DNA of 64,000 bases from an uncultured Veillonellaceae bacterium (GTDB taxonomy: Bacteria > Bacillota > Negativicutes > Veillonellales > Veillonellaceae), in the NCBI GenBank assembly GCA_945867815.1, contig CAMBIX010000008.1:1-64000 (forward strand), given 5' to 3'. Made by a program: the position numbers and the translations under genes. The notes below the pieces were generated by a model. The model did no database searches, was not told the origin of the DNA, and saw only the letters and a program-made list of their open reading frames with translations. This document shows, piece by piece, positions 1 through 64,000 of the stretch; positions within the stretch are counted from its first letter, which is position 1; every line of letters begins with the position of its first letter.

Positions 1-62
1 GTAGAAGGTAGAAGGTAGAAGGTAGAAGGTAGAAGGTAGAAGGTAGAAGGTAGAAGGTAGAA
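1..62. repeat. Heptanucleotide tandem repeat array (GTAGAAG)n, cut by window edge
   Basis: Eight perfect copies of the 7-bp unit GTAGAAG followed by a partial ninth copy run from the first base of the window to about position 62. The true left end lies outside the window. The array ends about 50 bp before a TATAAT box at 115-120 upstream of thrC. A rotated relative of the unit (AGAAGGT versus AGAAGTA) forms a second array at 45721-45790. Confidence 0.95.
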
Positions 63-114
63 AATGTATTGTGTAAAAGTACAAATGTATATAGCCAAGA
101 AGGGAAAAGTTCGT

Positions 115-120
115 TATAAT
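115..120 (+). promoter_or_regulatory. Probable -10 box upstream of thrC
   Basis: A perfect TATAAT lies 54 bp upstream of the thrC start codon. The best-spaced -35 candidate (TAGCCA at 92-97, 17-bp spacer) matches TTGACA at only four of six positions, so the promoter is plausible rather than certain. Confidence 0.5.
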
Positions 121-173
121 AAGAGGATATTAAGTAAATCGAGCTAATAGAATGAGAAAGTAAGAGGTTAATT

Positions 174-1667
174 ATGAACTATAAGAGTACGCGTGGCGAA
201 TCGAATGTGAGAGAAACGGAAGCTTTATTAAAGGGACTGGCTAATGATGGGGGCTTATATGTTCCGGAAACTTTCCCTATGAATTCCTTGACCTATGAAG
301 ACCTAGCTGATAAAAACTATCAAGAGATTGCTTATATCGTTTTACAGAAGTTTTTTCCGTCCTTTTCAAAAGCGGTTTTAAAAGAAGCCATTCAGTCGGC
401 TTATAGTCAAAGCAATTTTGATACACTCGATATAGCACCTTTACATTCACTGTTGGAACGAGTATCTGTATTGGAGCTATTTCATGGACGGACGCAGGCC
501 TTTAAGGATATGGCTTTAAGCTTATTTCCTTATCTTTTAGTGGAAGCGCGCAAGGCTGAAGGTGAAACGAGAGAAACTTTGATTTTGACAGCTACTTCTG
601 GCGATACAGGCAAGGCCGCTTTAGAGGGCTTTAAAGATGTAAAGGGTACCCATATTCAGGTCTTTTACCCGACAGATGGGGTTAGCCCTATGCAGCAGGA
701 ACAAATGCAGAAACAGGAAGGCAACAATGTAAATGTAACGGCGATTCGGGGAAATTTTGATGATGCCCAACAGTTTTTGAAACGTTTATTTGTCGACCAG
801 GACATGGCTAATGAAGTCGATAAAAAGGGTGTGATGTTCTCTAGTGCTAATTCCATTAATATTGGGCGTTTAGCCCCACAGGTGGTTTATTATGTAGCTA
901 CCTATGCTCGTTTGGTAGATATAGGGGCTATTCATAAGGATGAAGTTTTTAATGTGGTGGTACCAACGGGGAATTTCGGTAATATTTTGGCGGCTTATTA
1001 TGCTAAAATGATGGGGATACCAGTAGGTAAATTGATTTGTGCGTCTAATCGTAATAACGTATTAACAGACTTCTTTAAAACAGGCGTATATAATATGAAT
1101 CGCCCTTTCTATACAACGTTATCTCCTTCAATGGATATTGTAGAAAGCTCGAATTTTGAACGTTTTTTATATTATATTAGTGAGCAAGATGCGGATGTGA
1201 CTAAGAAACGCATGGCTGATTTAAAGGCGACAGGTGAACTATCTGTGAGTGAAACCGAGAAAAAGCAAATTGATGGACAGTTTGCTGGTGTTTACTGTAA
1301 TGATGAAGAAACGAAGGCTATTATTGAACAAGTCTATAATTCTTATGGCTACTTATTGGATCCACATACGGCTGTTGCTTTTGGTGCTTATATGAAGGAA
1401 TTACACGCTCATCCAGAAGATGGAGCTCGGCATACCGTAATTGCGGCTACAGCACATCCGTTTAAGTTTCCGCCAGTTATTTGCCAAGCTCTAGATATTC
1501 GAGAAGGTGATACACCTTATGATAGTTTAGAGAATATTTCAGCTGTTACAGGTGTGGCTTTTCCTAAACCATTAGAAGCCTTGAAAGATAAAGAATTACG
1601 TTTTACTAAGGTTATCGATAAGGAAAATATGCGCCATGAAATTTTAGACTTTATTGATACTTTTTAG
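174..1667 (+). CDS. thrC: Threonine synthase
   Basis: Pyridoxal-phosphate enzyme that converts O-phospho-L-homoserine to L-threonine and phosphate in the cytoplasm, the last step of threonine synthesis. The 497-residue length fits the longer ThrC class. The N-terminus has the typical ThrC opening (YKSTRG near residue 3, NDGGLYVPE near 24). The PLP-binding lysine is K111 in the FHGRTQAFKD segment, and the glycine-rich phosphate-binding stretches TATSGDTG and VPTGNFGN are both present. The ATG has only a weak ribosome site (AAGAGG about 10 bp upstream). No other threonine-pathway gene is adjacent; a DMT-family permease gene follows after 44 bp and may be cotranscribed. Confidence 0.96.
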   Translation: MNYKSTRGESNVRETEALLKGLANDGGLYVPETFPMNSLTYEDLADKNYQEIAYIVLQKFFPSFSKAVLKEAIQSAYSQSNFDTLDIAPLHSLLERVSVLELFHGRTQAFKDMALSLFPYLLVEARKAEGETRETLILTATSGDTGKAALEGFKDVKGTHIQVFYPTDGVSPMQQEQMQKQEGNNVNVTAIRGNFDDAQQFLKRLFVDQDMANEVDKKGVMFSSANSINIGRLAPQVVYYVATYARLVDIGAIHKDEVFNVVVPTGNFGNILAAYYAKMMGIPVGKLICASNRNNVLTDFFKTGVYNMNRPFYTTLSPSMDIVESSNFERFLYYISEQDADVTKKRMADLKATGELSVSETEKKQIDGQFAGVYCNDEETKAIIEQVYNSYGYLLDPHTAVAFGAYMKELHAHPEDGARHTVIAATAHPFKFPPVICQALDIREGDTPYDSLENISAVTGVAFPKPLEALKDKELRFTKVIDKENMRHEILDFIDTF

Positions 1668-1711
1668 ATAGAAAAGAAATGATATAGATTGGATGGAGTG
1701 ATAGAGGGTTT

Positions 1712-2581
1712 ATGAGAAAGGCTTTTTTCTATGCAATAACGTCAGCCTTAGCTTTTAGTATAATGAATGTGTTTGTAAAAATGCTGGGGCAGAGTATGCC
1801 GGCTGCAGAGATTACTTTTTTTAGAGGACTAATTGGTACGGTTGCGGTACTTGGTTATATGCGGCTGCATCATATCCAATTTTCTTCTAATGATAGAGGA
1901 TTATTAACTTTGCGAGGGATTTTTGGCGGTATTGGCAATTTATTGAATTTTATAGCTATTGCTTATATGACCTTAGCTAATGTATCTATCCTCTTCCAGT
2001 TATCGGGTATTTTTGTTTTTATCTTTTCCACTTGGTTTTTAAAAGACCCCATTCCTAAGGGCGCAGGTAAGTGGCTGTGGGTTATTTTAGTGGCGGTTGC
2101 TTTGCTGGTTAAACCATGGAATTATTCTGATTTTCACTGGTATTCCCTAGTGGCTATTGGAGGGGCTGCTTTTTCGGCAGCTGCCTATACGACGATTCGT
2201 AGTATAGCTCAGCGTGGTCATCATAGCCCCTATGAAATTATGTTTTACTTCTTAGTAGCGACTATGATTGTTGGTGGCTGCTTGATGGGACAAGGTTTTG
2301 TGGTGCCTGATTTACGTGAAAGCCTGATTATTATTGGTATTGGCGCGATTTCTGTATTTGCTCAATTTTTTATGACAGGCGCTTTTATTGCTACCAATGC
2401 TGTAGTGGCTCAGTTTTTGCAATACATAGGTGTTTTCTTTAATGCCTTTTGGGGCTTCGCTATTTTTGGAGAAAATTTGACTTGGTTCACTGTTGTGGCT
2501 GGGGTGCTTATGCTCTTGTCGTCGATTATGATTGCAAAACTCAAAGAAGAACAGCCCGTCGAGCTTTCAGAAAAATCTTGA
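1712..2581 (+). CDS. DMT-superfamily (EamA) transporter
   Basis: Integral membrane protein of 289 residues with about ten hydrophobic segments in two repeated halves, the layout of EamA/RhaT-type drug/metabolite transporters. Residues 5-30, 36-56, 67-90 and 95-110 form the first helices, and the second EamA repeat starts near residue 145. The substrate cannot be read from the sequence; relatives export amino acids, nucleosides or other metabolites. It lies 44 bp after thrC, so threonine or another amino acid is possible, but that is guilt by association. A strong hairpin terminator follows at 2598-2665. Confidence 0.85.
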   Translation: MRKAFFYAITSALAFSIMNVFVKMLGQSMPAAEITFFRGLIGTVAVLGYMRLHHIQFSSNDRGLLTLRGIFGGIGNLLNFIAIAYMTLANVSILFQLSGIFVFIFSTWFLKDPIPKGAGKWLWVILVAVALLVKPWNYSDFHWYSLVAIGGAAFSAAAYTTIRSIAQRGHHSPYEIMFYFLVATMIVGGCLMGQGFVVPDLRESLIIIGIGAISVFAQFFMTGAFIATNAVVAQFLQYIGVFFNAFWGFAIFGENLTWFTVVAGVLMLLSSIMIAKLKEEQPVELSEKS

Positions 2582-2597
2582 TTATAGAAAGTAAAAT

Positions 2598-2665
2598 GCC
2601 CCGCTATATCCTTCGTGAGCTGGTGCTATCGTAAGGCTCATCTGGGATATAGCGGGGCGTTTTGT
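2598..2665 (+). terminator. Intrinsic terminator after DMT transporter
   Basis: A 14-bp perfect stem GCCCCGCTATATCC (2598-2611) pairs with 2645-2658 and is followed by GTTTTGTCT. A-runs on the left arm side mean it could also work on the other strand. The 33-nt loop region contains a further TGAGC/GCTCA pairing, and its sequence recurs in inverted form at 2892-2914. Confidence 0.88.
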
Positions 2666-2815
2666 CTAATGCTACAGGCTATTAGGTTTTTCTGAAAGAC
2701 TTGACGGTAATAAGAAGAAAGAAACCGTAGACGCTTCGAGATTTAGAGCTAGCAGTTGTAGTATAAGGTATGCGGTCTTATTTTAGTTTGCAATAAAATA
2801 AGCGGAGTGTAAAAA

Positions 2816-2831
2816 GAGGGTGCCATCCCTC
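2816..2831 (-). terminator. Small terminator hairpin read on the minus strand
   Basis: GAGGG (2816-2820) pairs with CCCTC (2827-2831). On the minus strand the stem is followed by a T-run, so it may be a second stop for the leftward hydrolase transcript. The stem is short. Confidence 0.45.
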
Positions 2832-2871
2832 AAAAAAATGTGAAGAACAAAAAAGCGTGAACTTATTTGAG

Positions 2872-2958
2872 AAAAGGCCTATCTCCCGTAAGGAGCCTTA
2901 CGATAGTACCAGCTCCGAGGGAGATAGGCCTTTTCGTTCCGAAGGAGATGGGCCTTTT
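2872..2958. terminator. Large bidirectional terminator hairpin with a duplicated arm
   Basis: A 16-bp stem, AAAAGGCCTATCTCCC (2872-2887), pairs with 2919-2934 and is flanked by A and T runs, so it can stop transcription from either side. A second copy of the right arm (GGAGATGGGCCTTTT, 2944-2958) could compete for the same left arm. The loop contains a perfect small inverted repeat GTAAGG-AG-CCTTAC and is a near-exact reverse complement of the loop of the hairpin at 2598-2658. Confidence 0.8.
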
Positions 2959-2977
2959 AGTTATAAGCTTTTTTGCC

Positions 2978-3880
2978 TTATTTTATTGTATTCGTCAGAG
3001 TTCCAATATCTTCGATGGTAATTTTTACGGTGTCACCAGAGTGCAAGTATTTAGGTGGATTAAAGCCCATACCGACGCCGGCAGGTGTACCCGTAGCGAT
3101 AATGTCGCCTGCTTCTAAGGTCATACCTTGGCTAAGGGTAGAAATCATAGAAGCAACAGAGAAAATCATATCGCTCGTGTCGCCAGCTTGACGGAGTTCA
3201 TCATTAACATAGGTATGAATTTCAAAGTCACGCAGTTCTTTGTCTTCTTTTAATAAGATATAAGGTCCCATAGGACAGAAACCATCGAGACTCTTTCCTA
3301 GAAACCATTGTTGATGTCGTTTTTGTAAGTCACGAGCGGTTACGTCGTTAATAATGGTGTACCCAAACACATAATCAGGGGCTTCATTGATGGGAATGTG
3401 GCTAGCTTGTTTGCCAATAATGATACCAAGTTCTCCTTCGTAGTCGATTTCGGAGGTAACACCAGAGTGGCTAGGGATGAAGGCTTGTGCAGGAATGACG
3501 GTGTTGGTTGCTTTAGTGAAGAAAATAGGTTGGGTAGGAGCTTGGGTGGAATCATTAAGCTTGCTACCTAGTTCGTTTACGTGGTCATTGTAGTTTTTAC
3601 CGATGCAGATGACATTGCGGCGGGGTTCAATGGGTAGGTTAATAGTGACTTCAGATAAAGGGTAGGCAATATTTTCGGGCATTTCCTTATATTTTTCGAG
3701 TGCCGTTGCTAAGAGCAGGCGGCCTTCATCGCCTTTTTCAATCAGTTCATTTAAGGTTTCCGGTAAAAAGGTAAAGTAAATTTCTTCTAAGTCAGCAGCC
3801 CCTAAAATGGTTTGTTTTTCTTCGTTGACAATGCCCCATTGGGTGAAACCGTCTTTATTGGTAAAGCTCGCTAATTTCAT
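2978..3880 (-). CDS. Fumarylacetoacetate hydrolase family protein
   Basis: Predicted cytoplasmic hydrolase, decarboxylase or isomerase of the FAH fold, 300 residues. The core includes CIGKNYNDHVNE, the metal-site segment SEIDYEGELGIIIGK, and NDVTARDLQ, all typical of the FAH/HpaG/YcgM branch; the C-terminus has ATGTPAGVG. An open frame extends 19 codons further upstream, but I chose the ATG at 3880 because GGAG sits 8 bp before it and the MKLASF start matches family N-termini. Relatives act on acylpyruvates, oxaloacetate or 2-hydroxyhepta-2,4-diene-1,7-dioate, and I cannot choose among these. It stands alone, between terminators on both sides. Confidence 0.88.
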   Translation of the reverse strand: MKLASFTNKDGFTQWGIVNEEKQTILGAADLEEIYFTFLPETLNELIEKGDEGRLLLATALEKYKEMPENIAYPLSEVTINLPIEPRRNVICIGKNYNDHVNELGSKLNDSTQAPTQPIFFTKATNTVIPAQAFIPSHSGVTSEIDYEGELGIIIGKQASHIPINEAPDYVFGYTIINDVTARDLQKRHQQWFLGKSLDGFCPMGPYILLKEDKELRDFEIHTYVNDELRQAGDTSDMIFSVASMISTLSQGMTLEAGDIIATGTPAGVGMGFNPPKYLHSGDTVKITIEDIGTLTNTIK

Positions 3881-3935
3881 GGTGTTTTCTCCTTGTGAAT
3901 TAATGTATCTTCTTATATATATTGTATCATAGACC

Positions 3936-3983
3936 AAGAAAACGCTAATACTTACTATGCTCGTGAGTTTTTAGCGTTTTCTT
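3936..3983 (-). terminator. Intrinsic terminator between the two minus-strand genes
   Basis: AAGAAAACGCTAA (3936-3948) pairs with 3971-3983. Read on the minus strand it lies just after the stop of the gene at 3993-4406, and a T-run lies in its distal arm. It separates that gene from the FAH-family gene. Confidence 0.75.
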
Positions 3984-3992
3984 ATTAGTCAT

Positions 3993-4406
3993 TTATTTTT
4001 CTAGTAGTTTAATTTTTTTCTTCAACCATTTTTCAGCAGCAGGGCGATCGTTGAAAAAACGAAGGTCTCGATTACCATCGTAGTCAATATAGAGTCCATA
4101 CACAAAAGGGTTAGACTTATCTGGATTTAAGGAGAACGTGTCAATAGCTACGTAAGTACCAGGCTCTTTCATGGTTTGTAATTGGTCAAAAGGTAGGTCT
4201 TTTATAGTAAAGGCCTCACCATGACTATTGCGACGCGTATGTTTAGGTACGAGTGAGAAGATTTGCTGAACTCCATTTTGTTTTAATTCTAATGTAATAG
4301 GTTGGTTAGGGTCATAGTTGTTAATTAAGTGGGTTAAGGTCTGCTTAGCCTCACGTAAAGTGAGCTCTCTCATTGGCTCATTTAATGTAGTTGTTGTGTT
4401 CTGCAT
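3993..4406 (-). CDS. Hypothetical protein, 137 aa
   Basis: I do not recognise a family. The 137-residue protein is predicted cytoplasmic, with no signal peptide or membrane segment. The N-terminal half contains a helical stretch (LREAKQTLTHLINNYDP) and the segment QPITLELKQNGVQQIFSLVP. The C-terminal half is rich in aromatic and charged residues (YGLYIDYDGNRDLRFFNDRPAAEKWLKKKIK) and looks folded. A GAGG lies about 7 bp upstream of the ATG on the minus strand, and the codon use resembles neighbouring genes, so it is probably real. It is isolated, with an 876-bp noncoding gap upstream and a terminator downstream. Confidence 0.7.
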   Translation of the reverse strand: MQNTTTTLNEPMRELTLREAKQTLTHLINNYDPNQPITLELKQNGVQQIFSLVPKHTRRNSHGEAFTIKDLPFDQLQTMKEPGTYVAIDTFSLNPDKSNPFVYGLYIDYDGNRDLRFFNDRPAAEKWLKKKIKLLEK

Positions 4407-5282
4407 AATAACCTCGAGAAGTAGTGTTTTTAGTTTAATTAATGAAATATTATTTACCTGATAAACAGTATAATAAAAAAAAGGAAATAGCGCAATGGAA
4501 AACAGACGTTAGGGGAGAACGAATTTAAATTACATTTAAAAATTTTATATATCTATAAAGTGAAGGAAACCCTTGTATTTATTACATTCTTAGAAGATAT
4601 TAAAAATAGCTATATAAAAACATTACACAAAAAGTATATTTTAGTATAATTATGTTTATTTTTAATATATTTAATTCTTGCAATTACGGAAATTAAACAT
4701 AAATAAACTTTACATTTATATATTGAAGGTAAAAATATGGTAAATAGGAGATTAAATAGATAAACAAAGAAAATAGAAGTTTTTATTATTGTATACGGAA
4801 AATGTTAAAAATGCTTTAAAGAAGATATACTAATTAATGAAAGAAGAAATAAGCATGCTTAAAAGTAGATTTTAAGAAGAAAAGAGAAATAAAATAAAGT
4901 ATAGAGAATGATTATGAATAAAGTTTATAAGATTCGTTAGAAAAAATAGCTATAAGTTAATTTGACACAGGTGCTTAGTGAAGGCCTACTAATGAAGGTA
5001 AGATGAATCATAAAGACTTTTCTTATATAAGTTGTTAGGCTTTTAGTTGAAAATTTAGTATAATACATAGGAGTATAATTTGTATATGGTCATTAAAAGT
5101 AAAGCTCTTTACGGGCATCAATACGAATTAAGTAAGATACATTGTATTGACTGGATCTTATGATTTGCCTGTGATGAACGTTTTATATAAGCAGATGAGT
5201 AATTAATCTGGTTATATAGTTAATTGATATATCCTGTAGTATAGAATAGATTGTTCATAACAAAATAAAAGGAGTTGATTTT
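4407..5282. other. Long AT-rich intergenic region with no convincing gene
   Basis: This 876-bp stretch is strongly AT-rich, has stop codons in all frames and no ORF above about 30 codons. It must contain the divergent promoters of the 137-aa gene (minus strand) and of the dehydrogenase gene at 5283. A TATAAT occurs at 5059-5064. I see no tRNA, riboswitch or long hairpin. It could hold a small RNA or be a decayed gene; neither can be shown from sequence alone. Confidence 0.7.
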
Positions 5283-6260
5283 ATGAGTAAACCAGTTGTT
5301 GTTGTGCCTGGCCTGCAACGTCGAGATGGTTTGGAAGCCTTGAGTCAATTTGCGACTATTAAGCAGTGGAAGGAAGCTAGTCCTATGCCGCGGGACTTGT
5401 TAAAAGAATGGTTAAAGGATGCCGATGCTTTATGGCCTGTTAATAAGATTCAAGTGGATAAGGATTTATTGAAGGATGCTAAGAATATAAAAGTGGTGGC
5501 CCAGTCATCAGTTGGCTATGATAATATTAACGTTGATGATTTAACGGAATTAGGAATTCCTTTTGGAAACACGCCTGACGTTTTAACAGAAACGGTAGCT
5601 GAATTGGCGTTTACTTTAGTGGTTTGCGCTAGTCGACGGATAGTAGAAAATGCAGCCTTTGTTACTTCCGGCGCCTGGGGGAAAAATAAACAACCTATAA
5701 AGGGATTTGACTTAAGTCGACGCACTATAGGTATTGTTGGGCTAGGTAAGATTGGATTGTCTATTTCTCGTAGGGCTCGTGCCTTTGGCATGACCGTCTT
5801 GTATCATAATCGTCATCAGCGGTCAGATGATAGTCTTTATATGACGACTTATGTGTCTATGGATGAACTCTTGGCTAAGAGTGATGTGGTCTTGGTTATG
5901 GCCCCGTTAACAGAAGAAACCTATCATCTCTTCGATGAGACAGCTTTTAAAAAGATGAAAAAGACGGCATTGTTTGTTAATGTGGGGCGTGGTAAGATTG
6001 TGGATACAGATGCCTTAGCTAAGGCGTTGGAAACAGGTGAGATTGATTATGCAGCTTTGGATGTAACGGATCCAGAGCCTTTGCCGGGTAATCATCCTTT
6101 GTTACAAACAGGTAAATGTTTAGTTGTACCGCATATTGGTTCTTATACAGACCGGACGCGCCATGATATGGTTATGTTAACGGTAGAAAACATAAGAAAT
6201 GGATTAAATAAGCACCCACTAACGACTTGTGTTAATGAAGAAGTCAATTATAAGGCGTAA
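5283..6260 (+). CDS. D-2-hydroxyacid dehydrogenase (glyoxylate/hydroxypyruvate reductase type)
   Basis: NAD(P)-dependent reductase of the D-isomer 2-hydroxyacid dehydrogenase family, 325 residues. The Rossmann motif is GLGKIG at 153-158. The catalytic triad is read as R236 in VGRGKIVD, E265 in TDPEPLPG and H284 in [16 protein letters not shown] near residue 76 is typical of the GyaR/GhrB/SerA-like branch. It lacks a C-terminal ACT domain, so it is not a regulated SerA. Likely substrates are glyoxylate, hydroxypyruvate or another 2-oxoacid. The start has a good AAGGAGTTG ribosome site, and glnS follows after 17 bp, suggesting cotranscription. Confidence 0.88.
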
Positions 6261-6277
6261 GAGGAAGGAAGAGACGC

Positions 6278-7972
6278 GTGGAAGAAAGTAAGATGCAAAC
6301 GGAATCGGCTAATTTTATAGAACAAGCCATTAAGGAAGATTTGGCAGCAGGCAATTGTCCTAAAAAAATACACACACGGTTTCCGCCAGAACCGAATGGG
6401 TATTTACATATTGGTCATGCCAAATCAATTTGCCTTAATTTTGGTATTGCTAACGAGTTTGGTGGCATTACTAATTTGCGTTTTGACGATACGAATCCAA
6501 CCAAGGAAGATACAGAATATGTAGATTCGATTAAAGAAGATGTTAAATGGTTAGGTTTTACTTGGGATGACCGTCAATTTTACGCGTCTAATTACTTTGA
6601 CCGTTTGTATGAATATGCTAAGCTTTTAATTCAAAAGGGGCGGGCTTATGTAGACGACCAGAGCATGGAACAGATTAAGGAAAGCCGCGGTGATTTTAGT
6701 AAACCAGGTACTAATAGTCCCTATCGTGATCGGAGCGTTGAAGAAAATCTACAGCTTTTTGAAGACATGAAGGCTGGTAAATACCAAGATGGAGAAAAAG
6801 TTTTACGGGCTAAAATAGATATGGCGGACCCGAATATTGTTATGCGTGACCCTGTTTTGTATCGGATTATGCATGCTACCCATCATCGGACAGGGGATAC
6901 ATGGTGTATTTATCCTATGTATGATTTTGCACATCCAGTTAGTGATGCTATTGAAGGAATTACTCATTCCTTGTGTACGTTGGAATTTGAAGTACATCGA
7001 CCTTTATATAATTGGGTGTTAGAAGAATGGCCAGCTGACTATAAACCACGGCAGATTGAATTTGCTCGTTTAAATATCACCAATATGGTTATGAGTAAGC
7101 GTAAATTGCGTCAGTTGGTAGAAGCGCAAATAGTGGATGGTTGGGATGATCCTCGTATGCCAACGATTTCAGGACTTCGCCGTCGTGGCTATACGCCGGA
7201 AGCAATTCGTGATTTTTGTCAGCGTATAGGTATTGCTAAGGCGGATAGTGTAGTCGATGTGGCTTTACTTGAATCTTGTATTCGAGATGATTTAAAAATG
7301 AAGGCGCCTCGCTCAATGGTCGTTATTGATCCAGTGAAGGTGGTTATTACCAACTATCCAGAAGGACAGACGGAAATGGTTACGCTAGAAAATAACCAAG
7401 AAAATGAAAGTATGGGGACGCGACAGGTGCCTTTTGGCCGTGAAATTTATATTGAACAAAATGATTTTATGGAAGTGCCTGTACGTAAATTCTTCCGTAT
7501 GACCCCAGGTAAGGAAGTGCGTTTAAAGGGCGCCTATATTGTTATGTGTAATGAAGTGATTAAAAACGAAGATGGTACGATTAAGGAAATCCATTGCACT
7601 TATGATCCAGAAACACATAGTGGGTCTGGTTGCACTCGTAAGGTAAAGGGGACACTTCATTGGGTTGAAGCGAGTCAGGCTGTTCCAATGGAAGTGCGTG
7701 AATATGATTATTTGTTACAAACGGAAGATGATCAGGCTGGCAGCAAAGACTTTATGGAACAAATTAATCCGCATTCCTTAACAATCCATCAGAGTTTAGG
7801 TGAGCCTCTCTTTAGTCAGACTAAACCAGGTGACCACTATCAATTCTTACGTCAAGGGTATTTTGTAACGGATACAACGAGTAAGCCAGAGCATATTGTG
7901 ATGAATCGCATTGTTGGCTTGCGGGATACATGGGCTAAAAAGCAGAAGAAAGCACAAGAAGCTAAGGCGTAG
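6278..7972 (+). CDS. glnS: Glutaminyl-tRNA synthetase
   Basis: Class I aminoacyl-tRNA synthetase that charges tRNA-Gln with glutamine, 564 residues, close to the E. coli length. The HIGH-type motif is in [12 protein letters not shown] (36-47) and the KMSKS-type loop is VMSKRKL (271-277), the GlnRS form rather than the GluRS form. The C-terminal anticodon-binding beta-barrels are present ([15 protein letters not shown] and following). The start is a GTG with GGAAG six bases upstream; an in-frame ATG at 6293 is the alternative. Many Firmicutes lack GlnRS and use GatCAB amidation, so a direct enzyme here is a lineage marker. Confidence 0.96.
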
Positions 7973-7990
7973 TAGGAAAGGTAGTTAGTA

Positions 7991-8659
7991 GTGAAAGTTA
8001 GTAAGTATATTTCGACAGGTTTCCTTTTGTGTTTTTTGCTGGTAGTAGGTACGGTAGGGGCCGCCAATTACCAGGCTGTACCTATTAGTAAGGCTAAGGT
8101 GCCGGCTTCGCTTATTTTGCATAGTGGCGATCAGAATGCTTTGTTTTTAACAGGCACAGCAGACCCAGTAAAAGAAACCTGGACAAAGTATGGTTTTGTT
8201 GTTGGTGATATGTATCAATGGATTAATCATGAAGGCAGTAGCTTCTATTACGGTATAGTCGCTGATGTTCGGCCGAAACCAGGTGTAGGTATATTTCCTT
8301 TAAAAACAGCTGTACCTGCTAGTAATCAAGAACAGCTATTAACGGTTCCGTCGATGGATCCAACAGCTAGTGATGATACGGAGCTTGCTTCCATTGCAGC
8401 GGCGATTAATCAAAATGGAGCCTTAGCTATTCACCCATATCGAGTGGTAGTACCTATGACAGAGCAGAAAAATCATTCTTACATAGGTATTTTGCGGACG
8501 TCGGTTATGGTTAATGGTGTTAGCCGGCAAGAGGATATACATGTTTTATTATATGAAAATATCTATTTGGGGCCGACAGCCCGTATTGTGGTCTTAAATC
8601 AAGCTGATGAAGAGGCTGTATGGCCGGACTTAGCCCCACTCTTTAAGATGAGTAAATAA
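7991..8659 (+). CDS. Exported hypothetical protein
   Basis: Not recognised. The 222-residue product begins with a Sec-type signal peptide (MKVSKYIS, hydrophobic core FLLCFLLVVGTVG, probable cleavage after VGA near residue 24), so it is probably periplasmic. There is no lipobox and no further membrane segment. The mature part contains mixed beta-type sequence, including GFVVGDMYQWINHEGSSFYYG and a region near residue 180 (EDIHVLLYENIYLGPTARIVV). The gene starts with GTG; AGGAAAGG lies about 10-17 bp upstream. It follows glnS by 18 bp, and a long gap with a terminator follows. Confidence 0.7.
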   Translation: MKVSKYISTGFLLCFLLVVGTVGAANYQAVPISKAKVPASLILHSGDQNALFLTGTADPVKETWTKYGFVVGDMYQWINHEGSSFYYGIVADVRPKPGVGIFPLKTAVPASNQEQLLTVPSMDPTASDDTELASIAAAINQNGALAIHPYRVVVPMTEQKNHSYIGILRTSVMVNGVSRQEDIHVLLYENIYLGPTARIVVLNQADEEAVWPDLAPLFKMSK

Positions 8660-8760
8660 ATAGGACGACAATAAAAATCTAGGATTATTAGAAAATACGT
8701 GAGCTTAATTTGATAAAAAGTAGCTCAGCCTACAGAAAAATAGATAAGGATAAAGTAAGG

Positions 8761-8806
8761 TGTTCTTGTAGATAGTAGTAGTTGATTATCTACAAGAACA
8801 TTTTTT
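8761..8806 (+). terminator. Intrinsic terminator
   Basis: TGTTCTTGTAGATA (8761-8774) pairs perfectly with 8787-8800 across a 12-nt loop and is followed by six Ts. It ends the transcript of glnS and the exported protein. Confidence 0.92.
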
Positions 8807-8816
8807 ATTGAAACAG

Positions 8817-8837
8817 TAATGAAAAAGAATTTCATTA
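8817..8837. promoter_or_regulatory. Fur-box-like palindrome
   Basis: TAATGAAA (8817-8824) and TTTCATTA (8830-8837) form a perfect 8-bp inverted repeat with a 5-bp spacer, ending 3 bp before the -35 box of the flavodoxin promoter. The layout resembles the AT-rich Fur consensus (GATAATGATAATCATTATC) though it is not identical. Iron-dependent repression of flavodoxin would fit, but this is an inference. Confidence 0.5.
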
Positions 8838-8840
8838 TCG

Positions 8841-8869
8841 TTGACAAGATATGACCGAAATTATATAAT
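8841..8869 (+). promoter_or_regulatory. Sigma-70-type promoter for the DUF3793/flavodoxin genes
   Basis: A perfect -35 TTGACA (8841-8846) and a perfect -10 TATAAT (8864-8869) are separated by exactly 17 bp. This is the best consensus promoter seen in the window. Confidence 0.9.
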
Positions 8870-9000
8870 GGCACTGTAAGTTACTTATTCTTCTATTAGC
8901 TAATAATGATAAAGTTATTATTTACGAAGTTATATCTTAAAAGAGTCGTAATGAGGACAGGTGTGCTCGATAGTTAGTAGTGAATAATGGAGAGACTATC

Positions 9001-9564
9001 ATGACACCATCTATGGATTTTTTAATTGGTTATCATTGCGCACCAGTTATTCGAGCAATTAAAGTAGCTAATTTAATTGCTTTTCCTAAGACGAGCTTGT
9101 CTCAAGTTTGTCAACAAGTAAAGGCATATAATCACTATTTTAACAAGGCTGGTTTACATTTTTATGTGCTCTGTTCTTGTCCAAAACAACGCTTAGTACT
9201 TGTTTATAGAAGGCGAGAGTTAGCGGCTTTGTTAGGACAGGCATCCATTTCTTCTTTTTTGGAATCATATGGATATAAGGCAGAGGGTGTAGACCAAGCC
9301 TTACGGCAGTTACGTAAACGAGTGACAGAGAATCAAGAGTTTCCTCATGAGATTGGTATTTTTCTTGGTTATCCCTTATTGGATGTGCAATCTTTTATTC
9401 GCCAAAAGGGTAAGGGCTCTTGCCTGTGTGGTGAGTGGAAGGCTTATACGAATCAGTCTCTTGCGGCTTGGAAATTTTATTGTTATCGGATTTGCCGGCA
9501 ATATTGTTATCGACAGTTAGTGGCTGGTAAGTCTTTGGAATCGTTAGTTATAAAAGCAGCATAA
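9001..9564 (+). CDS. DUF3793 family protein
   Basis: Predicted cytoplasmic protein of 187 residues that I place in the DUF3793 family from its opening segment (DFLIGYHCAPVIRAIKVANLIAF, residues 5-27) and its position next to a flavodoxin. The function of the family is not known. It is Cys-rich, with CSCP near residue 55 and CLCGEW near 141, plus several C-terminal cysteines in a Tyr/Cys/Arg-rich stretch, which suggests metal or heme binding. An upstream in-frame GTG (8980) exists, but GGAGAG eight bases before the ATG at 9001 supports this start. The flavodoxin gene follows after 21 bp. Confidence 0.78.
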   Translation: MTPSMDFLIGYHCAPVIRAIKVANLIAFPKTSLSQVCQQVKAYNHYFNKAGLHFYVLCSCPKQRLVLVYRRRELAALLGQASISSFLESYGYKAEGVDQALRQLRKRVTENQEFPHEIGIFLGYPLLDVQSFIRQKGKGSCLCGEWKAYTNQSLAAWKFYCYRICRQYCYRQLVAGKSLESLVIKAA

Positions 9565-9585
9565 GTTAGTAAGGAGGAATTTATT

Positions 9586-10005
9586 ATGGTAGGCGTATTT
9601 TATTGGTCAGGAACAGGTAACACAGAAGCTATGGCACAAGAAGTGGCCGCAGGTATTAAAGCCGCTGGACAAGATGTTGAGCTTAAATCGGTTTCAGAAA
9701 TTTCAGCAGAAGAAGCGGCTAAGTATGATAAGTTAGCCTTAGGTTGTGCTGATATGGGGGCCGAACAGTTAGAAGAAGGCGAATTTGAACCTTGGTATAC
9801 AGATTTAGAAAAAACTATTAGTGGCAAACAAGTTGTCTTGTTCGGCTCTTATGGCTGGGGTGGTACTTGGCTTGATGATTGGGCTGAACGCATTAAAGGA
9901 GCTGGTGCGTCTCTTGTGGCTGATCCAGTGGCTATTAATGGAGAAGCAGACGATGATGGTAAGGCAAAGTGCCAAGAGCTAGGTAAAGCTTTAGCTACTG
10001 CCTAA
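9586..10005 (+). CDS. Short-chain flavodoxin
   Basis: Small FMN-binding electron carrier of 139 residues. The phosphate loop is the N-terminal SGTGNTEAM (residues 8-16), and the aromatic FMN-binding loops are represented by GCADMGAEQLEEGEFEPW near 53-70 and GSYGWGGTWLDDW near 88-100. Flavodoxins can replace ferredoxin in low-potential electron transfer when iron is short. It has a strong AAGGAGG ribosome site and shares the promoter and Fur-like palindrome upstream of the DUF3793 gene. A bidirectional terminator follows at 10097-10129. Confidence 0.95.
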   Translation: MVGVFYWSGTGNTEAMAQEVAAGIKAAGQDVELKSVSEISAEEAAKYDKLALGCADMGAEQLEEGEFEPWYTDLEKTISGKQVVLFGSYGWGGTWLDDWAERIKGAGASLVADPVAINGEADDDGKAKCQELGKALATA

Positions 10006-10096
10006 TGATTTTGTTTTTTAGAGAAATAATATAGAATGTGAAGACTTATATAGTGGTTGTCTATTTATAGAGATAATTATATGATGTGAGTGAATA

Positions 10097-10129
10097 ATAA
10101 AAGCCGTGGCAGAGCGTCACGGCTTTTAT
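10097..10129. terminator. Bidirectional terminator after flavodoxin
   Basis: ATAAAAGCCGTG (10097-10108) pairs with CACGGCTTTTAT (10118-10129) across a 9-nt loop, with A-rich and T-rich flanks on either side. Confidence 0.9.
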
Positions 10130-10234
10130 TTATAGCTGATTCTTTTTATTTTATCCTTTCTCTTGCTTGCTATCTTCTGATGGTGTACGATTATCATAAG
10201 AAATGATAGACTCATGAAAGAAACGGAGTAGTGA

Positions 10235-11383
10235 ATGCGTGTGCTTTGTTCAGAACGATTTATAGTCACCTACCGATTAGGTGTAGATACTTACGAGGAA
10301 GCAAAAGCCTTAGCTTGGGCTGTGCAAATAGAACAGACAATAGAATTTCCTTATGAACTCGTTCAATCACAAGAGATTAAGGACCAGGTAGTTGGTCAAT
10401 TGGTGTCTTTGGAGGCCGTGGATAAGGGCTATTTAGCAAAGATTTCCTATGGCGTAGAATGTAGTGCCTTTGAAGTGACTCAGTTTATGAATGTCGTTTT
10501 CGGTAACTCGTCTTTGCAGCCTAATATTTGGGTGGAAGATATTGAATTGCCAGAGTCTTTAAAAAGACACTTTGGAGGCCCACGCTTTGGCTTGGCTGGT
10601 GTTCGTAAGCTCTGTCAGGTGCCTACACGGCCTATGATTCAAGCGGTAATTAAACCCATGGGGGTTACGGTAGGCCAATTGGAGCACATGTGTCGGGCGT
10701 ATACCCAAGGTGGTGTAGATGTGATTAAGGATGACCATGGGATTACGAATCAGCCTTTTTCTTCTTTTGAAGAACGTATTAAACGATGTGCTTCTGCTGT
10801 GCAAGAAGAAAATGCTAAAAGGGGTACACATACATTGTATGCAGCCAATGTGTCAGGGGATGGTATGGATGTATGGGAACGGGCTCATAAGGCAAAAGAA
10901 CTGGGGGCGACAGCACTTATGGTAGCACCAGGTCTTATTGGCTTTGGTTGGCTTAATACCCTGGCTAAGGCGGAATCCTTGCAGTTGCCTATTATTGTGC
11001 ATCCTTCTTTGTCAGGTGGCTATGTCTTGCCTGGTGTATCAGGTATTTCTATGAATGTTTGGCTAGGCCTTTTGCCACGTTTATTTGGCGGTGATATGGA
11101 TATTTTCGTTACCTATGGAGGTCGTTTTACTTTTACGACAGAGGCCTGCAAGGGTTTGCATGATAAGTTAAGTCAGCCTTGGACGGGGATAAAAGCGGCC
11201 TGTCCGTCGCCAGGTGGTGGAGTGACGGCTAAACGCCTGCCTGAGCTTATGGAACTCTATGGAAAAGATACTATGTTTTTAGTTGGTGGTGATATGTTCC
11301 GTCGAGGACCGGATTTGCAGGATAATATGAAATATTTTATTTCTTTGTTGGAAGATTATGATCGGGTTCATAAGGCCGAGTAG
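10235..11383 (+). CDS. RuBisCO-like protein (form IV type)
   Basis: A 382-residue member of the RuBisCO large-chain family that should not fix CO2. The fold signatures are present: AVIKPMG (138-143), GGVDVIKDDHG (159-169), IIVHPSLSGG (253-262), TYGGRFTF (293-300) and LVGGDMFRRG (349-358). Against true RuBisCO, by eye, the carbamylated lysine (K165) and an Asp (D167) are kept, but the following Glu is H168, the KPK motif reads KPM (M142), and the HRAMH region reads HPSLS. These changes mark a RuBisCO-like protein. Known relatives are enolases, isomerases or decarboxylases acting on methylthioribulose- or tetronate-type sugar phosphates; the reaction here is unknown. GGAG precedes the ATG, and larE starts 8 bp after the stop. 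Confidence 0.9.
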   Translation: MRVLCSERFIVTYRLGVDTYEEAKALAWAVQIEQTIEFPYELVQSQEIKDQVVGQLVSLEAVDKGYLAKISYGVECSAFEVTQFMNVVFGNSSLQPNIWVEDIELPESLKRHFGGPRFGLAGVRKLCQVPTRPMIQAVIKPMGVTVGQLEHMCRAYTQGGVDVIKDDHGITNQPFSSFEERIKRCASAVQEENAKRGTHTLYAANVSGDGMDVWERAHKAKELGATALMVAPGLIGFGWLNTLAKAESLQLPIIVHPSLSGGYVLPGVSGISMNVWLGLLPRLFGGDMDIFVTYGGRFTFTTEACKGLHDKLSQPWTGIKAACPSPGGGVTAKRLPELMELYGKDTMFLVGGDMFRRGPDLQDNMKYFISLLEDYDRVHKAE

Positions 11384-11391
11384 GTGAGATT

Positions 11392-12216
11392 ATGAGAGAT
11401 GAGTTAGTAGAGAAAGTTAATCAACTAGACAATGTATTGCGTCAAATGGGTAGCGTAGTCGTTGCTATGTCGGGGGGCGTCGATTCAACTTTTTTATCTG
11501 CGGCAGCACACAAGGCTTTAGGAGATAAGGCTTGTGCTTTTACCGTGAGTTCGCCGACGTTACCAGATAAAGAAATTGAAGATGCCAAAGTGTTTGCTAA
11601 ACAAATTGGCATTAGACATGTAGTTAAGGCTATAGATGAATTGGCCTTGCCTGATTTTGTAGTAAATAGCCCTAGACGGTGTTATTATTGCAAGAAAAAT
11701 CGTTTTTCGATTCTTTTAGATTGGGCTAAGCAGGAAGGCATTAAAGAAGTATTAGATGGGTCTAATGTAGATGATATGGGTGATTACAGGCCGGGTATGG
11801 AAGCCTTAGAAGAACTGGGCCGTGTACGTAGTCCTTTGTTGGAATTAGGCTTTACTAAGGCGGATATACGTGAGGTGGCTAAGGCCTGGCATTTACCTGT
11901 ATGGGATAAACCCAGTGCTCCTTGCTTAGCGTCACGAATTCCTTATGATACACCAATTACGGCAGAGGCTTTACGTATGGTGGGAGAAGGAGAAGCCTAT
12001 TTGCGTAGGTATCTTGACGCTCCTTTTCGGGTACGTTATCATGAAACGGTAGCGCGCTTAGAAGTGAGTGAAAGTGATATGTCGTTTTTCTTTGATGAGA
12101 CGCATAGAAAGGCTGTCATAAAAGCCTTTGAAGCGATTGGCTTTACTTATGTGAGTCTAGATTTAAAGGGTTTTGTTAGTGGTAGCTTAAATCGTACGAT
12201 ACAAAAAGACGAGTAA
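11392..12216 (+). CDS. larE: LarE-type ATP-dependent sulfur transferase
   Basis: PP-loop ATP pyrophosphatase of the LarE family, 274 residues. The PP-loop is SGGVDS at 27-32 (VVAMSGGVDSTFLSAA), and GSNVDDMGDYRPG near 123-135 is the LarE signature. The cysteines are C97 and C100 (PRRCYYCKKNR) and C178 (SAPCLASR). LarE of Lactobacillus has only the equivalent of C178 and sacrifices its sulfur to build the nickel-pincer cofactor; family members with all three cysteines bind a [4Fe-4S] cluster, and this protein matches that three-Cys type. No larA, larB or larC is in the window. It is coupled to the RuBisCO-like gene by an 8-bp gap. Confidence 0.88.
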   Translation: MRDELVEKVNQLDNVLRQMGSVVVAMSGGVDSTFLSAAAHKALGDKACAFTVSSPTLPDKEIEDAKVFAKQIGIRHVVKAIDELALPDFVVNSPRRCYYCKKNRFSILLDWAKQEGIKEVLDGSNVDDMGDYRPGMEALEELGRVRSPLLELGFTKADIREVAKAWHLPVWDKPSAPCLASRIPYDTPITAEALRMVGEGEAYLRRYLDAPFRVRYHETVARLEVSESDMSFFFDETHRKAVIKAFEAIGFTYVSLDLKGFVSGSLNRTIQKDE

Positions 12217-12232
12217 GAAAGTTATAGAAAGA

Positions 12233-12258
12233 AGCGAGATAGATTTATCTCGCTTTGT
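12233..12258 (+). terminator. Intrinsic terminator after larE
   Basis: AGCGAGATA (12233-12241) pairs with TATCTCGCT (12246-12254) and is followed by TTGTTT. The stem is short but G+C-rich, and it closes the RuBisCO-like/larE unit. The AGGAGG of the next gene begins about 12 bp later, so readthrough is possible. Confidence 0.7.
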
Positions 12259-12279
12259 TTATATAGGAGGATTTTTAGT

Positions 12280-13092
12280 ATGGGTGAGGCACAGCCGATG
12301 AAAGTAACGGCGATTGCTAGCGGTAGTAAGGGAAACGCGACGTTAATACAATATAAGAACTCGGCTGTTTTGGTAGATGCGGGTATTAGTGCTAGGCGGA
12401 TTACCAAGGCTTGTAAGGAGTTAGGCGTACCGTTAACTAGTATTCAAGGTATACTAGTCACTCATGAGCATACGGATCATATTGCAGGTATTCCTCAATT
12501 AATCAAGCAATATGGTTGGCCTGTGTATAGTCGGTTGGGCACGATACAGGCTATACGATACAAGTATAATTTGCCTGAGTCTTGCTTTGTTGGTTTGACT
12601 AAATCAACACTTTCCTTAGGTTCTATGGTGGTTGAACCGTTTAAGACCAGTCATGATGCGGCTGAGCCTATGGGACTGTCCTGTTATGGGGGTTCAACAA
12701 AAGCTACGGTTTTAACAGATACAGGCTATGTTGATGATGCGATGTTAAGGCATGTCGATGATTCTAATCTACTTGTATTAGAAGCCAATTATGACCCGCA
12801 AATGTTAAAGTATGGTCCGTATGCCCCTATGTTAAAACAACGGGTAGCTGGGCCGGAAGGTCATTTAAGTAATGAAGAGGCAGGCCGTGTCTTAGTTATG
12901 ATGAAACGGCCTAAGCATATGTCTGTAATTATGGCTCATCGGTCAGAAAATAATAATGATGTTCGTGTCGTTACTGACACAGTAGACAAGGAAACGGCTC
13001 AAGAAGGGGTCTATGTAGATAAGGATTTTACCATGTATCATGGTCAGCCTAAAGAAATGGTAACCATCATTAGTGAGGGCGAAAAAGTATGA
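12280..13092 (+). CDS. Metallo-beta-lactamase fold hydrolase, WalJ/YycJ-like
   Basis: Predicted metal-dependent hydrolase or nuclease of 270 residues. The MBL zinc motif is THEHTDH near residue 60-66, preceded by ASGSKGNATLIQY near the N-terminus, a start typical of WalJ/YycJ proteins. Further ligand candidates are H126-type (TSHDAAEP), D147-type (VLTDTGY) and the late histidine in MAHRSENN. WalJ proteins have been linked to coordinating cell division with replication and to 5'-3' exonuclease activity in mismatch repair. The ATG has a strong AGGAGG. The stop overlaps the rlmH start by 4 bp (ATGA), a pairing common in Firmicutes. Confidence 0.88.
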   Translation: MGEAQPMKVTAIASGSKGNATLIQYKNSAVLVDAGISARRITKACKELGVPLTSIQGILVTHEHTDHIAGIPQLIKQYGWPVYSRLGTIQAIRYKYNLPESCFVGLTKSTLSLGSMVVEPFKTSHDAAEPMGLSCYGGSTKATVLTDTGYVDDAMLRHVDDSNLLVLEANYDPQMLKYGPYAPMLKQRVAGPEGHLSNEEAGRVLVMMKRPKHMSVIMAHRSENNNDVRVVTDTVDKETAQEGVYVDKDFTMYHGQPKEMVTIISEGEKV

Positions 13093-13568
13093 AATTTACC
13101 ATTGTAGCCATAGGTAAGATTAAGGAAGCTTATTTAAGGACTGGTATTGATGAATTTACTAAGCGCTTGCGGCCCTTTGGTGGTGTTCGTTTTGTAGAAT
13201 TAATGGAAGCTAAATTGGGGGCTAAGCCTAGTCAGGCTGAACGGCAGCAAGCCGTAGTAAAAGAAAATGAAGCCTTGCTGAAACGGGTACCTCTAGGAGC
13301 CCATGTGGTAGTTCTTGACGTGTATGGACAGAACTTATCTTCAGAGGACTTGTCTAAGTATATTGATAAGACAGCTTTGTCTGGGGTTGGTGAGATGTAT
13401 TTTATCATTGGCGGAGCCTATGGTATTACTGATGCTTTGCGCCGGCGGGCTAACTTATGTTTATCTTTTAGTAAGATGACTTTTACCCATCAAATGGTGC
13501 GGTTGCTTCTGGTAGAGCAATTGTATCGCAGTTGTAAGATTAGTCACAATGAGCCTTATCACTGGTAA
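13089..13568 (+). CDS. rlmH: 23S rRNA (pseudouridine-1915-N3)-methyltransferase
   Basis: SPOUT-class methyltransferase that modifies pseudouridine 1915 in helix 69 of 23S rRNA using SAM. The 159-residue length is exact for RlmH. The SAM-binding trefoil knot is visible in YFIIGGAYG (residues 101-109) and in the C-terminal YRSCKISHNEPYHW, which corresponds to the conserved tail YR-x(6)-PYH. Translation is probably coupled to the preceding walJ-like gene through the ATGA overlap. Confidence 0.96.
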   Translation: MKFTIVAIGKIKEAYLRTGIDEFTKRLRPFGGVRFVELMEAKLGAKPSQAERQQAVVKENEALLKRVPLGAHVVVLDVYGQNLSSEDLSKYIDKTALSGVGEMYFIIGGAYGITDALRRRANLCLSFSKMTFTHQMVRLLLVEQLYRSCKISHNEPYHW

Positions 13569-13625
13569 AAAGCTAGTAGAAAGGGTATATCATATATATC
13601 ATAGGTAATATGAGGGGACGATAGT

Positions 13626-14669
13626 ATGGATAAGAAGAGTATTTCTATTCGCATTTTTACAGAACCCGCCAATGTGTTAAGCCAACATCCAGGGGCTGAT
13701 TTTTATGATGCTTATGGAAGTGAAGTGCAGGAAGTAACAGATGATTTATCTCATATAACGGGAGCAATACAATCGTCTATGGAGGCCTTAAAGGAAGAGG
13801 AAAAGAAGATAGGCAATGATGTTGATGTTTCTTATCGACAGGAACGCTTTAAAGCACTTGATGAATCGGCTCTTGATTTGCAGGAAGTGGTTCAAATGTT
13901 ACAGACACTCTTGCGGTCTTGTCAGGATATTGGCAGCATGATTCAAGCCTTAGAAAATGCAGATTATCCGGAAGAGTATATTTTGCATCGTAAGCAAGAA
14001 TTAGTTGTACAGAATACTAATTTTAATCGTATTATTCGTGATATTGGTGATTACGTAACCGTTGTGTGGAAAAATATTCATCAGGAACTAGATGTATTAT
14101 ATCGACTAGCTAATGGAGAAAAAGATGATAAGGTGGCTCATAGGGAACGCTTGATTGCCTATGAAAGTTCTTTCCTTTATAGTAAGCCTGTTTATACGGG
14201 TGTAAAAGATGGTATGAGCTTTGTGGCTGATATGATGCATTCCATTCGGGATGATTTATTGAAAACACAAGTAGTGCGGACGGCTACGGAAGTGAAAACA
14301 GAACAGCGGTCACAAGAAGCCTTGAATTATCAGAAATTGATTAATGATGTGCATGAAGGGGAACAGCTTGATGTTCATTATCGGTCACAAGAAAAGAATC
14401 ATCAGCCAGATACGGCTAAGACCAAAGGCAAGGTTAAACGTAGTCATAAGAAAAAATCGAGTAGACCAGTGAATCAGAAAGCAAAATCGGTAGGAACTAT
14501 GCCGTCTGATGCTCGACATAATGTCTTTGAAGAAGAAGTTGAGCGGGCAGTACAAGGAGAAATGATGGATCCGCAGATTAGAAATCGCTGGACTGGCTCA
14601 CGGCCTTTGCTAATTGTTGTTATTCTCATTATTTTAGTTATAATAGCTAGCTATTATGTCCGTTTTTAG
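13626..14669 (+). CDS. Tail-anchored coiled-coil hypothetical protein
   Basis: I do not recognise this 347-residue protein. Residues about 30-215 are charged and helix-forming, probably coiled coil or helical bundle. Residues about 255-290 are a basic linker (KGKVKRSHKKKSSRP). The last 20 residues form one hydrophobic helix (LLIVVILIILVIIASYYV) with a short tail. With no signal peptide, this suggests a C-terminal membrane anchor with the bulk in the cytoplasm. A GAGGGGACGATAGT leader serves as ribosome site. It lies between rlmH and a CBS-domain gene; neither explains its job. Confidence 0.75.
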   Translation: MDKKSISIRIFTEPANVLSQHPGADFYDAYGSEVQEVTDDLSHITGAIQSSMEALKEEEKKIGNDVDVSYRQERFKALDESALDLQEVVQMLQTLLRSCQDIGSMIQALENADYPEEYILHRKQELVVQNTNFNRIIRDIGDYVTVVWKNIHQELDVLYRLANGEKDDKVAHRERLIAYESSFLYSKPVYTGVKDGMSFVADMMHSIRDDLLKTQVVRTATEVKTEQRSQEALNYQKLINDVHEGEQLDVHYRSQEKNHQPDTAKTKGKVKRSHKKKSSRPVNQKAKSVGTMPSDARHNVFEEEVERAVQGEMMDPQIRNRWTGSRPLLIVVILIILVIIASYYVRF

Positions 14670-14741
14670 GGGATAAAACAGGAATTAGCTTATGCATTGT
14701 CAAATAGTAACATATATGACCTAGTAAGGGAGGAATTACGT

Positions 14742-15230
14742 ATGCTAGTAAAAGAAATTATGAACAAATACCCGATTACTTTAAGTCCATCAGATACTAT
14801 CCGTGATGCGGCTGAACGGGTAGCTAAATATAGTGTGGTAGCCATTACCGTGGTAGATGAAAACGAAAAAGTTGTTGGTATTTTAACAGAAGGCGATTTA
14901 TTATATAAAAAGTTGCGTCCGCATGCACCTCATTATGTGAATGTGCTAGGGGCTAGTGTTTATTACACTGGGATTAGTGAATATAATAAAGACTTTAAAA
15001 AATTGTTAGCAACGACAGTGGCTGAGCTAATGACTAAGGAAGTTATTACTTGCTATGAAAATACAGATTTAGCAGAAGCTGTTGGGGTTATGTTGGAAAA
15101 ACATTTAAAGGCGATTCCTGTTGTTAATAAAGATGGTCGATTAAAAGGTGTCTTAAATCGTCGTGAAATTATGAAAGCCATCGCCGATGATTATAAGCTG
15201 GAAGAAGAAAAGGAAGCTAACCACAAATAG
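14742..15230 (+). CDS. CBS-domain pair protein
   Basis: Cytoplasmic protein of 162 residues made almost entirely of two CBS domains, the first at about residues 1-60 (IMNKYPITLSPSDTIRDAAERVAKYSV, VVDENEKVVGILTEGDLL) and the second at about 95-155 (LMTKEVITCYENTDLAEAVGVML, AIPVVNKDGRLKGVLNRREIMKA). Such pairs bind adenine nucleotides and act as energy or ligand sensors; the partner is unknown. I chose the ATG at 14742 because GGGAGG lies eight bases upstream, rather than the 15-codon upstream extension. Confidence 0.9.
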   Translation: MLVKEIMNKYPITLSPSDTIRDAAERVAKYSVVAITVVDENEKVVGILTEGDLLYKKLRPHAPHYVNVLGASVYYTGISEYNKDFKKLLATTVAELMTKEVITCYENTDLAEAVGVMLEKHLKAIPVVNKDGRLKGVLNRREIMKAIADDYKLEEEKEANHK

Positions 15231-15235
15231 AAGAA

Positions 15236-15264
15236 TTGCATACATGACAAGTCTATGATATTAT
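15236..15264 (+). promoter_or_regulatory. Probable promoter for tig
   Basis: TTGCAT (15236-15241) and TATTAT (15259-15264) are separated by exactly 17 bp, about 65 bp upstream of the tig start codon. Confidence 0.6.
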
Positions 15265-15329
15265 AGAAAATGCAGTATTAAGACAAAATAGACAGGGAAC
15301 TAAAATCCCTATAAGGAGGACGTGTTTTC

Positions 15330-16661
15330 ATGAACGTAACAGTAAATCCAGTTGATCAGCATAAAGTAACATTAACTATCGAAGTGCCGGCAGCTGATGT
15401 AGAAAAAGGTATTAAGGCAGCCGTTAAACGGATTGCTTCTTCAACCAATATCGCAGGTTTCCGTAAAGGTAAAGCGCCTCGTCGCATTGTAGAAATGAAT
15501 TTCGGTAAAGAAGCTGTATTAGAAGAAGCTTATGAACAGTTGGCTAGCCGTGCCTATACAGATGCTTTGCGTCAGGAAAATATTGTACCAGTTACAGATC
15601 CAGAAATTGAACGGGTAACTTTTGAAGAAGGTAAAGATTTAGTGTTTAAAGCAACACTAACAAAACGCCCAGATGTAACGTTAGGTGACTACAAAGATCT
15701 TGATGCAGAAAAACAGGATGCCACTGTTACGGATGAACAAATTGAAGAACAATTAAAAATGATTCAGAACCAACAAGCTAAAATGGTTGTTGCTGAAGAA
15801 GGTGCTGAACTTGCAAAAGATGACTTTGCTGTTATCGATTTTGCTGGCACTATTGATGGCACACCATTTAATGGTGGTGAAGGTAAATCCTATCCACTAC
15901 AGATTGGTTCCGGCAACTTTATCCCTGGCTTTGAAGATCAGTTAGTTGGTCATAAGGCTGGCGATCAAGTGGATGTAAAAGTAACATTCCCAGAAGAATA
16001 TGGCGTAAAAGATTTAGCTGGTAAAGAAGCTGTATTTAAAGTTACTATTCACGATATTAAACGTAAAGAATTACCAGAATTAAATGATGAATTTGCTAAA
16101 GAAGCAAGTTCTTATAATACAATTGCTGAACTAAAAGCAGATTTGCGCAAAAAAATGGAAGAAGATGCACAACACAGAGCTATTAACGCTTATAATGATG
16201 CTATCGTAAAGAAAGCGGTTGATAATGCTCAAGTTGATGTACCAGAAGTTATGATTGATAATCGCGTAGAACAGATGATTCAAGAATTAGCCTTGAACAT
16301 GGAAAGCCGCAATTTGACAATTGATGACTATTTGAAATTCTCCAACAAGACATTGGAACAAGTAAAAGAAGAATATAGAAAAGCAGCTGCTGCTAATGTT
16401 CGTTCGGACTTGGTTTTGGATGCCGTTGCTGAAGCTGAAAAAGTACAAGTAACGCCAGAAGACATGAATTATGAAATTTATGCGATGGCTCAGAATTTTG
16501 GGGCAGATCCGAAAGAAGTTTGGAAAATTATTTCTAAAGAAGGTCGTGTATCTATGTTAGCTAGCTCCGTAGCTCGCAAAAAAGCAGCTGGTATTATCAT
16601 TTCTAATGCTAAAGGTGCTAAAGACGCTGCAAAGGATGCTGCTAAAGAAGAAACAAAATAA
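15330..16661 (+). CDS. tig: Trigger factor
   Basis: Ribosome-associated chaperone and peptidyl-prolyl isomerase, 443 residues, the usual length. The N-terminal ribosome-binding domain contains the signature FRKGKAPR (residues 44-51). The central FKBP domain starts near 160 (DDFAVIDFAGTIDGTPFNGGEGKSYPLQIGSG), and a long helical C-terminal substrate cradle follows. It has a strong AAGGAGG ribosome site. It heads the conserved order tig-clpP-clpX-lon-engB, the common bacterial protein-folding and proteolysis cluster. The C-terminal tail is Lys/Ala/Asp-rich and low in complexity. Confidence 0.97.
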   Translation: MNVTVNPVDQHKVTLTIEVPAADVEKGIKAAVKRIASSTNIAGFRKGKAPRRIVEMNFGKEAVLEEAYEQLASRAYTDALRQENIVPVTDPEIERVTFEEGKDLVFKATLTKRPDVTLGDYKDLDAEKQDATVTDEQIEEQLKMIQNQQAKMVVAEEGAELAKDDFAVIDFAGTIDGTPFNGGEGKSYPLQIGSGNFIPGFEDQLVGHKAGDQVDVKVTFPEEYGVKDLAGKEAVFKVTIHDIKRKELPELNDEFAKEASSYNTIAELKADLRKKMEEDAQHRAINAYNDAIVKKAVDNAQVDVPEVMIDNRVEQMIQELALNMESRNLTIDDYLKFSNKTLEQVKEEYRKAAAANVRSDLVLDAVAEAEKVQVTPEDMNYEIYAMAQNFGADPKEVWKIISKEGRVSMLASSVARKKAAGIIISNAKGAKDAAKDAAKEETK

Positions 16662-16696
16662 TTGTTTCTATAGGTACATAGAAAAAAGGAGAGCTC

Positions 16697-17311
16697 ATGG
16701 CTATGTATGTACCAGTAGTAGTAGAACAAAGTGGACGTGGTGAACGTTCTTATGATATTTATTCCCGCTTATTAAAAGACCGGATTGTATTTTTAGGTGG
16801 TCCCATTAATGATGATGTAGCTAATTTGATTATTGCTCAATTATTATTCTTGGAAGCGGAAGATCCTGATAAAGATATCCATTTATATATTAATAGCCCA
16901 GGTGGGGTTGTTACGGCTGGCATGGCTATTTATGATACCATGCAGTATATTAAGCCGGATGTATCTACCATTTGTGTAGGCTCCGCTGCTAGTATGGGGG
17001 CTGTTCTGTTGACATCTGGGGCTAAGGGCAAACGCTATGCCTTGCCACATGCTCGTGTTATGATTCACCAACCCTTAGGTGGTGTACAGGGACAGGCCAC
17101 AGAAATTGAAATTCATGCACGTGAAATCTTACGGATGCGTGAAGAATTGAATGGTATCTTGGCCGAACGTAGTGGACAATCGATTGAAAAGATTAGCCAA
17201 GACACGGAACGGGATAATTTTATGAGTGCTAAAGAAGCGGCAGACTATGGCTTGATTGATGAAGTATTAACAAGACCATTACCGACTATTGGTCAGTCGC
17301 AGGAGGCATAA
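16697..17311 (+). CDS. clpP: ATP-dependent Clp protease proteolytic subunit
   Basis: Serine protease forming the ClpP barrel, 204 residues. The catalytic triad is S99 in GSAASMGA, H124 in MIHQPLGG and D173 in DTERDNF, offset by two from E. coli numbering. It degrades unfolded or tagged proteins delivered by ClpX. The ATG has an AAAGGAG ribosome site; a second ATG two codons later is also possible. The next gene, clpX, begins 2 bp after the stop, and its ribosome site AGGAGG lies inside the clpP end. Confidence 0.97.
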
Positions 17312-17312
17312 G

Positions 17313-18551
17313 TTGAGTACAGAAGATAAAGATAAGTCTTCCATACGCTGTAGTTTTTGTGGGCGTACTGGTGATGAAGTAAGAAAACTAATTGCAGGAC
17401 CTAATGTATACATTTGTGATGAATGTGTAGCTGTGTGTGATCGCATTATTGAGGACGAATTTGGCCAAGATGATGCTGAATCTGGTTTTCAATTAGAACA
17501 TTTACCGACGCCAAAAGAAATCAAGGAACATCTTGACCAATATGTTATTGGTCAAGATGATGCCAAGATGACCTTGGCTGTGGCCGTATATAATCATTAC
17601 AAGCGTTTGCAGGCTGGTTGTCAGGTAGATGATGTAGAATTACAGAAGGCGAATGTCTTATTTATTGGGCCAACGGGTAGTGGTAAGACTTTATTAGCTC
17701 AGACACTAGCTCGGATGTTAGAAGTTCCTTTTGCTATTGCTGATGCAACAAGTTTGACAGAAGCTGGTTATGTTGGAGAAGATGTAGAAAATATTTTGTT
17801 GAAGTTGATTCAGTCGGCGGATTATGATATTGAAAAAGCTCAACGAGGTATTATCTATATTGATGAAATTGATAAGATTGCCAGAAAGTCAGAAAATCCA
17901 TCCATTACACGCGATGTATCTGGCGAAGGGGTGCAGCAGGCCTTACTTAAGATATTAGAAGGAACTGTGGCTTCCGTACCACCACAGGGAGGACGGAAAC
18001 ATCCAAACCAGGAAATGATTCAAATCGATACGACGAATATTCTATTTATTTGTGGCGGTGCTTTTGATGGTATTGACCGCGTTATTACTCGTCGTACAGC
18101 TAAGAAGACATTAGGTTTTGGCGCTGATATTCAAAAGAAAGATGAACGCGATATAGCGAGCATTTTAAAAGAAGTGGTACCAGAAGACTTACAAAAATTT
18201 GGTCTAATCCCCGAATTAATTGGACGTTTGCCAGTTATGGTAACGTTAGATCCACTTGATGAAGAAGGTTTTGTTCGGATTTTGACAGAACCTAAAAATG
18301 CTTTAACAAAACAATATGCTAAAATGTTGTCATTAGATGATGTAACCTTAACATTTGATGATGACGCATTAAAAGAGATTGCAAAAGAAGCAATGAAACG
18401 GAATACAGGCGCACGTGGCTTGCGTGCTATTATTGAGAAGGTCATGAAGCATGTTATGTTTGAAATTCCTTCTGAGCCTGATGTTAAGTCTTGTGAAATT
18501 ACTCGAGAGGCAGTGCTTGGCAAGGCTGAGCCAATCCTCAAAAATGAGTAG
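17313..18551 (+). CDS. clpX: ATP-dependent Clp protease ATP-binding subunit
   Basis: AAA+ unfoldase that feeds substrates to ClpP, 412 residues. The N-terminal zinc-binding domain uses C13, C16, C35 and C38 (CSFC and CDEC). Walker A is GPTGSGKT at 119-126, Walker B is IIYIDEIDK, and the substrate-pore and IGF-type loops lie in the expected central part. I chose the TTG at 17313 because AGGAGG sits six bases upstream and the MSTEDK start matches the family; an open frame extends eight codons further into clpP. A terminator follows at 18571-18608. Confidence 0.96.
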
Positions 18552-18570
18552 GATTGAAGATTGATAAGAT

Positions 18571-18608
18571 AAAGAAACTCATTTAGGAAGCTGAATGAGT
18601 TTCTTTTT
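18571..18608 (+). terminator. Intrinsic terminator between clpX and lon
   Basis: AAAGAAACTCATT (18571-18583) pairs with 18594-18606 and is followed by a T-run. It lies in the short gap before lon, so it ends or attenuates the tig-clpPX transcript. Confidence 0.85.
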
Positions 18609-18636
18609 GTAATTAGATAGATAGGAGGGACGCTTT

Positions 18637-20949
18637 ATGAGTAAAACCTATAAAGCAGTACCTTTGGTACCTTTGCGAGGCACGGTTATTTATCCACGTG
18701 TGCCATCGCATTTGGATATTGGTCGAGACCGGTCTATACTAGCTGTTGAAGCAGCTATGGAAAGTGACCGTTTATTAACAGTAATTACGCAGATGGATGA
18801 AAGCGTAGAAAATCCAACAATAGATGATTTAGGTAAGGTTGGTACTATCGTTGAAATTAAACAAAAGTTGCGCTTGCCAGGTGGTATTTTACGCTTAATG
18901 GTAGAAGGTATTGAACGTATTGCTGTGACTAAGGTAGATGAAACGGAACCTTTCTATCGAGTTAGCGTAGAGGAACAGCCGTCTATTTATAACGAAGAGG
19001 TAGAAATGGAGGCCTATCGTCGTTTTGCTCAATCTAAATTTGTGCAATGGGCAGACGAAACGAAAGGGGCCAAAGAACAAGAAGTACAGCATATTGTTAA
19101 CATTATGGACCCATCGGAATTGGCTGATTCCATTATGGTCATTATGCCGACAGAATTGAAGATGCGTCAGAGTGTACTAGAAGAGCTGGATGTAGCTCAG
19201 CGTCTCAACATGGTTATTGGTGTTTTAAATACAGAACTACAAATTAGTGATTTAGAAAATAACATTAACAACCGTGTTCGTCAGCAAATGGAAAAGCAAC
19301 AAAAAGAGTACTTCTTAAGAGAAAAGATTAAGACTATTCATGAAGAATTAGGGGATAAGGTTGATCCTGATGAAGAAGCAAATGAGTTACGTACCCAGTT
19401 AGAGGCCTTACATGTACCTGAAGAGGTGCATACACGAATTACTAAAGAAATTGATCGCTATAGCCGTATGCCACAAATGATGCCGGAATCGACAATTTTG
19501 CGTAATTATCTTGATTGGGTCTTAAGTTTACCTTGGACTAAAGAATCGACGGATTCATTAGATATTACGAAAGCAGCTAAGGTGTTAGATCATGATCATT
19601 ATGGTCTTAAGAAGATTAAAGAACGGATTCTTGAGTTTTTGGCTGTTCGTAAGTTAACGCAGGCACAAGGGGGTTCCATTCTTTGCTTAGTAGGACCGCC
19701 AGGGGTAGGTAAGACATCGCTAGCAACATCCATTGCTAAGGCTATGAATCGTAAATTTGTACGGGCCTCTCTAGGTGGCGTACGTGATGAGGCAGAAATT
19801 AGAGGTCATCGTCGTACCTATATTGGAGCCTTGCCAGGGCGTATGATTCAAGGGCTGCGTAATGTAGGCACTAAGAATCCGGTTTTCTTATTAGATGAAA
19901 TTGATAAGTTAGCTTCTGATTACAAGGGTGATCCATCATCGGCTTTATTGGAGTTATTAGATCCAGAACAGAATAAAACCTTCGTAGATCATTTTATCGA
20001 AGTACCTTTTGATTTTTCTGATGTGTTTTGGATTACAACGGCTAATGTAGGTAGTGATATTCCAGCACCTTTGCGAGACCGCATGGAAATTATTGAATTA
20101 TCTAGCTATATGGAAGATGAAAAGCTAGAAATTGCTAAACGATATTTAGCACCTAAACAAATTAAGAAAAATGGCTTAGAAGCCTATAAGGTGAAATTTT
20201 CTGATGCCGTTTTACGGCGCATTATTTCTGAATATACACGGGAAGCAGGCGTGCGTGGCTTAGAAAAGACGATAGCTAAATTATGTCGTAAGCTAGCTTA
20301 TACCTTGGTAGAAGGTAAGACAGATAAAGTGCCAAGGATAACGGTTAAGAATTTACCTGATTATTTGGGTACGCCTATTTTTGTAGAAGAAGAGCGGGAA
20401 AAACAACCACAGGTTGGCCTAGTGTGTGGCTTGGCTTGGACTTCAGTAGGTGGTGTAACTCTTCCTTGTGAAGCAACCACTATGGATGGAACCGGTAAAC
20501 TTATCTTGACTGGCAGCTTAGGTAAGGTTATGCAGGAATCAGGTCAGGCGGCTATGGCTTATATTCGCCATAATGCACGGAATTTGAAATTGCCAAAGGA
20601 TTTTTATAAAAACAAAGATATTCACGTTCATTTTCCGGAAGGCGCGACACCAAAGGATGGGCCTTCGGCAGGGATAACTATGACCTTGGCTATGATTTCC
20701 GCCTTAACAAATAAGAAGGTTCGTTCGGATTTAGCCATGACCGGTGAAGTAACAATTCGAGGCCAGGTGTTACCTATTGGTGGATTAAAAGAAAAACTTT
20801 TGGCAGCCTTGCGGTATGGTGTTAAAGAAGCTTTTATTCCTGAAGGTAATGTTAAGGATATTGTGGACCTACCAGATAGTGTAAAAAAAGATTTGATTAT
20901 TACACCGGTAAAGACTATGGATGATGTGTTGGCAAAGGCGTTTGTATAA
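18637..20949 (+). CDS. lon: ATP-dependent protease La (LonA)
   Basis: Homo-oligomeric AAA+ serine protease that removes misfolded and regulatory proteins, 770 residues. It has an N-terminal LAN domain (from VPLVPLRGTVIYP), a coiled linker, Walker A GPPGVGKT at 353-360, and a C-terminal protease domain with catalytic S677 (PKDGPSAG) and K720 (GGLKEKLL), the Ser-Lys dyad spaced 43 apart as in E. coli. It has a good AGGAGGGACG ribosome site. The stop shares one base with the engB start, so translation is likely coupled. Confidence 0.97.
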   Translation: MSKTYKAVPLVPLRGTVIYPRVPSHLDIGRDRSILAVEAAMESDRLLTVITQMDESVENPTIDDLGKVGTIVEIKQKLRLPGGILRLMVEGIERIAVTKVDETEPFYRVSVEEQPSIYNEEVEMEAYRRFAQSKFVQWADETKGAKEQEVQHIVNIMDPSELADSIMVIMPTELKMRQSVLEELDVAQRLNMVIGVLNTELQISDLENNINNRVRQQMEKQQKEYFLREKIKTIHEELGDKVDPDEEANELRTQLEALHVPEEVHTRITKEIDRYSRMPQMMPESTILRNYLDWVLSLPWTKESTDSLDITKAAKVLDHDHYGLKKIKERILEFLAVRKLTQAQGGSILCLVGPPGVGKTSLATSIAKAMNRKFVRASLGGVRDEAEIRGHRRTYIGALPGRMIQGLRNVGTKNPVFLLDEIDKLASDYKGDPSSALLELLDPEQNKTFVDHFIEVPFDFSDVFWITTANVGSDIPAPLRDRMEIIELSSYMEDEKLEIAKRYLAPKQIKKNGLEAYKVKFSDAVLRRIISEYTREAGVRGLEKTIAKLCRKLAYTLVEGKTDKVPRITVKNLPDYLGTPIFVEEEREKQPQVGLVCGLAWTSVGGVTLPCEATTMDGTGKLILTGSLGKVMQESGQAAMAYIRHNARNLKLPKDFYKNKDIHVHFPEGATPKDGPSAGITMTLAMISALTNKKVRSDLAMTGEVTIRGQVLPIGGLKEKLLAALRYGVKEAFIPEGNVKDIVDLPDSVKKDLIITPVKTMDDVLAKAFV

Positions 20950-21632
20950 TGAATGAGAGACAGAGATTAAGACGAAAGCCCGACGAAGAAACACTAAAAG
21001 ACGCAGGGCGGATTATAAAAGCAGAATATGTAACTTCGGCGGTAAAGCCTAGTCAGTATCCTCAGGAAGATTGGACAGAGATTGCTTTTTTAGGTCGTTC
21101 CAATGTGGGCAAGTCGTCCTTAATCAATTCTCTTTGTAATCATAGAGGGCTAGCCCTAGTAAGCGGGACACCAGGTAAAACGCAGACTATTAATTTTTTT
21201 AAGGTTACTTCTAAGTTTATTGATAGTAACAAAGAGGAAAAAAGAAAAAATTGGTACTTAGTAGATTTACCTGGGTATGGCTTTGCCAAGACCAATAAGG
21301 GAAGCCGTGATCAATGGGGACGTTTTATCCGTCAATATGTAGAAGAGTCTAAGCGCTTGCGCTTATTGTGCCTTTTAATTGATGGACGTCATCCCGACTT
21401 GCCTATTGATAGACAGGCTTATGAATGGCTAGTATCGGCAGGTATTCCCTTACAGATTGTGGCTACAAAAATGGATAAGTTAAAGAGTAGCGAAGCGGCT
21501 AAGAATTTACGGCAGTTAACAGCTCAGTATCCAGGCCTTAGTCCGACAATTTCCTATAGTTCCCTAAAACATAAAGGTAGAGCTGTATTAACAGCGTGTG
21601 TTCATTCAATACTTATGGAGGCAGAGGCATGA
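20949..21632 (+). CDS. engB: Ribosome biogenesis GTP-binding protein (YihA/YsxC)
   Basis: Essential small GTPase for maturation of the 50S ribosomal subunit, 227 residues. The G1 motif is GRSNVGKS (49-56), G2 lies in GTPGKTQTINFF, G3 is DLPGYGFAK and G4 is ATKMDK. The N-terminal 20 residues are a basic extension beyond the usual start. It follows lon with a 1-bp overlap, a classic gene pair, and overlaps the downstream prenyl synthase start by 4 bp. Confidence 0.95.
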   Translation: MNERQRLRRKPDEETLKDAGRIIKAEYVTSAVKPSQYPQEDWTEIAFLGRSNVGKSSLINSLCNHRGLALVSGTPGKTQTINFFKVTSKFIDSNKEEKRKNWYLVDLPGYGFAKTNKGSRDQWGRFIRQYVEESKRLRLLCLLIDGRHPDLPIDRQAYEWLVSAGIPLQIVATKMDKLKSSEAAKNLRQLTAQYPGLSPTISYSSLKHKGRAVLTACVHSILMEAEA

Positions 21633-22597
21633 AATTAAGTTCTTTATTAGTCAAACAGCAGATTGCCTCTGACTTAAAGAAAGTAGAAGCGCAGTTAGAT
21701 CATGTGCTTCATACGGGTTCAGAGGATTTTAATGCATTGATTCGTCCTTTATCAGCAGCTGGTGGTAAACGGCTACGGGCGTCTTTATTCCTCCTTATTG
21801 CACGGGCTGGTCAGAGTGAGGAGAAGGAACGGATACAAATTGCAACGGCCATAGAGATGTTGCATTTAGCTACCTTAATTCATGATGATGTCTTAGATCA
21901 AGCTGAATTACGCCGCGGGGTACCTGCCATTCATTGCTCTAAGGGCAATAAGGTAGCCATTTTAAGTGGCGATTACTTGTTTGCTAAGGCCTTTGATATT
22001 GTGGCCGATGTGGGCTCTGTCGCTTGTTTAAAAGTTTTTTCCTATGTTATCTCCTCTTTGGTAGAGGGAGAGTTTTTACAAATGGAAGATGTATTCTCCT
22101 TGCACCAAGGGGTAGATCGCTATCTTAGTAAGACACAAAAGAAGACCGCTGATTTTATAGAAGGTTGTATGGAATTAGGTGGTATTATTGGGCATTGGGA
22201 TACAGATAAGGTAACCTATCTTAAACAGTATGGACATGCTCTAGGTATGGCTTTTCAAGTGACTGATGATATTATGGATTATAGAGAATCAACGGAGACG
22301 ACGGGCAAGCCGGTCGGTAAGGATGTAAAAGAAGGTATTCTTACGTATCCTCTCTTGTCTATTGTGTCTGATGATACAGAGGCCTATCTAGAAGACGAAT
22401 TGCAGGCTATTAAAGAGGGAAAAGATACAAAAACGCTTCTTGCTTATGTACGCGGTCAAGGGGGCCTCACAAATACTTTAGCTTTAGAAGCGTCGTATCG
22501 AGAGCAGGCAGTCAATGCACTAGATGCTTTACCAGATTTTGCAGGTAAAGCGTATTTATATGATAGTATTGATTCCTTAGCACAAAGAAAGGTATAG
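21629..22597 (+). CDS. Polyprenyl diphosphate synthase (trans-prenyltransferase)
   Basis: Adds isopentenyl diphosphate units to an allylic starter to make a long prenyl chain, most likely for the menaquinone side chain, 322 residues. The two aspartate-rich motifs are DDVLD at 86-90 (LIHDDVLDQAELRRG) and DDIMD at 213-217. GGKRLRA near residue 45 binds pyrophosphate. The residues before the first motif are not those of a short-chain FPP synthase, so a hepta- to nonaprenyl product is likely. I chose the ATG at 21629, which has GGAGGCAGAGG just upstream and overlaps the engB stop. Confidence 0.88.
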   Translation: MKLSSLLVKQQIASDLKKVEAQLDHVLHTGSEDFNALIRPLSAAGGKRLRASLFLLIARAGQSEEKERIQIATAIEMLHLATLIHDDVLDQAELRRGVPAIHCSKGNKVAILSGDYLFAKAFDIVADVGSVACLKVFSYVISSLVEGEFLQMEDVFSLHQGVDRYLSKTQKKTADFIEGCMELGGIIGHWDTDKVTYLKQYGHALGMAFQVTDDIMDYRESTETTGKPVGKDVKEGILTYPLLSIVSDDTEAYLEDELQAIKEGKDTKTLLAYVRGQGGLTNTLALEASYREQAVNALDALPDFAGKAYLYDSIDSLAQRKV

Positions 22598-22599
22598 AC

Positions 22600-23451
22600 A
22601 TGAAGTCATTTCAGGTCAAGGATTTTGATGATCCTAAACGCAAGCCTTCGTTGAATAGCGTAATTGCCTATAAGGAACGAATGGCTCAGTTGCAGAATCC
22701 TCCGGCAGAAGTGGAAGAAGAATATACAGAAACAGAACAAAAAATGATGGATGAAGCTATAGGGAATATGTCTTTAGTTTCTCATTTGTCAGAGTTGCGT
22801 AAACGGATTGTCATTTCAGCTATTGCTATTATTATTGGCTTTAGCATAGCTTATTATTTTATAGATGATCTTATGCGGCTCTTAATACAACCCGCAGGTA
22901 AACTCTATTATATGAAGCCAACAGAAGCTTTTTTTACCTATATGAAGGTGGCTTTAGTGGCAGGTATTATAGGGTCTTCCCCAATTTGGTTATATGAGTG
23001 CTGGGCCTTTATTATCCCTGCCTTAACAAAGCGCGAAAAGCATATAACCAATTGGTTTTTGCCGGTAGCTATTGTTTTATTCTTTATTGGTGTTTTATTT
23101 TCTTATTTTCTAGTCTTGCCGGCAGCGATTAAATTCTTTATTGGTTTTGCTACTGGTGGCTTACAGCCCTTGTTTTCTATTGGGCAATATATTGATTTTG
23201 TTATTGCTATGTTATTGCCGTTTGGTGTTATTTTCGAATTGCCTTTAATTTTAATGGGTTTAGCACAAATCGGCCTTATTAATTCGCGTTTTTTAAAAAA
23301 ACAGCGTAAGATTTTTTTCTTGTTAGCTTTTATTATTGGTGCTATTGTATCACCAACACCAGATGTTTTTTCACAAACAATGATTGCTATGCCAATGATT
23401 GTTTTGTATGAAGTGAGCGTCTTTATTGTAGCTAAATTTATGAAAAAGTAA
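22600..23451 (+). CDS. tatC: Sec-independent protein translocase TatC
   Basis: Core membrane receptor of the twin-arginine pathway, which exports folded proteins, 283 residues. It has six membrane helices, and the first is preceded by the TatC signature HLSELRKRI near residue 62-70. FIIPALTKREKH near 136 and the late loop SPTPDVFSQTMIAMPM are also typical. A 55-residue hydrophilic N-terminal extension (DDPKRKPSLNSV and on) is longer than in E. coli TatC. No tatA or tatB gene is nearby. It starts 2 bp after the prenyl synthase stop, and valS follows after 18 bp. Confidence 0.94.
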   Translation: MKSFQVKDFDDPKRKPSLNSVIAYKERMAQLQNPPAEVEEEYTETEQKMMDEAIGNMSLVSHLSELRKRIVISAIAIIIGFSIAYYFIDDLMRLLIQPAGKLYYMKPTEAFFTYMKVALVAGIIGSSPIWLYECWAFIIPALTKREKHITNWFLPVAIVLFFIGVLFSYFLVLPAAIKFFIGFATGGLQPLFSIGQYIDFVIAMLLPFGVIFELPLILMGLAQIGLINSRFLKKQRKIFFLLAFIIGAIVSPTPDVFSQTMIAMPMIVLYEVSVFIVAKFMKK

Positions 23452-23469
23452 TTGTAGGGAGGATATTCT

Positions 23470-26130
23470 ATGCGGGACAAAACGGAGTTAACAGCCTATA
23501 ATCCATCAGAAATAGAAAAAAAGTGGTATAGCTATTGGGAAGAGAAAGGTTATTTTCATGAAGCCCCAGATAGTACAAAAAAGCCATTTAGTATCGTATT
23601 GCCACCACCAAATGTAACTGGCCAGTTGCATATGGGGCATGCCTTAGATAATACCTTACAAGATATTTTAATCCGTTTTAAACGCATGCAAGGCTATAAT
23701 ACTCTTTGGATGCCAGGGACGGACCATGCTGGGATTGCTACACAGGTTAAGGTAGAAAAAAATCTACTAGCAACAGAAGGTAAGAGTCGCTATGACTTAG
23801 GCCGTGAAGAATTTATTAAGCGGGTATGGGATTGGAAAAAAGAATATGGTAATACCATTGTTAAGCAGATTCGCAGCCTAGGTGCTTCTTGTGATTGGCA
23901 GCGTGAACGTTTTACTTTGGATGATGGCTATTATAAGGCAGTTAGAGAAGTTTTCTGCAGCTTATATGAAAAAGGTCTTATCTATCGAGGCGAAAGAATT
24001 ACTAACTGGTGTGTTAGTTGCCATACGGCTTTAAGTGATATTGAAGTCGAACATGAAAATGAAGCTGGTCATTTATGGTATATTAAGTATCCAGTTATTG
24101 GTGAAGATAATGAATATGTAACGGTAGCTACTACGCGTCCAGAAACTATGTTTGGTGATGTGGCGGTAGCTGTTAACCCTGATGATGAACGCTATAATCA
24201 TTTGATTGGTAAAAAATTATTATTGCCATTAGTTAATCGTGAAATTCCAGTTATTTCTGATAGTTATGTAGATCCATCCTTTGGTACTGGTTGTGTTAAG
24301 ATTACACCAGCTCATGATCCAAATGATTTCGAAATGGGTCAACGCCACCATTTAGAATCGATTGTGGTTATGAATTTGGATGGCACGATGAATGATAAGG
24401 CTGGTCGTTTTGAAGGACAGACGCGGGAAGAAGCGCGTATAGCTGTAGTTGATACTTTAAAGGCAGAAGGCCTTTTAGTTAAGATTGAGGACCATGAACA
24501 TAGTGTAGGGCATTGCTCTCGCTGTCATACTATCGTAGAACCACTTGTGTCCCGCCAGTGGTTTGTGGATATGAAGCCATTAGCGGAACCAGCTTTGAAG
24601 GTGGTTAAAGAAGGTAAGGTAAAATTTGTTCCCGAACGTTTTACTAAGACCTATATTAATTGGTTAGAAAATATTCGTGATTGGTGTATTTCTCGGCAAT
24701 TATGGTGGGGACATCGTATTCCAGCTTGGTATTGTAAGGATTGTGGTGAAACCATCGTTTCTAGGGAAGATATTACCAGCTGCCCTCATTGTGGTGGTAA
24801 GGTAGAACAGGAATCAGATGTACTTGATACATGGTTTAGTTCTGGCTTATGGCCTTTTGCTACCATGGGTTGGCCAGAAGATACGGCTGAGTTAAAACAG
24901 TGGTATCCAACCAGTGTTCTTGTTACGGGTTACGATATTATTTTCTTCTGGGTAGCTCGTATGATATTTATGGCCCTAGAATTTAAGAAAGAAATTCCAT
25001 TTAAGCATGTATTTATTCATGGCTTAGTACGTGATAGCCAAGGTCGTAAGATGAGCAAGTCCTTAGGCAATGGGATTAATCCATTAGAAGTGGTTGACCA
25101 GTACGGAGCCGATGCCCTTCGCTTTACCTTGGTGACAGGGAATACGCCAGGCAATGATATGCGTTTTTATATGGAACGGGTAGAAGCCAATCGAAATTTT
25201 GCGAATAAGATTTGGAACGCCGCTAAGTTTGTTTTAATGAACTTAGATGACGATTATGATGAAAATTGGAAGCCAGATTTAGCGGATTTAACATTGGCTG
25301 ACCAATGGATTATTGATAGATATAATAAGACGGTAGCTTCTATTACCAATAACTTGGATCGGTTTGAATTAGGGGAAGCTGCATCCAGTGTTTATGATTT
25401 TGTTTGGAATTATTATTGTGACTGGTATATCGAATTAAGCAAGCCACGTTTATATAATAAAGAAGGCGGTCGTGACCGTAAGACAGCCCAATATTTATTG
25501 GTTACCATATTGCGTCATACGATGGAATTATTGCATCCATTTATGCCATTTGTAACTGAACATATTTGGCAGCATCTACCGCATACAGGTGACAGCATTG
25601 CCGTGGCTAAGTGGCCAGGTGCTTTGGATTATGACTTGCAGGCTGACCAAGTAGCGAATATGGTTGTTATTATGGATGCTATTAAGGGAATTCGTAATAT
25701 GCGGGCTGAAATGAATGTACCATTAGGTAAGCGGTCAGAAGTGATTGCTGTACCTAAGACAGATTCCGTACGTGAAGCAGTAAAAGCCCATGAAGATTAT
25801 TTTAAGACATTAGGATGGGCTGAAAAAGTTACTTTATTAGCAGCAGATGCACCAAAACCAGAAAATGCAACTGTAGCTGTCGTTAATGGGTTAGAAGTAT
25901 ACTTGCTACTTAAAGACCTAATTGATGCTGATAAGGAACGGGCTCGTGTAGCAAAAGAACAGGCAACAGTAGAAAAAGAAATTGCTCGGTTGGAAAAGAA
26001 GCTCGGCAATCAAGGTTTCTTAGCTAAGGCACCAGAAGCAGTTGTTGAAAAGGAAAAGAAGAAATTAGAAGACTACAAGCATAAACAAGAATCTTTAATA
26101 GAACGAGAAGCCTTTTTAAAGACCTTGTAG
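23470..26130 (+). CDS. valS: Valyl-tRNA synthetase
   Basis: Class I aminoacyl-tRNA synthetase that charges tRNA-Val and edits misactivated threonine, 886 residues. The HIGH motif is in [14 protein letters not shown] (HMGH at 54-57) and KMSKS is at 527-531. The editing domain starts near 195 ([10 protein letters not shown]). A zinc-type segment with CKDCGE and CPHCGG lies near 425-445. The C-terminal coiled coil (about 815-885) is the tRNA-binding arm typical of ValRS. There is no T-box leader; it sits inside an operon with an AGGGAGG ribosome site. Confidence 0.97.
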
Positions 26131-26138
26131 GAGGAAGT

Positions 26139-27428
26139 ATGACATACGAAGAGGCCCTAAGTTTTTTAAGTGAGCGATTAACTTTTGGTATAAAGCCTGG
26201 TCTAGAACGGGTAAATGCCTTGTTGGATGCGGTAGGACATCCGGAACGAGATTATAAAACAATTCACGTAACGGGAACAAACGGAAAAGGTTCGGTTACA
26301 GCCTATATTGCGTCTGTTTGTTATCAGAGTGGTTGTAAGGTGGGGCGGTATACATCGCCTCATTTGATGGACTATACAGAACGGATTCGTATTAATGATG
26401 TGGATATTAGTCAGGAAGATTTTGGTATCTATATAGGAAAGATTGCTGAAACGGCACCTCGTAATGCAGAAGGACAGATAGAGGCAACTGAATTTGATAT
26501 ATTAACAGCGGCCGCTTTCTTGTATTTTAAAGACCAAGGTGTTGATTATGCTGTTATTGAAGTGGGCATGGGTGGTTTGTTAGATTCTACTAATATTATT
26601 ACCCCTCTTGTTAGTGTTATTACGAATGTGACTTTAGACCATACGAAGTATTGTGGTAATACGGTGCAAGAGATTGCCCAACAAAAGGCGGGCATTATTA
26701 AGTCTAGCGTGCCTGTCGTAACAGCAGCGCAAGTGCCGGCCTTAGCTGTTATTGAAAAGACGGCTAAGAAAAAAAAGGCACCGCTTTATGTATTTGATAA
26801 AGATTTTTCTATAGCTAGTCGTTCCGCGTCGACTATGGGCCAAATGATTACCTTTAAGGAAGAAGGCAAGCCAGATGCTATGTTATTTACACGTCTGCAG
26901 GGTCGTCATCAGGCAGTTAATTTGGCTTGTGCCGCTAAGGCTTGCCGATTGTTAATGCAGTCAGACAGTCGTATTTCAGAAGAAACAATGCGGGAAGGGT
27001 TGGCTATGACAGCTTGGCCAGGACGATTTGAAATCATTAAAATCGATGGAAGGACGATTGTCCTTGATGGGGCTCATAATGCGGCGGGAGCAGAAGCTTT
27101 TCATATGACTTATGAGGAAGTGTTTAAGGATAGGCCTAAGCAGTTGGTGATGGCTATTTTAGCGGATAAGGATATTTCGTCTATTGTGGCGCAAGTTGTT
27201 TTACCAAAGGATAAGGTAATAACCGTGCCAGCACCAACACCACGCACTATGAATCCTGAGAAGTTAGCTCATATGATGCCTGTAGAAGCAGAGGCGGCGT
27301 CTAGTGTGGCGGCAGGTATGGATAAGGCTTGGCAGACGATGGATAAGGAGGCCGTTCTTGTTGTATGCGGGTCTCTTTATATTTTAGGTCAAGTTAAGGC
27401 TTGGTTAGCGGAGAAGCAGGCTAATTAA
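26139..27428 (+). CDS. folC: Folylpolyglutamate / dihydrofolate synthase
   Basis: Mur-ligase-like enzyme that adds glutamate to folates, and often also makes dihydrofolate from dihydropteroate, 429 residues. The P-loop is TGTNGKGS (45-52), followed by the FolC motif YTSPHLMDYTERI near 74. IEVGMGGLLDSTN near 140 is a second family signature, and the C-terminal domain begins near 295 with DGAHNAAGA. GGAGG lies seven bases before the ATG, 8 bp after the valS stop, a gene pair common in Firmicutes. Confidence 0.96.
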   Translation: MTYEEALSFLSERLTFGIKPGLERVNALLDAVGHPERDYKTIHVTGTNGKGSVTAYIASVCYQSGCKVGRYTSPHLMDYTERIRINDVDISQEDFGIYIGKIAETAPRNAEGQIEATEFDILTAAAFLYFKDQGVDYAVIEVGMGGLLDSTNIITPLVSVITNVTLDHTKYCGNTVQEIAQQKAGIIKSSVPVVTAAQVPALAVIEKTAKKKKAPLYVFDKDFSIASRSASTMGQMITFKEEGKPDAMLFTRLQGRHQAVNLACAAKACRLLMQSDSRISEETMREGLAMTAWPGRFEIIKIDGRTIVLDGAHNAAGAEAFHMTYEEVFKDRPKQLVMAILADKDISSIVAQVVLPKDKVITVPAPTPRTMNPEKLAHMMPVEAEAASSVAAGMDKAWQTMDKEAVLVVCGSLYILGQVKAWLAEKQAN

Positions 27429-27454
27429 TGTATCCAAAGAGGTAAAGGGTAGAT

Positions 27455-28717
27455 ATGAGTGAATTACGTATAGGGCGGACACATAAACGATTAAGCCGGT
27501 TCATTGTTATTATGCTATGGCTAGTTGCTTTTTGTATGCCTTTAAATCCATTCGTAGGTGATGCGTGTTTAGCTGTCGGTTTGATTGCTGGCTTAGTTGA
27601 TAGTATTTTATATCGATTTTTGTATAAGGGCTTTGGCCGTTTGCAATGGCTGGTCGTGGCTTTTATGGTATGGAGCTGTGTGTCTGTCTTGCTATCACCT
27701 AGGCCTATGGATACTTTTGCTAGTTGGTTCTATACTGTTGGCCTATATGGCAGTGTTTATTTTTTGATGTGGCGCTATATGAGGGATAGTGACAATCAGC
27801 GGTGGTTTATCCGACTGGTTATTGCTAGTGCTGGTCTTGTTTGTTTAGTTGGTTTTTATCAATACTTTCATATGCATGGGCTAGGACATATGACGGTGTG
27901 GGTCGATGAAGCCCAGTTCCCAGGTTTGAAACGACGTATGTTTTCTACCTTGCAGAATCCTAATCTGCTAGGTGCTTATTTATTGATGATTTTATCCTTT
28001 TTAGGGGTTATGGTTCTAGAAAAATGGCGTATTCATGAGAATAAGAAAGCCTTGTTAGGTCTATTGGTGGCGGCTTTGTTCTTGGTGTGTATGGTCTTGA
28101 CTTATTCTCGAGGTATTTGGCTTAGCTTTTTTGCTGTTGTTGCCTTTTGGGGCTTCTTTGTTGATAAACGAGTATTGCCGGCCTTGTTAGTTGTGCCGGT
28201 TTTGTTATTTTTCTATCATGGAGAAGTTGCTGCTAGGTTATGGTCCTTATTTGATACACAGGATACGTCCGTCTTGCTTAGGTGGGCCTTGTGGGACAGT
28301 ACGACCTATATGATTGCCGATCATCCTGTATTTGGTATTGGGTGGGATGCTTTTTGGTTTGTCTATCCTAAATATAACTATTTTATTCAGACGTCAGGCG
28401 TTATTATATTTCATGCTCATAATATGTATTTGAATATGCTGGCGGAAGTCGGTATACCAGGTGCTTTCTTTTACTTTGCTGCCATTGTTGGTCACGGTAT
28501 CGCTTCTTGGCGAAGTCGGATAGCTAAGACGAGTTTTTTAGTAAAATATGGTATAAGTGCTGTTTTACTAGGTATTCTAATTAGTGGTATAACTGATTAC
28601 GATTTATTTAGTCATCAAGTCTCTATTGTATTTTGGCAGCTCCTAGGATGGAGTGCGGCCCTCATGGCATCGGCTGAGTCTGTTTATCAAAAAGATAACC
28701 TAAAAGGTAATCAATAA
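27455..28717 (+). CDS. O-antigen ligase family membrane protein
   Basis: Polytopic inner-membrane protein of 420 residues with about ten to twelve helices and a large loop, the layout of WaaL/Wzy-C proteins. The conserved WaaL-type motif is FHAHNMYLNMLAEVGIPG, with H320 and H322 in the periplasmic loop. LTYSRGIWLS near residue 213 is the second family signature. In a diderm Firmicute it could ligate O-antigen to lipid A-core or polymerise another surface glycan; the sequence does not decide. It is the last gene of the valS-folC run, closed by the terminator at 28763-28798. Confidence 0.88.
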   Translation: MSELRIGRTHKRLSRFIVIMLWLVAFCMPLNPFVGDACLAVGLIAGLVDSILYRFLYKGFGRLQWLVVAFMVWSCVSVLLSPRPMDTFASWFYTVGLYGSVYFLMWRYMRDSDNQRWFIRLVIASAGLVCLVGFYQYFHMHGLGHMTVWVDEAQFPGLKRRMFSTLQNPNLLGAYLLMILSFLGVMVLEKWRIHENKKALLGLLVAALFLVCMVLTYSRGIWLSFFAVVAFWGFFVDKRVLPALLVVPVLLFFYHGEVAARLWSLFDTQDTSVLLRWALWDSTTYMIADHPVFGIGWDAFWFVYPKYNYFIQTSGVIIFHAHNMYLNMLAEVGIPGAFFYFAAIVGHGIASWRSRIAKTSFLVKYGISAVLLGILISGITDYDLFSHQVSIVFWQLLGWSAALMASAESVYQKDNLKGNQ

Positions 28718-28762
28718 GACTTGGTTTAATCAACTGAATATAGATTATTATTAAAAATAACT

Positions 28763-28800
28763 AATAACCTCTATGCTAATGACGCATAGAGGTTATTTTA
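28763..28800 (+). terminator. Intrinsic terminator after the O-antigen-ligase-type gene
   Basis: AATAACCTCTATG (28763-28775) pairs with CATAGAGGTTATT (28785-28797), followed by TTA. It can work in both directions. Confidence 0.88.
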
Positions 28801-28832
28801 CATTCGTATATATTGCAAATTGGTCATATAGT

Positions 28833-28861
28833 TTGACTTTGCTGTAAAATTCTCATAGTAT
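28833..28861 (+). promoter_or_regulatory. Candidate promoter for the CoA-transferase gene
   Basis: TTGACT (28833-28838) and TAGTAT (28856-28861) are spaced by 17 bp. If used, it would give a leader of about 200 nt that contains the inverted repeat at 29025-29044. Confidence 0.5.
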
Positions 28862-29024
28862 AAACGTAGTTTGATGTATATTACACCAATAAATACATTT
28901 AAAATATTAAATGTATTGCTAGTTTGAACAATTTAAATATGTCGATATATCGTAATTTTTTCTAATGAAAAAAGAGGATTTAGAGGTTTTATGTCGAATA
29001 TATAAATTGTTGGAAAAGTGTAAT

Positions 29025-29044
29025 AAATGACAAAATTGTCATTT
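29025..29044. promoter_or_regulatory. Perfect 9-2-9 inverted repeat, candidate operator
   Basis: AAATGACAA and TTGTCATTT flank a 2-bp AA spacer, and the outer flanks GTGTAA and TACAC extend the symmetry imperfectly. It ends 27 bp before the CoA-transferase ATG. Its size fits a dimeric repressor site; a short RNA hairpin in the leader is the alternative. No regulator gene is adjacent. Confidence 0.55.
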
Positions 29045-29071
29045 ACACGTTTTTAAGGGAGATGGTTAGTA

Positions 29072-30574
29072 ATGATTAACATCGACGATCGAGTTATGGG
29101 AGAAGCGCTAAAGGCTAAAATTACGACAGCCGAAAAAGCTGCTGAACTCATTAATCCGGGAGATAAAGTCGGCGTCAGCGGATTTACTCCTTCTGGATAC
29201 CCGAAAGCCGTTCCTTTGGCATTAGCTAAACGGATGGAAAGCAATCCTTTCCAAATTGACTTGTTTACTGGTGCCTCTGTTGGTGATGAATTAGATGGTG
29301 CGTTAACTCGTGTAAACGGGATTCGTAACCGCTATCCATATCAGACCAACAAAGACTTACGGAAGTCTATTAATGATGGTAAAGTGCATTATAATGACGT
29401 TCATTTGAGTCATTTAGCACAACAAATTCGTTATGGCTTCTTTGGCGATATTGATATCGCTATCGTAGAAGCAGCCTGCATCAATGCAGATGGCGGGATT
29501 GTTCCAACTACATCTGTTGGTTGTACGCCAACCTACATTAGCCAGGCTAAGAAAGTTATCGTAGAAGTCAATGTAAGTCAGCCGCTAAGCTTAGCTGGCA
29601 TGCATGATATTTACGAACCATTGGATCCACCACACCGTCAACCAATTCCTTTGGTTACACCTGGTGACCGTATTGGTACAACTTACATTCCATGCGATCC
29701 AGAAAAGATCGTAGCAATTGTACCTTGTGACATTACGGATAAGACTCGTCCATTGGCACCAATCGATGAAGATGCTCATAATATGAGCTTGCATTTGATT
29801 GAATTCTTCGAAAATGAAATTAAACATGGTCGTTTGCCTAAGAACTTATTGCCATTACAATCTGGTGTTGGTTCTGTAGCTAACGCTGTTATCAGTGGTT
29901 TGGCACAAGGTCCATTTAAAGACTTGTCCATCTATACGGAAGTTATCCAAGATGGTATGTTTGATTTGATTGATGCTGGTAAAGTAACGGTTTGCTCCGG
30001 TACGGCTTTATCGCCATCTCCTGATGGATTAAAACGTTTCTATAATAATGTAGATGAATATCGTAAGAAGATTATTCTTCGTCCACAGGAAATCTCCAAT
30101 AACCCAGGATTAGCACGCCGCTTAGGTGTTATTGCTATGAATACGGCTATTGAATTTGATATCTTTGGTAATGTTAACTCTACACATATCGTAGGCAGCA
30201 AGATGATGAATGGTATAGGTGGTTCTGGCGATTTCGCTCGTAACGCTTATATTTCTATTTTCTGTACTAACTCTGTTGCCAAAAATGGAGATATTAGCTC
30301 CATTGTTCCTTTCTGTTCACATATCGATCATACAGAACATGATGTATTGGTATTCTGTACAGAACGGGGCGTGGCTGATGTTCGTGGATTAGACCCAATT
30401 GAACGGGCTCGCGTTATTATTAAGAATTGCGCACATCCAGATTATCAACCAATGTTAGAAGATTACCTAGAAAGAGCTATTGTAGCAACAAAACATGCCC
30501 ATACACCAATTTTGTTGGACGAAGCACTTTCTTGGCATAAACGCTTCCAGGAAACTGGCAGCATGAAAAAGTAA
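29072..30574 (+). CDS. Succinate/propionyl-CoA:acid CoA-transferase (Ach1/Cat1/ScpC family)
   Basis: Moves CoA between acids, here most likely from propionyl-CoA to succinate, which feeds succinyl-CoA to the mutase next door. It is a class I CoA-transferase of 500 residues. The catalytic glutamate is read as E290 in IYTEVIQDG. The N-terminal VGVSGFTPSGYPKAVP and the late stretch GSGDFARNAY are family signatures. Acetyl-CoA:succinate activity is the main alternative. It is the first gene of the pathway cluster, preceded by the inverted repeat at 29025-29044, and the mutase gene follows after 31 bp. Confidence 0.9.
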   Translation: MINIDDRVMGEALKAKITTAEKAAELINPGDKVGVSGFTPSGYPKAVPLALAKRMESNPFQIDLFTGASVGDELDGALTRVNGIRNRYPYQTNKDLRKSINDGKVHYNDVHLSHLAQQIRYGFFGDIDIAIVEAACINADGGIVPTTSVGCTPTYISQAKKVIVEVNVSQPLSLAGMHDIYEPLDPPHRQPIPLVTPGDRIGTTYIPCDPEKIVAIVPCDITDKTRPLAPIDEDAHNMSLHLIEFFENEIKHGRLPKNLLPLQSGVGSVANAVISGLAQGPFKDLSIYTEVIQDGMFDLIDAGKVTVCSGTALSPSPDGLKRFYNNVDEYRKKIILRPQEISNNPGLARRLGVIAMNTAIEFDIFGNVNSTHIVGSKMMNGIGGSGDFARNAYISIFCTNSVAKNGDISSIVPFCSHIDHTEHDVLVFCTERGVADVRGLDPIERARVIIKNCAHPDYQPMLEDYLERAIVATKHAHTPILLDEALSWHKRFQETGSMKK

Positions 30575-30605
30575 TTCTACTTTTTTTAGGAGGATGATGT
30601 AAATC

Positions 30606-32252
30606 ATGGCTAATGACAGCTTAAAGAACAAACTTGCTGAATACGAAGCAGTTTGCGAAAAAACAATCGCTAAATTCCCAGAACGTAAAAATCTTGCACA
30701 TAAACGTTTATATACGCCGCTTGATTTAGAAGGCTTTGATTATGAAAAAGATTTAGGCTTCCCTGGTGAATATCCTTATACACGTGGTGTACAGCCTACT
30801 ATGTATCGTAGCCGTTTCTGGACTATGCGTATGTATGCTGGTTTCTCTACAGCAGAAGAATCTAACAAACGGTATCGTTACCTAATCGAATCTGGTGCTA
30901 CTGGTTTAAGTTGCGCATTCGACTTACCAACACAGATTGGTTATGACTCCGATGATGCTATGGCTGAAGGCGAAGTTGGTAAAGTAGGGGTTGCTATTGA
31001 CTCCTTGGCAGATATGGAAATCTTGTTCAAAGGTATCGACCTTGGCAAAGTATCTACTTCCATGACAATCAATGCACCAGCTTCTATCTTATTAGCTATG
31101 TACATTGCTGTTGGTGAAAAACAAGGTGTTCCTTCCACAGAATTACGTGGTACGATTCAGAATGATATTTTGAAAGAATATGCCGCTCGTGGTACTTACA
31201 TCTTCCCTCCAAAACCATCTATGCGTTTGATTACTAATATTTTTGAATATTGCTCTCAGAACGTTCCAAAATGGAATACAATTTCTATTTCTGGTTACCA
31301 TATTCGTGAAGCTGGTTCCACAGCTGCACAGGAAATTGCTTTCACAATTGCTGATGGTATTGCTTACGTAGAAGCTGCTTTGAAAGCTGGTCTTGACGTT
31401 GATACATTCGCTGGTCGTTTATCCTTCTTCTGGAATGCTCATAACAATGTATTAGAAGAAGTTGCTAAGTTCCGTGCATCTCGTCGTTTATGGGCTAACA
31501 TCATGAAAGATCGTTTTGGTGCTAAAAACCCTAAGTCCATGAAACTTCGTTTCCATACACAGACAGCTGGTTCCATGTTGACTGCACAACAAGTTGATAA
31601 CAACATCGTTCGTGTAGCATTACAGACAGCTGCTGCTGTAATGGGTGGTACGCAGTCCTTGCATACTAACTCTCGTGATGAAGCGTTGGCATTGCCTACA
31701 GAAGCTTCCGTACAGGTTGCTCTTCGTACACAGCAGATTGTTGCTTACGAATCTGGCTTAGCTGATGTTGTTGACCCATTGGGCGGTTCTTACTATGTAG
31801 AAGCTATGACAAATGCTTTGTATGATGAAGCTATGACATACATCAAGAAGATTGATGAAATGGGCGGCGCTGTTGAAGCTATTGAAAAAGGCTACATCCA
31901 GAAAGAAATTCAGGATTCTGCTTATAAATGGCAGATGGAAGTTGAATCTGGCTTACGCACAATCGTTGGCGTTAACAAATTCCAGGTTGAAGAACCACCA
32001 GTTAAAGGTTTGTTGAAGATTGACAACTCTGTTGGTGTTAAGCAAGCTAAGAAGACGCAAGAAGTTCGTGCTAACCGTGATCAGGCCGCTGTTGATGCTG
32101 CATTGAAAGCATTAAAAGCTGGTGCACAGGACGAAAATGTTAACTTGATGCCTTTAATCCTTGATGCTGTTCGTACTTACGCTACATTAGGTGAAATTTG
32201 TAACGTATTGCGCGAAGTATTCGGCGAATACAAAGCTCATTCCACTCTTTAA
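30606..32252 (+). CDS. mcmA1: Methylmalonyl-CoA mutase, catalytic (large) subunit
   Basis: TIM-barrel catalytic part of the B12-dependent mutase that interconverts succinyl-CoA and (R)-methylmalonyl-CoA, 548 residues. The signature [18 protein letters not shown] (near 57-74), the CoA-channel segment [16 protein letters not shown], and the late [20 protein letters not shown] are all clear. It ends before any cobalamin-binding domain; that domain is encoded separately 46 bp downstream, the split arrangement known from archaea and several anaerobes. It has a strong AGGAGG ribosome site. Confidence 0.95.
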
Positions 32253-32298
32253 TTTGTGGTCATTCCACTAGGAAGCATAGTTCGGAGGTAATTTAATC

Positions 32299-32694
32299 AT
32301 GGCAGAAAAACGTATCAGAGTATTAGTAGCAAAACCAGGTCTTGATGGTCATGACCGTGGTGCAAAAGTTGTTGCACGTGCACTTCGCGATGCAGGTTTC
32401 GAAGTAATTTATACAGGTCTTCGTCAGACGCCAGAACAGATTGTAGAAGCTGCTCTTCAAGAAGACGTTAATGTTGTTGCATTGAGCTTATTGTCTGGTG
32501 CACACAACACTTTATTCCCTAAAATCGTTGACATGCTTCATGAAAAAGGTATGAATGACGTTTTAGTTATCGGTGGCGGTGTAATTCCTGATGCTGATAT
32601 CCCTGGCTTGGAAAAAGCTGGTATCGCAGCTGTATTTACTCCTGGTACTCCGACTAGCGATGTTGTTGACTTCATCAAGAAGAATGTAAAATAA
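32299..32694 (+). CDS. mcmA2: Methylmalonyl-CoA mutase, cobalamin-binding (small) subunit
   Basis: Stand-alone B12-binding domain of 131 residues that completes the mutase. The base-off/His-on motif DxHxxG is D16, H18 and G21 in [16 protein letters not shown] near 58 and the glycine pair in VIGGGVIPD near 91 complete the cobalamin pocket. A strong terminator-like hairpin at 32705-32735 follows directly, so its transcript can be made in excess of downstream genes. Confidence 0.95.
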
Positions 32695-32704
32695 AGGTTG
32701 ACGG

Positions 32705-32735
32705 CGGACCCGGAAGTCGTTCCGGGTCCGTTTTT
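32705..32735 (+). terminator. Strong hairpin terminator/attenuator between mutase and meaB
   Basis: CGGACCCGGAA (32705-32715) pairs perfectly with 32720-32730 across a GTCG loop, followed by TTTTT. It sits only 22 bp before the meaB start in an otherwise continuous pathway cluster, so partial termination is likely. Confidence 0.92.
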
Positions 32736-32756
32736 CACTTAAAGGCGGTGTAACCA

Positions 32757-33698
32757 ATGGATTTAGTCAAAGAATTATTAAATGGTTCCAGACTGGCCCT
32801 GGCACGTGCGATTACAGCAGTAGAAAGCGAATACGATGAAGCGATTGATATTATGAAAGCGATCTATCCTAAAACAGGACGAGCTCGCATTTTAGGTATC
32901 ACGGGGGCACCAGGTGCTGGTAAGAGTACGCTAACAGATAAACTGGTTAAGCAGTACGTAAAGGCTGGAAAGAAAGTAGGTATCGTTGCTGTCGATCCAA
33001 CTAGTCCTTTCTCTGGTGGTGCTATTCTAGGTGATCGTATTCGTATGAATGATTTAGCAACTAATGAAAATGTATTTATACGTAGTATGGGTACGCGTGG
33101 CAGCTTAGGCGGCTTGTCTAAGAAGTCTTCCGACGTTGTTAAATTAATGGATGCCTTTGGTATGGATTTAATTATTATCGAAACTGTTGGTGTCGGACAA
33201 TCCGAAGTAGATATCGTAAAAAATGCAGATAGTACCTTGGTTGTGTTGGTTCCAGGCTTAGGTGATGACATCCAGGCTATTAAGGCTGGGATTTTGGAAA
33301 TCGGCGATGTATTTGCTATTAATAAGGCCGATCGTGATGGCTGCGATAAGTTAAACGTTGAAATCGAAATGATGTTAGATTTGGATTCACGTAAATTGGC
33401 ATGGCGGCCACCGATTAAACGAACCATTGCTAGTCAAGACGTTGGTGTTGAAGAGTTAGTGGAATCGTTAGATGACCATTTTGAATATTTGGAAGATAGT
33501 GGTGAATTACAAAAACGGCGTGCAGAACGTACTCGTGATGAAATCATTGCTATGATCAATGAACAAATTGGTCGATACATTGCAGATAAGATTGTAAGTA
33601 GTGATTCTTTTGCAGAACAAGTAGAGGCTGTTAACCGTCGTGAAAGTGATCCATATTCAGTTGTATTTAATGTAACAGATAAGGTATTGAAGGCGTAA
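32757..33698 (+). CDS. meaB: Methylmalonyl-CoA mutase-associated GTPase MeaB
   Basis: G3E-family P-loop GTPase that loads adenosylcobalamin into the mutase and protects it from inactivation, 313 residues. Walker A is GAPGAGKST (50-58). DPTSPFSGGAILGDRIRM near 82 is the MeaB/ArgK signature, IIETVGVGQSE is the G3 region, and NKADRDG is the guanine-specificity motif. It lies directly after its target enzyme, behind an attenuator hairpin. A GGCGG-like ribosome site precedes the ATG. Confidence 0.95.
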   Translation: MDLVKELLNGSRLALARAITAVESEYDEAIDIMKAIYPKTGRARILGITGAPGAGKSTLTDKLVKQYVKAGKKVGIVAVDPTSPFSGGAILGDRIRMNDLATNENVFIRSMGTRGSLGGLSKKSSDVVKLMDAFGMDLIIIETVGVGQSEVDIVKNADSTLVVLVPGLGDDIQAIKAGILEIGDVFAINKADRDGCDKLNVEIEMMLDLDSRKLAWRPPIKRTIASQDVGVEELVESLDDHFEYLEDSGELQKRRAERTRDEIIAMINEQIGRYIADKIVSSDSFAEQVEAVNRRESDPYSVVFNVTDKVLKA

Positions 33699-33732
33699 GG
33701 CTAATAGTTTTAGTAAAAAGGAGATCTTAATT

Positions 33733-34155
33733 ATGGCATTCAAAGTATTACAAGTGGACCATGTTGGTATTGGTGTTAAAGACTTACAAGAAACTAAAAA
33801 ATTCTATTCCGAACAGTTAGGCATTAAACATCTTCCAGAGGACGAAGTTGTCGAAGAACAGAAAGTAAAAGTATCTTTCTTCCCATGCGGTGATGCAGAA
33901 TTGGAATTCTTGGAAACAACAACACCAGATGGCCCTATTGGCAAATTCATTGAAAAGAATAACGGCCGTAATGGTATTCAGCACGTAGCTCTTCGTGTAG
34001 ATAACATTGAAAATGCTATTGCTGATTTGATGGCTAAAGGTGTTCGTATGATTGATGAAAAACCTCGTTATGGTGCAGGTGGATCCTCTATTGCTTTCGT
34101 ACATCCAAAAGCAACTGGTGGCGTTCTTCTTGAACTTTGTCAGCGTATGAAGTAA
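33733..34155 (+). CDS. mce: Methylmalonyl-CoA epimerase
   Basis: Interconverts the (R) and (S) epimers of methylmalonyl-CoA, linking the mutase product to the decarboxylase substrate, 140 residues. It belongs to the glyoxalase/VOC fold; metal ligand candidates are H10 (VDHVGIGVKD), H84-type (IQHVALRVDN) and the late glutamate in VLLELCQ. It has an AAAGGAGATC ribosome site and lies between meaB and mmdA. Confidence 0.95.
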   Translation: MAFKVLQVDHVGIGVKDLQETKKFYSEQLGIKHLPEDEVVEEQKVKVSFFPCGDAELEFLETTTPDGPIGKFIEKNNGRNGIQHVALRVDNIENAIADLMAKGVRMIDEKPRYGAGGSSIAFVHPKATGGVLLELCQRMK

Positions 34156-34192
34156 AATTTATGTGTGACATAACTTTAATGGAGGTGTAAGA

Positions 34193-35722
34193 ATGGCAAC
34201 AGTTCAGGAAAAAATTGAATTATTGCACAAAAAACTTGCCGTTGTTAAAATGGGCGGTGGCGAAAAACGTATCGCTAAACAACACAGCAAGGGTAAGATG
34301 ACGGCACGGGAACGTATCGCAAAATTATTTGATGAAAATAGTTTTGTTGAAATCGACCAGTTCGTAAAACATCGTTGTGTAAACTTTGGTCAGGAAAAGA
34401 AAGAACTTCCTGGCGAAGGCGTTGTAACTGGTTACGGTACAATTAATGGCCGGCTAGTTTATGCATTTGCTCAAGATTTTACTGTTGAAGGTGGTTCCTT
34501 AGGTGAAATGCATGCCGCTAAAATTGTAAAAGTACAACGTTTGGCTATGAAAATGGGTGCGCCAATCATTGGTATCAATGACTCCGGCGGGGCTCGTATT
34601 CAGGAAGCCGTTGATGCATTAGCTGGTTATGGTAAGATTTTCTTTGAAAACACAAGTGCATCCGGTGTTATTCCACAGATTTCTGTTATTATGGGACCAT
34701 GTGCCGGCGGTGCTGTATATTCTCCAGCATTGACTGACTTCATTTACATGGTTAAGAACACATCCCAAATGTTCATTACTGGTCCAGCCGTTATTAAATC
34801 TGTAACAGCTGAAGAAGTAACAGCTGAAGCTTTGGGTGGTGCTATGGCTCATAACAGCGTATCTGGTGTAGCTCATTTCGCTGCTGAAAACGAAGATGAT
34901 TGCTTGGAACAGATTCGTTACTTGTTAAGTTTCTTGCCTAGCAATAACATGGAAGATGCGCCAATTGTTGATACAGGTGATGATCCAAGCCGTGAAGATG
35001 AAGGCTTGAATACATTATTACCAGATAACAGTAATATGCCTTATGATATGTATGATGTTATTCGTGCTACAGTAGATAATGGTGAATACTATGAAGTACA
35101 GCCATTCTATGCACAGAATATCATTACATGCTTTGCTCGTTTTGATGGTCAGAGCGTAGGTATTATTGCTAACCAACCACGCGTAATGGCAGGTTGCCTT
35201 GATATTAATGCATCGGATAAATCTTCTCGTTTCATCCGTTTCTGTGATGCTTTTAATATTCCTATCGTTAACTTTGTTGACGTACCAGGTTTCTTGCCAG
35301 GCACCAATCAGGAATGGGGCGGCATTATTCGTCATGGTGCGAAGATGTTATATGCTTATTCTGAAGCAAGTGTACCTAAGGTTACGGTTATTACTCGTAA
35401 AGCTTATGGTGGATCTTATTTGGCTATGTGTTCTCAGGACTTGGGTGCTGACCAGGTATTTGCTTGGCCTACAGCTGAAATCGCTGTAATGGGACCTGCT
35501 GGTGCTGCTAACATCATCTTTAAACGTGATCCGGATAAAGAAGAAAAGACAGCTAAATACGTAGAAGAATTCGCAACGCCTTATAAAGCTGCTGAACGCG
35601 GTTTCGTTGACATTGTTATCGAACCAAAACAGACTCGTCCAGCTATTATCAATGCTTTAGCTACATTAGCAAGCAAACGCGAAGCTCGTCCAGCTAAAAA
35701 ACATGGCAATATTCCATTATAA
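34193..35722 (+). CDS. mmdA: Methylmalonyl-CoA decarboxylase alpha subunit (carboxyltransferase)
   Basis: Cytoplasmic carboxyltransferase that moves the carboxyl group of (S)-methylmalonyl-CoA onto the biotin of MmdC, 509 residues. It has the two crotonase-like domains of acyl-CoA carboxyltransferases: GGARIQEAVDALAGYG and GPCAGGAVYSPALTDF in the first, VPGFLPGTNQEWGGIIRHGAKMLYA in the second. The C-terminus is shorter than in OadA because biotin is on a separate subunit. It is the first gene of the mmdADECB operon, with a GGAGGTG ribosome site. Confidence 0.95.
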   Translation: MATVQEKIELLHKKLAVVKMGGGEKRIAKQHSKGKMTARERIAKLFDENSFVEIDQFVKHRCVNFGQEKKELPGEGVVTGYGTINGRLVYAFAQDFTVEGGSLGEMHAAKIVKVQRLAMKMGAPIIGINDSGGARIQEAVDALAGYGKIFFENTSASGVIPQISVIMGPCAGGAVYSPALTDFIYMVKNTSQMFITGPAVIKSVTAEEVTAEALGGAMAHNSVSGVAHFAAENEDDCLEQIRYLLSFLPSNNMEDAPIVDTGDDPSREDEGLNTLLPDNSNMPYDMYDVIRATVDNGEYYEVQPFYAQNIITCFARFDGQSVGIIANQPRVMAGCLDINASDKSSRFIRFCDAFNIPIVNFVDVPGFLPGTNQEWGGIIRHGAKMLYAYSEASVPKVTVITRKAYGGSYLAMCSQDLGADQVFAWPTAEIAVMGPAGAANIIFKRDPDKEEKTAKYVEEFATPYKAAERGFVDIVIEPKQTRPAIINALATLASKREARPAKKHGNIPL

Positions 35723-35768
35723 TTGATTCGTTTAATGGTTAGACGGTTATGTTATAAGGGGTAAAAGA

Positions 35769-36122
35769 ATGAGCGGACATGTAGTAACTACAAATCCTTG
35801 GCTGGTTATGTTAATCAACATGACAATTGTATTTGGTGTCCTGATTTGCTTAGGAATTTTAATGAAGATTATCTATTGGATTGATCCGACAAGAAAACGT
35901 TCACAAGCGAAGCCAGAAACAATAGGCCTAGAAAAAAAAAATGTACAAGTAACAACGCCTGAACCTAAGGCGGCTGCGAATAATGACGAGATTGTCGCTG
36001 TTATAACGGCTGCTATTGTTGCAGAAGGTTATTCATCAGATCAAATTGCTTCTATTCGCCCCCAGGTTAATCGGGCGTGGAAATTAGATGGTCGGATGGC
36101 TGGTAGAAATTATACGTTTTAG
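35769..36122 (+). CDS. mmdD: Methylmalonyl-CoA decarboxylase delta subunit
   Basis: Small membrane-anchored assembly subunit of 117 residues. One helix near the N-terminus (about residues 10-33, WLVMLINMTIVFGVLICLGIL) anchors it, a short charged linker follows, and residues about 72-113 form a compact conserved segment (AEGYSSDQIASIRPQVNRAWKLDGRMAGR). That segment is clearly paralogous to the whole of MmdE encoded next. It is thought to hold the alpha and gamma subunits to the membrane-embedded beta subunit. Comparable OadG proteins do this job in oxaloacetate decarboxylase. Confidence 0.92.
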   Translation: MSGHVVTTNPWLVMLINMTIVFGVLICLGILMKIIYWIDPTRKRSQAKPETIGLEKKNVQVTTPEPKAAANNDEIVAVITAAIVAEGYSSDQIASIRPQVNRAWKLDGRMAGRNYTF

Positions 36123-36133
36123 GAGGAGTTCCA

Positions 36134-36301
36134 ATGACTGAAAGTGCAAAAAGCGCAACAGGCAAAAGCAATGCAGACGTAGTCGCTGTTATTGTTGGTG
36201 CTATCGCAGCAATGGGATATTCATCTGATCAAATCGCTTGTATCCGTCCAAAAGTAAGTCAGAACTGGCGTTTTGAAGGTCGCTTACGCGGCCGTATATA
36301 A
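36134..36301 (+). CDS. mmdE: Methylmalonyl-CoA decarboxylase epsilon subunit
   Basis: A 55-residue gene, easy to miss because of its size, starting at an ATG with AGGAGG seven bases upstream and ending at TAA. The product (MTESAKSATG...) has no membrane helix. Its residues 15-55 align with the C-terminus of MmdD: GYSSDQIACIRPKVSQNW here against GYSSDQIASIRPQVNRAW there. The five-subunit Veillonella complex has an epsilon chain of this size and position, which stabilises the complex. It lies 11 bp after mmdD. Confidence 0.93.
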   Translation: MTESAKSATGKSNADVVAVIVGAIAAMGYSSDQIACIRPKVSQNWRFEGRLRGRI

Positions 36302-36377
36302 GATCAAGTTATTTGGTTTTATTATGCAATAAGTTTTTTTGAGCAAATATGAGTGATTTGTTTAGGAGGATTTTACA

Positions 36378-36758
36378 ATGAAAAAGTTCGAAGTAAAAGT
36401 AAACGGTAGTGTATATGAAGTAGAAGTTAACGAAGTTGGCGGTGCAGCTCCAGCAGCAGCAGCTCCAGCACCAAAGGCAGCTCCAGCTCCAGCACCTAAA
36501 GCAGCTCCAGCTCCAGCAGCTGCAGCAGCTCCAGTAGCAGCTGGCGCTCAGACAGTTAACTGTCCAATGCCTGGTAAAATTTTATCTGTTGCTGTATCTA
36601 ACGGCCAAGCAGTTAAAAAAGGCGACTTACTTTGCGTATTAGAAGCTATGAAAATGCAGAACGAAATCTATGCACCAGCTGATGCTACAGTAACTGACGT
36701 TCGTGTAGCTGCTAACCAGACAGTTAAAACTGGTGATGTATTAATCGTCCTTGGCTAA
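36378..36758 (+). CDS. mmdC: Methylmalonyl-CoA decarboxylase gamma subunit (biotin carrier)
   Basis: Biotin carboxyl carrier protein of 126 residues. The N-terminal 20 residues are followed by a flexible Ala/Pro/Lys linker (about 22-56) and a biotinyl domain. Biotin attaches to K92 in EAMKMQNE. The linker lets the carboxybiotin swing from the MmdA site to the MmdB channel. It has an AGGAGG ribosome site. The repetitive linker coding (GCTCCAGCACC-type repeats, 36441-36545) is prone to length change. Confidence 0.95.
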   Translation: MKKFEVKVNGSVYEVEVNEVGGAAPAAAAPAPKAAPAPAPKAAPAPAAAAAPVAAGAQTVNCPMPGKILSVAVSNGQAVKKGDLLCVLEAMKMQNEIYAPADATVTDVRVAANQTVKTGDVLIVLG

Positions 36759-36805
36759 TCCTTAGCATGATAGATTGCTAGTCATTTAGCGAAAGGAGTT
36801 CGTAC

Positions 36806-37924
36806 ATGGATGCTTTTATTGTCGCATTGAGCTCTGTTTGGACAGACAGTGGTTTAGTTGCATTTACTTGGGGCAACTTGGCGATGATTATTGTCGGATG
36901 CTTGCTATTATACTTAGCATTCGGTAAAGAATTTGAACCATTATTGTTAGGCCCAATTGCGTTTGGCTGTATTTTAGCTAATTTACCGCGTAATGGATTT
37001 GAAGAAGGGGTTATGGCCTTGATTGGTCAGGGGATTAAGCAAGAAATTTTCCCACCTCTTATATTCTTAGGTGTTGGTGCCATGACGGACTTTGGTCCGC
37101 TCTTGGCTAATCCGAAGACCTTATTATTAGGGGCGGCTGCACAGATTGGTGTATTCGTTGCCTTGGCTGGTGCTATGTTGATGGGCTTTACTGAACAACA
37201 GGCAGCAGCCATTGGGATTATCGGTGGTGCCGATGGTCCTACATCGATTTATTTGGCATCAAAGCTGGCACCTGAGTTATTAGGGGCTATTGCTGTTGCG
37301 GCTTATTCGTACATGTCATTAGTACCTTTAATTCAGCCACCAGTTATGAAGTTGTTAACAACACAGAAGGAACGCTCGATTGTTATGGAACAGCTTCGCG
37401 AAGTGTCGCGTTTTGAAAAGGTTGTATTTCCTGTATTAGCAACAGTTGTTATTTCTCTATTATTGCCACCAATTACATCCTTGTTAGGTTGCTTAATGCT
37501 TGGTAATTTATTCAGAGAATCTGGTGTAACGGCTCGTTTGGCAGATACATCAGAAAACGCTTTGATTAATACGGTAACCATTTTCTTGGCAACTGGTACT
37601 GGTTTAACGATGGATGCAGCTGATTTCTTGAATTGGCAGACCTTGTTAATTATCTTCTTAGGTTTGGTAGCCTTCATTGGCGGTACTGCTGGTGGGGTTA
37701 TCTTTGGTAAGATTATGAGTTGGTTAGATGGTGGTAAGACTAATCCGTTAATAGGGTCAGCTGGGGTATCAGCAGTACCTATGGCGGCGCGTGTATCGCA
37801 GGTTGTTGGTTCTAAAGCCAACCCATCTAACTTCTTATTGATGCATGCTATGGGACCAAATGTAGCGGGTGTTATTGGCACAGCCGTTGCTGCTGGTACT
37901 ATGCTTGCTATGATGTCTCGATAA
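36806..37924 (+). CDS. mmdB: Methylmalonyl-CoA decarboxylase beta subunit (Na+ pump)
   Basis: Integral membrane subunit of 372 residues with about nine to eleven helices. It decarboxylates carboxybiotin and couples this to export of Na+. The key motif [11 protein letters not shown] is at 140-150, with D143 corresponding to the essential aspartate known from OadB. A second conserved region near 325-350 ([34 protein letters not shown]) is also family-specific. It is the last gene of the operon in the Veillonella order A-D-E-C-B. AAAGGAG precedes the ATG. Confidence 0.95.
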
Positions 37925-38022
37925 ATCATTACATTAGACAATTTTATATTGAGATATTGACGAGTGTGAGTCTAGCAGGAAAGTATTTTTAGCGTATCTG
38001 GTTAATACTATGAGGTGGTCGT

Positions 38023-38283
38023 ATGTTAACAAATGAACAAAAAGTCTTTCTTTGCGTTGGTCTTGCACTCGTTATTTTTTATATAGCTGCTTTTACTATT
38101 GGTGCAGAAAATAAGGCGAAGTGGTTTCATAAACGCCAAAAATCGACAATCTTCACACGAAGAGGATTCTTAGGTGAACATATTAATTTTGGTTATCCAG
38201 TCACGATAGAAGGTTATGTCACAACACTTTGCATTTGTACGGCGATTGCTGTTGTGTGCTTTATTGTTAGTGTATGGTTATAA
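38023..38283 (+). CDS. Small two-helix membrane protein
   Basis: Unrecognised 86-residue protein with a hydrophobic helix at about 8-27, a basic/aromatic middle (KAKWFHKRQKSTIFTRRG) and a second helix at about 64-85. GAGGTGG lies five bases before the ATG. It lies 98 bp after mmdB and 43 bp before a carboxylate carrier gene, so it may be an accessory subunit of one of them; this is inference from position and topology. I do not see the MmdD/OadG-type C-terminal segment in it. Confidence 0.7.
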   Translation: MLTNEQKVFLCVGLALVIFYIAAFTIGAENKAKWFHKRQKSTIFTRRGFLGEHINFGYPVTIEGYVTTLCICTAIAVVCFIVSVWL

Positions 38284-38326
38284 ATAGCAGAAGCATCTAT
38301 ATATTGTGTTCATAAAGGAGAACATA

Positions 38327-39619
38327 ATGGATTTATTTGGGTTAACAGCGGCTCAGGAGACTCTAATTGTATTGGGGGTTATGGCCGTATTGTTTGTAAC
38401 AGAAATTATTCCATTGGCAATTACTTCTTTAGGTGGCGCTATGGCCTTAGGCTTATTAGGCGTATTGCCAATGAAGCAGGTATTCTCAGGTTTATCTGAT
38501 TCAACAGTTGTTTTATTTGCTGGTATGTTTGTTATCGGTGCCGCTTTATTTTATACGGGACTCGCCCAAAAGATAGGGATTACCGTAGTTGAACATGCTG
38601 GCCATGGTGAAAATCGCTTGATGGTAGCGGTTATGTTAGTTACAGCTATTATGTCATCTGTTTTATCAAACACGGGGACAGCGGCTGCTTTGTTGCCAGT
38701 TGTTGTAGGGATTTGTTCCGTAGCTAAGATTCCGGCATCCAAACAGTTAATGCCTATGGCCTTTGCTGCTGGTGTAGGTGGTACTATTACAATGGTAGGT
38801 ACACCACCGAATATTATTACAGTCGGTGCCATGCAAGCAGCAGGACTTCAACCATTCGGTTTCTTTGAATTTGCTTGGATTGGGATTCCGTTGACTATCG
38901 TTACCGTATTGTTCATGATGACAATTGGTAAACGTTTCTTACCATCCCATGAAATTTCTGCAGAAGTTAATGTAGAACAAGAAGTAACAGAAGTATCTAA
39001 TGATACAAAGAAAATGTGGTACTCGGGTATCATCTTATTAGGTGTTGTTGTAGCTATGGCTTTAGAATCTTATATTCATGTGCCAATCGCCATATCAGCT
39101 GTTATCGGTGCTATTTTGTGCGTATTAACAGGTTGCTTAAAAGAAAAACAAGCCTACCATTCCATTGACTGGGTAACAATTTTCTTGTTTGCTGGTATGA
39201 TGCCGGTAGCTCACGCTATGGACGTATCTGGCGCAGGTAAATTGATTGCTGATACTGTTGTTGGTATTATGGGAGCTCATCCAAACCCAATTTATGCAAC
39301 AGCTATCTTGTTCTTATTATCTTGTGTATTAACACAATTCATGTCTAACACGGCCTCTTGTGCTTTGTTAGCGCCGATTGGTATTGCTATTGCCCAAGGG
39401 ATTAATGCCGATCCGAAAGCTGTATTGATGGCTATCGCGATTGCCGCTTCTTGTGCGTTTGCAACACCAGTTGGTACACCTCCAAATACGATTGTACTTG
39501 GTCCTGGTGAATACCGCTTTATGGACTATGTAAAAGCTGGCGTACCGCTTATTATTGTATGCTTTATCGTCAGCCTTATTATCATTCCAATCGTATGGCC
39601 TTTCTTCCCAGCTAACTAA
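38327..39619 (+). CDS. DASS/SLC13-family Na+:carboxylate symporter
   Basis: Polytopic membrane carrier of 430 residues, probably for di- or tricarboxylates such as succinate, malate or citrate, driven by Na+. The paired SNT motifs are visible as LSNTGTAAALLPVVVG (about 115-130) and MSNTASCALLAPIG (about 345-358), each followed by a GTPPN loop (GTPPNIITVG and GTPPNTIVLG), the hallmark of SLC13 Na+ sites. I chose the ATG at 38327, with AAAGGAGAACATA upstream, over a 7-codon extension. Its place after a Na+ pump suggests succinate exchange or uptake using the sodium gradient. Confidence 0.88.
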   Translation: MDLFGLTAAQETLIVLGVMAVLFVTEIIPLAITSLGGAMALGLLGVLPMKQVFSGLSDSTVVLFAGMFVIGAALFYTGLAQKIGITVVEHAGHGENRLMVAVMLVTAIMSSVLSNTGTAAALLPVVVGICSVAKIPASKQLMPMAFAAGVGGTITMVGTPPNIITVGAMQAAGLQPFGFFEFAWIGIPLTIVTVLFMMTIGKRFLPSHEISAEVNVEQEVTEVSNDTKKMWYSGIILLGVVVAMALESYIHVPIAISAVIGAILCVLTGCLKEKQAYHSIDWVTIFLFAGMMPVAHAMDVSGAGKLIADTVVGIMGAHPNPIYATAILFLLSCVLTQFMSNTASCALLAPIGIAIAQGINADPKAVLMAIAIAASCAFATPVGTPPNTIVLGPGEYRFMDYVKAGVPLIIVCFIVSLIIIPIVWPFFPAN

Positions 39620-39667
39620 GAGAGAATGCAGGGCTTAGGATACTTTGACCTAACTGAATAAAGAATA

Positions 39668-39726
39668 AAACTACAACCATTATGATTTGACTTGTTAGAT
39701 GAATTATAGTGGTTGTAGTTTTTTGT
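39668..39726 (+). terminator. Intrinsic terminator after the carboxylate carrier
   Basis: AAACTACAACCATTAT (39668-39683) pairs with ATAGTGGTTGTAGTTT (39705-39720, one G-T/A-G irregularity) and is followed by a T-run. Confidence 0.88.
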
Positions 39727-39893
39727 GATTATTGATGCTATAAGGTGGATTGCAAGCCGATTGCTTGGATTTTAAGGGGCAACTATATAATGGATACAGA
39801 AAAGCATGCATAGAAAGGATAGATAAGGTGTAAAAAACACATATCATTGTTACTAGAGAAATAGAGAAAAATAATGCAGGAATAGGGCAGGAA

Positions 39894-39902
39894 TGGTATA
39901 AT
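39894..39902 (+). promoter_or_regulatory. Extended -10 promoter for lipoprotein-ackA
   Basis: TGGTATAAT provides both an extended -10 TG and a perfect TATAAT. No good -35 is present, as is usual for extended -10 promoters. It lies 28 bp before the lipoprotein start. Confidence 0.6.
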
Positions 39903-39930
39903 AGCTTCATATGGACAGGTGAGGTGGCAT

Positions 39931-40485
39931 ATGAAACGTATACTATTAGCTTTAAGCTTAGCATTCATTATGGTATTTGCCTTAACAGGATGCGGTTCAG
40001 AAAATATTGAGAATATGTACAGTTTTGGTACAAAGGTTATGACAGTAGGCCAGTCGGAAGTGCAAGTCTTTTTGCCTTACGATATAGGACAAGATGTAGG
40101 TTTGACAGCTACATCTAAAGGCAATCCAGAGACTGTCTATGGCGGTAATGATAAACATTTCTTTGTTATGGTTTCGGCCATTCAGGGAACGCCACAATTG
40201 CCATTACCAAGCATACAAGACCAATCTAAGGACGGCATGACCTATATAACGAGTATGCAACGGACGACCATTCAGACACAAAAAAATGAAATGGTATCCA
40301 TTAATGGGACTCCGGCTTTAAAAACATCGGGGACTATGACCTTAGAAAATGTTTCTTTTAGTTTCTACCAATATACCTTTATTAATAAAGGCGTGTTGTG
40401 GAATATATTCTATGAATACCGGACGGATGATGCCGTAGGGGCTGCCTTGGCTGCTAAAGTTGTTGGGCATATTCAGATTACGTAG
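39931..40485 (+). CDS. Predicted lipoprotein
   Basis: A 184-residue protein with a lipoprotein signal peptide (MKRILLALSLAFIMVFALTGC), with C21 as the lipidated cysteine. The mature part has no recognised domain; it looks beta-rich (EVQVFLPYDIGQDVGLTATSKG, NVSFSFYQYTFINKGVLWNIFYEYR). I chose the ATG at 39931 over a GTG four codons earlier because GAGGTGG sits just upstream. It ends 15 bp before ackA, so the two are probably cotranscribed. Confidence 0.82.
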   Translation: MKRILLALSLAFIMVFALTGCGSENIENMYSFGTKVMTVGQSEVQVFLPYDIGQDVGLTATSKGNPETVYGGNDKHFFVMVSAIQGTPQLPLPSIQDQSKDGMTYITSMQRTTIQTQKNEMVSINGTPALKTSGTMTLENVSFSFYQYTFINKGVLWNIFYEYRTDDAVGAALAAKVVGHIQIT

Positions 40486-40500
40486 AAAGAGGGTTACAGA

Positions 40501-41697
40501 ATGAATGTATTAGTTGTTAATTGTGGTAGTTCTTCTTTGAAATACCAGTTGATCAACATGAATGGTGAACAGGTATTGGCTAAAGGTCAATTTGAACGTA
40601 TTGGTGCGGATGATGCGATTTTTACGCATAAACGCCCAAATGCCGATAAATTAGAACAAGTAAAACCAATTAAAAATCATAAAGAAGCTTTAAAAATTTT
40701 ATTGGATATCTTAGTTGATAAACAATACGGTGTATTGAATTCGATGGATGAAATTGATGCTGTTGGTCATCGTGTAGTTCATGGGGCAGAAAAATTTGCT
40801 GACTCTGTATTAATCGATGATAATGTTATGAAAGCTTTGGATGAATGTGCACAAATCGCTCCACTTCATAATCCACCAAACATTGAAGGTATTGAAGCTT
40901 GCAAGGCTATTATGCCAAATGTACCACAGGTAGCTGTTTTTGATACGGCTTTCCATCAGACTATGCCAAAAGAAGCCTTCTTGTATGCGCTTCCTTATGA
41001 AGAATATGCAGAATTGGGCGTTCGTAAATATGGCTTCCATGGTACTAGCCATCGTTATGTATCCCAGCGTTGCGCTGAATTGATGGGTAAAGATATTAAG
41101 GCTTTACGTATTATTTCCTGCCATTTAGGTAATGGTTCAAGTGTAACAGCTGTTAAGGGTGGTAAATCTGTTGATACTTCTATGGGCTTCACGCCATTAT
41201 CTGGTTTGATTATGGGTACTCGCTCTGGTGATATTGACCCAGCGATTATTCCTTTCTTGATGGAAAAACGTCATTTATCTCCACAGGAAATTGACACCTT
41301 GTTAAATAAGAAGTCTGGTGTGTTAGGTATTTCTGGCGTATCTAATGACTTCCGTACTATTGGTGATGCGGCTAAAGAAGGTAATGAACGTGCTCAATTA
41401 GCTCTTGATATGTTCCATTATCATGTACGTGCTACCATCGGTGCCTATGCAGCTGTTATGGGTGGTGTTGATGCTATCATCTTTACGGCTGGTGTTGGTG
41501 AAAATGGTATTGATGATCGTGCCGCTATCTGCGAAGGTTTGGAATATTTGGGTACTAAGATTGATCCAGAAAAGAACAATGTTCGTGGAGAAGAACGTGA
41601 AATCAGCATAGATGGTGCTAAGGTTAAATTGTTTGCTATTCCTACAAACGAAGAAATTATGATTGCTCGTGATACGCAGCGTTTAGCAGGTAAATAA
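40501..41697 (+). CDS. ackA: Acetate kinase
   Basis: Converts acetyl phosphate and ADP to acetate and ATP, 398 residues, the standard length. The N-terminus [15 protein letters not shown] is the ASKHA phosphate-1 region, and [10 protein letters not shown] (about 88), [12 protein letters not shown] (about 178) and [10 protein letters not shown] (about 207) are family signatures; the adenosine motif lies near 327 (FTAGVGENG). No pta gene is next to it. In this metabolism it yields ATP from lactate or pyruvate oxidation. It follows a lipoprotein gene, an unusual partner. Confidence 0.97.
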
Positions 41698-41729
41698 TCG
41701 TTTGTTTACAACTCTATAGGATATTAAGC

Positions 41730-41784
41730 CGACCATATATAACCCTCGCGAGCTAGATGCTCTTTAACGGGTAATATATGGTCG
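41730..41784 (+). terminator. Hairpin after ackA, possible terminator
   Basis: CGACCATATAT (41730-41740) pairs with 41774-41784; an ACCC/GGGT helix continues inside after one mismatch. No T-run follows immediately, so terminator function is uncertain. The loop TCGCGAGCTAGATGCT resembles the loop of the hairpin at 2598-2658 (TCGTGAGCTGG-TGCT). Confidence 0.6.
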
Positions 41785-41931
41785 ACTCTTTATATAGAGT
41801 TTAGTGGCAGTTAAAATGTGTTTAGGTCGTCCATCTACTAGTTTGTTATAAAGATTATAGAGGCTTTAAAAGGTAACGCGTGCGATTTTTCTTTGTCTAG
41901 TATATAATAGGTATACAAATAAGGAGGACGG

Positions 41932-44067
41932 ATGCGTTTATTTATTGCGGAAAAGCCAAGTATGGGGCGGGAGATTAGTAAGTGTCTGCCGGAGCAGAAA
42001 CAGGTACAGCGTAAGGATGGCTATATTATTCAGGGGGATGATGTAGTTACTTGGGCCTTTGGACATGTATTAGAGCAAGCTCAGCCTGGAGATTATGAAG
42101 ATAAATGGAAAAAATGGAATGCGGCCGATTTGCCTATTGTACCTAATGAATGGAAATTATTAGTTACGAAGAGCAGTGAAAAGCAGTTTAAGACGATAAA
42201 AAATCTGATTAATCATGCCGATATTATTGTTAATGCGGGTGACCCGGATAGAGAAGGGCAGCTCTTAATTGATGAGATTTTAGAGTATGTGCATAACAAG
42301 AAGCCAGTAGAGAGAATCTTATTAAACGCCTTAGATGAAAAATCGGTAAAGACGGCTTTAGCTGATTTACGGGACAATAAGGATTTTCATAATTTACAGC
42401 AGTCTGCTTTGGCGAGGTCACGGGCTGATTGGTTGATTGGTATGAATTTATCTCGTGCCTATACCTTGGCAGCACAGCGGCGAGGGGAACGGGTGGTTTT
42501 TCCTATTGGTCGTGTAAAGACACCGACCTTGGCCTTAGTGGTGCGCAGGGAACGAGAGTTGGCTGATTTTAAGCCAGTCACCTATTATGTATTAAAGGTT
42601 CAATATGAACATAAGAATGGACTTTTTTGGGCTACATGGCAGCCTAAAGATACACAGGCTGGTCTTGATGCGGATGGTCATTTAGTAACTAAGCCATTTG
42701 CAGAAGAGTTGGCTAAGAAGTTACCCTTTAGCCAAGGCCTTGTTAGTAAATGCCAAAAGACTAAAAAGAAAGAAAGTCCCCGTCTACCTTTATCTCTATC
42801 CGCGCTTCAAGTAGAAGCTGGTAAAGCCTATGGCTATGACCCGCAAACCGTACTAGATACAGCTCAGAAATTATATGAACGTAAGTTGACTTCTTATCCT
42901 CGTTCAGACTGCGATTATTTACCTACCAATCAATATAAGGATCGTTTGGCTATTATTAAAAATCTAGGGCAGAGTGGAGATAAGACCCTTATGGAGTGGG
43001 CTCAGCAGGCAGATACGTCTTTAAAGTCTAGGGCCTGGAATACTAAAAAGATTACCGCCCATCATGCTATTATTCCTACAACCGTGCCTTGTCAATTGGC
43101 TAGTCTGTCAGAGACAGAACGGAATATATATTTCTTGGTTAGCCGTGCTTATATAGCTCAATTTTATCCTGACCATATATACGAACAGACTAAAATAGAG
43201 ATTGATCAGGAAGAAGAAACCTTTCTTGCTCATGGTCGTGTCGTTAAGGAACTTGGTTGGAAGGCTTTATATAAACGTAAAAAGAAGGACGAGGTTGAAG
43301 AAATATCTGAGTTACCTCTTGTAAAAAAGGGAGACCCTTTGCAAACGGCGAATACAGCCATTGATGAGAAACAAACAAAACCACCGAGCCGATTTACTCC
43401 ATCTACTCTTTTACAGGCGATGAAGGAAATTTATAAGTATGTAAAAAATGATGCCTTGAAGGCTCAATTGAAAGAAGTATCTGGTATAGGTACAGAAGCA
43501 ACGCGGGCCACTATTATTGATGAATTGATTAGCCGTGGTTTTATGAAGGCTAAAGGGAAGAAAAAGACCTTAACGCCAACTAATCAGGCCTATGCCCTTG
43601 TGGATGCCTTGCCAGATGAAATGCTGTATCCAGACGAAACAGCGGTGTGGGAAGAACGGCTAGCCCTAATGAGTGATGGGAAAGATCATTTAGATGCTTT
43701 TTTAAAAGATCAAATTCAGTTTTTAACGAAACTTGTTGAAAAGGCTAATACAGACTTAGGACAGATACCGCAAGCGGAGATTTGTCCTTCCTGTAAAAAG
43801 GGGCGGTTACAGCTTCGACAGGGAAAATTTGGCGCCTTTAAGGGTTGTAGCAATTATCCTGATTGCAAGTATACAGAACCAGTTAGTTCAGAACCGGTAG
43901 TGAAACAAGAAAAGATAGATAAGAATTATAAATGTCCTCGATGTCAGGATGGCTATTTTGTTCAAGTTGAAGAACGAGGACGAAAACGCTGGGTGTGCAG
44001 CAATACCGCACACTGTCGGACGAGTTGTGCCGATGTAGATGGTGTACCAAGCCTATTTAGTAAGTAG
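41932..44067 (+). CDS. topB: DNA topoisomerase III
   Basis: Type IA topoisomerase that decatenates and relaxes DNA by single-strand passage, 711 residues. The TOPRIM domain is at the N-terminus (LFIAEKPSMGREI, then DPDREGQLL near 105). The active-site tyrosine is Y322 in LTSYPRSDCDYL. The C-terminus carries one four-cysteine zinc ribbon (CPSCKKGRLQLR...GCSNYPDC, from about 621) and a second CPRC...C-C segment (from about 665). AAGGAGGACGG lies just before the ATG, and a TATAAT at 41903-41908 may be the promoter. Confidence 0.95.
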   Translation: MRLFIAEKPSMGREISKCLPEQKQVQRKDGYIIQGDDVVTWAFGHVLEQAQPGDYEDKWKKWNAADLPIVPNEWKLLVTKSSEKQFKTIKNLINHADIIVNAGDPDREGQLLIDEILEYVHNKKPVERILLNALDEKSVKTALADLRDNKDFHNLQQSALARSRADWLIGMNLSRAYTLAAQRRGERVVFPIGRVKTPTLALVVRRERELADFKPVTYYVLKVQYEHKNGLFWATWQPKDTQAGLDADGHLVTKPFAEELAKKLPFSQGLVSKCQKTKKKESPRLPLSLSALQVEAGKAYGYDPQTVLDTAQKLYERKLTSYPRSDCDYLPTNQYKDRLAIIKNLGQSGDKTLMEWAQQADTSLKSRAWNTKKITAHHAIIPTTVPCQLASLSETERNIYFLVSRAYIAQFYPDHIYEQTKIEIDQEEETFLAHGRVVKELGWKALYKRKKKDEVEEISELPLVKKGDPLQTANTAIDEKQTKPPSRFTPSTLLQAMKEIYKYVKNDALKAQLKEVSGIGTEATRATIIDELISRGFMKAKGKKKTLTPTNQAYALVDALPDEMLYPDETAVWEERLALMSDGKDHLDAFLKDQIQFLTKLVEKANTDLGQIPQAEICPSCKKGRLQLRQGKFGAFKGCSNYPDCKYTEPVSSEPVVKQEKIDKNYKCPRCQDGYFVQVEERGRKRWVCSNTAHCRTSCADVDGVPSLFSK

Positions 44068-44230
44068 ACTATATATTTTTATATAGTATAGGATTTGGTA
44101 TTAGATTATATATTTTTTTTTAATAACTTGTGGACTGTTTTATAAGTGGCGGGTTATTATTGTCTGCATAAATTAATAGTCATTTACTAGGTAGATAGTA
44201 AATCAATAAAATAAATAGAAAGAGAAATCA

Positions 44231-45493
44231 ATGAAAAGTTTTGAAACGATAGGTATTGTACCTGCCCTAGTAGAGGGCTTACAAAAAACAGGTATAAAAG
44301 AACCAACACCGATACAGGAAAAGGCCATACCAGTTATATTTAAGGGACGAGATATTATCGCGAAGGCTCAAACAGGGACGGGAAAGACCTTGGCTTTTGC
44401 CTTGCCTTTATTGCAGCGGGTTCATGTAGATGTATACCAAGAACAAGTGCTTATGATAGCGCCTACGCGGGAACTAGTAAAACAAATTGCTGACGATATA
44501 CGTCCTTTGGCCCAGCTTATTGGGGTGGACGTAGTTGCGCTAATTGGCGGACAGACCATTGAAGGGCAGTTACAAAAGTTAGGTCGACGGCCTCATATGA
44601 TAGTAGGGACGCCAGGTCGTTTGCTGGATCATTATCGTCGGGGTAGTTTATCTTTAGAGACGATACGGGCCATTGTGTTAGATGAAGCAGATCAAATGCT
44701 TCATATGGGCTTTTTACCAGATGTGGAATCGATTTTACAAGCGGTTAATAGTAATCATCAATTGTTATTGTTTTCAGCGACTATTCCCGATAAGATTCGA
44801 GCCTTAGCTAAGACTTACATGACAAAGGCAGAATCGGTTACCGTAGCTGGTAAGCATGTAACGGTGGATACGGTAGAGCAACGTGTTTATATGGTAAAAG
44901 CATCGGAAAAAACGGCCGAGCTAATTAAGCATATTCAGAAAGATAATCCCTATTTGGCTATCGTCTTTTGTAATACTAAGGACAGAGCAGCTAAATTAAG
45001 TGGAGAGCTTATTGGAGCAGGTCTATCTGTCTGTGAAATTCATGGTGATATGACACAAGGGCGGCGCACGCAGGTCTTGAAAGAATTCACTAAGGGACGG
45101 CATCAAATATTGGTAGCCACAGATATTGCAGCTAGGGGTATTGATATTGAAGGTATTAGCCATGTATATAATTATGATGTGACTCATGATGTGGATTATT
45201 ATATTCACCGAATTGGTCGAACGGGTCGAGCAGGTCATACAGGACTGGCCATTACTTTTGCAACCGAAGCAGATGAACATTGGTTGCGTCGCATTGAACG
45301 GAATATTCAGGCGACGATTACTAAATATGCTCCTAATGGGCAGGTGCGGATAAAAGGGGCTAATCGGGCGGAGAAGAAGGTAAAAGCAACAAAACGGGCT
45401 AAGCCAACTAGCTCTTATCAAGCGACAAAGAAGAAAGTCCATAAGGCCTTAGGGCATAAAGGCTCTAATAATCGGCGCCGTCGTAGTCGCTAG
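44231..45493 (+). CDS. DEAD-box ATP-dependent RNA helicase
   Basis: RNA-unwinding helicase of 420 residues, CshA/DbpA/RhlE-like. The motifs are the Q motif (PTPIQE near 26-31), I AQTGTGKT (46-53), Ia PTRELV, II DEAD (151-154), III SAT, and VI HRIGRTGRAG near 330. The C-terminal tail after 380 is highly basic (RAEKKVKATKRAKP ... SNNRRRRSR) and probably binds RNA nonspecifically. It could act in ribosome assembly or mRNA decay. It has an AAAGAGAAATCA ribosome site. Confidence 0.93.
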   Translation: MKSFETIGIVPALVEGLQKTGIKEPTPIQEKAIPVIFKGRDIIAKAQTGTGKTLAFALPLLQRVHVDVYQEQVLMIAPTRELVKQIADDIRPLAQLIGVDVVALIGGQTIEGQLQKLGRRPHMIVGTPGRLLDHYRRGSLSLETIRAIVLDEADQMLHMGFLPDVESILQAVNSNHQLLLFSATIPDKIRALAKTYMTKAESVTVAGKHVTVDTVEQRVYMVKASEKTAELIKHIQKDNPYLAIVFCNTKDRAAKLSGELIGAGLSVCEIHGDMTQGRRTQVLKEFTKGRHQILVATDIAARGIDIEGISHVYNYDVTHDVDYYIHRIGRTGRAGHTGLAITFATEADEHWLRRIERNIQATITKYAPNGQVRIKGANRAEKKVKATKRAKPTSSYQATKKKVHKALGHKGSNNRRRRSR

Positions 45494-45517
45494 TGATTAA
45501 GTAAATACGATTTATAA

Positions 45518-45555
45518 GAGTAGATACAAGGAATAGGTATCTGCTCTTTTTGTTT
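45518..45555 (+). terminator. Intrinsic terminator after DEAD-box helicase
   Basis: GAGTAGATAC (45518-45527) pairs with GTATCTGCTC (45537-45546) with one G-T pair and is followed by a long T-rich run. Confidence 0.88.
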
Positions 45556-45720
45556 TTTAGAGGGTGTTGGGTATAGGTAGAACAGACTCTAAGGGGTGTG
45601 TAGATATATAGTAAACGTTAAAAGAAAGTTTAATACGAGTGTGTTTGCGGTGTATAAAGAGGCGAAAAGAGTTTTTTAGCTAATGTGGAAGAAAGTTATT
45701 AGTAGATTATCCTGTCAGTA

Positions 45721-45790
45721 AGAAGTAAGAAGTAAGAAGTAAGAAGTAAGAAGTAAGAAGTAAGAAGTAAGAAGTAAGAAGGAAGAAGTA
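45721..45790. repeat. Heptanucleotide tandem repeat array (AGAAGTA)n
   Basis: Eight perfect AGAAGTA copies (45721-45776), one variant AGAAGGA (45777-45783) and one more perfect copy (45784-45790). The unit is related to the GTAGAAG (AGAAGGT) array at the window start. It lies about 240 bp upstream of the feoA promoter. Confidence 0.95.
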
Positions 45791-46026
45791 AAATTTACTC
45801 TAGAAAAGATATATTCTCATTACGATACAAACAAGTGATAATAAAATTATAAACACGAATGAGAACAGACTAAGAATACTGGCATATATTATCATTTAAT
45901 TAATGTAAGTGATAAAAATAATATGAGGGAAAGAATGTATTAGTTTGATAAAAGTAGATAGAAGGCCATATTTTTAAGCTCTAGAGATATAAAATAGAAA
46001 AATCTAAATAATACTCAAACTCAATA

Positions 46027-46055
46027 TTGCATATATAAGGCAGTCTTGCTATAAT
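46027..46055 (+). promoter_or_regulatory. Probable promoter for feoAB
   Basis: TTGCAT (46027-46032) and a perfect TATAAT (46050-46055) are separated by 17 bp. The upstream palindrome 45889-45915 (8 of 9 arm positions paired) is a possible regulator site but is 110 bp away. Confidence 0.75.
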
Positions 46056-46111
46056 AAAAAAGAATTGAGTAGGACTATCATTTAAAAGTTGTAAAGAAGA
46101 GGTAGAGGCAA

Positions 46112-46345
46112 ATGATTAAGAAATTAGCTGATTTGCATGTAGGGCAATCAGGCACCATTAAAGAACTGCATGGACATGGCAATATTATGCACCGCTTGAT
46201 TGATATGGGTGTTGTGCCAGGGACGAAGGTCAATGTATTGAAATTTGCACCTTTAGGTGATCCTGTAGAAATAAAGGTTAAGAATTTTAATCTATCACTT
46301 CGCATGAGTGAAGCGAAGACAATTGATGTTATGGTAGAAGGATAG
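46112..46345 (+). CDS. feoA: Ferrous iron transport protein A
   Basis: Small SH3-like cytoplasmic protein of 77 residues that partners FeoB in Fe2+ uptake. It has the FeoA pattern HRLIDMGVVPGTKVNVLKFAPLGDPVEIKV. It starts with AAGAGGTAGAGGCAA upstream and ends 9 bp before feoB, so the two form an operon. Confidence 0.94.
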   Translation: MIKKLADLHVGQSGTIKELHGHGNIMHRLIDMGVVPGTKVNVLKFAPLGDPVEIKVKNFNLSLRMSEAKTIDVMVEG

Positions 46346-46354
46346 GAGCAGTTA

Positions 46355-48841
46355 ATGGCAGATAATCACGAGAAAATAATTCGGATTGCATTGGCAGGCA
46401 ATCCGAATTGTGGTAAGACGACGATTTTTAACAATATTACAGGAGCCAAGCAGCATGTTGGTAACTATGCTGGGGTTACGGTAGAAAAGAAGGAAGGGAC
46501 TCGTAATTTTGAAGGGTATCGCCTTGATTTTATCGATTTGCCAGGTACCTATAGTTTAACGGCACGTTCTCTTGATGAGTTGGTTGCTCGTAATGTTATT
46601 GTTAACGATAATCCGGATTTGATTATGAATGTACTTGATGAATCAAATTTGGAACGAAATTTATATTTAGCAGCTCAGCTTATTGAGTTGGAAAAGCCTA
46701 TGGTTATTGCTCTTAATATGGACGATGTAGCCAAGGAAATGGGTGTTGACTTAGATTTAGATAAGATGGCTGAGTTAACAGGAGCCACTATAGTTCCTAC
46801 AGTAGGGCGTAATAATGAAGGGACAGATGACCTTTTGCGGGCTACCATTAAAGTAGCTCAGGCCGGTCAGCCAACAAAGGCTAAGATTGACTATGGTTCG
46901 AATATTGAACCAGCTATTGCTGAGTTACAAGCGGAATTGGAAGAGATAGCTAACCTTCATTATCCGCTTCGCTGGGTAGCGGTTAAACTTTTAGAAAATG
47001 ATGCGGATGTTGTTAAGAAAGTTAAGGCACTTAGTGGTACAGAAGGTATTTTAGCGAAAGCGCAGGGCATGCGGAAAACCTTAGGCGTTACTGATGATAT
47101 GGATGTTATCTTCCAAGAGAAGCGTCATGAATTTGCTGTTCAAGTCTTTAATGCCGTGCTTCGTAAGCCTATAGATGCTGGTTTAACACGATCTGATAAG
47201 ATTGATAAGATTATTACCAATCGTTGGCTAGGGTTACCTATCTTTGCTTTGGTGATGTATCTGTTATTTAACTTCGTTAATTTAGTTGGTTCCTATCCGC
47301 AGGATTGGTTAGCTGATTGTGTTACCCTTTTAGGCGATTGGGTATCTACAGTTATGCCGGAAGGGCAGCTGCAGTCCCTTATTGTTAATGGTGTGATTGC
47401 CGGTGTAGGGGCTGTATTGAGCTTTATTCCTCTTATTATTTTGCTCTTTATGGGGATTTCCTTCCTTGAAGATACCGGTTATATGGCGCGGGCTGCCTTT
47501 GTTATTGACCGCATTATGCGATCCTGTGGTTTACATGGTAAGTCCTTTATTCCTTTGATTCTTGGCTTTGGTTGTAGTATCCCAGGTATCATGGGGGCAC
47601 GTATTTTAGATAATCGAAAAGACCGAATGGTCACGATTTTGGTTATGCAGCTTATGAGTTGTAGTGCTCGGTTGCCGATTTATACCTTATTTGCAGCGGC
47701 TTTCTTTACGCCAGCACAAGGGGGGACGGTCTTATTTTCCGTTTATTTTGCAGGTATCATTTTAGCGGTTATTATGGCGATTGTTTTCCGTAAAACTTTA
47801 TTCAAAGGGGAAGCAGAACCTTTTGTTATGGAAATGCCACCGTATCATATGCCTACCTTAAAAAGTGTGTTAATGCATATGTGGGAACGGGCTGTCTTAT
47901 ACTTAAAAAAAGCAGGTACTTTCATTTTAGCAGCTTCGATTTTGGTTTGGTTCTTAGTTTCTTATCCACAAAATGTTCAATATTCGCAAGATTATGATGG
48001 TGCATCGGAACAGATTAATCAGATTTATGAAGAAAAAGATGCAGCGATTATGAATCATTTTGGCTTTACTGCTAAGGAACAACAGGATAAGATTATGAAT
48101 CTTGTGGATCAAATGAACACTATAGCAGCGGATCAAGAAGAAGACGATCAGTCAGAAGATACGGATGAAGATGCGGCAGAAGCTTCACAAGATGCTGATG
48201 AAGCAACTAAGATAGCTGATGAAGGTAATGTAGCCGCTACAGATATTGTAGCTACAGCTAAAAAAGTAACGCCACAGGAAAGTATTGCGCGGGCACAAAA
48301 AGAAGAGGTGCCTGATTACCTAACTGACTTAAAAGAAGGAAACAAGGCTAATTTTGATGCCGCTTGGGCTGTTTATGTAAATGACCAAGATAAGGATACC
48401 TTCCTTAAGAAGTTAGATGGCGATAAGAATGCAGAAAAGATTGGTCAGTCTTATGCAGCACGATTTGGTCAATTTGTAGAACCTATTATGCGGCCGTTAG
48501 GCTTTGACTGGAAGATGAGCTTGTCTTTGGTAGCAGCTATGGCCGCTAAGGAAGTTATGGTTAGTACCTTAGGTACGATATATGCGGTAGAAGCCGATGA
48601 AGACCATGAATCGTCACTTGCACAATATTTACATTCGGATCCAGACTTTACACCATTAATCGCTGTATGTTTGATGGTCTTCGTATTAATTTATCCACCA
48701 TGTATTGCCGCTATGGCTGTCTTTAAGAGAGAAGCTGGTTCTTGGGGCTGGTTAGCTTTCTTCATAGTTTATGCGACTGTACTGGCTTGGGTTGTCGCTT
48801 GGATTGTACGTCAAGTAGGTCTTTTGTTAGGATTCCAATAA
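46355..48841 (+). CDS. feoB: Ferrous iron transport protein B, with an acidic insertion
   Basis: GTP-dependent Fe2+ importer in the inner membrane, 828 residues. The N-terminal G domain has G1 GNPNCGKTT (15-23) and G3 DLPGTYSL. The membrane part has paired Gate motifs (GFGCSIPGIMGAR near 408 and AAKEVMVSTLG near 730). FeoB is commonly about 650-780 residues; the extra length comes from a charged region of about 130 residues between two helices (about 540-700), including an Asp/Glu run (EEDDQSEDTDEDAAEA) near 592-607. The insertion is in frame and the codon use is ordinary, so it is not a frameshift. A terminator follows at 48913-48950. Confidence 0.95.
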   Translation: MADNHEKIIRIALAGNPNCGKTTIFNNITGAKQHVGNYAGVTVEKKEGTRNFEGYRLDFIDLPGTYSLTARSLDELVARNVIVNDNPDLIMNVLDESNLERNLYLAAQLIELEKPMVIALNMDDVAKEMGVDLDLDKMAELTGATIVPTVGRNNEGTDDLLRATIKVAQAGQPTKAKIDYGSNIEPAIAELQAELEEIANLHYPLRWVAVKLLENDADVVKKVKALSGTEGILAKAQGMRKTLGVTDDMDVIFQEKRHEFAVQVFNAVLRKPIDAGLTRSDKIDKIITNRWLGLPIFALVMYLLFNFVNLVGSYPQDWLADCVTLLGDWVSTVMPEGQLQSLIVNGVIAGVGAVLSFIPLIILLFMGISFLEDTGYMARAAFVIDRIMRSCGLHGKSFIPLILGFGCSIPGIMGARILDNRKDRMVTILVMQLMSCSARLPIYTLFAAAFFTPAQGGTVLFSVYFAGIILAVIMAIVFRKTLFKGEAEPFVMEMPPYHMPTLKSVLMHMWERAVLYLKKAGTFILAASILVWFLVSYPQNVQYSQDYDGASEQINQIYEEKDAAIMNHFGFTAKEQQDKIMNLVDQMNTIAADQEEDDQSEDTDEDAAEASQDADEATKIADEGNVAATDIVATAKKVTPQESIARAQKEEVPDYLTDLKEGNKANFDAAWAVYVNDQDKDTFLKKLDGDKNAEKIGQSYAARFGQFVEPIMRPLGFDWKMSLSLVAAMAAKEVMVSTLGTIYAVEADEDHESSLAQYLHSDPDFTPLIAVCLMVFVLIYPPCIAAMAVFKREAGSWGWLAFFIVYATVLAWVVAWIVRQVGLLLGFQ

Positions 48842-48912
48842 GGCGATACTTGTAGTAGAGGTATTGCTTTAATGTATCCATGATTTAAGTGCGTGGTACT
48901 TGTTTTTAAATA

Positions 48913-48950
48913 GGAAAGACTCATTAGATAATTTAATGAGTCTTTCTCTT
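48913..48950 (+). terminator. Intrinsic terminator after feoB
   Basis: GGAAAGACTCATTA (48913-48926) pairs with TAATGAGTCTTTCT (48934-48947) and is followed by CTT and T-rich sequence. Confidence 0.88.
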
Positions 48951-49115
48951 ATATTTGAAGAAAATAATTGAGAAAATAAATAAAAATAGCAGTTAAATGA
49001 GAATAGAGTGAACTCTTTATATCATAGTTAATAAGTGTATTTAGATTGAATAATATAAAATAAAAATTAAATTATTATAAATGTATTGAAAATGAGAAAA
49101 AGGTGGTGTATACTA

Positions 49116-49307
49116 ATGGACAATTACATAGTTTATTTAATAGGACTTATCGCTGTTCTTTATATTGCTCGCAAATGTTATCGCAGTTGGACAGGTAAGG
49201 GCGGCTGTGGTTGTGGCTGTGATGGGTGTTCATCGTCGAAGAAAGTGAAACCTTCTTGCTGTAGTCCAGATGCGGGGCAGAAAGAGAGCCGAGAAGAAGA
49301 TAAGTAG
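49116..49307 (+). CDS. FeoB-associated Cys-rich membrane protein
   Basis: A 63-residue protein with one N-terminal membrane helix (about 3-22, YIVYLIGLIAVLYIARKCY) and a cysteine-rich segment (GKGGCGCGCDGCSSSKK...SCCSPD) with seven cysteines after residue 30, plus one at the helix end. Small proteins of this design occur next to feoB in many Firmicutes and may deliver or sense iron. The ATG at 49116 was chosen over a 10-codon extension; GGTGG lies nine bases upstream. A terminator separates it from feoB, so it may be expressed separately. Confidence 0.85.
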   Translation: MDNYIVYLIGLIAVLYIARKCYRSWTGKGGCGCGCDGCSSSKKVKPSCCSPDAGQKESREEDK

Positions 49308-49419
49308 AAGCTGTGTAGATAGGGGGATTCCCTACATAAAGTAAGCTTGTAATTGTTTGAAGTTATAAGATACGAAGAAGTCGTATCAGTTGTTACGTAT
49401 GAGAAAGGATGAATTTATT

Positions 49420-49698
49420 ATGGTATTTAATATTAAGAAAGAAACAGTAAAAGATGCTAATGTATTCGCCGCTGGGTTGGCTTTAGGTACCTTAGGATTG
49501 CGCGTATTAACGAGTAAAGATGCGCGTAAAGTATATTCCCATGTAGTAGCAGCTGGTATGCGGGCTAAAGAAAGTGTTATGGGTACGGTTGAACGTGTAC
49601 AGGCAAGTACAGACGATATTGTTGCGGAAGCAAAAGAAATCAACGCGGCTCGTGACGAAGCACTTTTTGATGACAAGACCTCGGCAGAAGGCAAATAA
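49420..49698 (+). CDS. PacL/DUF6110-like small protein paired with a P1B ATPase
   Basis: A 92-residue protein. The N-terminal half has a hydrophobic/glycine stretch (about 13-33) followed by TSKDARKVYSHVVAAGMRAKE, a pattern I associate with the DUF6110 proteins that sit before metal P-type ATPases; mycobacterial PacL (DUF1490) proteins have a similar design and act as scaffolds for their pumps. The C-terminal half is acidic and helical. It lacks the metal-binding His/Asp tail of PacL1. The start at 49420 has AAAGGA upstream. Its stop overlaps the ATPase ATG by one base, so the two are translationally coupled. Confidence 0.7.
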   Translation: MVFNIKKETVKDANVFAAGLALGTLGLRVLTSKDARKVYSHVVAAGMRAKESVMGTVERVQASTDDIVAEAKEINAARDEALFDDKTSAEGK

Positions 49699-51824
49699 TG
49701 TTACAATTTACCCTTATTCAACGCTTACGGTATCGCTTGCATATACGTTGTAGTGGTCGTAAATTTACAGAAGCACAGGCCGCCTATATTGAAGATTTGT
49801 TGCAGGCACATGAAGCCATTACAAAGGCTAAGTTTATTACACGGCTGGGTGATATTATTATCACTTTTAATGGTGATTTAGCGGCTGTGAAAGAGGCGGT
49901 TGAGGCCTTGCGGACTGTTGATTTGTCAGCAGCACCGGCCTTGCCTGATAATTCGCCACGTCTTGTAAATAAGCGATATCGTGAACAGATGATAGATAAG
50001 ACCTTGTTATATTTAGGAAAACGCTTATTATTGCCATTGCCTTTACGTGCAGCTTGGTCTTGGGCTAGCGCAGTTAAGTTTATAGGGCGGGCCGTTAAAG
50101 CTTTATGGCATCGTCAATTATCTGTCGAAGTATTAGATGGAACGGCTATTACCGTCTCTTTATTGCGTCAAGATGTATCGACAGCTGGTGCTGTTATGTA
50201 TCTTTTAGGCGTTGGGGAAATTTTAGAAGAATGGACCTTGCGACGGTCTGTTCTTGATTTAGCCCAAAGTATGTCCTTACATGTAGATAAGGTATGGGTT
50301 AAGGAAGGACAAGCTGAAGTAAGTAAACCAGTTAGTCAAGTTGTGGCTGGTGACCATATTATTATTCGTCATGGTGATGTCATTCCTTTGGATGGTGTCG
50401 TTCTTGATGGCGTTGTTTTAGTTAATGAAAGCTCCATGACTGGTGAAGCAGAAGCGGTTCGCCGAGAAGAAGGCCAATCTGTTTATGCAGGGACTGTTGT
50501 AGAAGATGGGCAATGCACAGTGGAAGTTCGTGGTAATGCGCAATCATCTCGTTATGAACAGATTGTATCCATGATTGAAGATTCGGAACAGATGAAGTCA
50601 ACTATGGAACAAAAGGCTTTCCGTATGGCCGATAAATTAGTACCTGTCAGCTTCTTAGGGACGATTGTTACTTATTTGTTGACGAGAAATACCTTAAAGG
50701 CTCTTTCCTTCTTAATGGTTGACTTCTCTTGTGCCTTGAAATTATCAACGCCACTAGCGGTTTTGTCGGCTATGGAAGAAGCGTCCAAACGAGGCATTAC
50801 CGTTAAGGGCGGTAAGTTTATGGAACAAATCGCGGTAGCAGATATGGTTGTTTTGGATAAGACGGGTACCTTAACAAAGGCTGAACCTGTTTTTGAAGAT
50901 ATCATTCCTTTTGATGGACGAGATAAGGATGAAATGCTAGCCTTAGCGGCTTGCTTAGAAGAGCATTTTCCTCATTCTATGGCTAAGGCCATTATTGAGG
51001 CAGCTGACGAAAAAGGCCTCTTGCATACGAAAGAAATGCATTCCAAGGTTGAGTATGTAGTGGCTCATGGCATTGCCTCTCGCGTTAATCGGTATCGCTG
51101 CCGTATTGGTAGTGCGCACTTTATCTTCGATGATAATAAGACTAAAATACCTGAATGTGAACAAGATAAGTTTGATAACTTGCCGAATACGTCATCTCAT
51201 ATTTTCTTGGCTATTGGTGGTGTTTTAGCAGCTGTGATTTGCATCAAAGACCCTATTCGTAAGGAAGCTAAGAGTGTAATTGCTGGCTTGCATGACTTAG
51301 GTGTAAAAAAAGTTGTTATGATGACTGGTGACAGTCGGCGTAATGCAGAACGCGTAGCTAAGCAATTAGGTATTGATGAGTTTCATGCAGAAGTCTTACC
51401 AGAAGATAAGGCCACTTATGTCAAAGAAGCAAAAGCTAAGGGCTATACAGTTATGATGGTAGGCGACGGCATTAATGACTCGCCAGCTTTATCGGAAGCC
51501 AATGTAGGTGTTGCCATGAATGAAGGGGCACCAATTGCTCAGGAAATTGCTAATGTTACCATATCGTCTGACCATTTACAGGCCTTAGTCGATTTGCGTA
51601 ACATATCTATGCTTTTAATGCAGCGTATTAAGCATAACTTTAAAGGGATTGTTGGTGTCAATGGGTCTTTAGTGGCCTTAGGTGTTTTATCTATATTGCC
51701 ACCGAGTTCAACAGCTTGGATTCATAATTTTTATACCCTAGCTGTTGGATTGCACAGTATGACGCCTTTGCTTCCCGTAAGAGAACAAGAAAAGTTTTTA
51801 CAAGTTCCTCTAGTTAAGGCTTAG
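49698..51824 (+). CDS. P1B-type metal-translocating ATPase
   Basis: Membrane pump of 708 residues that exports a transition metal using ATP. The phosphorylation motif is DKTGT (387-391), the actuator motif is TGE (248-250), and GDGINDSPAL lies near 594. The N-terminal 70 residues resemble a heavy-metal-associated domain but lack CxxC. The membrane metal-site motif, usually CPC or SPC, reads FSC (343-345, in DFSCALKLSTP), so the metal is probably not Cu; Mn, Fe, Co or Zn are possible. It follows the PacL-like gene with a 1-bp overlap and lies downstream of feoAB. Confidence 0.9.
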   Translation: MLQFTLIQRLRYRLHIRCSGRKFTEAQAAYIEDLLQAHEAITKAKFITRLGDIIITFNGDLAAVKEAVEALRTVDLSAAPALPDNSPRLVNKRYREQMIDKTLLYLGKRLLLPLPLRAAWSWASAVKFIGRAVKALWHRQLSVEVLDGTAITVSLLRQDVSTAGAVMYLLGVGEILEEWTLRRSVLDLAQSMSLHVDKVWVKEGQAEVSKPVSQVVAGDHIIIRHGDVIPLDGVVLDGVVLVNESSMTGEAEAVRREEGQSVYAGTVVEDGQCTVEVRGNAQSSRYEQIVSMIEDSEQMKSTMEQKAFRMADKLVPVSFLGTIVTYLLTRNTLKALSFLMVDFSCALKLSTPLAVLSAMEEASKRGITVKGGKFMEQIAVADMVVLDKTGTLTKAEPVFEDIIPFDGRDKDEMLALAACLEEHFPHSMAKAIIEAADEKGLLHTKEMHSKVEYVVAHGIASRVNRYRCRIGSAHFIFDDNKTKIPECEQDKFDNLPNTSSHIFLAIGGVLAAVICIKDPIRKEAKSVIAGLHDLGVKKVVMMTGDSRRNAERVAKQLGIDEFHAEVLPEDKATYVKEAKAKGYTVMMVGDGINDSPALSEANVGVAMNEGAPIAQEIANVTISSDHLQALVDLRNISMLLMQRIKHNFKGIVGVNGSLVALGVLSILPPSSTAWIHNFYTLAVGLHSMTPLLPVREQEKFLQVPLVKA

Positions 51825-51836
51825 ACAAAGTAAATA

Positions 51837-51903
51837 AAAACGGATGTACCTTATCCTAAAGGTAGGCGGGTTCCTGCTTTAGATAAGATATGTCCGTTTT
51901 TTC
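51837..51903 (+). terminator. Intrinsic terminator after the metal ATPase
   Basis: CGGATGTACCTTATC (51841-51855) pairs with 51882-51896 with two wobble pairs and one mismatch, flanked by A-run and T-run. The 26-nt loop holds a second pairing, CTAAAG with CTTTAG. Confidence 0.88.
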
Positions 51904-51965
51904 TAGTATTTTATAGGTGCCTATAGTAAAATAGAGAAGGTATTTTATTTATAGGGGGAAGTAGA

Positions 51966-52370
51966 ATGAAGGTTCTCGTAGATATATTCCTACGTACGTT
52001 ATATATGAGTTTATTTATTATTTTGATTCCACTAGGAGCTTATACTATACATAATGGGTCTAGTGCAACGGTGGCTCTTTTTAGTTATGTGGTTTTATCG
52101 GTAGGTATTCCGGTTTTGTATATGACATCTAAGATTAGTGGCTTTGGCCCTAAGGAACATCGAATTAATCGCTTTTTATACGTAGTTAGTTGGCTTATTG
52201 TTGAATTTGCTACCTACCATTCATTCTTTGCCGTGGATTTGAGTCTCTTGTGGACACTGCCTAATGTAGGCCGTGATATTATCTTTGTTCTTCTTATGTA
52301 TGTGCAGGTCTTTTTCTCGGTTATATTAGCTTATATTCTTACTAGCATTAAAAGAGGTGTGTGTCGATGA
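51966..52370 (+). CDS. Hypothetical membrane protein, four helices
   Basis: Unrecognised 134-residue protein with about four hydrophobic helices (about 7-26, 33-53, 68-90 and 101-128). A GGGGG stretch precedes the ATG. It overlaps the next membrane-protein gene by 4 bp (ATGA), so the two probably form one complex or pathway. I cannot assign a function. Confidence 0.7.
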   Translation: MKVLVDIFLRTLYMSLFIILIPLGAYTIHNGSSATVALFSYVVLSVGIPVLYMTSKISGFGPKEHRINRFLYVVSWLIVEFATYHSFFAVDLSLLWTLPNVGRDIIFVLLMYVQVFFSVILAYILTSIKRGVCR

Positions 52371-53233
52371 TTAGAGGCTTATTACGCAATATAGGCGCAA
52401 CGGCCTTGTTGGCGGTTCCTATTACCCTCTTGGTAGGGTTAGGCAACTTAACCAATATATCGATTAATGTATTTGGCCTCTTAGTTTTAGTTTTGCCATA
52501 TATTTATCGACTGAATAGCCGCCTTCGTCACTGGTTGGCTGCTATGCCTTGGCACAGTGGTTATTATTTTTATAGTTGGTTATGGTGGCAGCTCTTTTTC
52601 TTCTTTGGCAGTACGGCTATTCCTATTAATATTGGCGACGCTCATAATTGGTTGATTACTTTAATATGGGCTGTTGTATTGTTGGTTGTCACTTTAATTA
52701 TTATTATTTGGGGTATGGCAGCTACTCTATTCTTTAAACGAGCTCATAAGCATGAATGGATAGATACCACGCTAGATATAAGTGCCTATGCCTTGCCCGT
52801 ACCCTTGCTTTTGATTGGAAATATTTTGTATTTAAATGTAACAGATCCTATGGTGGCTCTGCGAATTAGTCGAGGCGTCTTTACTTTATTGACCTTATTA
52901 ACCTACTTTGGCTTGTTTGAAAGTATTGTGGTTATGCTAGCCTATTTATATCCAAGGTCAGACAACTATCGCCGCATTCGGCTTGTACGTATATTGGTTA
53001 CTGTTTTAGTTTGGTTTGCTATTAATGCACATATGCTTTTAGGTGGCTATATACCACAATGGGGTATGTACTTAATGGCGTTAGCTTTGCCTATGTTTCA
53101 GGCTAGTCCCCTTGTGTACATTACGCCAGCCGTATTTGAGTTTATCGTTTTTGGTATAGCGGTTGCTTGTGGTATGTGGGTTGAAAGACGGCTTATTACT
53201 TATAGTAAGCGTAGACAGGCCACTAAAAGATAA
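52367..53233 (+). CDS. Hypothetical polytopic membrane protein
   Basis: Unrecognised 288-residue protein with about eight hydrophobic segments and a basic C-terminus (ITYSKRRQATKR), suggesting a cytoplasmic C-end. An aromatic-rich stretch near 57-80 (YYFYSWLWWQLFFFF) stands out. I chose the ATG at 52367, inside the stop of the previous gene, because GAGGTG is eight bases upstream; a GTG six bases earlier is less well spaced. Confidence 0.72.
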   Translation: MIRGLLRNIGATALLAVPITLLVGLGNLTNISINVFGLLVLVLPYIYRLNSRLRHWLAAMPWHSGYYFYSWLWWQLFFFFGSTAIPINIGDAHNWLITLIWAVVLLVVTLIIIIWGMAATLFFKRAHKHEWIDTTLDISAYALPVPLLLIGNILYLNVTDPMVALRISRGVFTLLTLLTYFGLFESIVVMLAYLYPRSDNYRRIRLVRILVTVLVWFAINAHMLLGGYIPQWGMYLMALALPMFQASPLVYITPAVFEFIVFGIAVACGMWVERRLITYSKRRQATKR

Positions 53234-53285
53234 ACTGCTAGTTAGTAGAATTATAAAATGCGTTAGATATAATGGGTATAAATAA

Positions 53286-53975
53286 ATGAAAATAGAAACT
53301 AATACAAAGATAAAAAAGCCCAATAAGGAAATAATTTGTAGAAAATATAGAGATAAAAAGCAAGAGGTTAGTAATCCCTATAAGAGTTGGCGGCAACGCA
53401 TTAGTCCTAGACAATATTTTATTTTTATTGTGCTTATACTTATTATTGCGGCCTTAAGTGTATTTGGCATTGGCTTTGTTGGGTGGAATTATATTCAATT
53501 ATCCCTTTTGATTATTCCTGTATCCTTAGGCGCCTTCCTTGACCGCTATAAGATGGGGATAGCCTTGGCCTTAGTGATGGGATTGTATACGCTTATGTAT
53601 GAAGTCTTTCAGAACTTTATTGCCATTAATTATATGAATTTTATTTTTAAAAATCCTATTGTGGCTATATTGCCAGAAGTAATAGGCGTAGCCATCTTGT
53701 CTTGGGTTTATAGTAAGCTAGGCATAGCCTATAAATGGCTTCGTATAATAGCTGCTGCCTTTTCGGGTATGGCTGTTTATGAGCTTTGTATCTTACTAGG
53801 TGCTTATGTGGTAGGCAGGCCCTTGTTCTTATCTTGGACGGGTCTTTCCATAAGTGATTTTTATAATATTCTTATTGGCGTAGGCCTTGTACAGTGGGGT
53901 GTGCTAAGTCTATTAGTAAGTCTTGTTTCTATACCTATTGTGTATGTGGTTGATTATAAGTGGCCTAAATCGTGA
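53286..53975 (+). CDS. Membrane protein resembling an ECF transporter S component
   Basis: A 229-residue protein with a basic cytoplasmic N-terminus (residues 1-44, rich in Lys) and six hydrophobic segments. The size, number of helices and the segment YIQLSLLIIPVSLGAFLDRYKMGIALALVMGLYTLMYE resemble S components of energy-coupling factor vitamin transporters. No ECF ATPases or T component are in the window, so if the assignment is right it would use a shared module elsewhere. The substrate is unknown. The end of its coding sequence is partly repeated downstream (53954-54046). Confidence 0.55.
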   Translation: MKIETNTKIKKPNKEIICRKYRDKKQEVSNPYKSWRQRISPRQYFIFIVLILIIAALSVFGIGFVGWNYIQLSLLIIPVSLGAFLDRYKMGIALALVMGLYTLMYEVFQNFIAINYMNFIFKNPIVAILPEVIGVAILSWVYSKLGIAYKWLRIIAAAFSGMAVYELCILLGAYVVGRPLFLSWTGLSISDFYNILIGVGLVQWGVLSLLVSLVSIPIVYVVDYKWPKS

Positions 53976-54046
53976 TATATATAAGTGGTCTAAGTTATTA
54001 AATCGTGATGCATATAAGTGGTTTAAGTTGTGATAACTAATTGATA
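53954..54046. repeat. Direct repeats spanning the gene end
   Basis: A unit containing TATAAGTGG(C/T)(C/T)TAA occurs three times: inside the stop-codon end of the preceding gene (from 53954), at about 53980 and at about 54012. AAATCGTGAT separates the first two copies from what follows. The copies have diverged by a few bases. Confidence 0.8.
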
Positions 54047-54078
54047 AGGGTATTTATAATTATATAAGGAGAATAGAG

Positions 54079-54112
54079 ACCAATTTACAGTGATTTGTAA
54101 GTTGGTTTTCTT
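54079..54112 (+). terminator. Probable intrinsic terminator
   Basis: ACCAATTTACA (54079-54089) pairs with TGTAAGTTGGT (54096-54106) with one G-T pair, followed by TTTCTTG. It isolates the ECF-like gene from the lipoprotein gene. Confidence 0.75.
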
Positions 54113-54166
54113 GTATAGATAGGCGTTAAGTAAAAACAAGCGTGGTAGGAAAGAAAAGAGGAGGCT

Positions 54167-55171
54167 ATGAAAGTGGACTTAAAGAGAAGAAATAGTAAAT
54201 TACATTGGCTTTTTTATAGTTTCCTAAGCTTTATTTTTTTATTTACTTTAGTTTTGGCTAGTGGCTGCACCAGTCAGTCAAAGCCAACAGATGGTAAATT
54301 GCAGGTAGTCACTACAATTTATCCTGTTTATGATCTGGCTAAGGTTATTGGCGGAGATAAGGCGGATGTAACTATGCTGGTAGCACCAGGGGTGGAACCT
54401 CATGATTGGGAACCGATGGTGTCAAACTTAAAAGCTATTGGTAAGGCACAAGTTTTTTTGTATAATGGGGCGGGTATGGAGCCTGTACAGAAGCTTTTGA
54501 CTAAAGATGTGTTGCGTCAGGCTTTGCCAGTAGATTTGTCTAAGTCGGTTGTGGTACGGCCAATGGAGGAAGAAGAAGTTAATCTTGAGGCTGATGATAG
54601 ACACACAGCAGCTAATCATAAAGACAATCATGAGGCTGAACATGTTCATATGGATGATCCTCATATTTGGCTTGATCCGCTTAATGTAGAAAAAGAAGTT
54701 GATGCGGTAGTAGCGGCTTTTTCTAAAGAAGATCCAGCGAATGCTGCCTATTACGCAGAAAATGGTCGCAAGTATAAAGAACAGTTACAGGCCTTAAATC
54801 AAGCTTATGTGGATTGGGCTAAAACCGTGAAAGATAAGAATTTAGTTGTTACCCATGAGGCCTTTGGTTATTTGGCAGCTCAATATGGATTTAAACAGGT
54901 AGGCATTATGGGTATATTTCCTGATACAGAACCTACACCGGATAAGATGGCTCGTATCGTCTCCTTTATTAAGAAGAATCATGTAAAAGCTATTTTTTCG
55001 GAAGCCTTGGTTAGTCCCAAGCTAGCTGATGCTATTGCTAAGGAGACGGGCGTTCATGTGTACCAGTTAAATACAGTGGAAGCCTTAAGTAAGGAAGACA
55101 TGGCTCAGGGGGATACGTATTTAACTTTGATGCGACAGAATTTGAAGATTTTACAAGAGGCCTTGCATTAA
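54167..55171 (+). CDS. Metal ABC transporter substrate-binding lipoprotein (ZnuA/AdcA-like)
   Basis: Cluster A-I binding protein of 334 residues for Zn2+ or Mn2+. The N-terminal hydrophobic segment ends in a lipobox (ASGC, C34). Metal ligand candidates are H in GVEPHDWEP (about 77), H in DPHIWLDP (about 165), H in THEAFGYL (about 227) and D/E in SEALVSPKLADA (about 285). A His-rich loop (about 143-165, HTAANHKDNHEAEHVHMDD) favours zinc. No permease or ATPase gene is adjacent, so it is an orphan in this window. GAGGAGG precedes the start. Confidence 0.9.
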   Translation: MKVDLKRRNSKLHWLFYSFLSFIFLFTLVLASGCTSQSKPTDGKLQVVTTIYPVYDLAKVIGGDKADVTMLVAPGVEPHDWEPMVSNLKAIGKAQVFLYNGAGMEPVQKLLTKDVLRQALPVDLSKSVVVRPMEEEEVNLEADDRHTAANHKDNHEAEHVHMDDPHIWLDPLNVEKEVDAVVAAFSKEDPANAAYYAENGRKYKEQLQALNQAYVDWAKTVKDKNLVVTHEAFGYLAAQYGFKQVGIMGIFPDTEPTPDKMARIVSFIKKNHVKAIFSEALVSPKLADAIAKETGVHVYQLNTVEALSKEDMAQGDTYLTLMRQNLKILQEALH

Positions 55172-55290
55172 TGAGGCTTGTGGTGCTTGCTAAGATAGAA
55201 GCCTTGTTAAGAGTTAACTTTTTCTGATACTAGGTAGTTTTTTAGTTGGCTAAAGATGCGTCTTGACTGAAAGAAGACCTATATAAACGG

Positions 55291-55319
55291 TTGTCAGCTC
55301 TTCTGGTATATGCTAAAAT
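55291..55319 (+). promoter_or_regulatory. Probable promoter of the SCIFF peptide gene
   Basis: TTGTCA (55291-55296) and TAAAAT (55314-55319) are spaced by 17 bp, 32 bp before the SCIFF start codon. Confidence 0.65.
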
Positions 55320-55351
55320 GGATGAGAAGTGAAGGGTAAGGAGGAATACCG

Positions 55352-55495
55352 ATGGCTAAACATATTCGTACGATTAATACAGAATCGTTACAGAAAACAG
55401 CGAAAACTGGTGGTTGTGGTGAATGCCAAACATCTTGTCAGTCCGCTTGTAAAACAAGTTGCACGGTAGGCAACCAAGTTTGCAAACAAAAATAA
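55352..55495 (+). CDS. scfA: SCIFF ranthipeptide precursor (six cysteines in forty-five)
   Basis: A 47-residue precursor peptide with six cysteines at 22, 25, 29, 33, 37 and 44 (GGCGECQTSC, SACKTSC, VC) and an N-terminal leader (MAKHIRTINTESLQKTAKTG), matching the SCIFF family found across Clostridia and Negativicutes. The partner radical SAM enzyme installs Cys thioether crosslinks; the biological role is unsettled, with signalling or quorum-type roles suggested for ranthipeptides. The AAGGAGG ribosome site is strong. A terminator lies between it and the maturase. No dedicated peptidase or exporter is adjacent. Confidence 0.95.
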   Translation: MAKHIRTINTESLQKTAKTGGCGECQTSCQSACKTSCTVGNQVCKQK

Positions 55496-55513
55496 GTAGC
55501 GATACAGTTGAGG

Positions 55514-55550
55514 GGCTGTAACGGGGTTTGTATCCTGTTACAGCCTTTTT
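55514..55550 (+). terminator. Terminator/attenuator between SCIFF peptide and maturase
   Basis: GGCTGTAAC (55514-55522) pairs with GTTACAGCC (55537-55545) and is followed by five Ts. It ends 15 bp before the maturase start and should make peptide transcript exceed maturase transcript. Confidence 0.88.
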
Positions 55551-55565
55551 CATAATGGAGGAAGT

Positions 55566-56981
55566 ATGTTGGAATTAAAGCCAATGATTCATACATTCAA
55601 AATGGATGATACGTATTATTGCTTGGATGTAAATAGTGGTATTATTCATGTCATTGATGAAGATACAGATAAAGTATTATCTGTTTATGATGGCACCAAT
55701 CGGCAGGAAGCTTTGATTAAGTTAGCTGGCCAATTAGATAAGGTAGAAGCCATTGAAATTATGGATGAGGTAGATGAACTTATCCGGCAGGAAGTTTTAT
55801 TCGCCCCTATGTCGCCAGATTTTAAACTGGTAGCGGAAGAGAAGCCGGTTGTTAAGGCCCTTTGTCTTAATATTGCTCATGACTGCAATTTGGCCTGTAA
55901 GTATTGCTTTGCCAGTCAAGGCGATTATGGCGGCGTCAAACGGGAACTTATGAGTTTTGATGTAGCTAAACGAGCTGTTGATTTTCTTATTCAAATGAGT
56001 GGTAATCGGCAACATTGTGAAATTGACTTCTTTGGCGGTGAACCGCTTTTGAACTGGGACGTAGTTAAGCAGACCGTTGCCTACATTGAAAAAGTCGCTA
56101 AGGAAAATAATAAGATTTTCAAATTGACGATGACGACCAATGGCATGCTGTTAAGTCAAGATAAAATTGATTTTCTAAATGATCATAATATGAGTATGGT
56201 CTTGTCTATTGATGGACGGGAAGAAGTTCATAACCGGATGCGCCCGTCAGCTGGTGGCCAGGATACCTATAAGACGATTGCCCATAACCTACAGAATGCA
56301 GTAAAGCAGCGTGATGGCCGTGAATATTATGTGCGTGGTACTTATACACATAAGAATTTAGACTTTGTTAAAGACGTAGAAGCTATGTCAGCTCTTGGCT
56401 TTGAACATTTATCTATGGAACCCGTAGTTGGGGATGACAATGAATACGCCTTACGAGAAGAAGATTTACCAATCCTAGATAAAGAATACGAGAAATTAGC
56501 TCATTTGTATTTACAACGACAAAAAGAGGGCTGGGGTGAAAAGTTTAACTTCTTCCATTTCCGTATGGATTTGTATCGTGGCCCATGTATGGCTAAACGA
56601 CTTCGTGGTTGTGGGTCTGGCCATGAATATATGGCAGTTGTACCGAATGGGGATATTTATCCATGCCATCAATTCGTTGGCAAAGAAGAATATATCTTAG
56701 GTAATGTTTATGATGGGTTAAAGAACTTTGACATACCGAAGGAATTTAGAGATACCCATGTGCTAACAAAGCCGGTTTGCGCTGAATGCTGGGCTAAGTT
56801 CTTTTGCTCTGGTGGTTGTCATGTTAATAATATTAATTATGGTGGCAGTTTGCAGCAGCCATATGAAATGGGCTGTCACTTACAAAAGAAGCGTATTGAA
56901 TGCGCAATTATGATTCAAGCGGAATTGGATGAATGGAATCGGACGCATGAACGGAAGATTGATGCAGGGGTTCCACAATAG
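55566..56981 (+). CDS. scfB: SCIFF radical SAM maturase
   Basis: Radical SAM/SPASM enzyme of 471 residues that modifies the adjacent SCIFF peptide, probably forming Cys-to-alpha-carbon thioethers. The radical SAM cluster motif is C107, C111 and C114 (HDCNLACKYC). The N-terminal 85 residues form the peptide-binding RRE-like region. The SPASM region carries auxiliary cluster cysteines (CGSGHEYMAVVPNGDIYPC and CAECWAKFFCSGGC). The length fits CteB-type maturases. GGAGGAAGT precedes the ATG. hypF starts 9 bp after the stop, so the run may be cotranscribed. Confidence 0.95.
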   Translation: MLELKPMIHTFKMDDTYYCLDVNSGIIHVIDEDTDKVLSVYDGTNRQEALIKLAGQLDKVEAIEIMDEVDELIRQEVLFAPMSPDFKLVAEEKPVVKALCLNIAHDCNLACKYCFASQGDYGGVKRELMSFDVAKRAVDFLIQMSGNRQHCEIDFFGGEPLLNWDVVKQTVAYIEKVAKENNKIFKLTMTTNGMLLSQDKIDFLNDHNMSMVLSIDGREEVHNRMRPSAGGQDTYKTIAHNLQNAVKQRDGREYYVRGTYTHKNLDFVKDVEAMSALGFEHLSMEPVVGDDNEYALREEDLPILDKEYEKLAHLYLQRQKEGWGEKFNFFHFRMDLYRGPCMAKRLRGCGSGHEYMAVVPNGDIYPCHQFVGKEEYILGNVYDGLKNFDIPKEFRDTHVLTKPVCAECWAKFFCSGGCHVNNINYGGSLQQPYEMGCHLQKKRIECAIMIQAELDEWNRTHERKIDAGVPQ

Positions 56982-56990
56982 GAGGCAATC

Positions 56991-59294
56991 ATGAGTCAAT
57001 CTGACAAAAAGGACTTACGTCAGGGGATTCGTGTAACAGGCATTGTACAAGGGGTCGGTTTTCGGCCCCTTGTTTCTGTCTTAGCAGACAGGTATGAGTT
57101 AAGTGGTTTTGTCTATAATGATGCCCAAGGTGTTTATATAGAAGTGCAAGGGCCAGCAATGGAGTTAGCTCATTTTAGTCGTGACTTACAAGAAGGGGTA
57201 CCACAAGGAGGGCGTATCGATTCTTGGAAGGTGAAAGACTTAGTTACAGTAGCTAATGAGACTACTTTTATTATTAAGGCGTCTCCTAATCAGAAGCAGG
57301 GACAAGTCTTTTTAAGTGCGGATACAGCGCCTTGTAAGGATTGCTTAAAGGAACTCTTAGATCCGCATAACCGACGGTATGGTTATGCATTTATTAATTG
57401 TACCCACTGTGGGCCTCGCTATACGTTAATCGAAGCCACTCCTTATGACCGAGCACGCACGTCTATGAAGGTCTTTCCTATGTGCCAACCTTGTCAGGCA
57501 GAGTATGATGACATTCATAGTCGGCGCTACCATGCAGAGCCTAATGCCTGCCCTGATTGTGGGCCACACTACTCCTTATATTCGCCCCAGCAGGAGCTCT
57601 TACTAGATAAAGAAGGGGAGGCTTTTGCAGAAGCGAGACGGCAGATTGCTAAGGGGCAGATTGTTGCCTTAAAGGGGATTGGCGGCTATCATTTAATCTG
57701 TGATGCTAGAAATGAAAAGGCAGTTCAGCGCTTGCGTAAGCGTAAGCGCCGTCCCGATAAGCCCCTAGCTTTGATGGTTAAGTCTTTAGAGCTAGTGCGG
57801 CAAATCGCTCAAATTAGTCCTAAGGAGGAAGCTCTATTACAATCGCCTAAGCGGCCCATAGTTCTCTTGCCTTGGAAGATGGATAGTGTAGTGAAAGTCG
57901 CTAGAGAGGCCGTGGCACCTCAAAACCATCAAGTAGGCCTTATGCTTCCTTATGCACCTGTCCATTATGTGCTCTTACCAGAAGAGGCGGTGTGGGTTAT
58001 GACGAGTGGTAACCCTAGTGGTTTTCCTGTGATTTATGAGGATGAAGAGGCTTTTAGAGAGCTGGCGTCTATTGCTGATGTTTTTTTGACACATAATCGG
58101 CGTATCGTATCACCTGTTGATGATTCAGTGACGGCTCTTGTTGAAGATAAGCCCTACTTGTATCGTCGTAGCCGTGGGTATGTACCTTTATCGATTGGTG
58201 TGCCTATAAAAGGTAAAAAAACTTGGCCTACCCTATTAGCCATGGGGGGCGATTTAAAGAATGCTTTTGCGATGAATCGAGATAAACAGGTGCTTTTAGG
58301 TCCTCACATAGGCGATTTACAGAATCAAGCTATGAATGATATGCTGCGGCAAAGCATTCGGCGTTATCAAAACTTGTTTCAATTAAAGCCTAAGAAGGTT
58401 CTTGTAGATGCTCATCCCGCTTATTTTTCTAGTCAATTAGGAAGAGAATTAGCTAAGGCTTGGCAGGTGCCTTGTATAGAGGTGCAGCATCATCAGGCTC
58501 ATGCAGCCAGTGTCATCGCTGAATATGGTCTTCAAGGCAAGGTCTTGGGCCTTGTTATGGATGGGACGGGTTATGGACCAGATGGCACCATTTGGGGCAG
58601 TGAGTGGCTCTTATGCCAAGATGGTGACTATGAGCGGTTGGCACATTTATCTTATACCCCACTTCCTGGTGGAGAAGAGGCTGTCCGTCAACCATGGCGG
58701 CAGGCAGCCTACTATTTGCAAACTATCTATGGAGATACGTGGCCTGCGCCGTATGTAGCTTGGCGTAATACTTTGCCGAAGCAGGCTAATTTGCTTTTAC
58801 AGGCCCTAGCACATGGTATGAAGTTTCCTTTAGCTTGTGGGGCTGGTCGCTTGTTTGATGCGGCTGGTTGCTTATTAGGCTTAGGGAATGTGCATAGTTT
58901 TGATGGGCAGGTGGCTATGGCGCTGGAAGAGCTGGCCTATGGAAGTCGAGGTGGGATTTGGCCGTATACCATTGAAGAGAATGAATTGCCAGTTAGTGCC
59001 TTAATTAAACCTTTAATAGTAGGTCGAGTGAAGGGACTGTCGAGGGATTTTTTAGCCGCGTCTTTTCATCAAACCTTAGCCCGCATGCTGGCTGATAAAA
59101 CGGTACAGTTGTGTCAGGTAAAGGGGATAAAGCAAGTTGTTTTAAGTGGAGGCGTTTTTCAAAACCGTCTGTTATTAGAAAGCCTAGTGTCTTTGCTTCG
59201 CATAAAGGATTTACAGGTCTATATACCTCATCAAGCACCCGTTAATGACGGTGGTCTAGCCTTGGGGCAGCTTTATATCGGTCAAATGAAATAA
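56991..59294 (+). CDS. hypF: [NiFe]-hydrogenase carbamoyltransferase HypF
   Basis: Makes the carbamoyl group that HypE converts to the cyanide ligands of [NiFe] hydrogenase, 767 residues. The domains run in order: acylphosphatase (about 12-98, with VQGVGFRP), two zinc fingers (C115/C118/C137/C140 and C165/C168/C187/C190), YrdC-like (about 208-395), and a Kae1-like domain (from about 405, with VQHHQAHAASV and VLSGGVFQNR). GGAGG precedes the start. It lies 9 bp after scfB. No hydrogenase structural gene is in the window. Confidence 0.95.
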   Translation: MSQSDKKDLRQGIRVTGIVQGVGFRPLVSVLADRYELSGFVYNDAQGVYIEVQGPAMELAHFSRDLQEGVPQGGRIDSWKVKDLVTVANETTFIIKASPNQKQGQVFLSADTAPCKDCLKELLDPHNRRYGYAFINCTHCGPRYTLIEATPYDRARTSMKVFPMCQPCQAEYDDIHSRRYHAEPNACPDCGPHYSLYSPQQELLLDKEGEAFAEARRQIAKGQIVALKGIGGYHLICDARNEKAVQRLRKRKRRPDKPLALMVKSLELVRQIAQISPKEEALLQSPKRPIVLLPWKMDSVVKVAREAVAPQNHQVGLMLPYAPVHYVLLPEEAVWVMTSGNPSGFPVIYEDEEAFRELASIADVFLTHNRRIVSPVDDSVTALVEDKPYLYRRSRGYVPLSIGVPIKGKKTWPTLLAMGGDLKNAFAMNRDKQVLLGPHIGDLQNQAMNDMLRQSIRRYQNLFQLKPKKVLVDAHPAYFSSQLGRELAKAWQVPCIEVQHHQAHAASVIAEYGLQGKVLGLVMDGTGYGPDGTIWGSEWLLCQDGDYERLAHLSYTPLPGGEEAVRQPWRQAAYYLQTIYGDTWPAPYVAWRNTLPKQANLLLQALAHGMKFPLACGAGRLFDAAGCLLGLGNVHSFDGQVAMALEELAYGSRGGIWPYTIEENELPVSALIKPLIVGRVKGLSRDFLAASFHQTLARMLADKTVQLCQVKGIKQVVLSGGVFQNRLLLESLVSLLRIKDLQVYIPHQAPVNDGGLALGQLYIGQMK

Positions 59295-59519
59295 GAATTA
59301 CTTGAAGTCTATCTTGAAAGAAGTCTTGAATTGGCGTACTATAAATTTGTTAGGTTAAAAGGCTTACGATTTATCTAAACTAGTTAACAAAATAAATTAT
59401 AGTGGGTCTATGCATTCTATAAATCATAGGCTTTTTGTAATTGGTATTTATTAGATTTATTACTAAGAGGCCTTTTTATATAGTGATATATGAATTAAGA
59501 AATAGAAGGAGAATGGGCT

Positions 59520-59771
59520 ATGTGTTTAGCTGTTCCTGCACAATTAGTAAAGGTAAATGGATATATTGGCACCATTGAACTTGGCGGAGTAAGACGAGAT
59601 TGTAGTCTTATGTTAGTATCGGATGCAAAAGTTGGTGACTGGGTGCTAGTGCATGCAGGCTGTGCCGTACAAATTGTAGATGAAAATGAAGCGAAAGCTA
59701 CGATAGATGCATTTCAGGAGCTAGAAGAACGTGAACAAGCTTACGATAGACGACAAAGCACAAGTTGCTAA
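59520..59771 (+). CDS. hypC: Hydrogenase assembly chaperone HypC
   Basis: An 83-residue chaperone that starts with the invariant MCLAVPAQ; C2 holds the Fe(CN)2CO unit with HypD. An AAGGAGAATGGGCT stretch precedes the ATG. Its last 41 bases overlap the start of hypD in another frame. It begins 225 bp after hypF. Confidence 0.95.
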   Translation: MCLAVPAQLVKVNGYIGTIELGGVRRDCSLMLVSDAKVGDWVLVHAGCAVQIVDENEAKATIDAFQELEEREQAYDRRQSTSC

Positions 59772-60849
59772 AGAATTACTGAAGGAGATTCGAGACTTAC
59801 ATACTAAAGGAGAATCTCTTCGTTTTATGGAAGTGTGTGGCACGCATACGGTCGCTATTTTTAGGGAAGGCTTGCGCAGCCTTCTACCAGATGGTATTGA
59901 GCTGGTAAGTGGACCAGGCTGTCCTGTTTGTGTAACCGATCAAGTTTATATGGATAAGGCCTTGGCCTATGCCAAACGGGAGGATGTAGTGTTGGCTACT
60001 TTTGGCGATATGTTGAAGATCCCTGGTACGGAGGGAAACTTATGGGATGCTAAGACGGCCGGTGCTTCTATTGAAGTTATTTATAGTCCTTTTGAAGTCC
60101 TAGAGCTAGGCCGTAAGTATCCAGATAAGAAGATTGTTTTTTTAGCTATTGGTTTTGAAACGACTATAGCCGTTATTGCGGCTACTATAAAGGCGGTAGC
60201 ACAAGAAGGGCTTACCAATGTCTTTTTCTTGGTATCACATAAATTGGTGCCACCCGCTTTGAAGGCTTTGCTTGATCAAAAAGAAGGCCAAATTGATGGT
60301 TTCTTATTACCTGGTCATGTGAGTGTTATTATTGGAGAAAAGCCCTATCAGTTTTTAGCTGATGACTATCATATGCCTGGCTGTATCGCTGGTTTTGATG
60401 GAATTGAGATTTTATCAGCTATTGTTGATTTGTTGCGACAGCGTAAGACACAGCATTTTTATGTAGGTAATCAATATAAGTCCGTCGTAGCGCCGAAAGG
60501 GAATCCGCAGGCTCTAGCCTTAATGGATGAATTATATGAACCTATTGATGATACATGGCGAGGGATTGGGACAATTCCTAAATCAGGGCTAGCTTTAAAA
60601 GGACCTTATGTACAATTTGATGTAGAAAAGCAAGTACCTCTAGGTCATATAGGGCCGACAATACCGCCTAAGGGGTGTCAATGTGGTCGTGTCTTGCAGG
60701 GCCTGATTCGACCAGACCAGTGTCCTTTATTTGGTAAAGCATGTACGGCGGACCATCCAGTGGGAGCTTGTATGGTATCCGTAGAAGGGGCCTGTGCAGC
60801 TTGGTATAAATATGGACGCAGTAGTGGAGGCCTTGTATGGGAGGAGTAA
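59731..60849 (+). CDS. hypD: Hydrogenase maturation factor HypD
   Basis: Iron-sulfur scaffold on which the Fe(CN)2CO group of [NiFe] hydrogenase is assembled, 372 residues. The signatures are MEVCGTHTVAI (about 33-43) and GPGCPVCVT (about 62-70), plus late cysteines in PPKGCQCG, PDQCPLFGKAC and VGACMVSVEGAC that bind the [4Fe-4S] cluster. It starts with GTG inside hypC. HypE starts 4 bp after its stop. Confidence 0.95.
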   Translation: MNKLTIDDKAQVAKELLKEIRDLHTKGESLRFMEVCGTHTVAIFREGLRSLLPDGIELVSGPGCPVCVTDQVYMDKALAYAKREDVVLATFGDMLKIPGTEGNLWDAKTAGASIEVIYSPFEVLELGRKYPDKKIVFLAIGFETTIAVIAATIKAVAQEGLTNVFFLVSHKLVPPALKALLDQKEGQIDGFLLPGHVSVIIGEKPYQFLADDYHMPGCIAGFDGIEILSAIVDLLRQRKTQHFYVGNQYKSVVAPKGNPQALALMDELYEPIDDTWRGIGTIPKSGLALKGPYVQFDVEKQVPLGHIGPTIPPKGCQCGRVLQGLIRPDQCPLFGKACTADHPVGACMVSVEGACAAWYKYGRSSGGLVWEE

Positions 60850-60853
60850 GGCA

Positions 60854-61864
60854 ATGGAAGAGGTAATACGTTTAGTTCATGGTAATGGCGGTCGTTTTAG
60901 CCATGAGTTAATGGAAAAACATATTATGAAGCATTTTAGAAATGCTTTATTAGAGCCTTTGCATGATGGGGCTCAGTTTGCCGTTTCCGCTGGTCGTATG
61001 GCTTTTACTACAGATTCTTATGTGGTAACACCAGCTTTTTTCCCAGGTGGGAATATTGGTAAATTAGCTGTATGTGGCACGGTTAATGACCTAGCTATGA
61101 ATGGGGCTGTACCTAAATACTTAAGCTGTGGTTTTATCTTAGAAGAAGGTCTCTCTATGGAGACGTTGGAAAAGGTTTTAACAACCATGGAGGTTATGGC
61201 TGATAAGGCAGGTGTATCCATTGTAACAGGTGATACCAAGGTCGTTGAACGCGGTGCCGTTGACGGTATTTATATTAATACGGCCGGTGTAGGCTTCATT
61301 CCAGATTCTGTTCATATTGCGCCGTCTCGGGTGGAAGCAGATATGGATATTATTTTATCCGGTTCTTTAGGTGACCATGCAGTGGCTGTTATGGGTACAC
61401 GATTTGGCTTGACTTTGCCAGAATCGATACATACGGATTGTGCTCCTTTAAACCATATGGTGGGGGCGGTCCTAGCTAAAGAGGCAGAAAATGTTGCTCT
61501 TATGCGAGATCCTACACGTGGTGGATTGGCCACGGTTTTGCAAGAAATTGCGGACTCGGCGCAGGTGGGGATTTTAATTAAAGAAGAAACCCTGCCTGTC
61601 CATGAAGATGTGGCCTCTGTGTGCAGTATGTTAGGTTATGATCCACTCTATTTGGCTAATGAAGGAAAGGTTGTTTTCTTTGTGCGTAGGGAGGCAACAG
61701 CAGCTGTTTTGGATATTTTACATACTTTTGATGAAGGTAAAGAAGCCGTTTGTATTGGACATACCCTAGCTAAGAACCAAGGACGAGTAGGTCTAGAAAC
61801 GGTCGTTGGTGGTATTCGTTTGTTAGATATGTTAGGTGAAGATCAAGTGCCAAGGATCTGTTAA
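60854..61864 (+). CDS. hypE: Hydrogenase maturation factor HypE
   Basis: ATP-dependent dehydratase that turns its own C-terminal S-carbamoyl group into thiocyanate, 336 residues. It starts with the family motif VIRLVHGNGGRFSHELM and ends in PRIC, with the reactive C336 as the last residue. DPTRGGLATVLQEIA near 219 is the AIR-synthase-like signature. I chose the ATG at 60854, with GGGAGGAGTAAGG upstream, over a 20-codon extension. A strong terminator follows at 61881-61908. Confidence 0.96.
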   Translation: MEEVIRLVHGNGGRFSHELMEKHIMKHFRNALLEPLHDGAQFAVSAGRMAFTTDSYVVTPAFFPGGNIGKLAVCGTVNDLAMNGAVPKYLSCGFILEEGLSMETLEKVLTTMEVMADKAGVSIVTGDTKVVERGAVDGIYINTAGVGFIPDSVHIAPSRVEADMDIILSGSLGDHAVAVMGTRFGLTLPESIHTDCAPLNHMVGAVLAKEAENVALMRDPTRGGLATVLQEIADSAQVGILIKEETLPVHEDVASVCSMLGYDPLYLANEGKVVFFVRREATAAVLDILHTFDEGKEAVCIGHTLAKNQGRVGLETVVGGIRLLDMLGEDQVPRIC

Positions 61865-61880
61865 TAGATAGACTGGATAA

Positions 61881-61908
61881 AAAGGATGACTGAGGTCATC
61901 CTTTTTTA
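61881..61908 (+). terminator. Intrinsic terminator after hypE
   Basis: AAAGGATGAC (61881-61890) pairs with GTCATCCTTT (61895-61904) over a 4-nt loop, with more Ts following. Confidence 0.92.
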
Positions 61909-62017
61909 TTTTCTCTTCATCTATGTATGCTACTGTGAGACTATTACTTTTATTTATCTAGCTATTTTAGTCGATTTTTGCTAAAATAATCATGTATATA
62001 CAGTAGGAGGTTACGTC

Positions 62018-62458
62018 ATGAAAAAGCAAATAGTAGCAGCTGCACTTATTGGAGCCTTAACACTATCCGCTGGTATTGGTACATCACAGGCCTTTAATTT
62101 AGGCAGTGTACTCGGTGGTGTTGTAAAAGTGGGAGGCATCGGTATCGTTGTTGATAAGTTTGGTGGTCAAATCGATAGTTTCTTAAATAAATTATTGAAA
62201 CAAAATAATTTAAGTACGACTTATACGACAAAGGTAGTGCCTATTGTTAGTGTGGGCGGCAAGAATTATATTGGGGCTGCTCAGGTAACGGGACCAGAAT
62301 CCGAAGTGTCACGTGTTAAGGCTGTTGCAGAAATTACAGGTAGCTTTAATGATTTGATTCAAGTTAAGGGGTTGGTGCCGGTAGATAGCGTTAACCCAGT
62401 AGGTGCTTCTCGTATTCAAGGGGTCGGTGTATCAGCGATTATAGATGTACGTATCTAG
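62018..62458 (+). CDS. Exported hypothetical protein, 146 aa
   Basis: Unrecognised. It has a clear signal peptide (MKKQIVAAALIGALTLSAGIGTSQA, cleavage probably before FNLGS), followed by a glycine-rich hydrophobic stretch (VLGGVVKVGGIGIVVDKFGG) and a region with PIVSVGGKNYIGAAQVTGP. No lipobox. The product is probably periplasmic or associated with the outer membrane. It has a TAGGAGGTTACGTC ribosome site. It stands alone, after the hypE terminator. Confidence 0.8.
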   Translation: MKKQIVAAALIGALTLSAGIGTSQAFNLGSVLGGVVKVGGIGIVVDKFGGQIDSFLNKLLKQNNLSTTYTTKVVPIVSVGGKNYIGAAQVTGPESEVSRVKAVAEITGSFNDLIQVKGLVPVDSVNPVGASRIQGVGVSAIIDVRI

Positions 62459-62616
62459 TTGATTTGAAGTGAATTACAGGGCTTTTGGAATATAGGTGTC
62501 TATGTAGTGATAGATTTATACAAGAGCTTGTTTAGTAAGCTAAGAAAATGAGATTAGCTTTAGAAATCGTAGAATCGAATGACGTAACTAAGCATAGATA
62601 AATAATGGAGGATTAT

Positions 62617-63780
62617 ATGAAGAAGGAATTACTGGCAGTAGCAGTGGCTCTTATGATGACAGGTAGTACTTGGGCTGCAACACCAGATACGGTGGTAGGT
62701 AAGACAGATGCCATGGAAACGGTTGTATATGGACAAGTTCAGCAAGGGGCTATTATTGACCGTGTTAATCAATTGGATGAAACGGTATATGGCACACAAG
62801 GCTCTGGTACCTTAAGTCAGAAAGTAGATTCTTTATATTCCTCTATTGAAGGTGGTTCTAATTCTAATAAAGCGACTATTTTACAGCGTTTAGATGTATT
62901 GGAATGGACCTATAATAATAAGGTTAATAATGGGTCCTTAATTAATCGTGTAGAACGATTAGAACGCAGTGTATATGGACGGGTAACGACGGGTTCCTTA
63001 TCGAGCCGTATTTCTTCTTTATACAAGACCATTGATGGAGCCGATGTTAAATTAACCCCACAAATTGGGACTATCGCACAAAATCATGTGTTTGCTGTTA
63101 CTTTAGATACACCTATTAGCTCTAAAACGGACAAGGTAGGCGATCCATTTACCTTTACTGTAGCCGAAGATATTATGGATGGCGATGTGTTGTTAGTACC
63201 AGCAGGTACGCAGGGAACAGGCAAAATTACTATGCTGAAAAAAGCGGGTATATTTGGACGCAATGCTAAAGTTGATTTGTCCTTTGATAATATTCCAACC
63301 ATTGATGGTTCTAGCTTTGCTGCTTATCAGGGAGATGACGCTAAGCAGAAGACGAAGAGTATGTTAACGGCAGCAGGTGCTTCGGTAGCGGGGGTAGCCT
63401 TACTAGGGCCTGTTGGTCTAGTAGGGGGCCTCTTGGTGAAAGGCCAATCCGTTGAATTACCAGTAGGTACAACAGTTTATGTACAGCCAACGGAAACAGT
63501 AACGGTACAAGGAATTGTTGTTGGCGGTGATGGGTTGAACCATGCCAATGATATGGCAGTACAGCCAATGGCTGATAGCATTGACAATACAGTAACAGCA
63601 GCACCGGTCGCACAGTCTACAGCAGCGAGTGATACGGATACAAGCGTCGATGATAGTGAAGTAGCTGGGGATACAGCAAGTGCGTCAGCTTCAGATACGT
63701 CGGCTGCAGATACCAGTGCAAGTAGTGGTGATACAGGGGTAGCCCCATCAGAACCGATTGTTGTTGTTAAACGTTCATAA
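62617..63780 (+). CDS. Exported coiled-coil repeat protein
   Basis: A 387-residue exported protein with a signal peptide (MKKELLAVAVALMMTGSTWA). Residues about 35-140 hold imperfect repeats built on (G-S/T-L)-x(2)-(R/K)-(V/I)-x(2)-L-(Y/E)-x(2)-(V/I)-(Y/E)-G, for example GSLINRVERLERSVYG and GTLSQKVDSLYSSIEG, a coiled-coil heptad pattern. Residues about 145-290 form a domain with GDPFTFTVAEDIMDGDVLLVPAGTQGTGKI. The last 60 residues are Ser/Ala/Asp/Thr-rich. GGAGG lies six bases before the chosen ATG. A cell-envelope or outer-membrane role is likely, but the family is not certain. Confidence 0.8.
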   Translation: MKKELLAVAVALMMTGSTWAATPDTVVGKTDAMETVVYGQVQQGAIIDRVNQLDETVYGTQGSGTLSQKVDSLYSSIEGGSNSNKATILQRLDVLEWTYNNKVNNGSLINRVERLERSVYGRVTTGSLSSRISSLYKTIDGADVKLTPQIGTIAQNHVFAVTLDTPISSKTDKVGDPFTFTVAEDIMDGDVLLVPAGTQGTGKITMLKKAGIFGRNAKVDLSFDNIPTIDGSSFAAYQGDDAKQKTKSMLTAAGASVAGVALLGPVGLVGGLLVKGQSVELPVGTTVYVQPTETVTVQGIVVGGDGLNHANDMAVQPMADSIDNTVTAAPVAQSTAASDTDTSVDDSEVAGDTASASASDTSAADTSASSGDTGVAPSEPIVVVKRS

Positions 63781-63798
63781 GAGAAAGGAATGTCATAG

Positions 63799-64000
63799 AT
63801 GCTGAGTAAAAAAGCTAACTGTGCATTGCTTTTATCTTTATTGACGATGCCAGCCCTGCCTGTTTGGGCACAGGATCTACCTGCGGCTTCTCAGGCGCAA
63901 GTAAGTAATCAAAATACAAGTAAAGCATGGGTCTCATCAGAAGTGATTCCGGCTGGTTCGGTTATGAGTCAAAAGCCTTTATTGTTTGGAGGTACTGACC
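63799..64000 (+). CDS. Exported protein, 3' end outside window (partial)
   Basis: The frame starts with ATG after GAGAAAGG and continues to the window end without a stop. The first residues form a signal peptide (MLSKKANCALLLSLLTMPALPVWAQ, cleavage near 24). The visible mature part (67 residues in all) has no recognised motif. It follows the coiled-coil repeat protein by 18 bp and may be its partner. Confidence 0.75.
   Translation, partial: MLSKKANCALLLSLLTMPALPVWAQDLPAASQAQVSNQNTSKAWVSSEVIPAGSVMSQKPLLFGGTD

Follow-up and report, generated by a model that had tools for sequence, protein, structure and literature searches.

The window analysed here is a stretch of 64,000 nucleotides from an uncultured Veillonellaceae bacterium, and it belongs to contig C8 of a source genome of 1.97 Mb that is 99.66% complete. 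A gene for a RuBisCO-like protein (RLP) is followed directly by a gene for LarE, and the pair is enclosed by two hairpins:

10096..10130, terminator-like hairpin upstream of the pair, with a perfect 13-nt inverted repeat, a 9-nt loop and a T-rich right arm
10235..11383, plus strand, RLP gene, 382 aa, assigned from PF00016, the tree and the closest structure, 3QFW
10727..10738, plus strand, KDDH codons (K165, D166, D167, H168) of the RuBisCO metal site, placed by alignment
11384..11391, 8-bp spacer that separates the stop codon of RLP from the start codon of LarE, read from the sequence
11392..12216, plus strand, LarE gene, 274 aa, assigned from TIGR00268, the conserved SGGVDS, C97/C100/C178 and RVR
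12232..12255, terminator-like hairpin downstream of the pair, with a perfect 10-nt inverted repeat and a 4-nt loop

Both reading frames, the gap and the inverted repeats agree with a first-pass annotation of this DNA, as do the two family assignments (PF00016 at 6e-27 for the RLP; TIGR00268 for LarE at 308 bits against a cut-off of 150) and the residues that it singled out, namely K140-P-M142, K165/D166/D167/H168 and HPSLS at 256-260 in the RLP and C97, C100 and C178 in LarE. Since inverted repeats stand on both sides, the pair plausibly forms its own transcription unit, in which the two genes would be co-transcribed. Upstream of the RLP gene, a DUF3793 gene (8980-9564 of the window) lies directly before a flavodoxin gene (9586-10005), and the same DUF3793-flavodoxin pair precedes the RLP gene in one relative as well (genome G013, locus L137).

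Among solved structures, 3QFW of R. palustris is the closest to the RLP by sequence (E 1e-71). It was also the best match of an AlphaFold2 model of the protein with a mean pLDDT of 92.9 (Foldseek E 6e-37; VIA-align Z 46.4, rmsd 1.7 over 349 residues), with other form IV and RuBisCO chains so close behind (Z 40-46) that the fold alone is not decisive for the RLP class. In a tree of 91 sequences, from which the R. rubrum sequence itself is absent, the window RLP shares a clade of 85 rows (support 100/97) with 3QFW and the Rhodopseudomonas RLPs, whose genes directly precede a cupin gene, while MtnW, OiaX and form I lie outside. Within this clade, the window RLP belongs to a Negativicutes group of 23 rows (100/99), which stands at sister level to the cupin-linked subclade (95/92) containing the characterised enzyme, and outside it. 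The characterised type is known from R. palustris RLP1 and its R. rubrum homologue, which convert 5-methylthioribulose-1-phosphate (MTRu-1P) to 1-methylthioxylulose-5-phosphate (MTXu-5P) in vivo and in vitro; the downstream cupin then frees methanethiol and leaves 1-deoxyxylulose-5-phosphate (DXP) (PMC5893883).

Comparison of the active sites placed the window RLP with this type. Form I, MtnW and OiaX carry Glu at position 168 (the motif of carboxylases and MtnW is KDDE); among the 85 clade members this residue is His in 72 and Gln in 13, with His in all 18 that have an adjacent MtxC-type cupin. At K140, K165, D167, H168, H256-P257 and R297 the window RLP is identical to all of these 18 cupin-linked members. 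The first-pass annotation had reported a changed active site, and the residues bear this out; its emphasis on H168 as a special feature does not hold, because this residue is common in the clade, so that the changed site marks a known clade rather than a private change. Compared with the DeepYkr RLP of R. rubrum and R. palustris RLP1, the protein has the same fold, length, KDDH, K140, H256-P and R297, and, as in those systems, the source genome encodes MtnA, MtnP, an MtxC-type cupin and Dxr. Unlike them, it is only 34-38% identical to the characterised type, has its own Negativicutes subclade, and is encoded beside LarE instead of the cupin; given the separate subclade and the level of identity, its substrate could differ. 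Judged by its sequence, the RLP is a DeepYkr-type form IV RuBisCO-like protein, and it is predicted to act as the 5-methylthioribulose-1-phosphate 1,3-isomerase of the MTA-isoprenoid shunt, an activity to which clade and gene context point. The methylthio-sugar substrate suggested in the first-pass annotation is thus likely, and the expectation that the protein should not carboxylate RuBP is in keeping with its form IV clade and with the replacement of the carboxylase residues.

The partners of such a shunt were searched for in 28 genomes of the family, which fall into four genus groups and include the source genome (G000). RLP is present in all 28, as are MtnA (above cut-off) and Dxr. A profile built from 14 cupins adjacent or fused to clade RLPs matched all 28 genomes at E of about 1e-53, separated by some fifty orders of magnitude from the next match, and 25 of its 26 invariant residues are kept in the three copies inspected, that of the source genome included. 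The latter is 47% identical to the Rhodopseudomonas cupin. Its gene does not adjoin the RLP gene in the source genome but has typA-like and heavy-metal-domain genes as neighbours on another contig; RLP-cupin adjacency, common in the group and not universal, is no strict requirement. The source genome also has an mtnP-mtnA-ahcY-deaminase cluster, of which the deaminase matches 5'-deoxyadenosine/MTA deaminase models under their cut-offs. In three genomes of genus g2, mtnP is absent from the mtnA locus. As MtnA, RLP, cupin and Dxr occur without exception, each family member has the genes that lead from MTRu-1P to DXP and beyond. Two clade members, a Desulfuromonas and a Chitinispirillaceae, have RLP-cupin fusion proteins (L101:7803-9563 and L107:5841-7487), which strongly supports the view that RLP and the MtxC-type cupin act in sequence. 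Veillonella and Dialister were listed in 2018 as carriers of RLP, cupin, MtnP and MtnA (PMC5893883); the pathway assignment is therefore not new, and what is new is its extension to the source genome and the consequences.

In the proposed pathway, MtnP would phosphorolyse MTA or its deaminated form to MTR-1P, which MtnA would convert to MTRu-1P. The RLP would then isomerise MTRu-1P to MTXu-5P, and the MtxC-type cupin would split MTXu-5P into methanethiol and DXP, which could enter isoprenoid synthesis via Dxr. Another reading, which we regard as unlikely, is that the RLP works mainly on 5-deoxyribulose-1-phosphate, derived from the 5'-deoxyadenosine of radical SAM enzymes, and yields DXP directly with no need of a cupin. 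By analogy, the same 1,3-isomerisation of that sugar phosphate would give DXP; enzymes of the MtnK/MtnA type accept 5-deoxyribose, and DrdK is equally efficient on both sugars (PMC6079011). Many clade RLP genes have mtnK and mtnA as neighbours and no cupin gene, some of these loci including class II aldolase and microcompartment genes, and the deaminase beside mtnA, as noted above, gives sub-cut-off matches to 5'-deoxyadenosine/MTA deaminase models. However, retention of the cupin in 28/28 genomes speaks for a methylthio sugar as a real substrate, and our literature search found no published RLP activity on 5-deoxyribulose-1-phosphate. Activity on this compound may be additional to the isomerisation of MTRu-1P rather than an alternative to it.

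The second gene of the pair encodes the only LarE match above cut-off in the source genome. Besides its score, the protein has the PP-loop, the CxxC-C cysteines and the phosphate-binding RxR of the family, the RVR pair aligning with the proposed phosphate-binding arginines. LarE of Thermotoga maritima, a [4Fe-4S]-dependent sulfur insertase, binds its cluster on C92, C95 and C172, and three such cysteines occur in most homologues (PMC9283937). The window protein shares the PP-loop SGGxDS and the CxxC-C pattern with it, C97, C100 and C178 matching these three cysteines; unlike in T. maritima, its gene adjoins an RLP gene, and those for LarB, LarC and LarA are scattered. The cluster-binding pattern noted in the first-pass annotation was thus recovered, whereas the idea of an unusual cluster form was rejected, as the three cysteines are the majority form (PMC9283937) and are also found in the LarEs of relatives' lar loci. 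We predict from these features that the window LarE is a [4Fe-4S]-type sulfur insertase for the nickel-pincer nucleotide cofactor, carrying its cluster on C97, C100 and C178 as in T. maritima LarE; together with LarB, LarC1 and LarC2, encoded elsewhere, it would make the cofactor for three LarA-family racemases.

No other lar gene lies near the pair, as the first-pass annotation had remarked, but all of them are found elsewhere in the same genome, on five contigs other than C8: larB-larC2 on C1, larC1 on C4, and larA homologues on C3, C12 and C9. The C3 LarA scores 668 bits against a cut-off of 460 for nickel-dependent lactate racemase. With the lar genes so dispersed, a LarE gene apart from the others is to be expected. 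Two features of these genes are recorded here in their own right. LarC of the source genome is divided between two genes on different contigs, LarC1 (C4 80279-80950; L002, L142; 277 aa), which has two cobT-like genes as neighbours, and LarC2 (C1 213531-213917; L003; 142 aa), which follows larB directly; relatives of the V. parvula type have LarC as a single ORF of about 430-450 aa. On contig C9 (L165:3979-6516), one 845-aa frame runs without a stop from DNA polymerase IV (DinB) into a LarAH10-family racemase, whose Met is preceded by a ribosome-site-like sequence; a lost stop, a true fusion or a sequence error is possible.

The distribution of the lar genes accounts for LarE. LarE above cut-off was found in 16/28 genomes, LarC1, LarB and LarA in 16/28 each, and the 16 genomes are identical for LarE, LarA, LarB and LarC (G000, G007, G008, G010, G013-G016, G020-G027), so that presence and absence agree in 28/28. 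The chance of one pair of profiles matching in this way is 1 in 30 million (28 choose 16) if kinship is ignored; with kinship allowed for, the RLP tree requires no fewer than 4 changes of the lar set. The presence of LarE, which tracks LarABC, is thus explained by the nickel-pincer pathway, and the RLPs of 12 genomes do without any LarE.

These data bear directly on the proposal of the first-pass annotation that a sulfur-transfer step couples the two proteins, LarE giving sulfur to an RLP-linked thio-sugar or thio-cofactor pathway so that the pair is one functional unit. The genes are indeed 8 bp apart with hairpins on either side, this LarE is the genome's only one, and the two adjoin each other in 10/28 genomes of the family as well as in two Negativicutes further away, Megasphaera paucivorans and an uncultured Veillonellaceae. 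However, LarE adjoins RLP in only 10 of the 16 LarE genomes; in the other six it is encoded elsewhere, within a lar locus that was seen directly in four. In the three regions read (the second copy of G013, G015 and G016), larA accompanies it, joined in G015 and G016 by larB and larC. The RLPs of G015 and G019 are identical in sequence, and the lar set is present in G015 and wholly missing from G019. SGGVDS, C97/C100, C178 and the RVR substrate-phosphate residues are kept alike in RLP-linked and lar-linked LarE copies. All three observations that the annotation had named as speaking against such a step were made: the genes are often unlinked in relatives, LarB, LarC1, LarC2 and three LarA are in the genome, and the RLP clusters with the DeepYkr type, in which the isomerisation known from characterised members has no need of LarE (PMC5893883). 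LarE as sulfur donor of the RLP was rejected on this phyletic profile, and we consider a joint function highly improbable. The still weaker reading of the RLP as a true RuBisCO or an MtnW-type enolase has in its favour the common fold and matches to the NCBIfam MtnW models, but it is scarcely tenable, since the scores are far from the cut-offs (165 and 206 bits against 513.6 and 409 for MtnW; 124-133 against 438-497 for the carboxylase models), KDDH stands for KDDE, with H168 in place of the metal-site Glu, and HPS for HRA, and MtnW and form I form no part of the 85-row clade. With MtnW (MtnW/YkrW, the 2,3-diketo-5-methylthiopentyl-1-phosphate enolase) the RLP has the fold and an MTA-salvage context in common. 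OiaX, the 3-oxo-isoapionate-4-phosphate decarboxylase, was likewise rejected: it shares the form IV fold, and the RLP scores only 86 bits against its cut-off of 700, OiaX being a separate deep branch outside the clade.

We therefore hold it very probable that one small transcription unit combines two unrelated functions, a DeepYkr-type MTRu-1P 1,3-isomerase and a nickel-pincer LarE. The clade, the active-site signature, the presence of all the named genes in the genome and the co-inheritance of LarE with LarABC are its support at the level of sequence, and from these we infer the reactions themselves and an adjacency without joint function. Its recurrence in M. paucivorans and the uncultured Veillonellaceae indicates that the arrangement may be old and not accidental, and common regulation without common chemistry is possible. 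The pairing itself is of little consequence beyond correcting a tempting but wrong functional link. More weight attaches to the finding that every genome of the family has Dxr and, from MtnA onwards, the genes of the shunt, while the presence of dxs varies.

Full-length dxs matches were found in 16/28 genomes (G000, G008-G012, G015, G016, G018, G021-G027). The search with the dxs model gave no full-length dxs in the other 12, which include the single-contig G014 and G019, the complete V. parvula SKV38 among them. What the dxs model matches in these genomes is a split transketolase, in its two halves, and this was discounted as a hidden dxs since it is present in all 28 genomes; a DXP-forming side activity of this transketolase is possible. 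PRK12315 is the subfamily of the dxs genes that were examined (824 and 879 bits against 510), and one of the two falls under the cut-off of the main dxs model. A divergent MerR-type regulator lies beside both examined copies and also in G009. In G015, merR-dxs is located between rpsR and a 244-aa ORF, and the same site holds neither gene in G019 and other genes in G014. With at least 7 changes on the tree, dxs, where examined, looks like an accessory cassette. The set of genomes with dxs differs from that with lar genes, so the two losses are separate stories. In G012, the dxs frame is broken in two (contig C3 214562-216285; 388 + 209 aa), which fits either a gene that is still decaying or a sequencing error.

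If the members that lack dxs have to make DXP, their gene content points to the RLP-cupin route as the obvious source. It is conceivable, and we advance it tentatively, that in these 12 members MtnA-RLP-cupin is the only source of DXP, so that all isoprenoids would derive from a by-product of SAM, namely MTA and perhaps 5'-deoxyadenosine too, the RLP would be essential, and dxs, where present, would be an optional extra. Should the shunt be such an obligate source, an essential pathway of common human commensals would rest on a relative of RuBisCO, and isoprenoid synthesis would inevitably release methanethiol as a by-product. A 2023 survey counted 181 bacterial species that have the methylerythritol pathway but lack Dxs; it put forward the MTA-isoprenoid shunt only for the few of these that have both genes, 5/181, Veillonella being unnamed in its main text (PMC10663253). 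The idea that dxs-less species use the shunt was thus already raised there in general form, and the present suggestion may be partly anticipated in that work.

Other members of the 85-row clade occur in different gene contexts. The Nitrospira RLPs form a tight group (L099, L102, L104-L106, L118-L120, L122, L123, L125, L126), and no cupin was found beside them. In many phyla, the gene for a clade RLP immediately follows that of a transketolase, split or fused, and mtnK and mtnA are often present as well (L064, L066, L069, L071, L075, L077, L080, L082, L083, L085, L086, L088, L090, L166). This suggests C2 transfer as another fate of the isomerised sugar phosphate, on which our literature search found no paper. 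In three loci of Lachnospiraceae/Oscillospiraceae (L076, L078, L084), the RLP gene lies beside a sugar ABC transporter, mtnK, mtnA and a class II aldolase, together with genes for an aldehyde dehydrogenase, a PduL-type PTAC, EutN/CcmL and BMC shell proteins, the Pfam names having been checked for L076. These loci possibly encode a microcompartment for methylthioribose or 5-deoxyribose.
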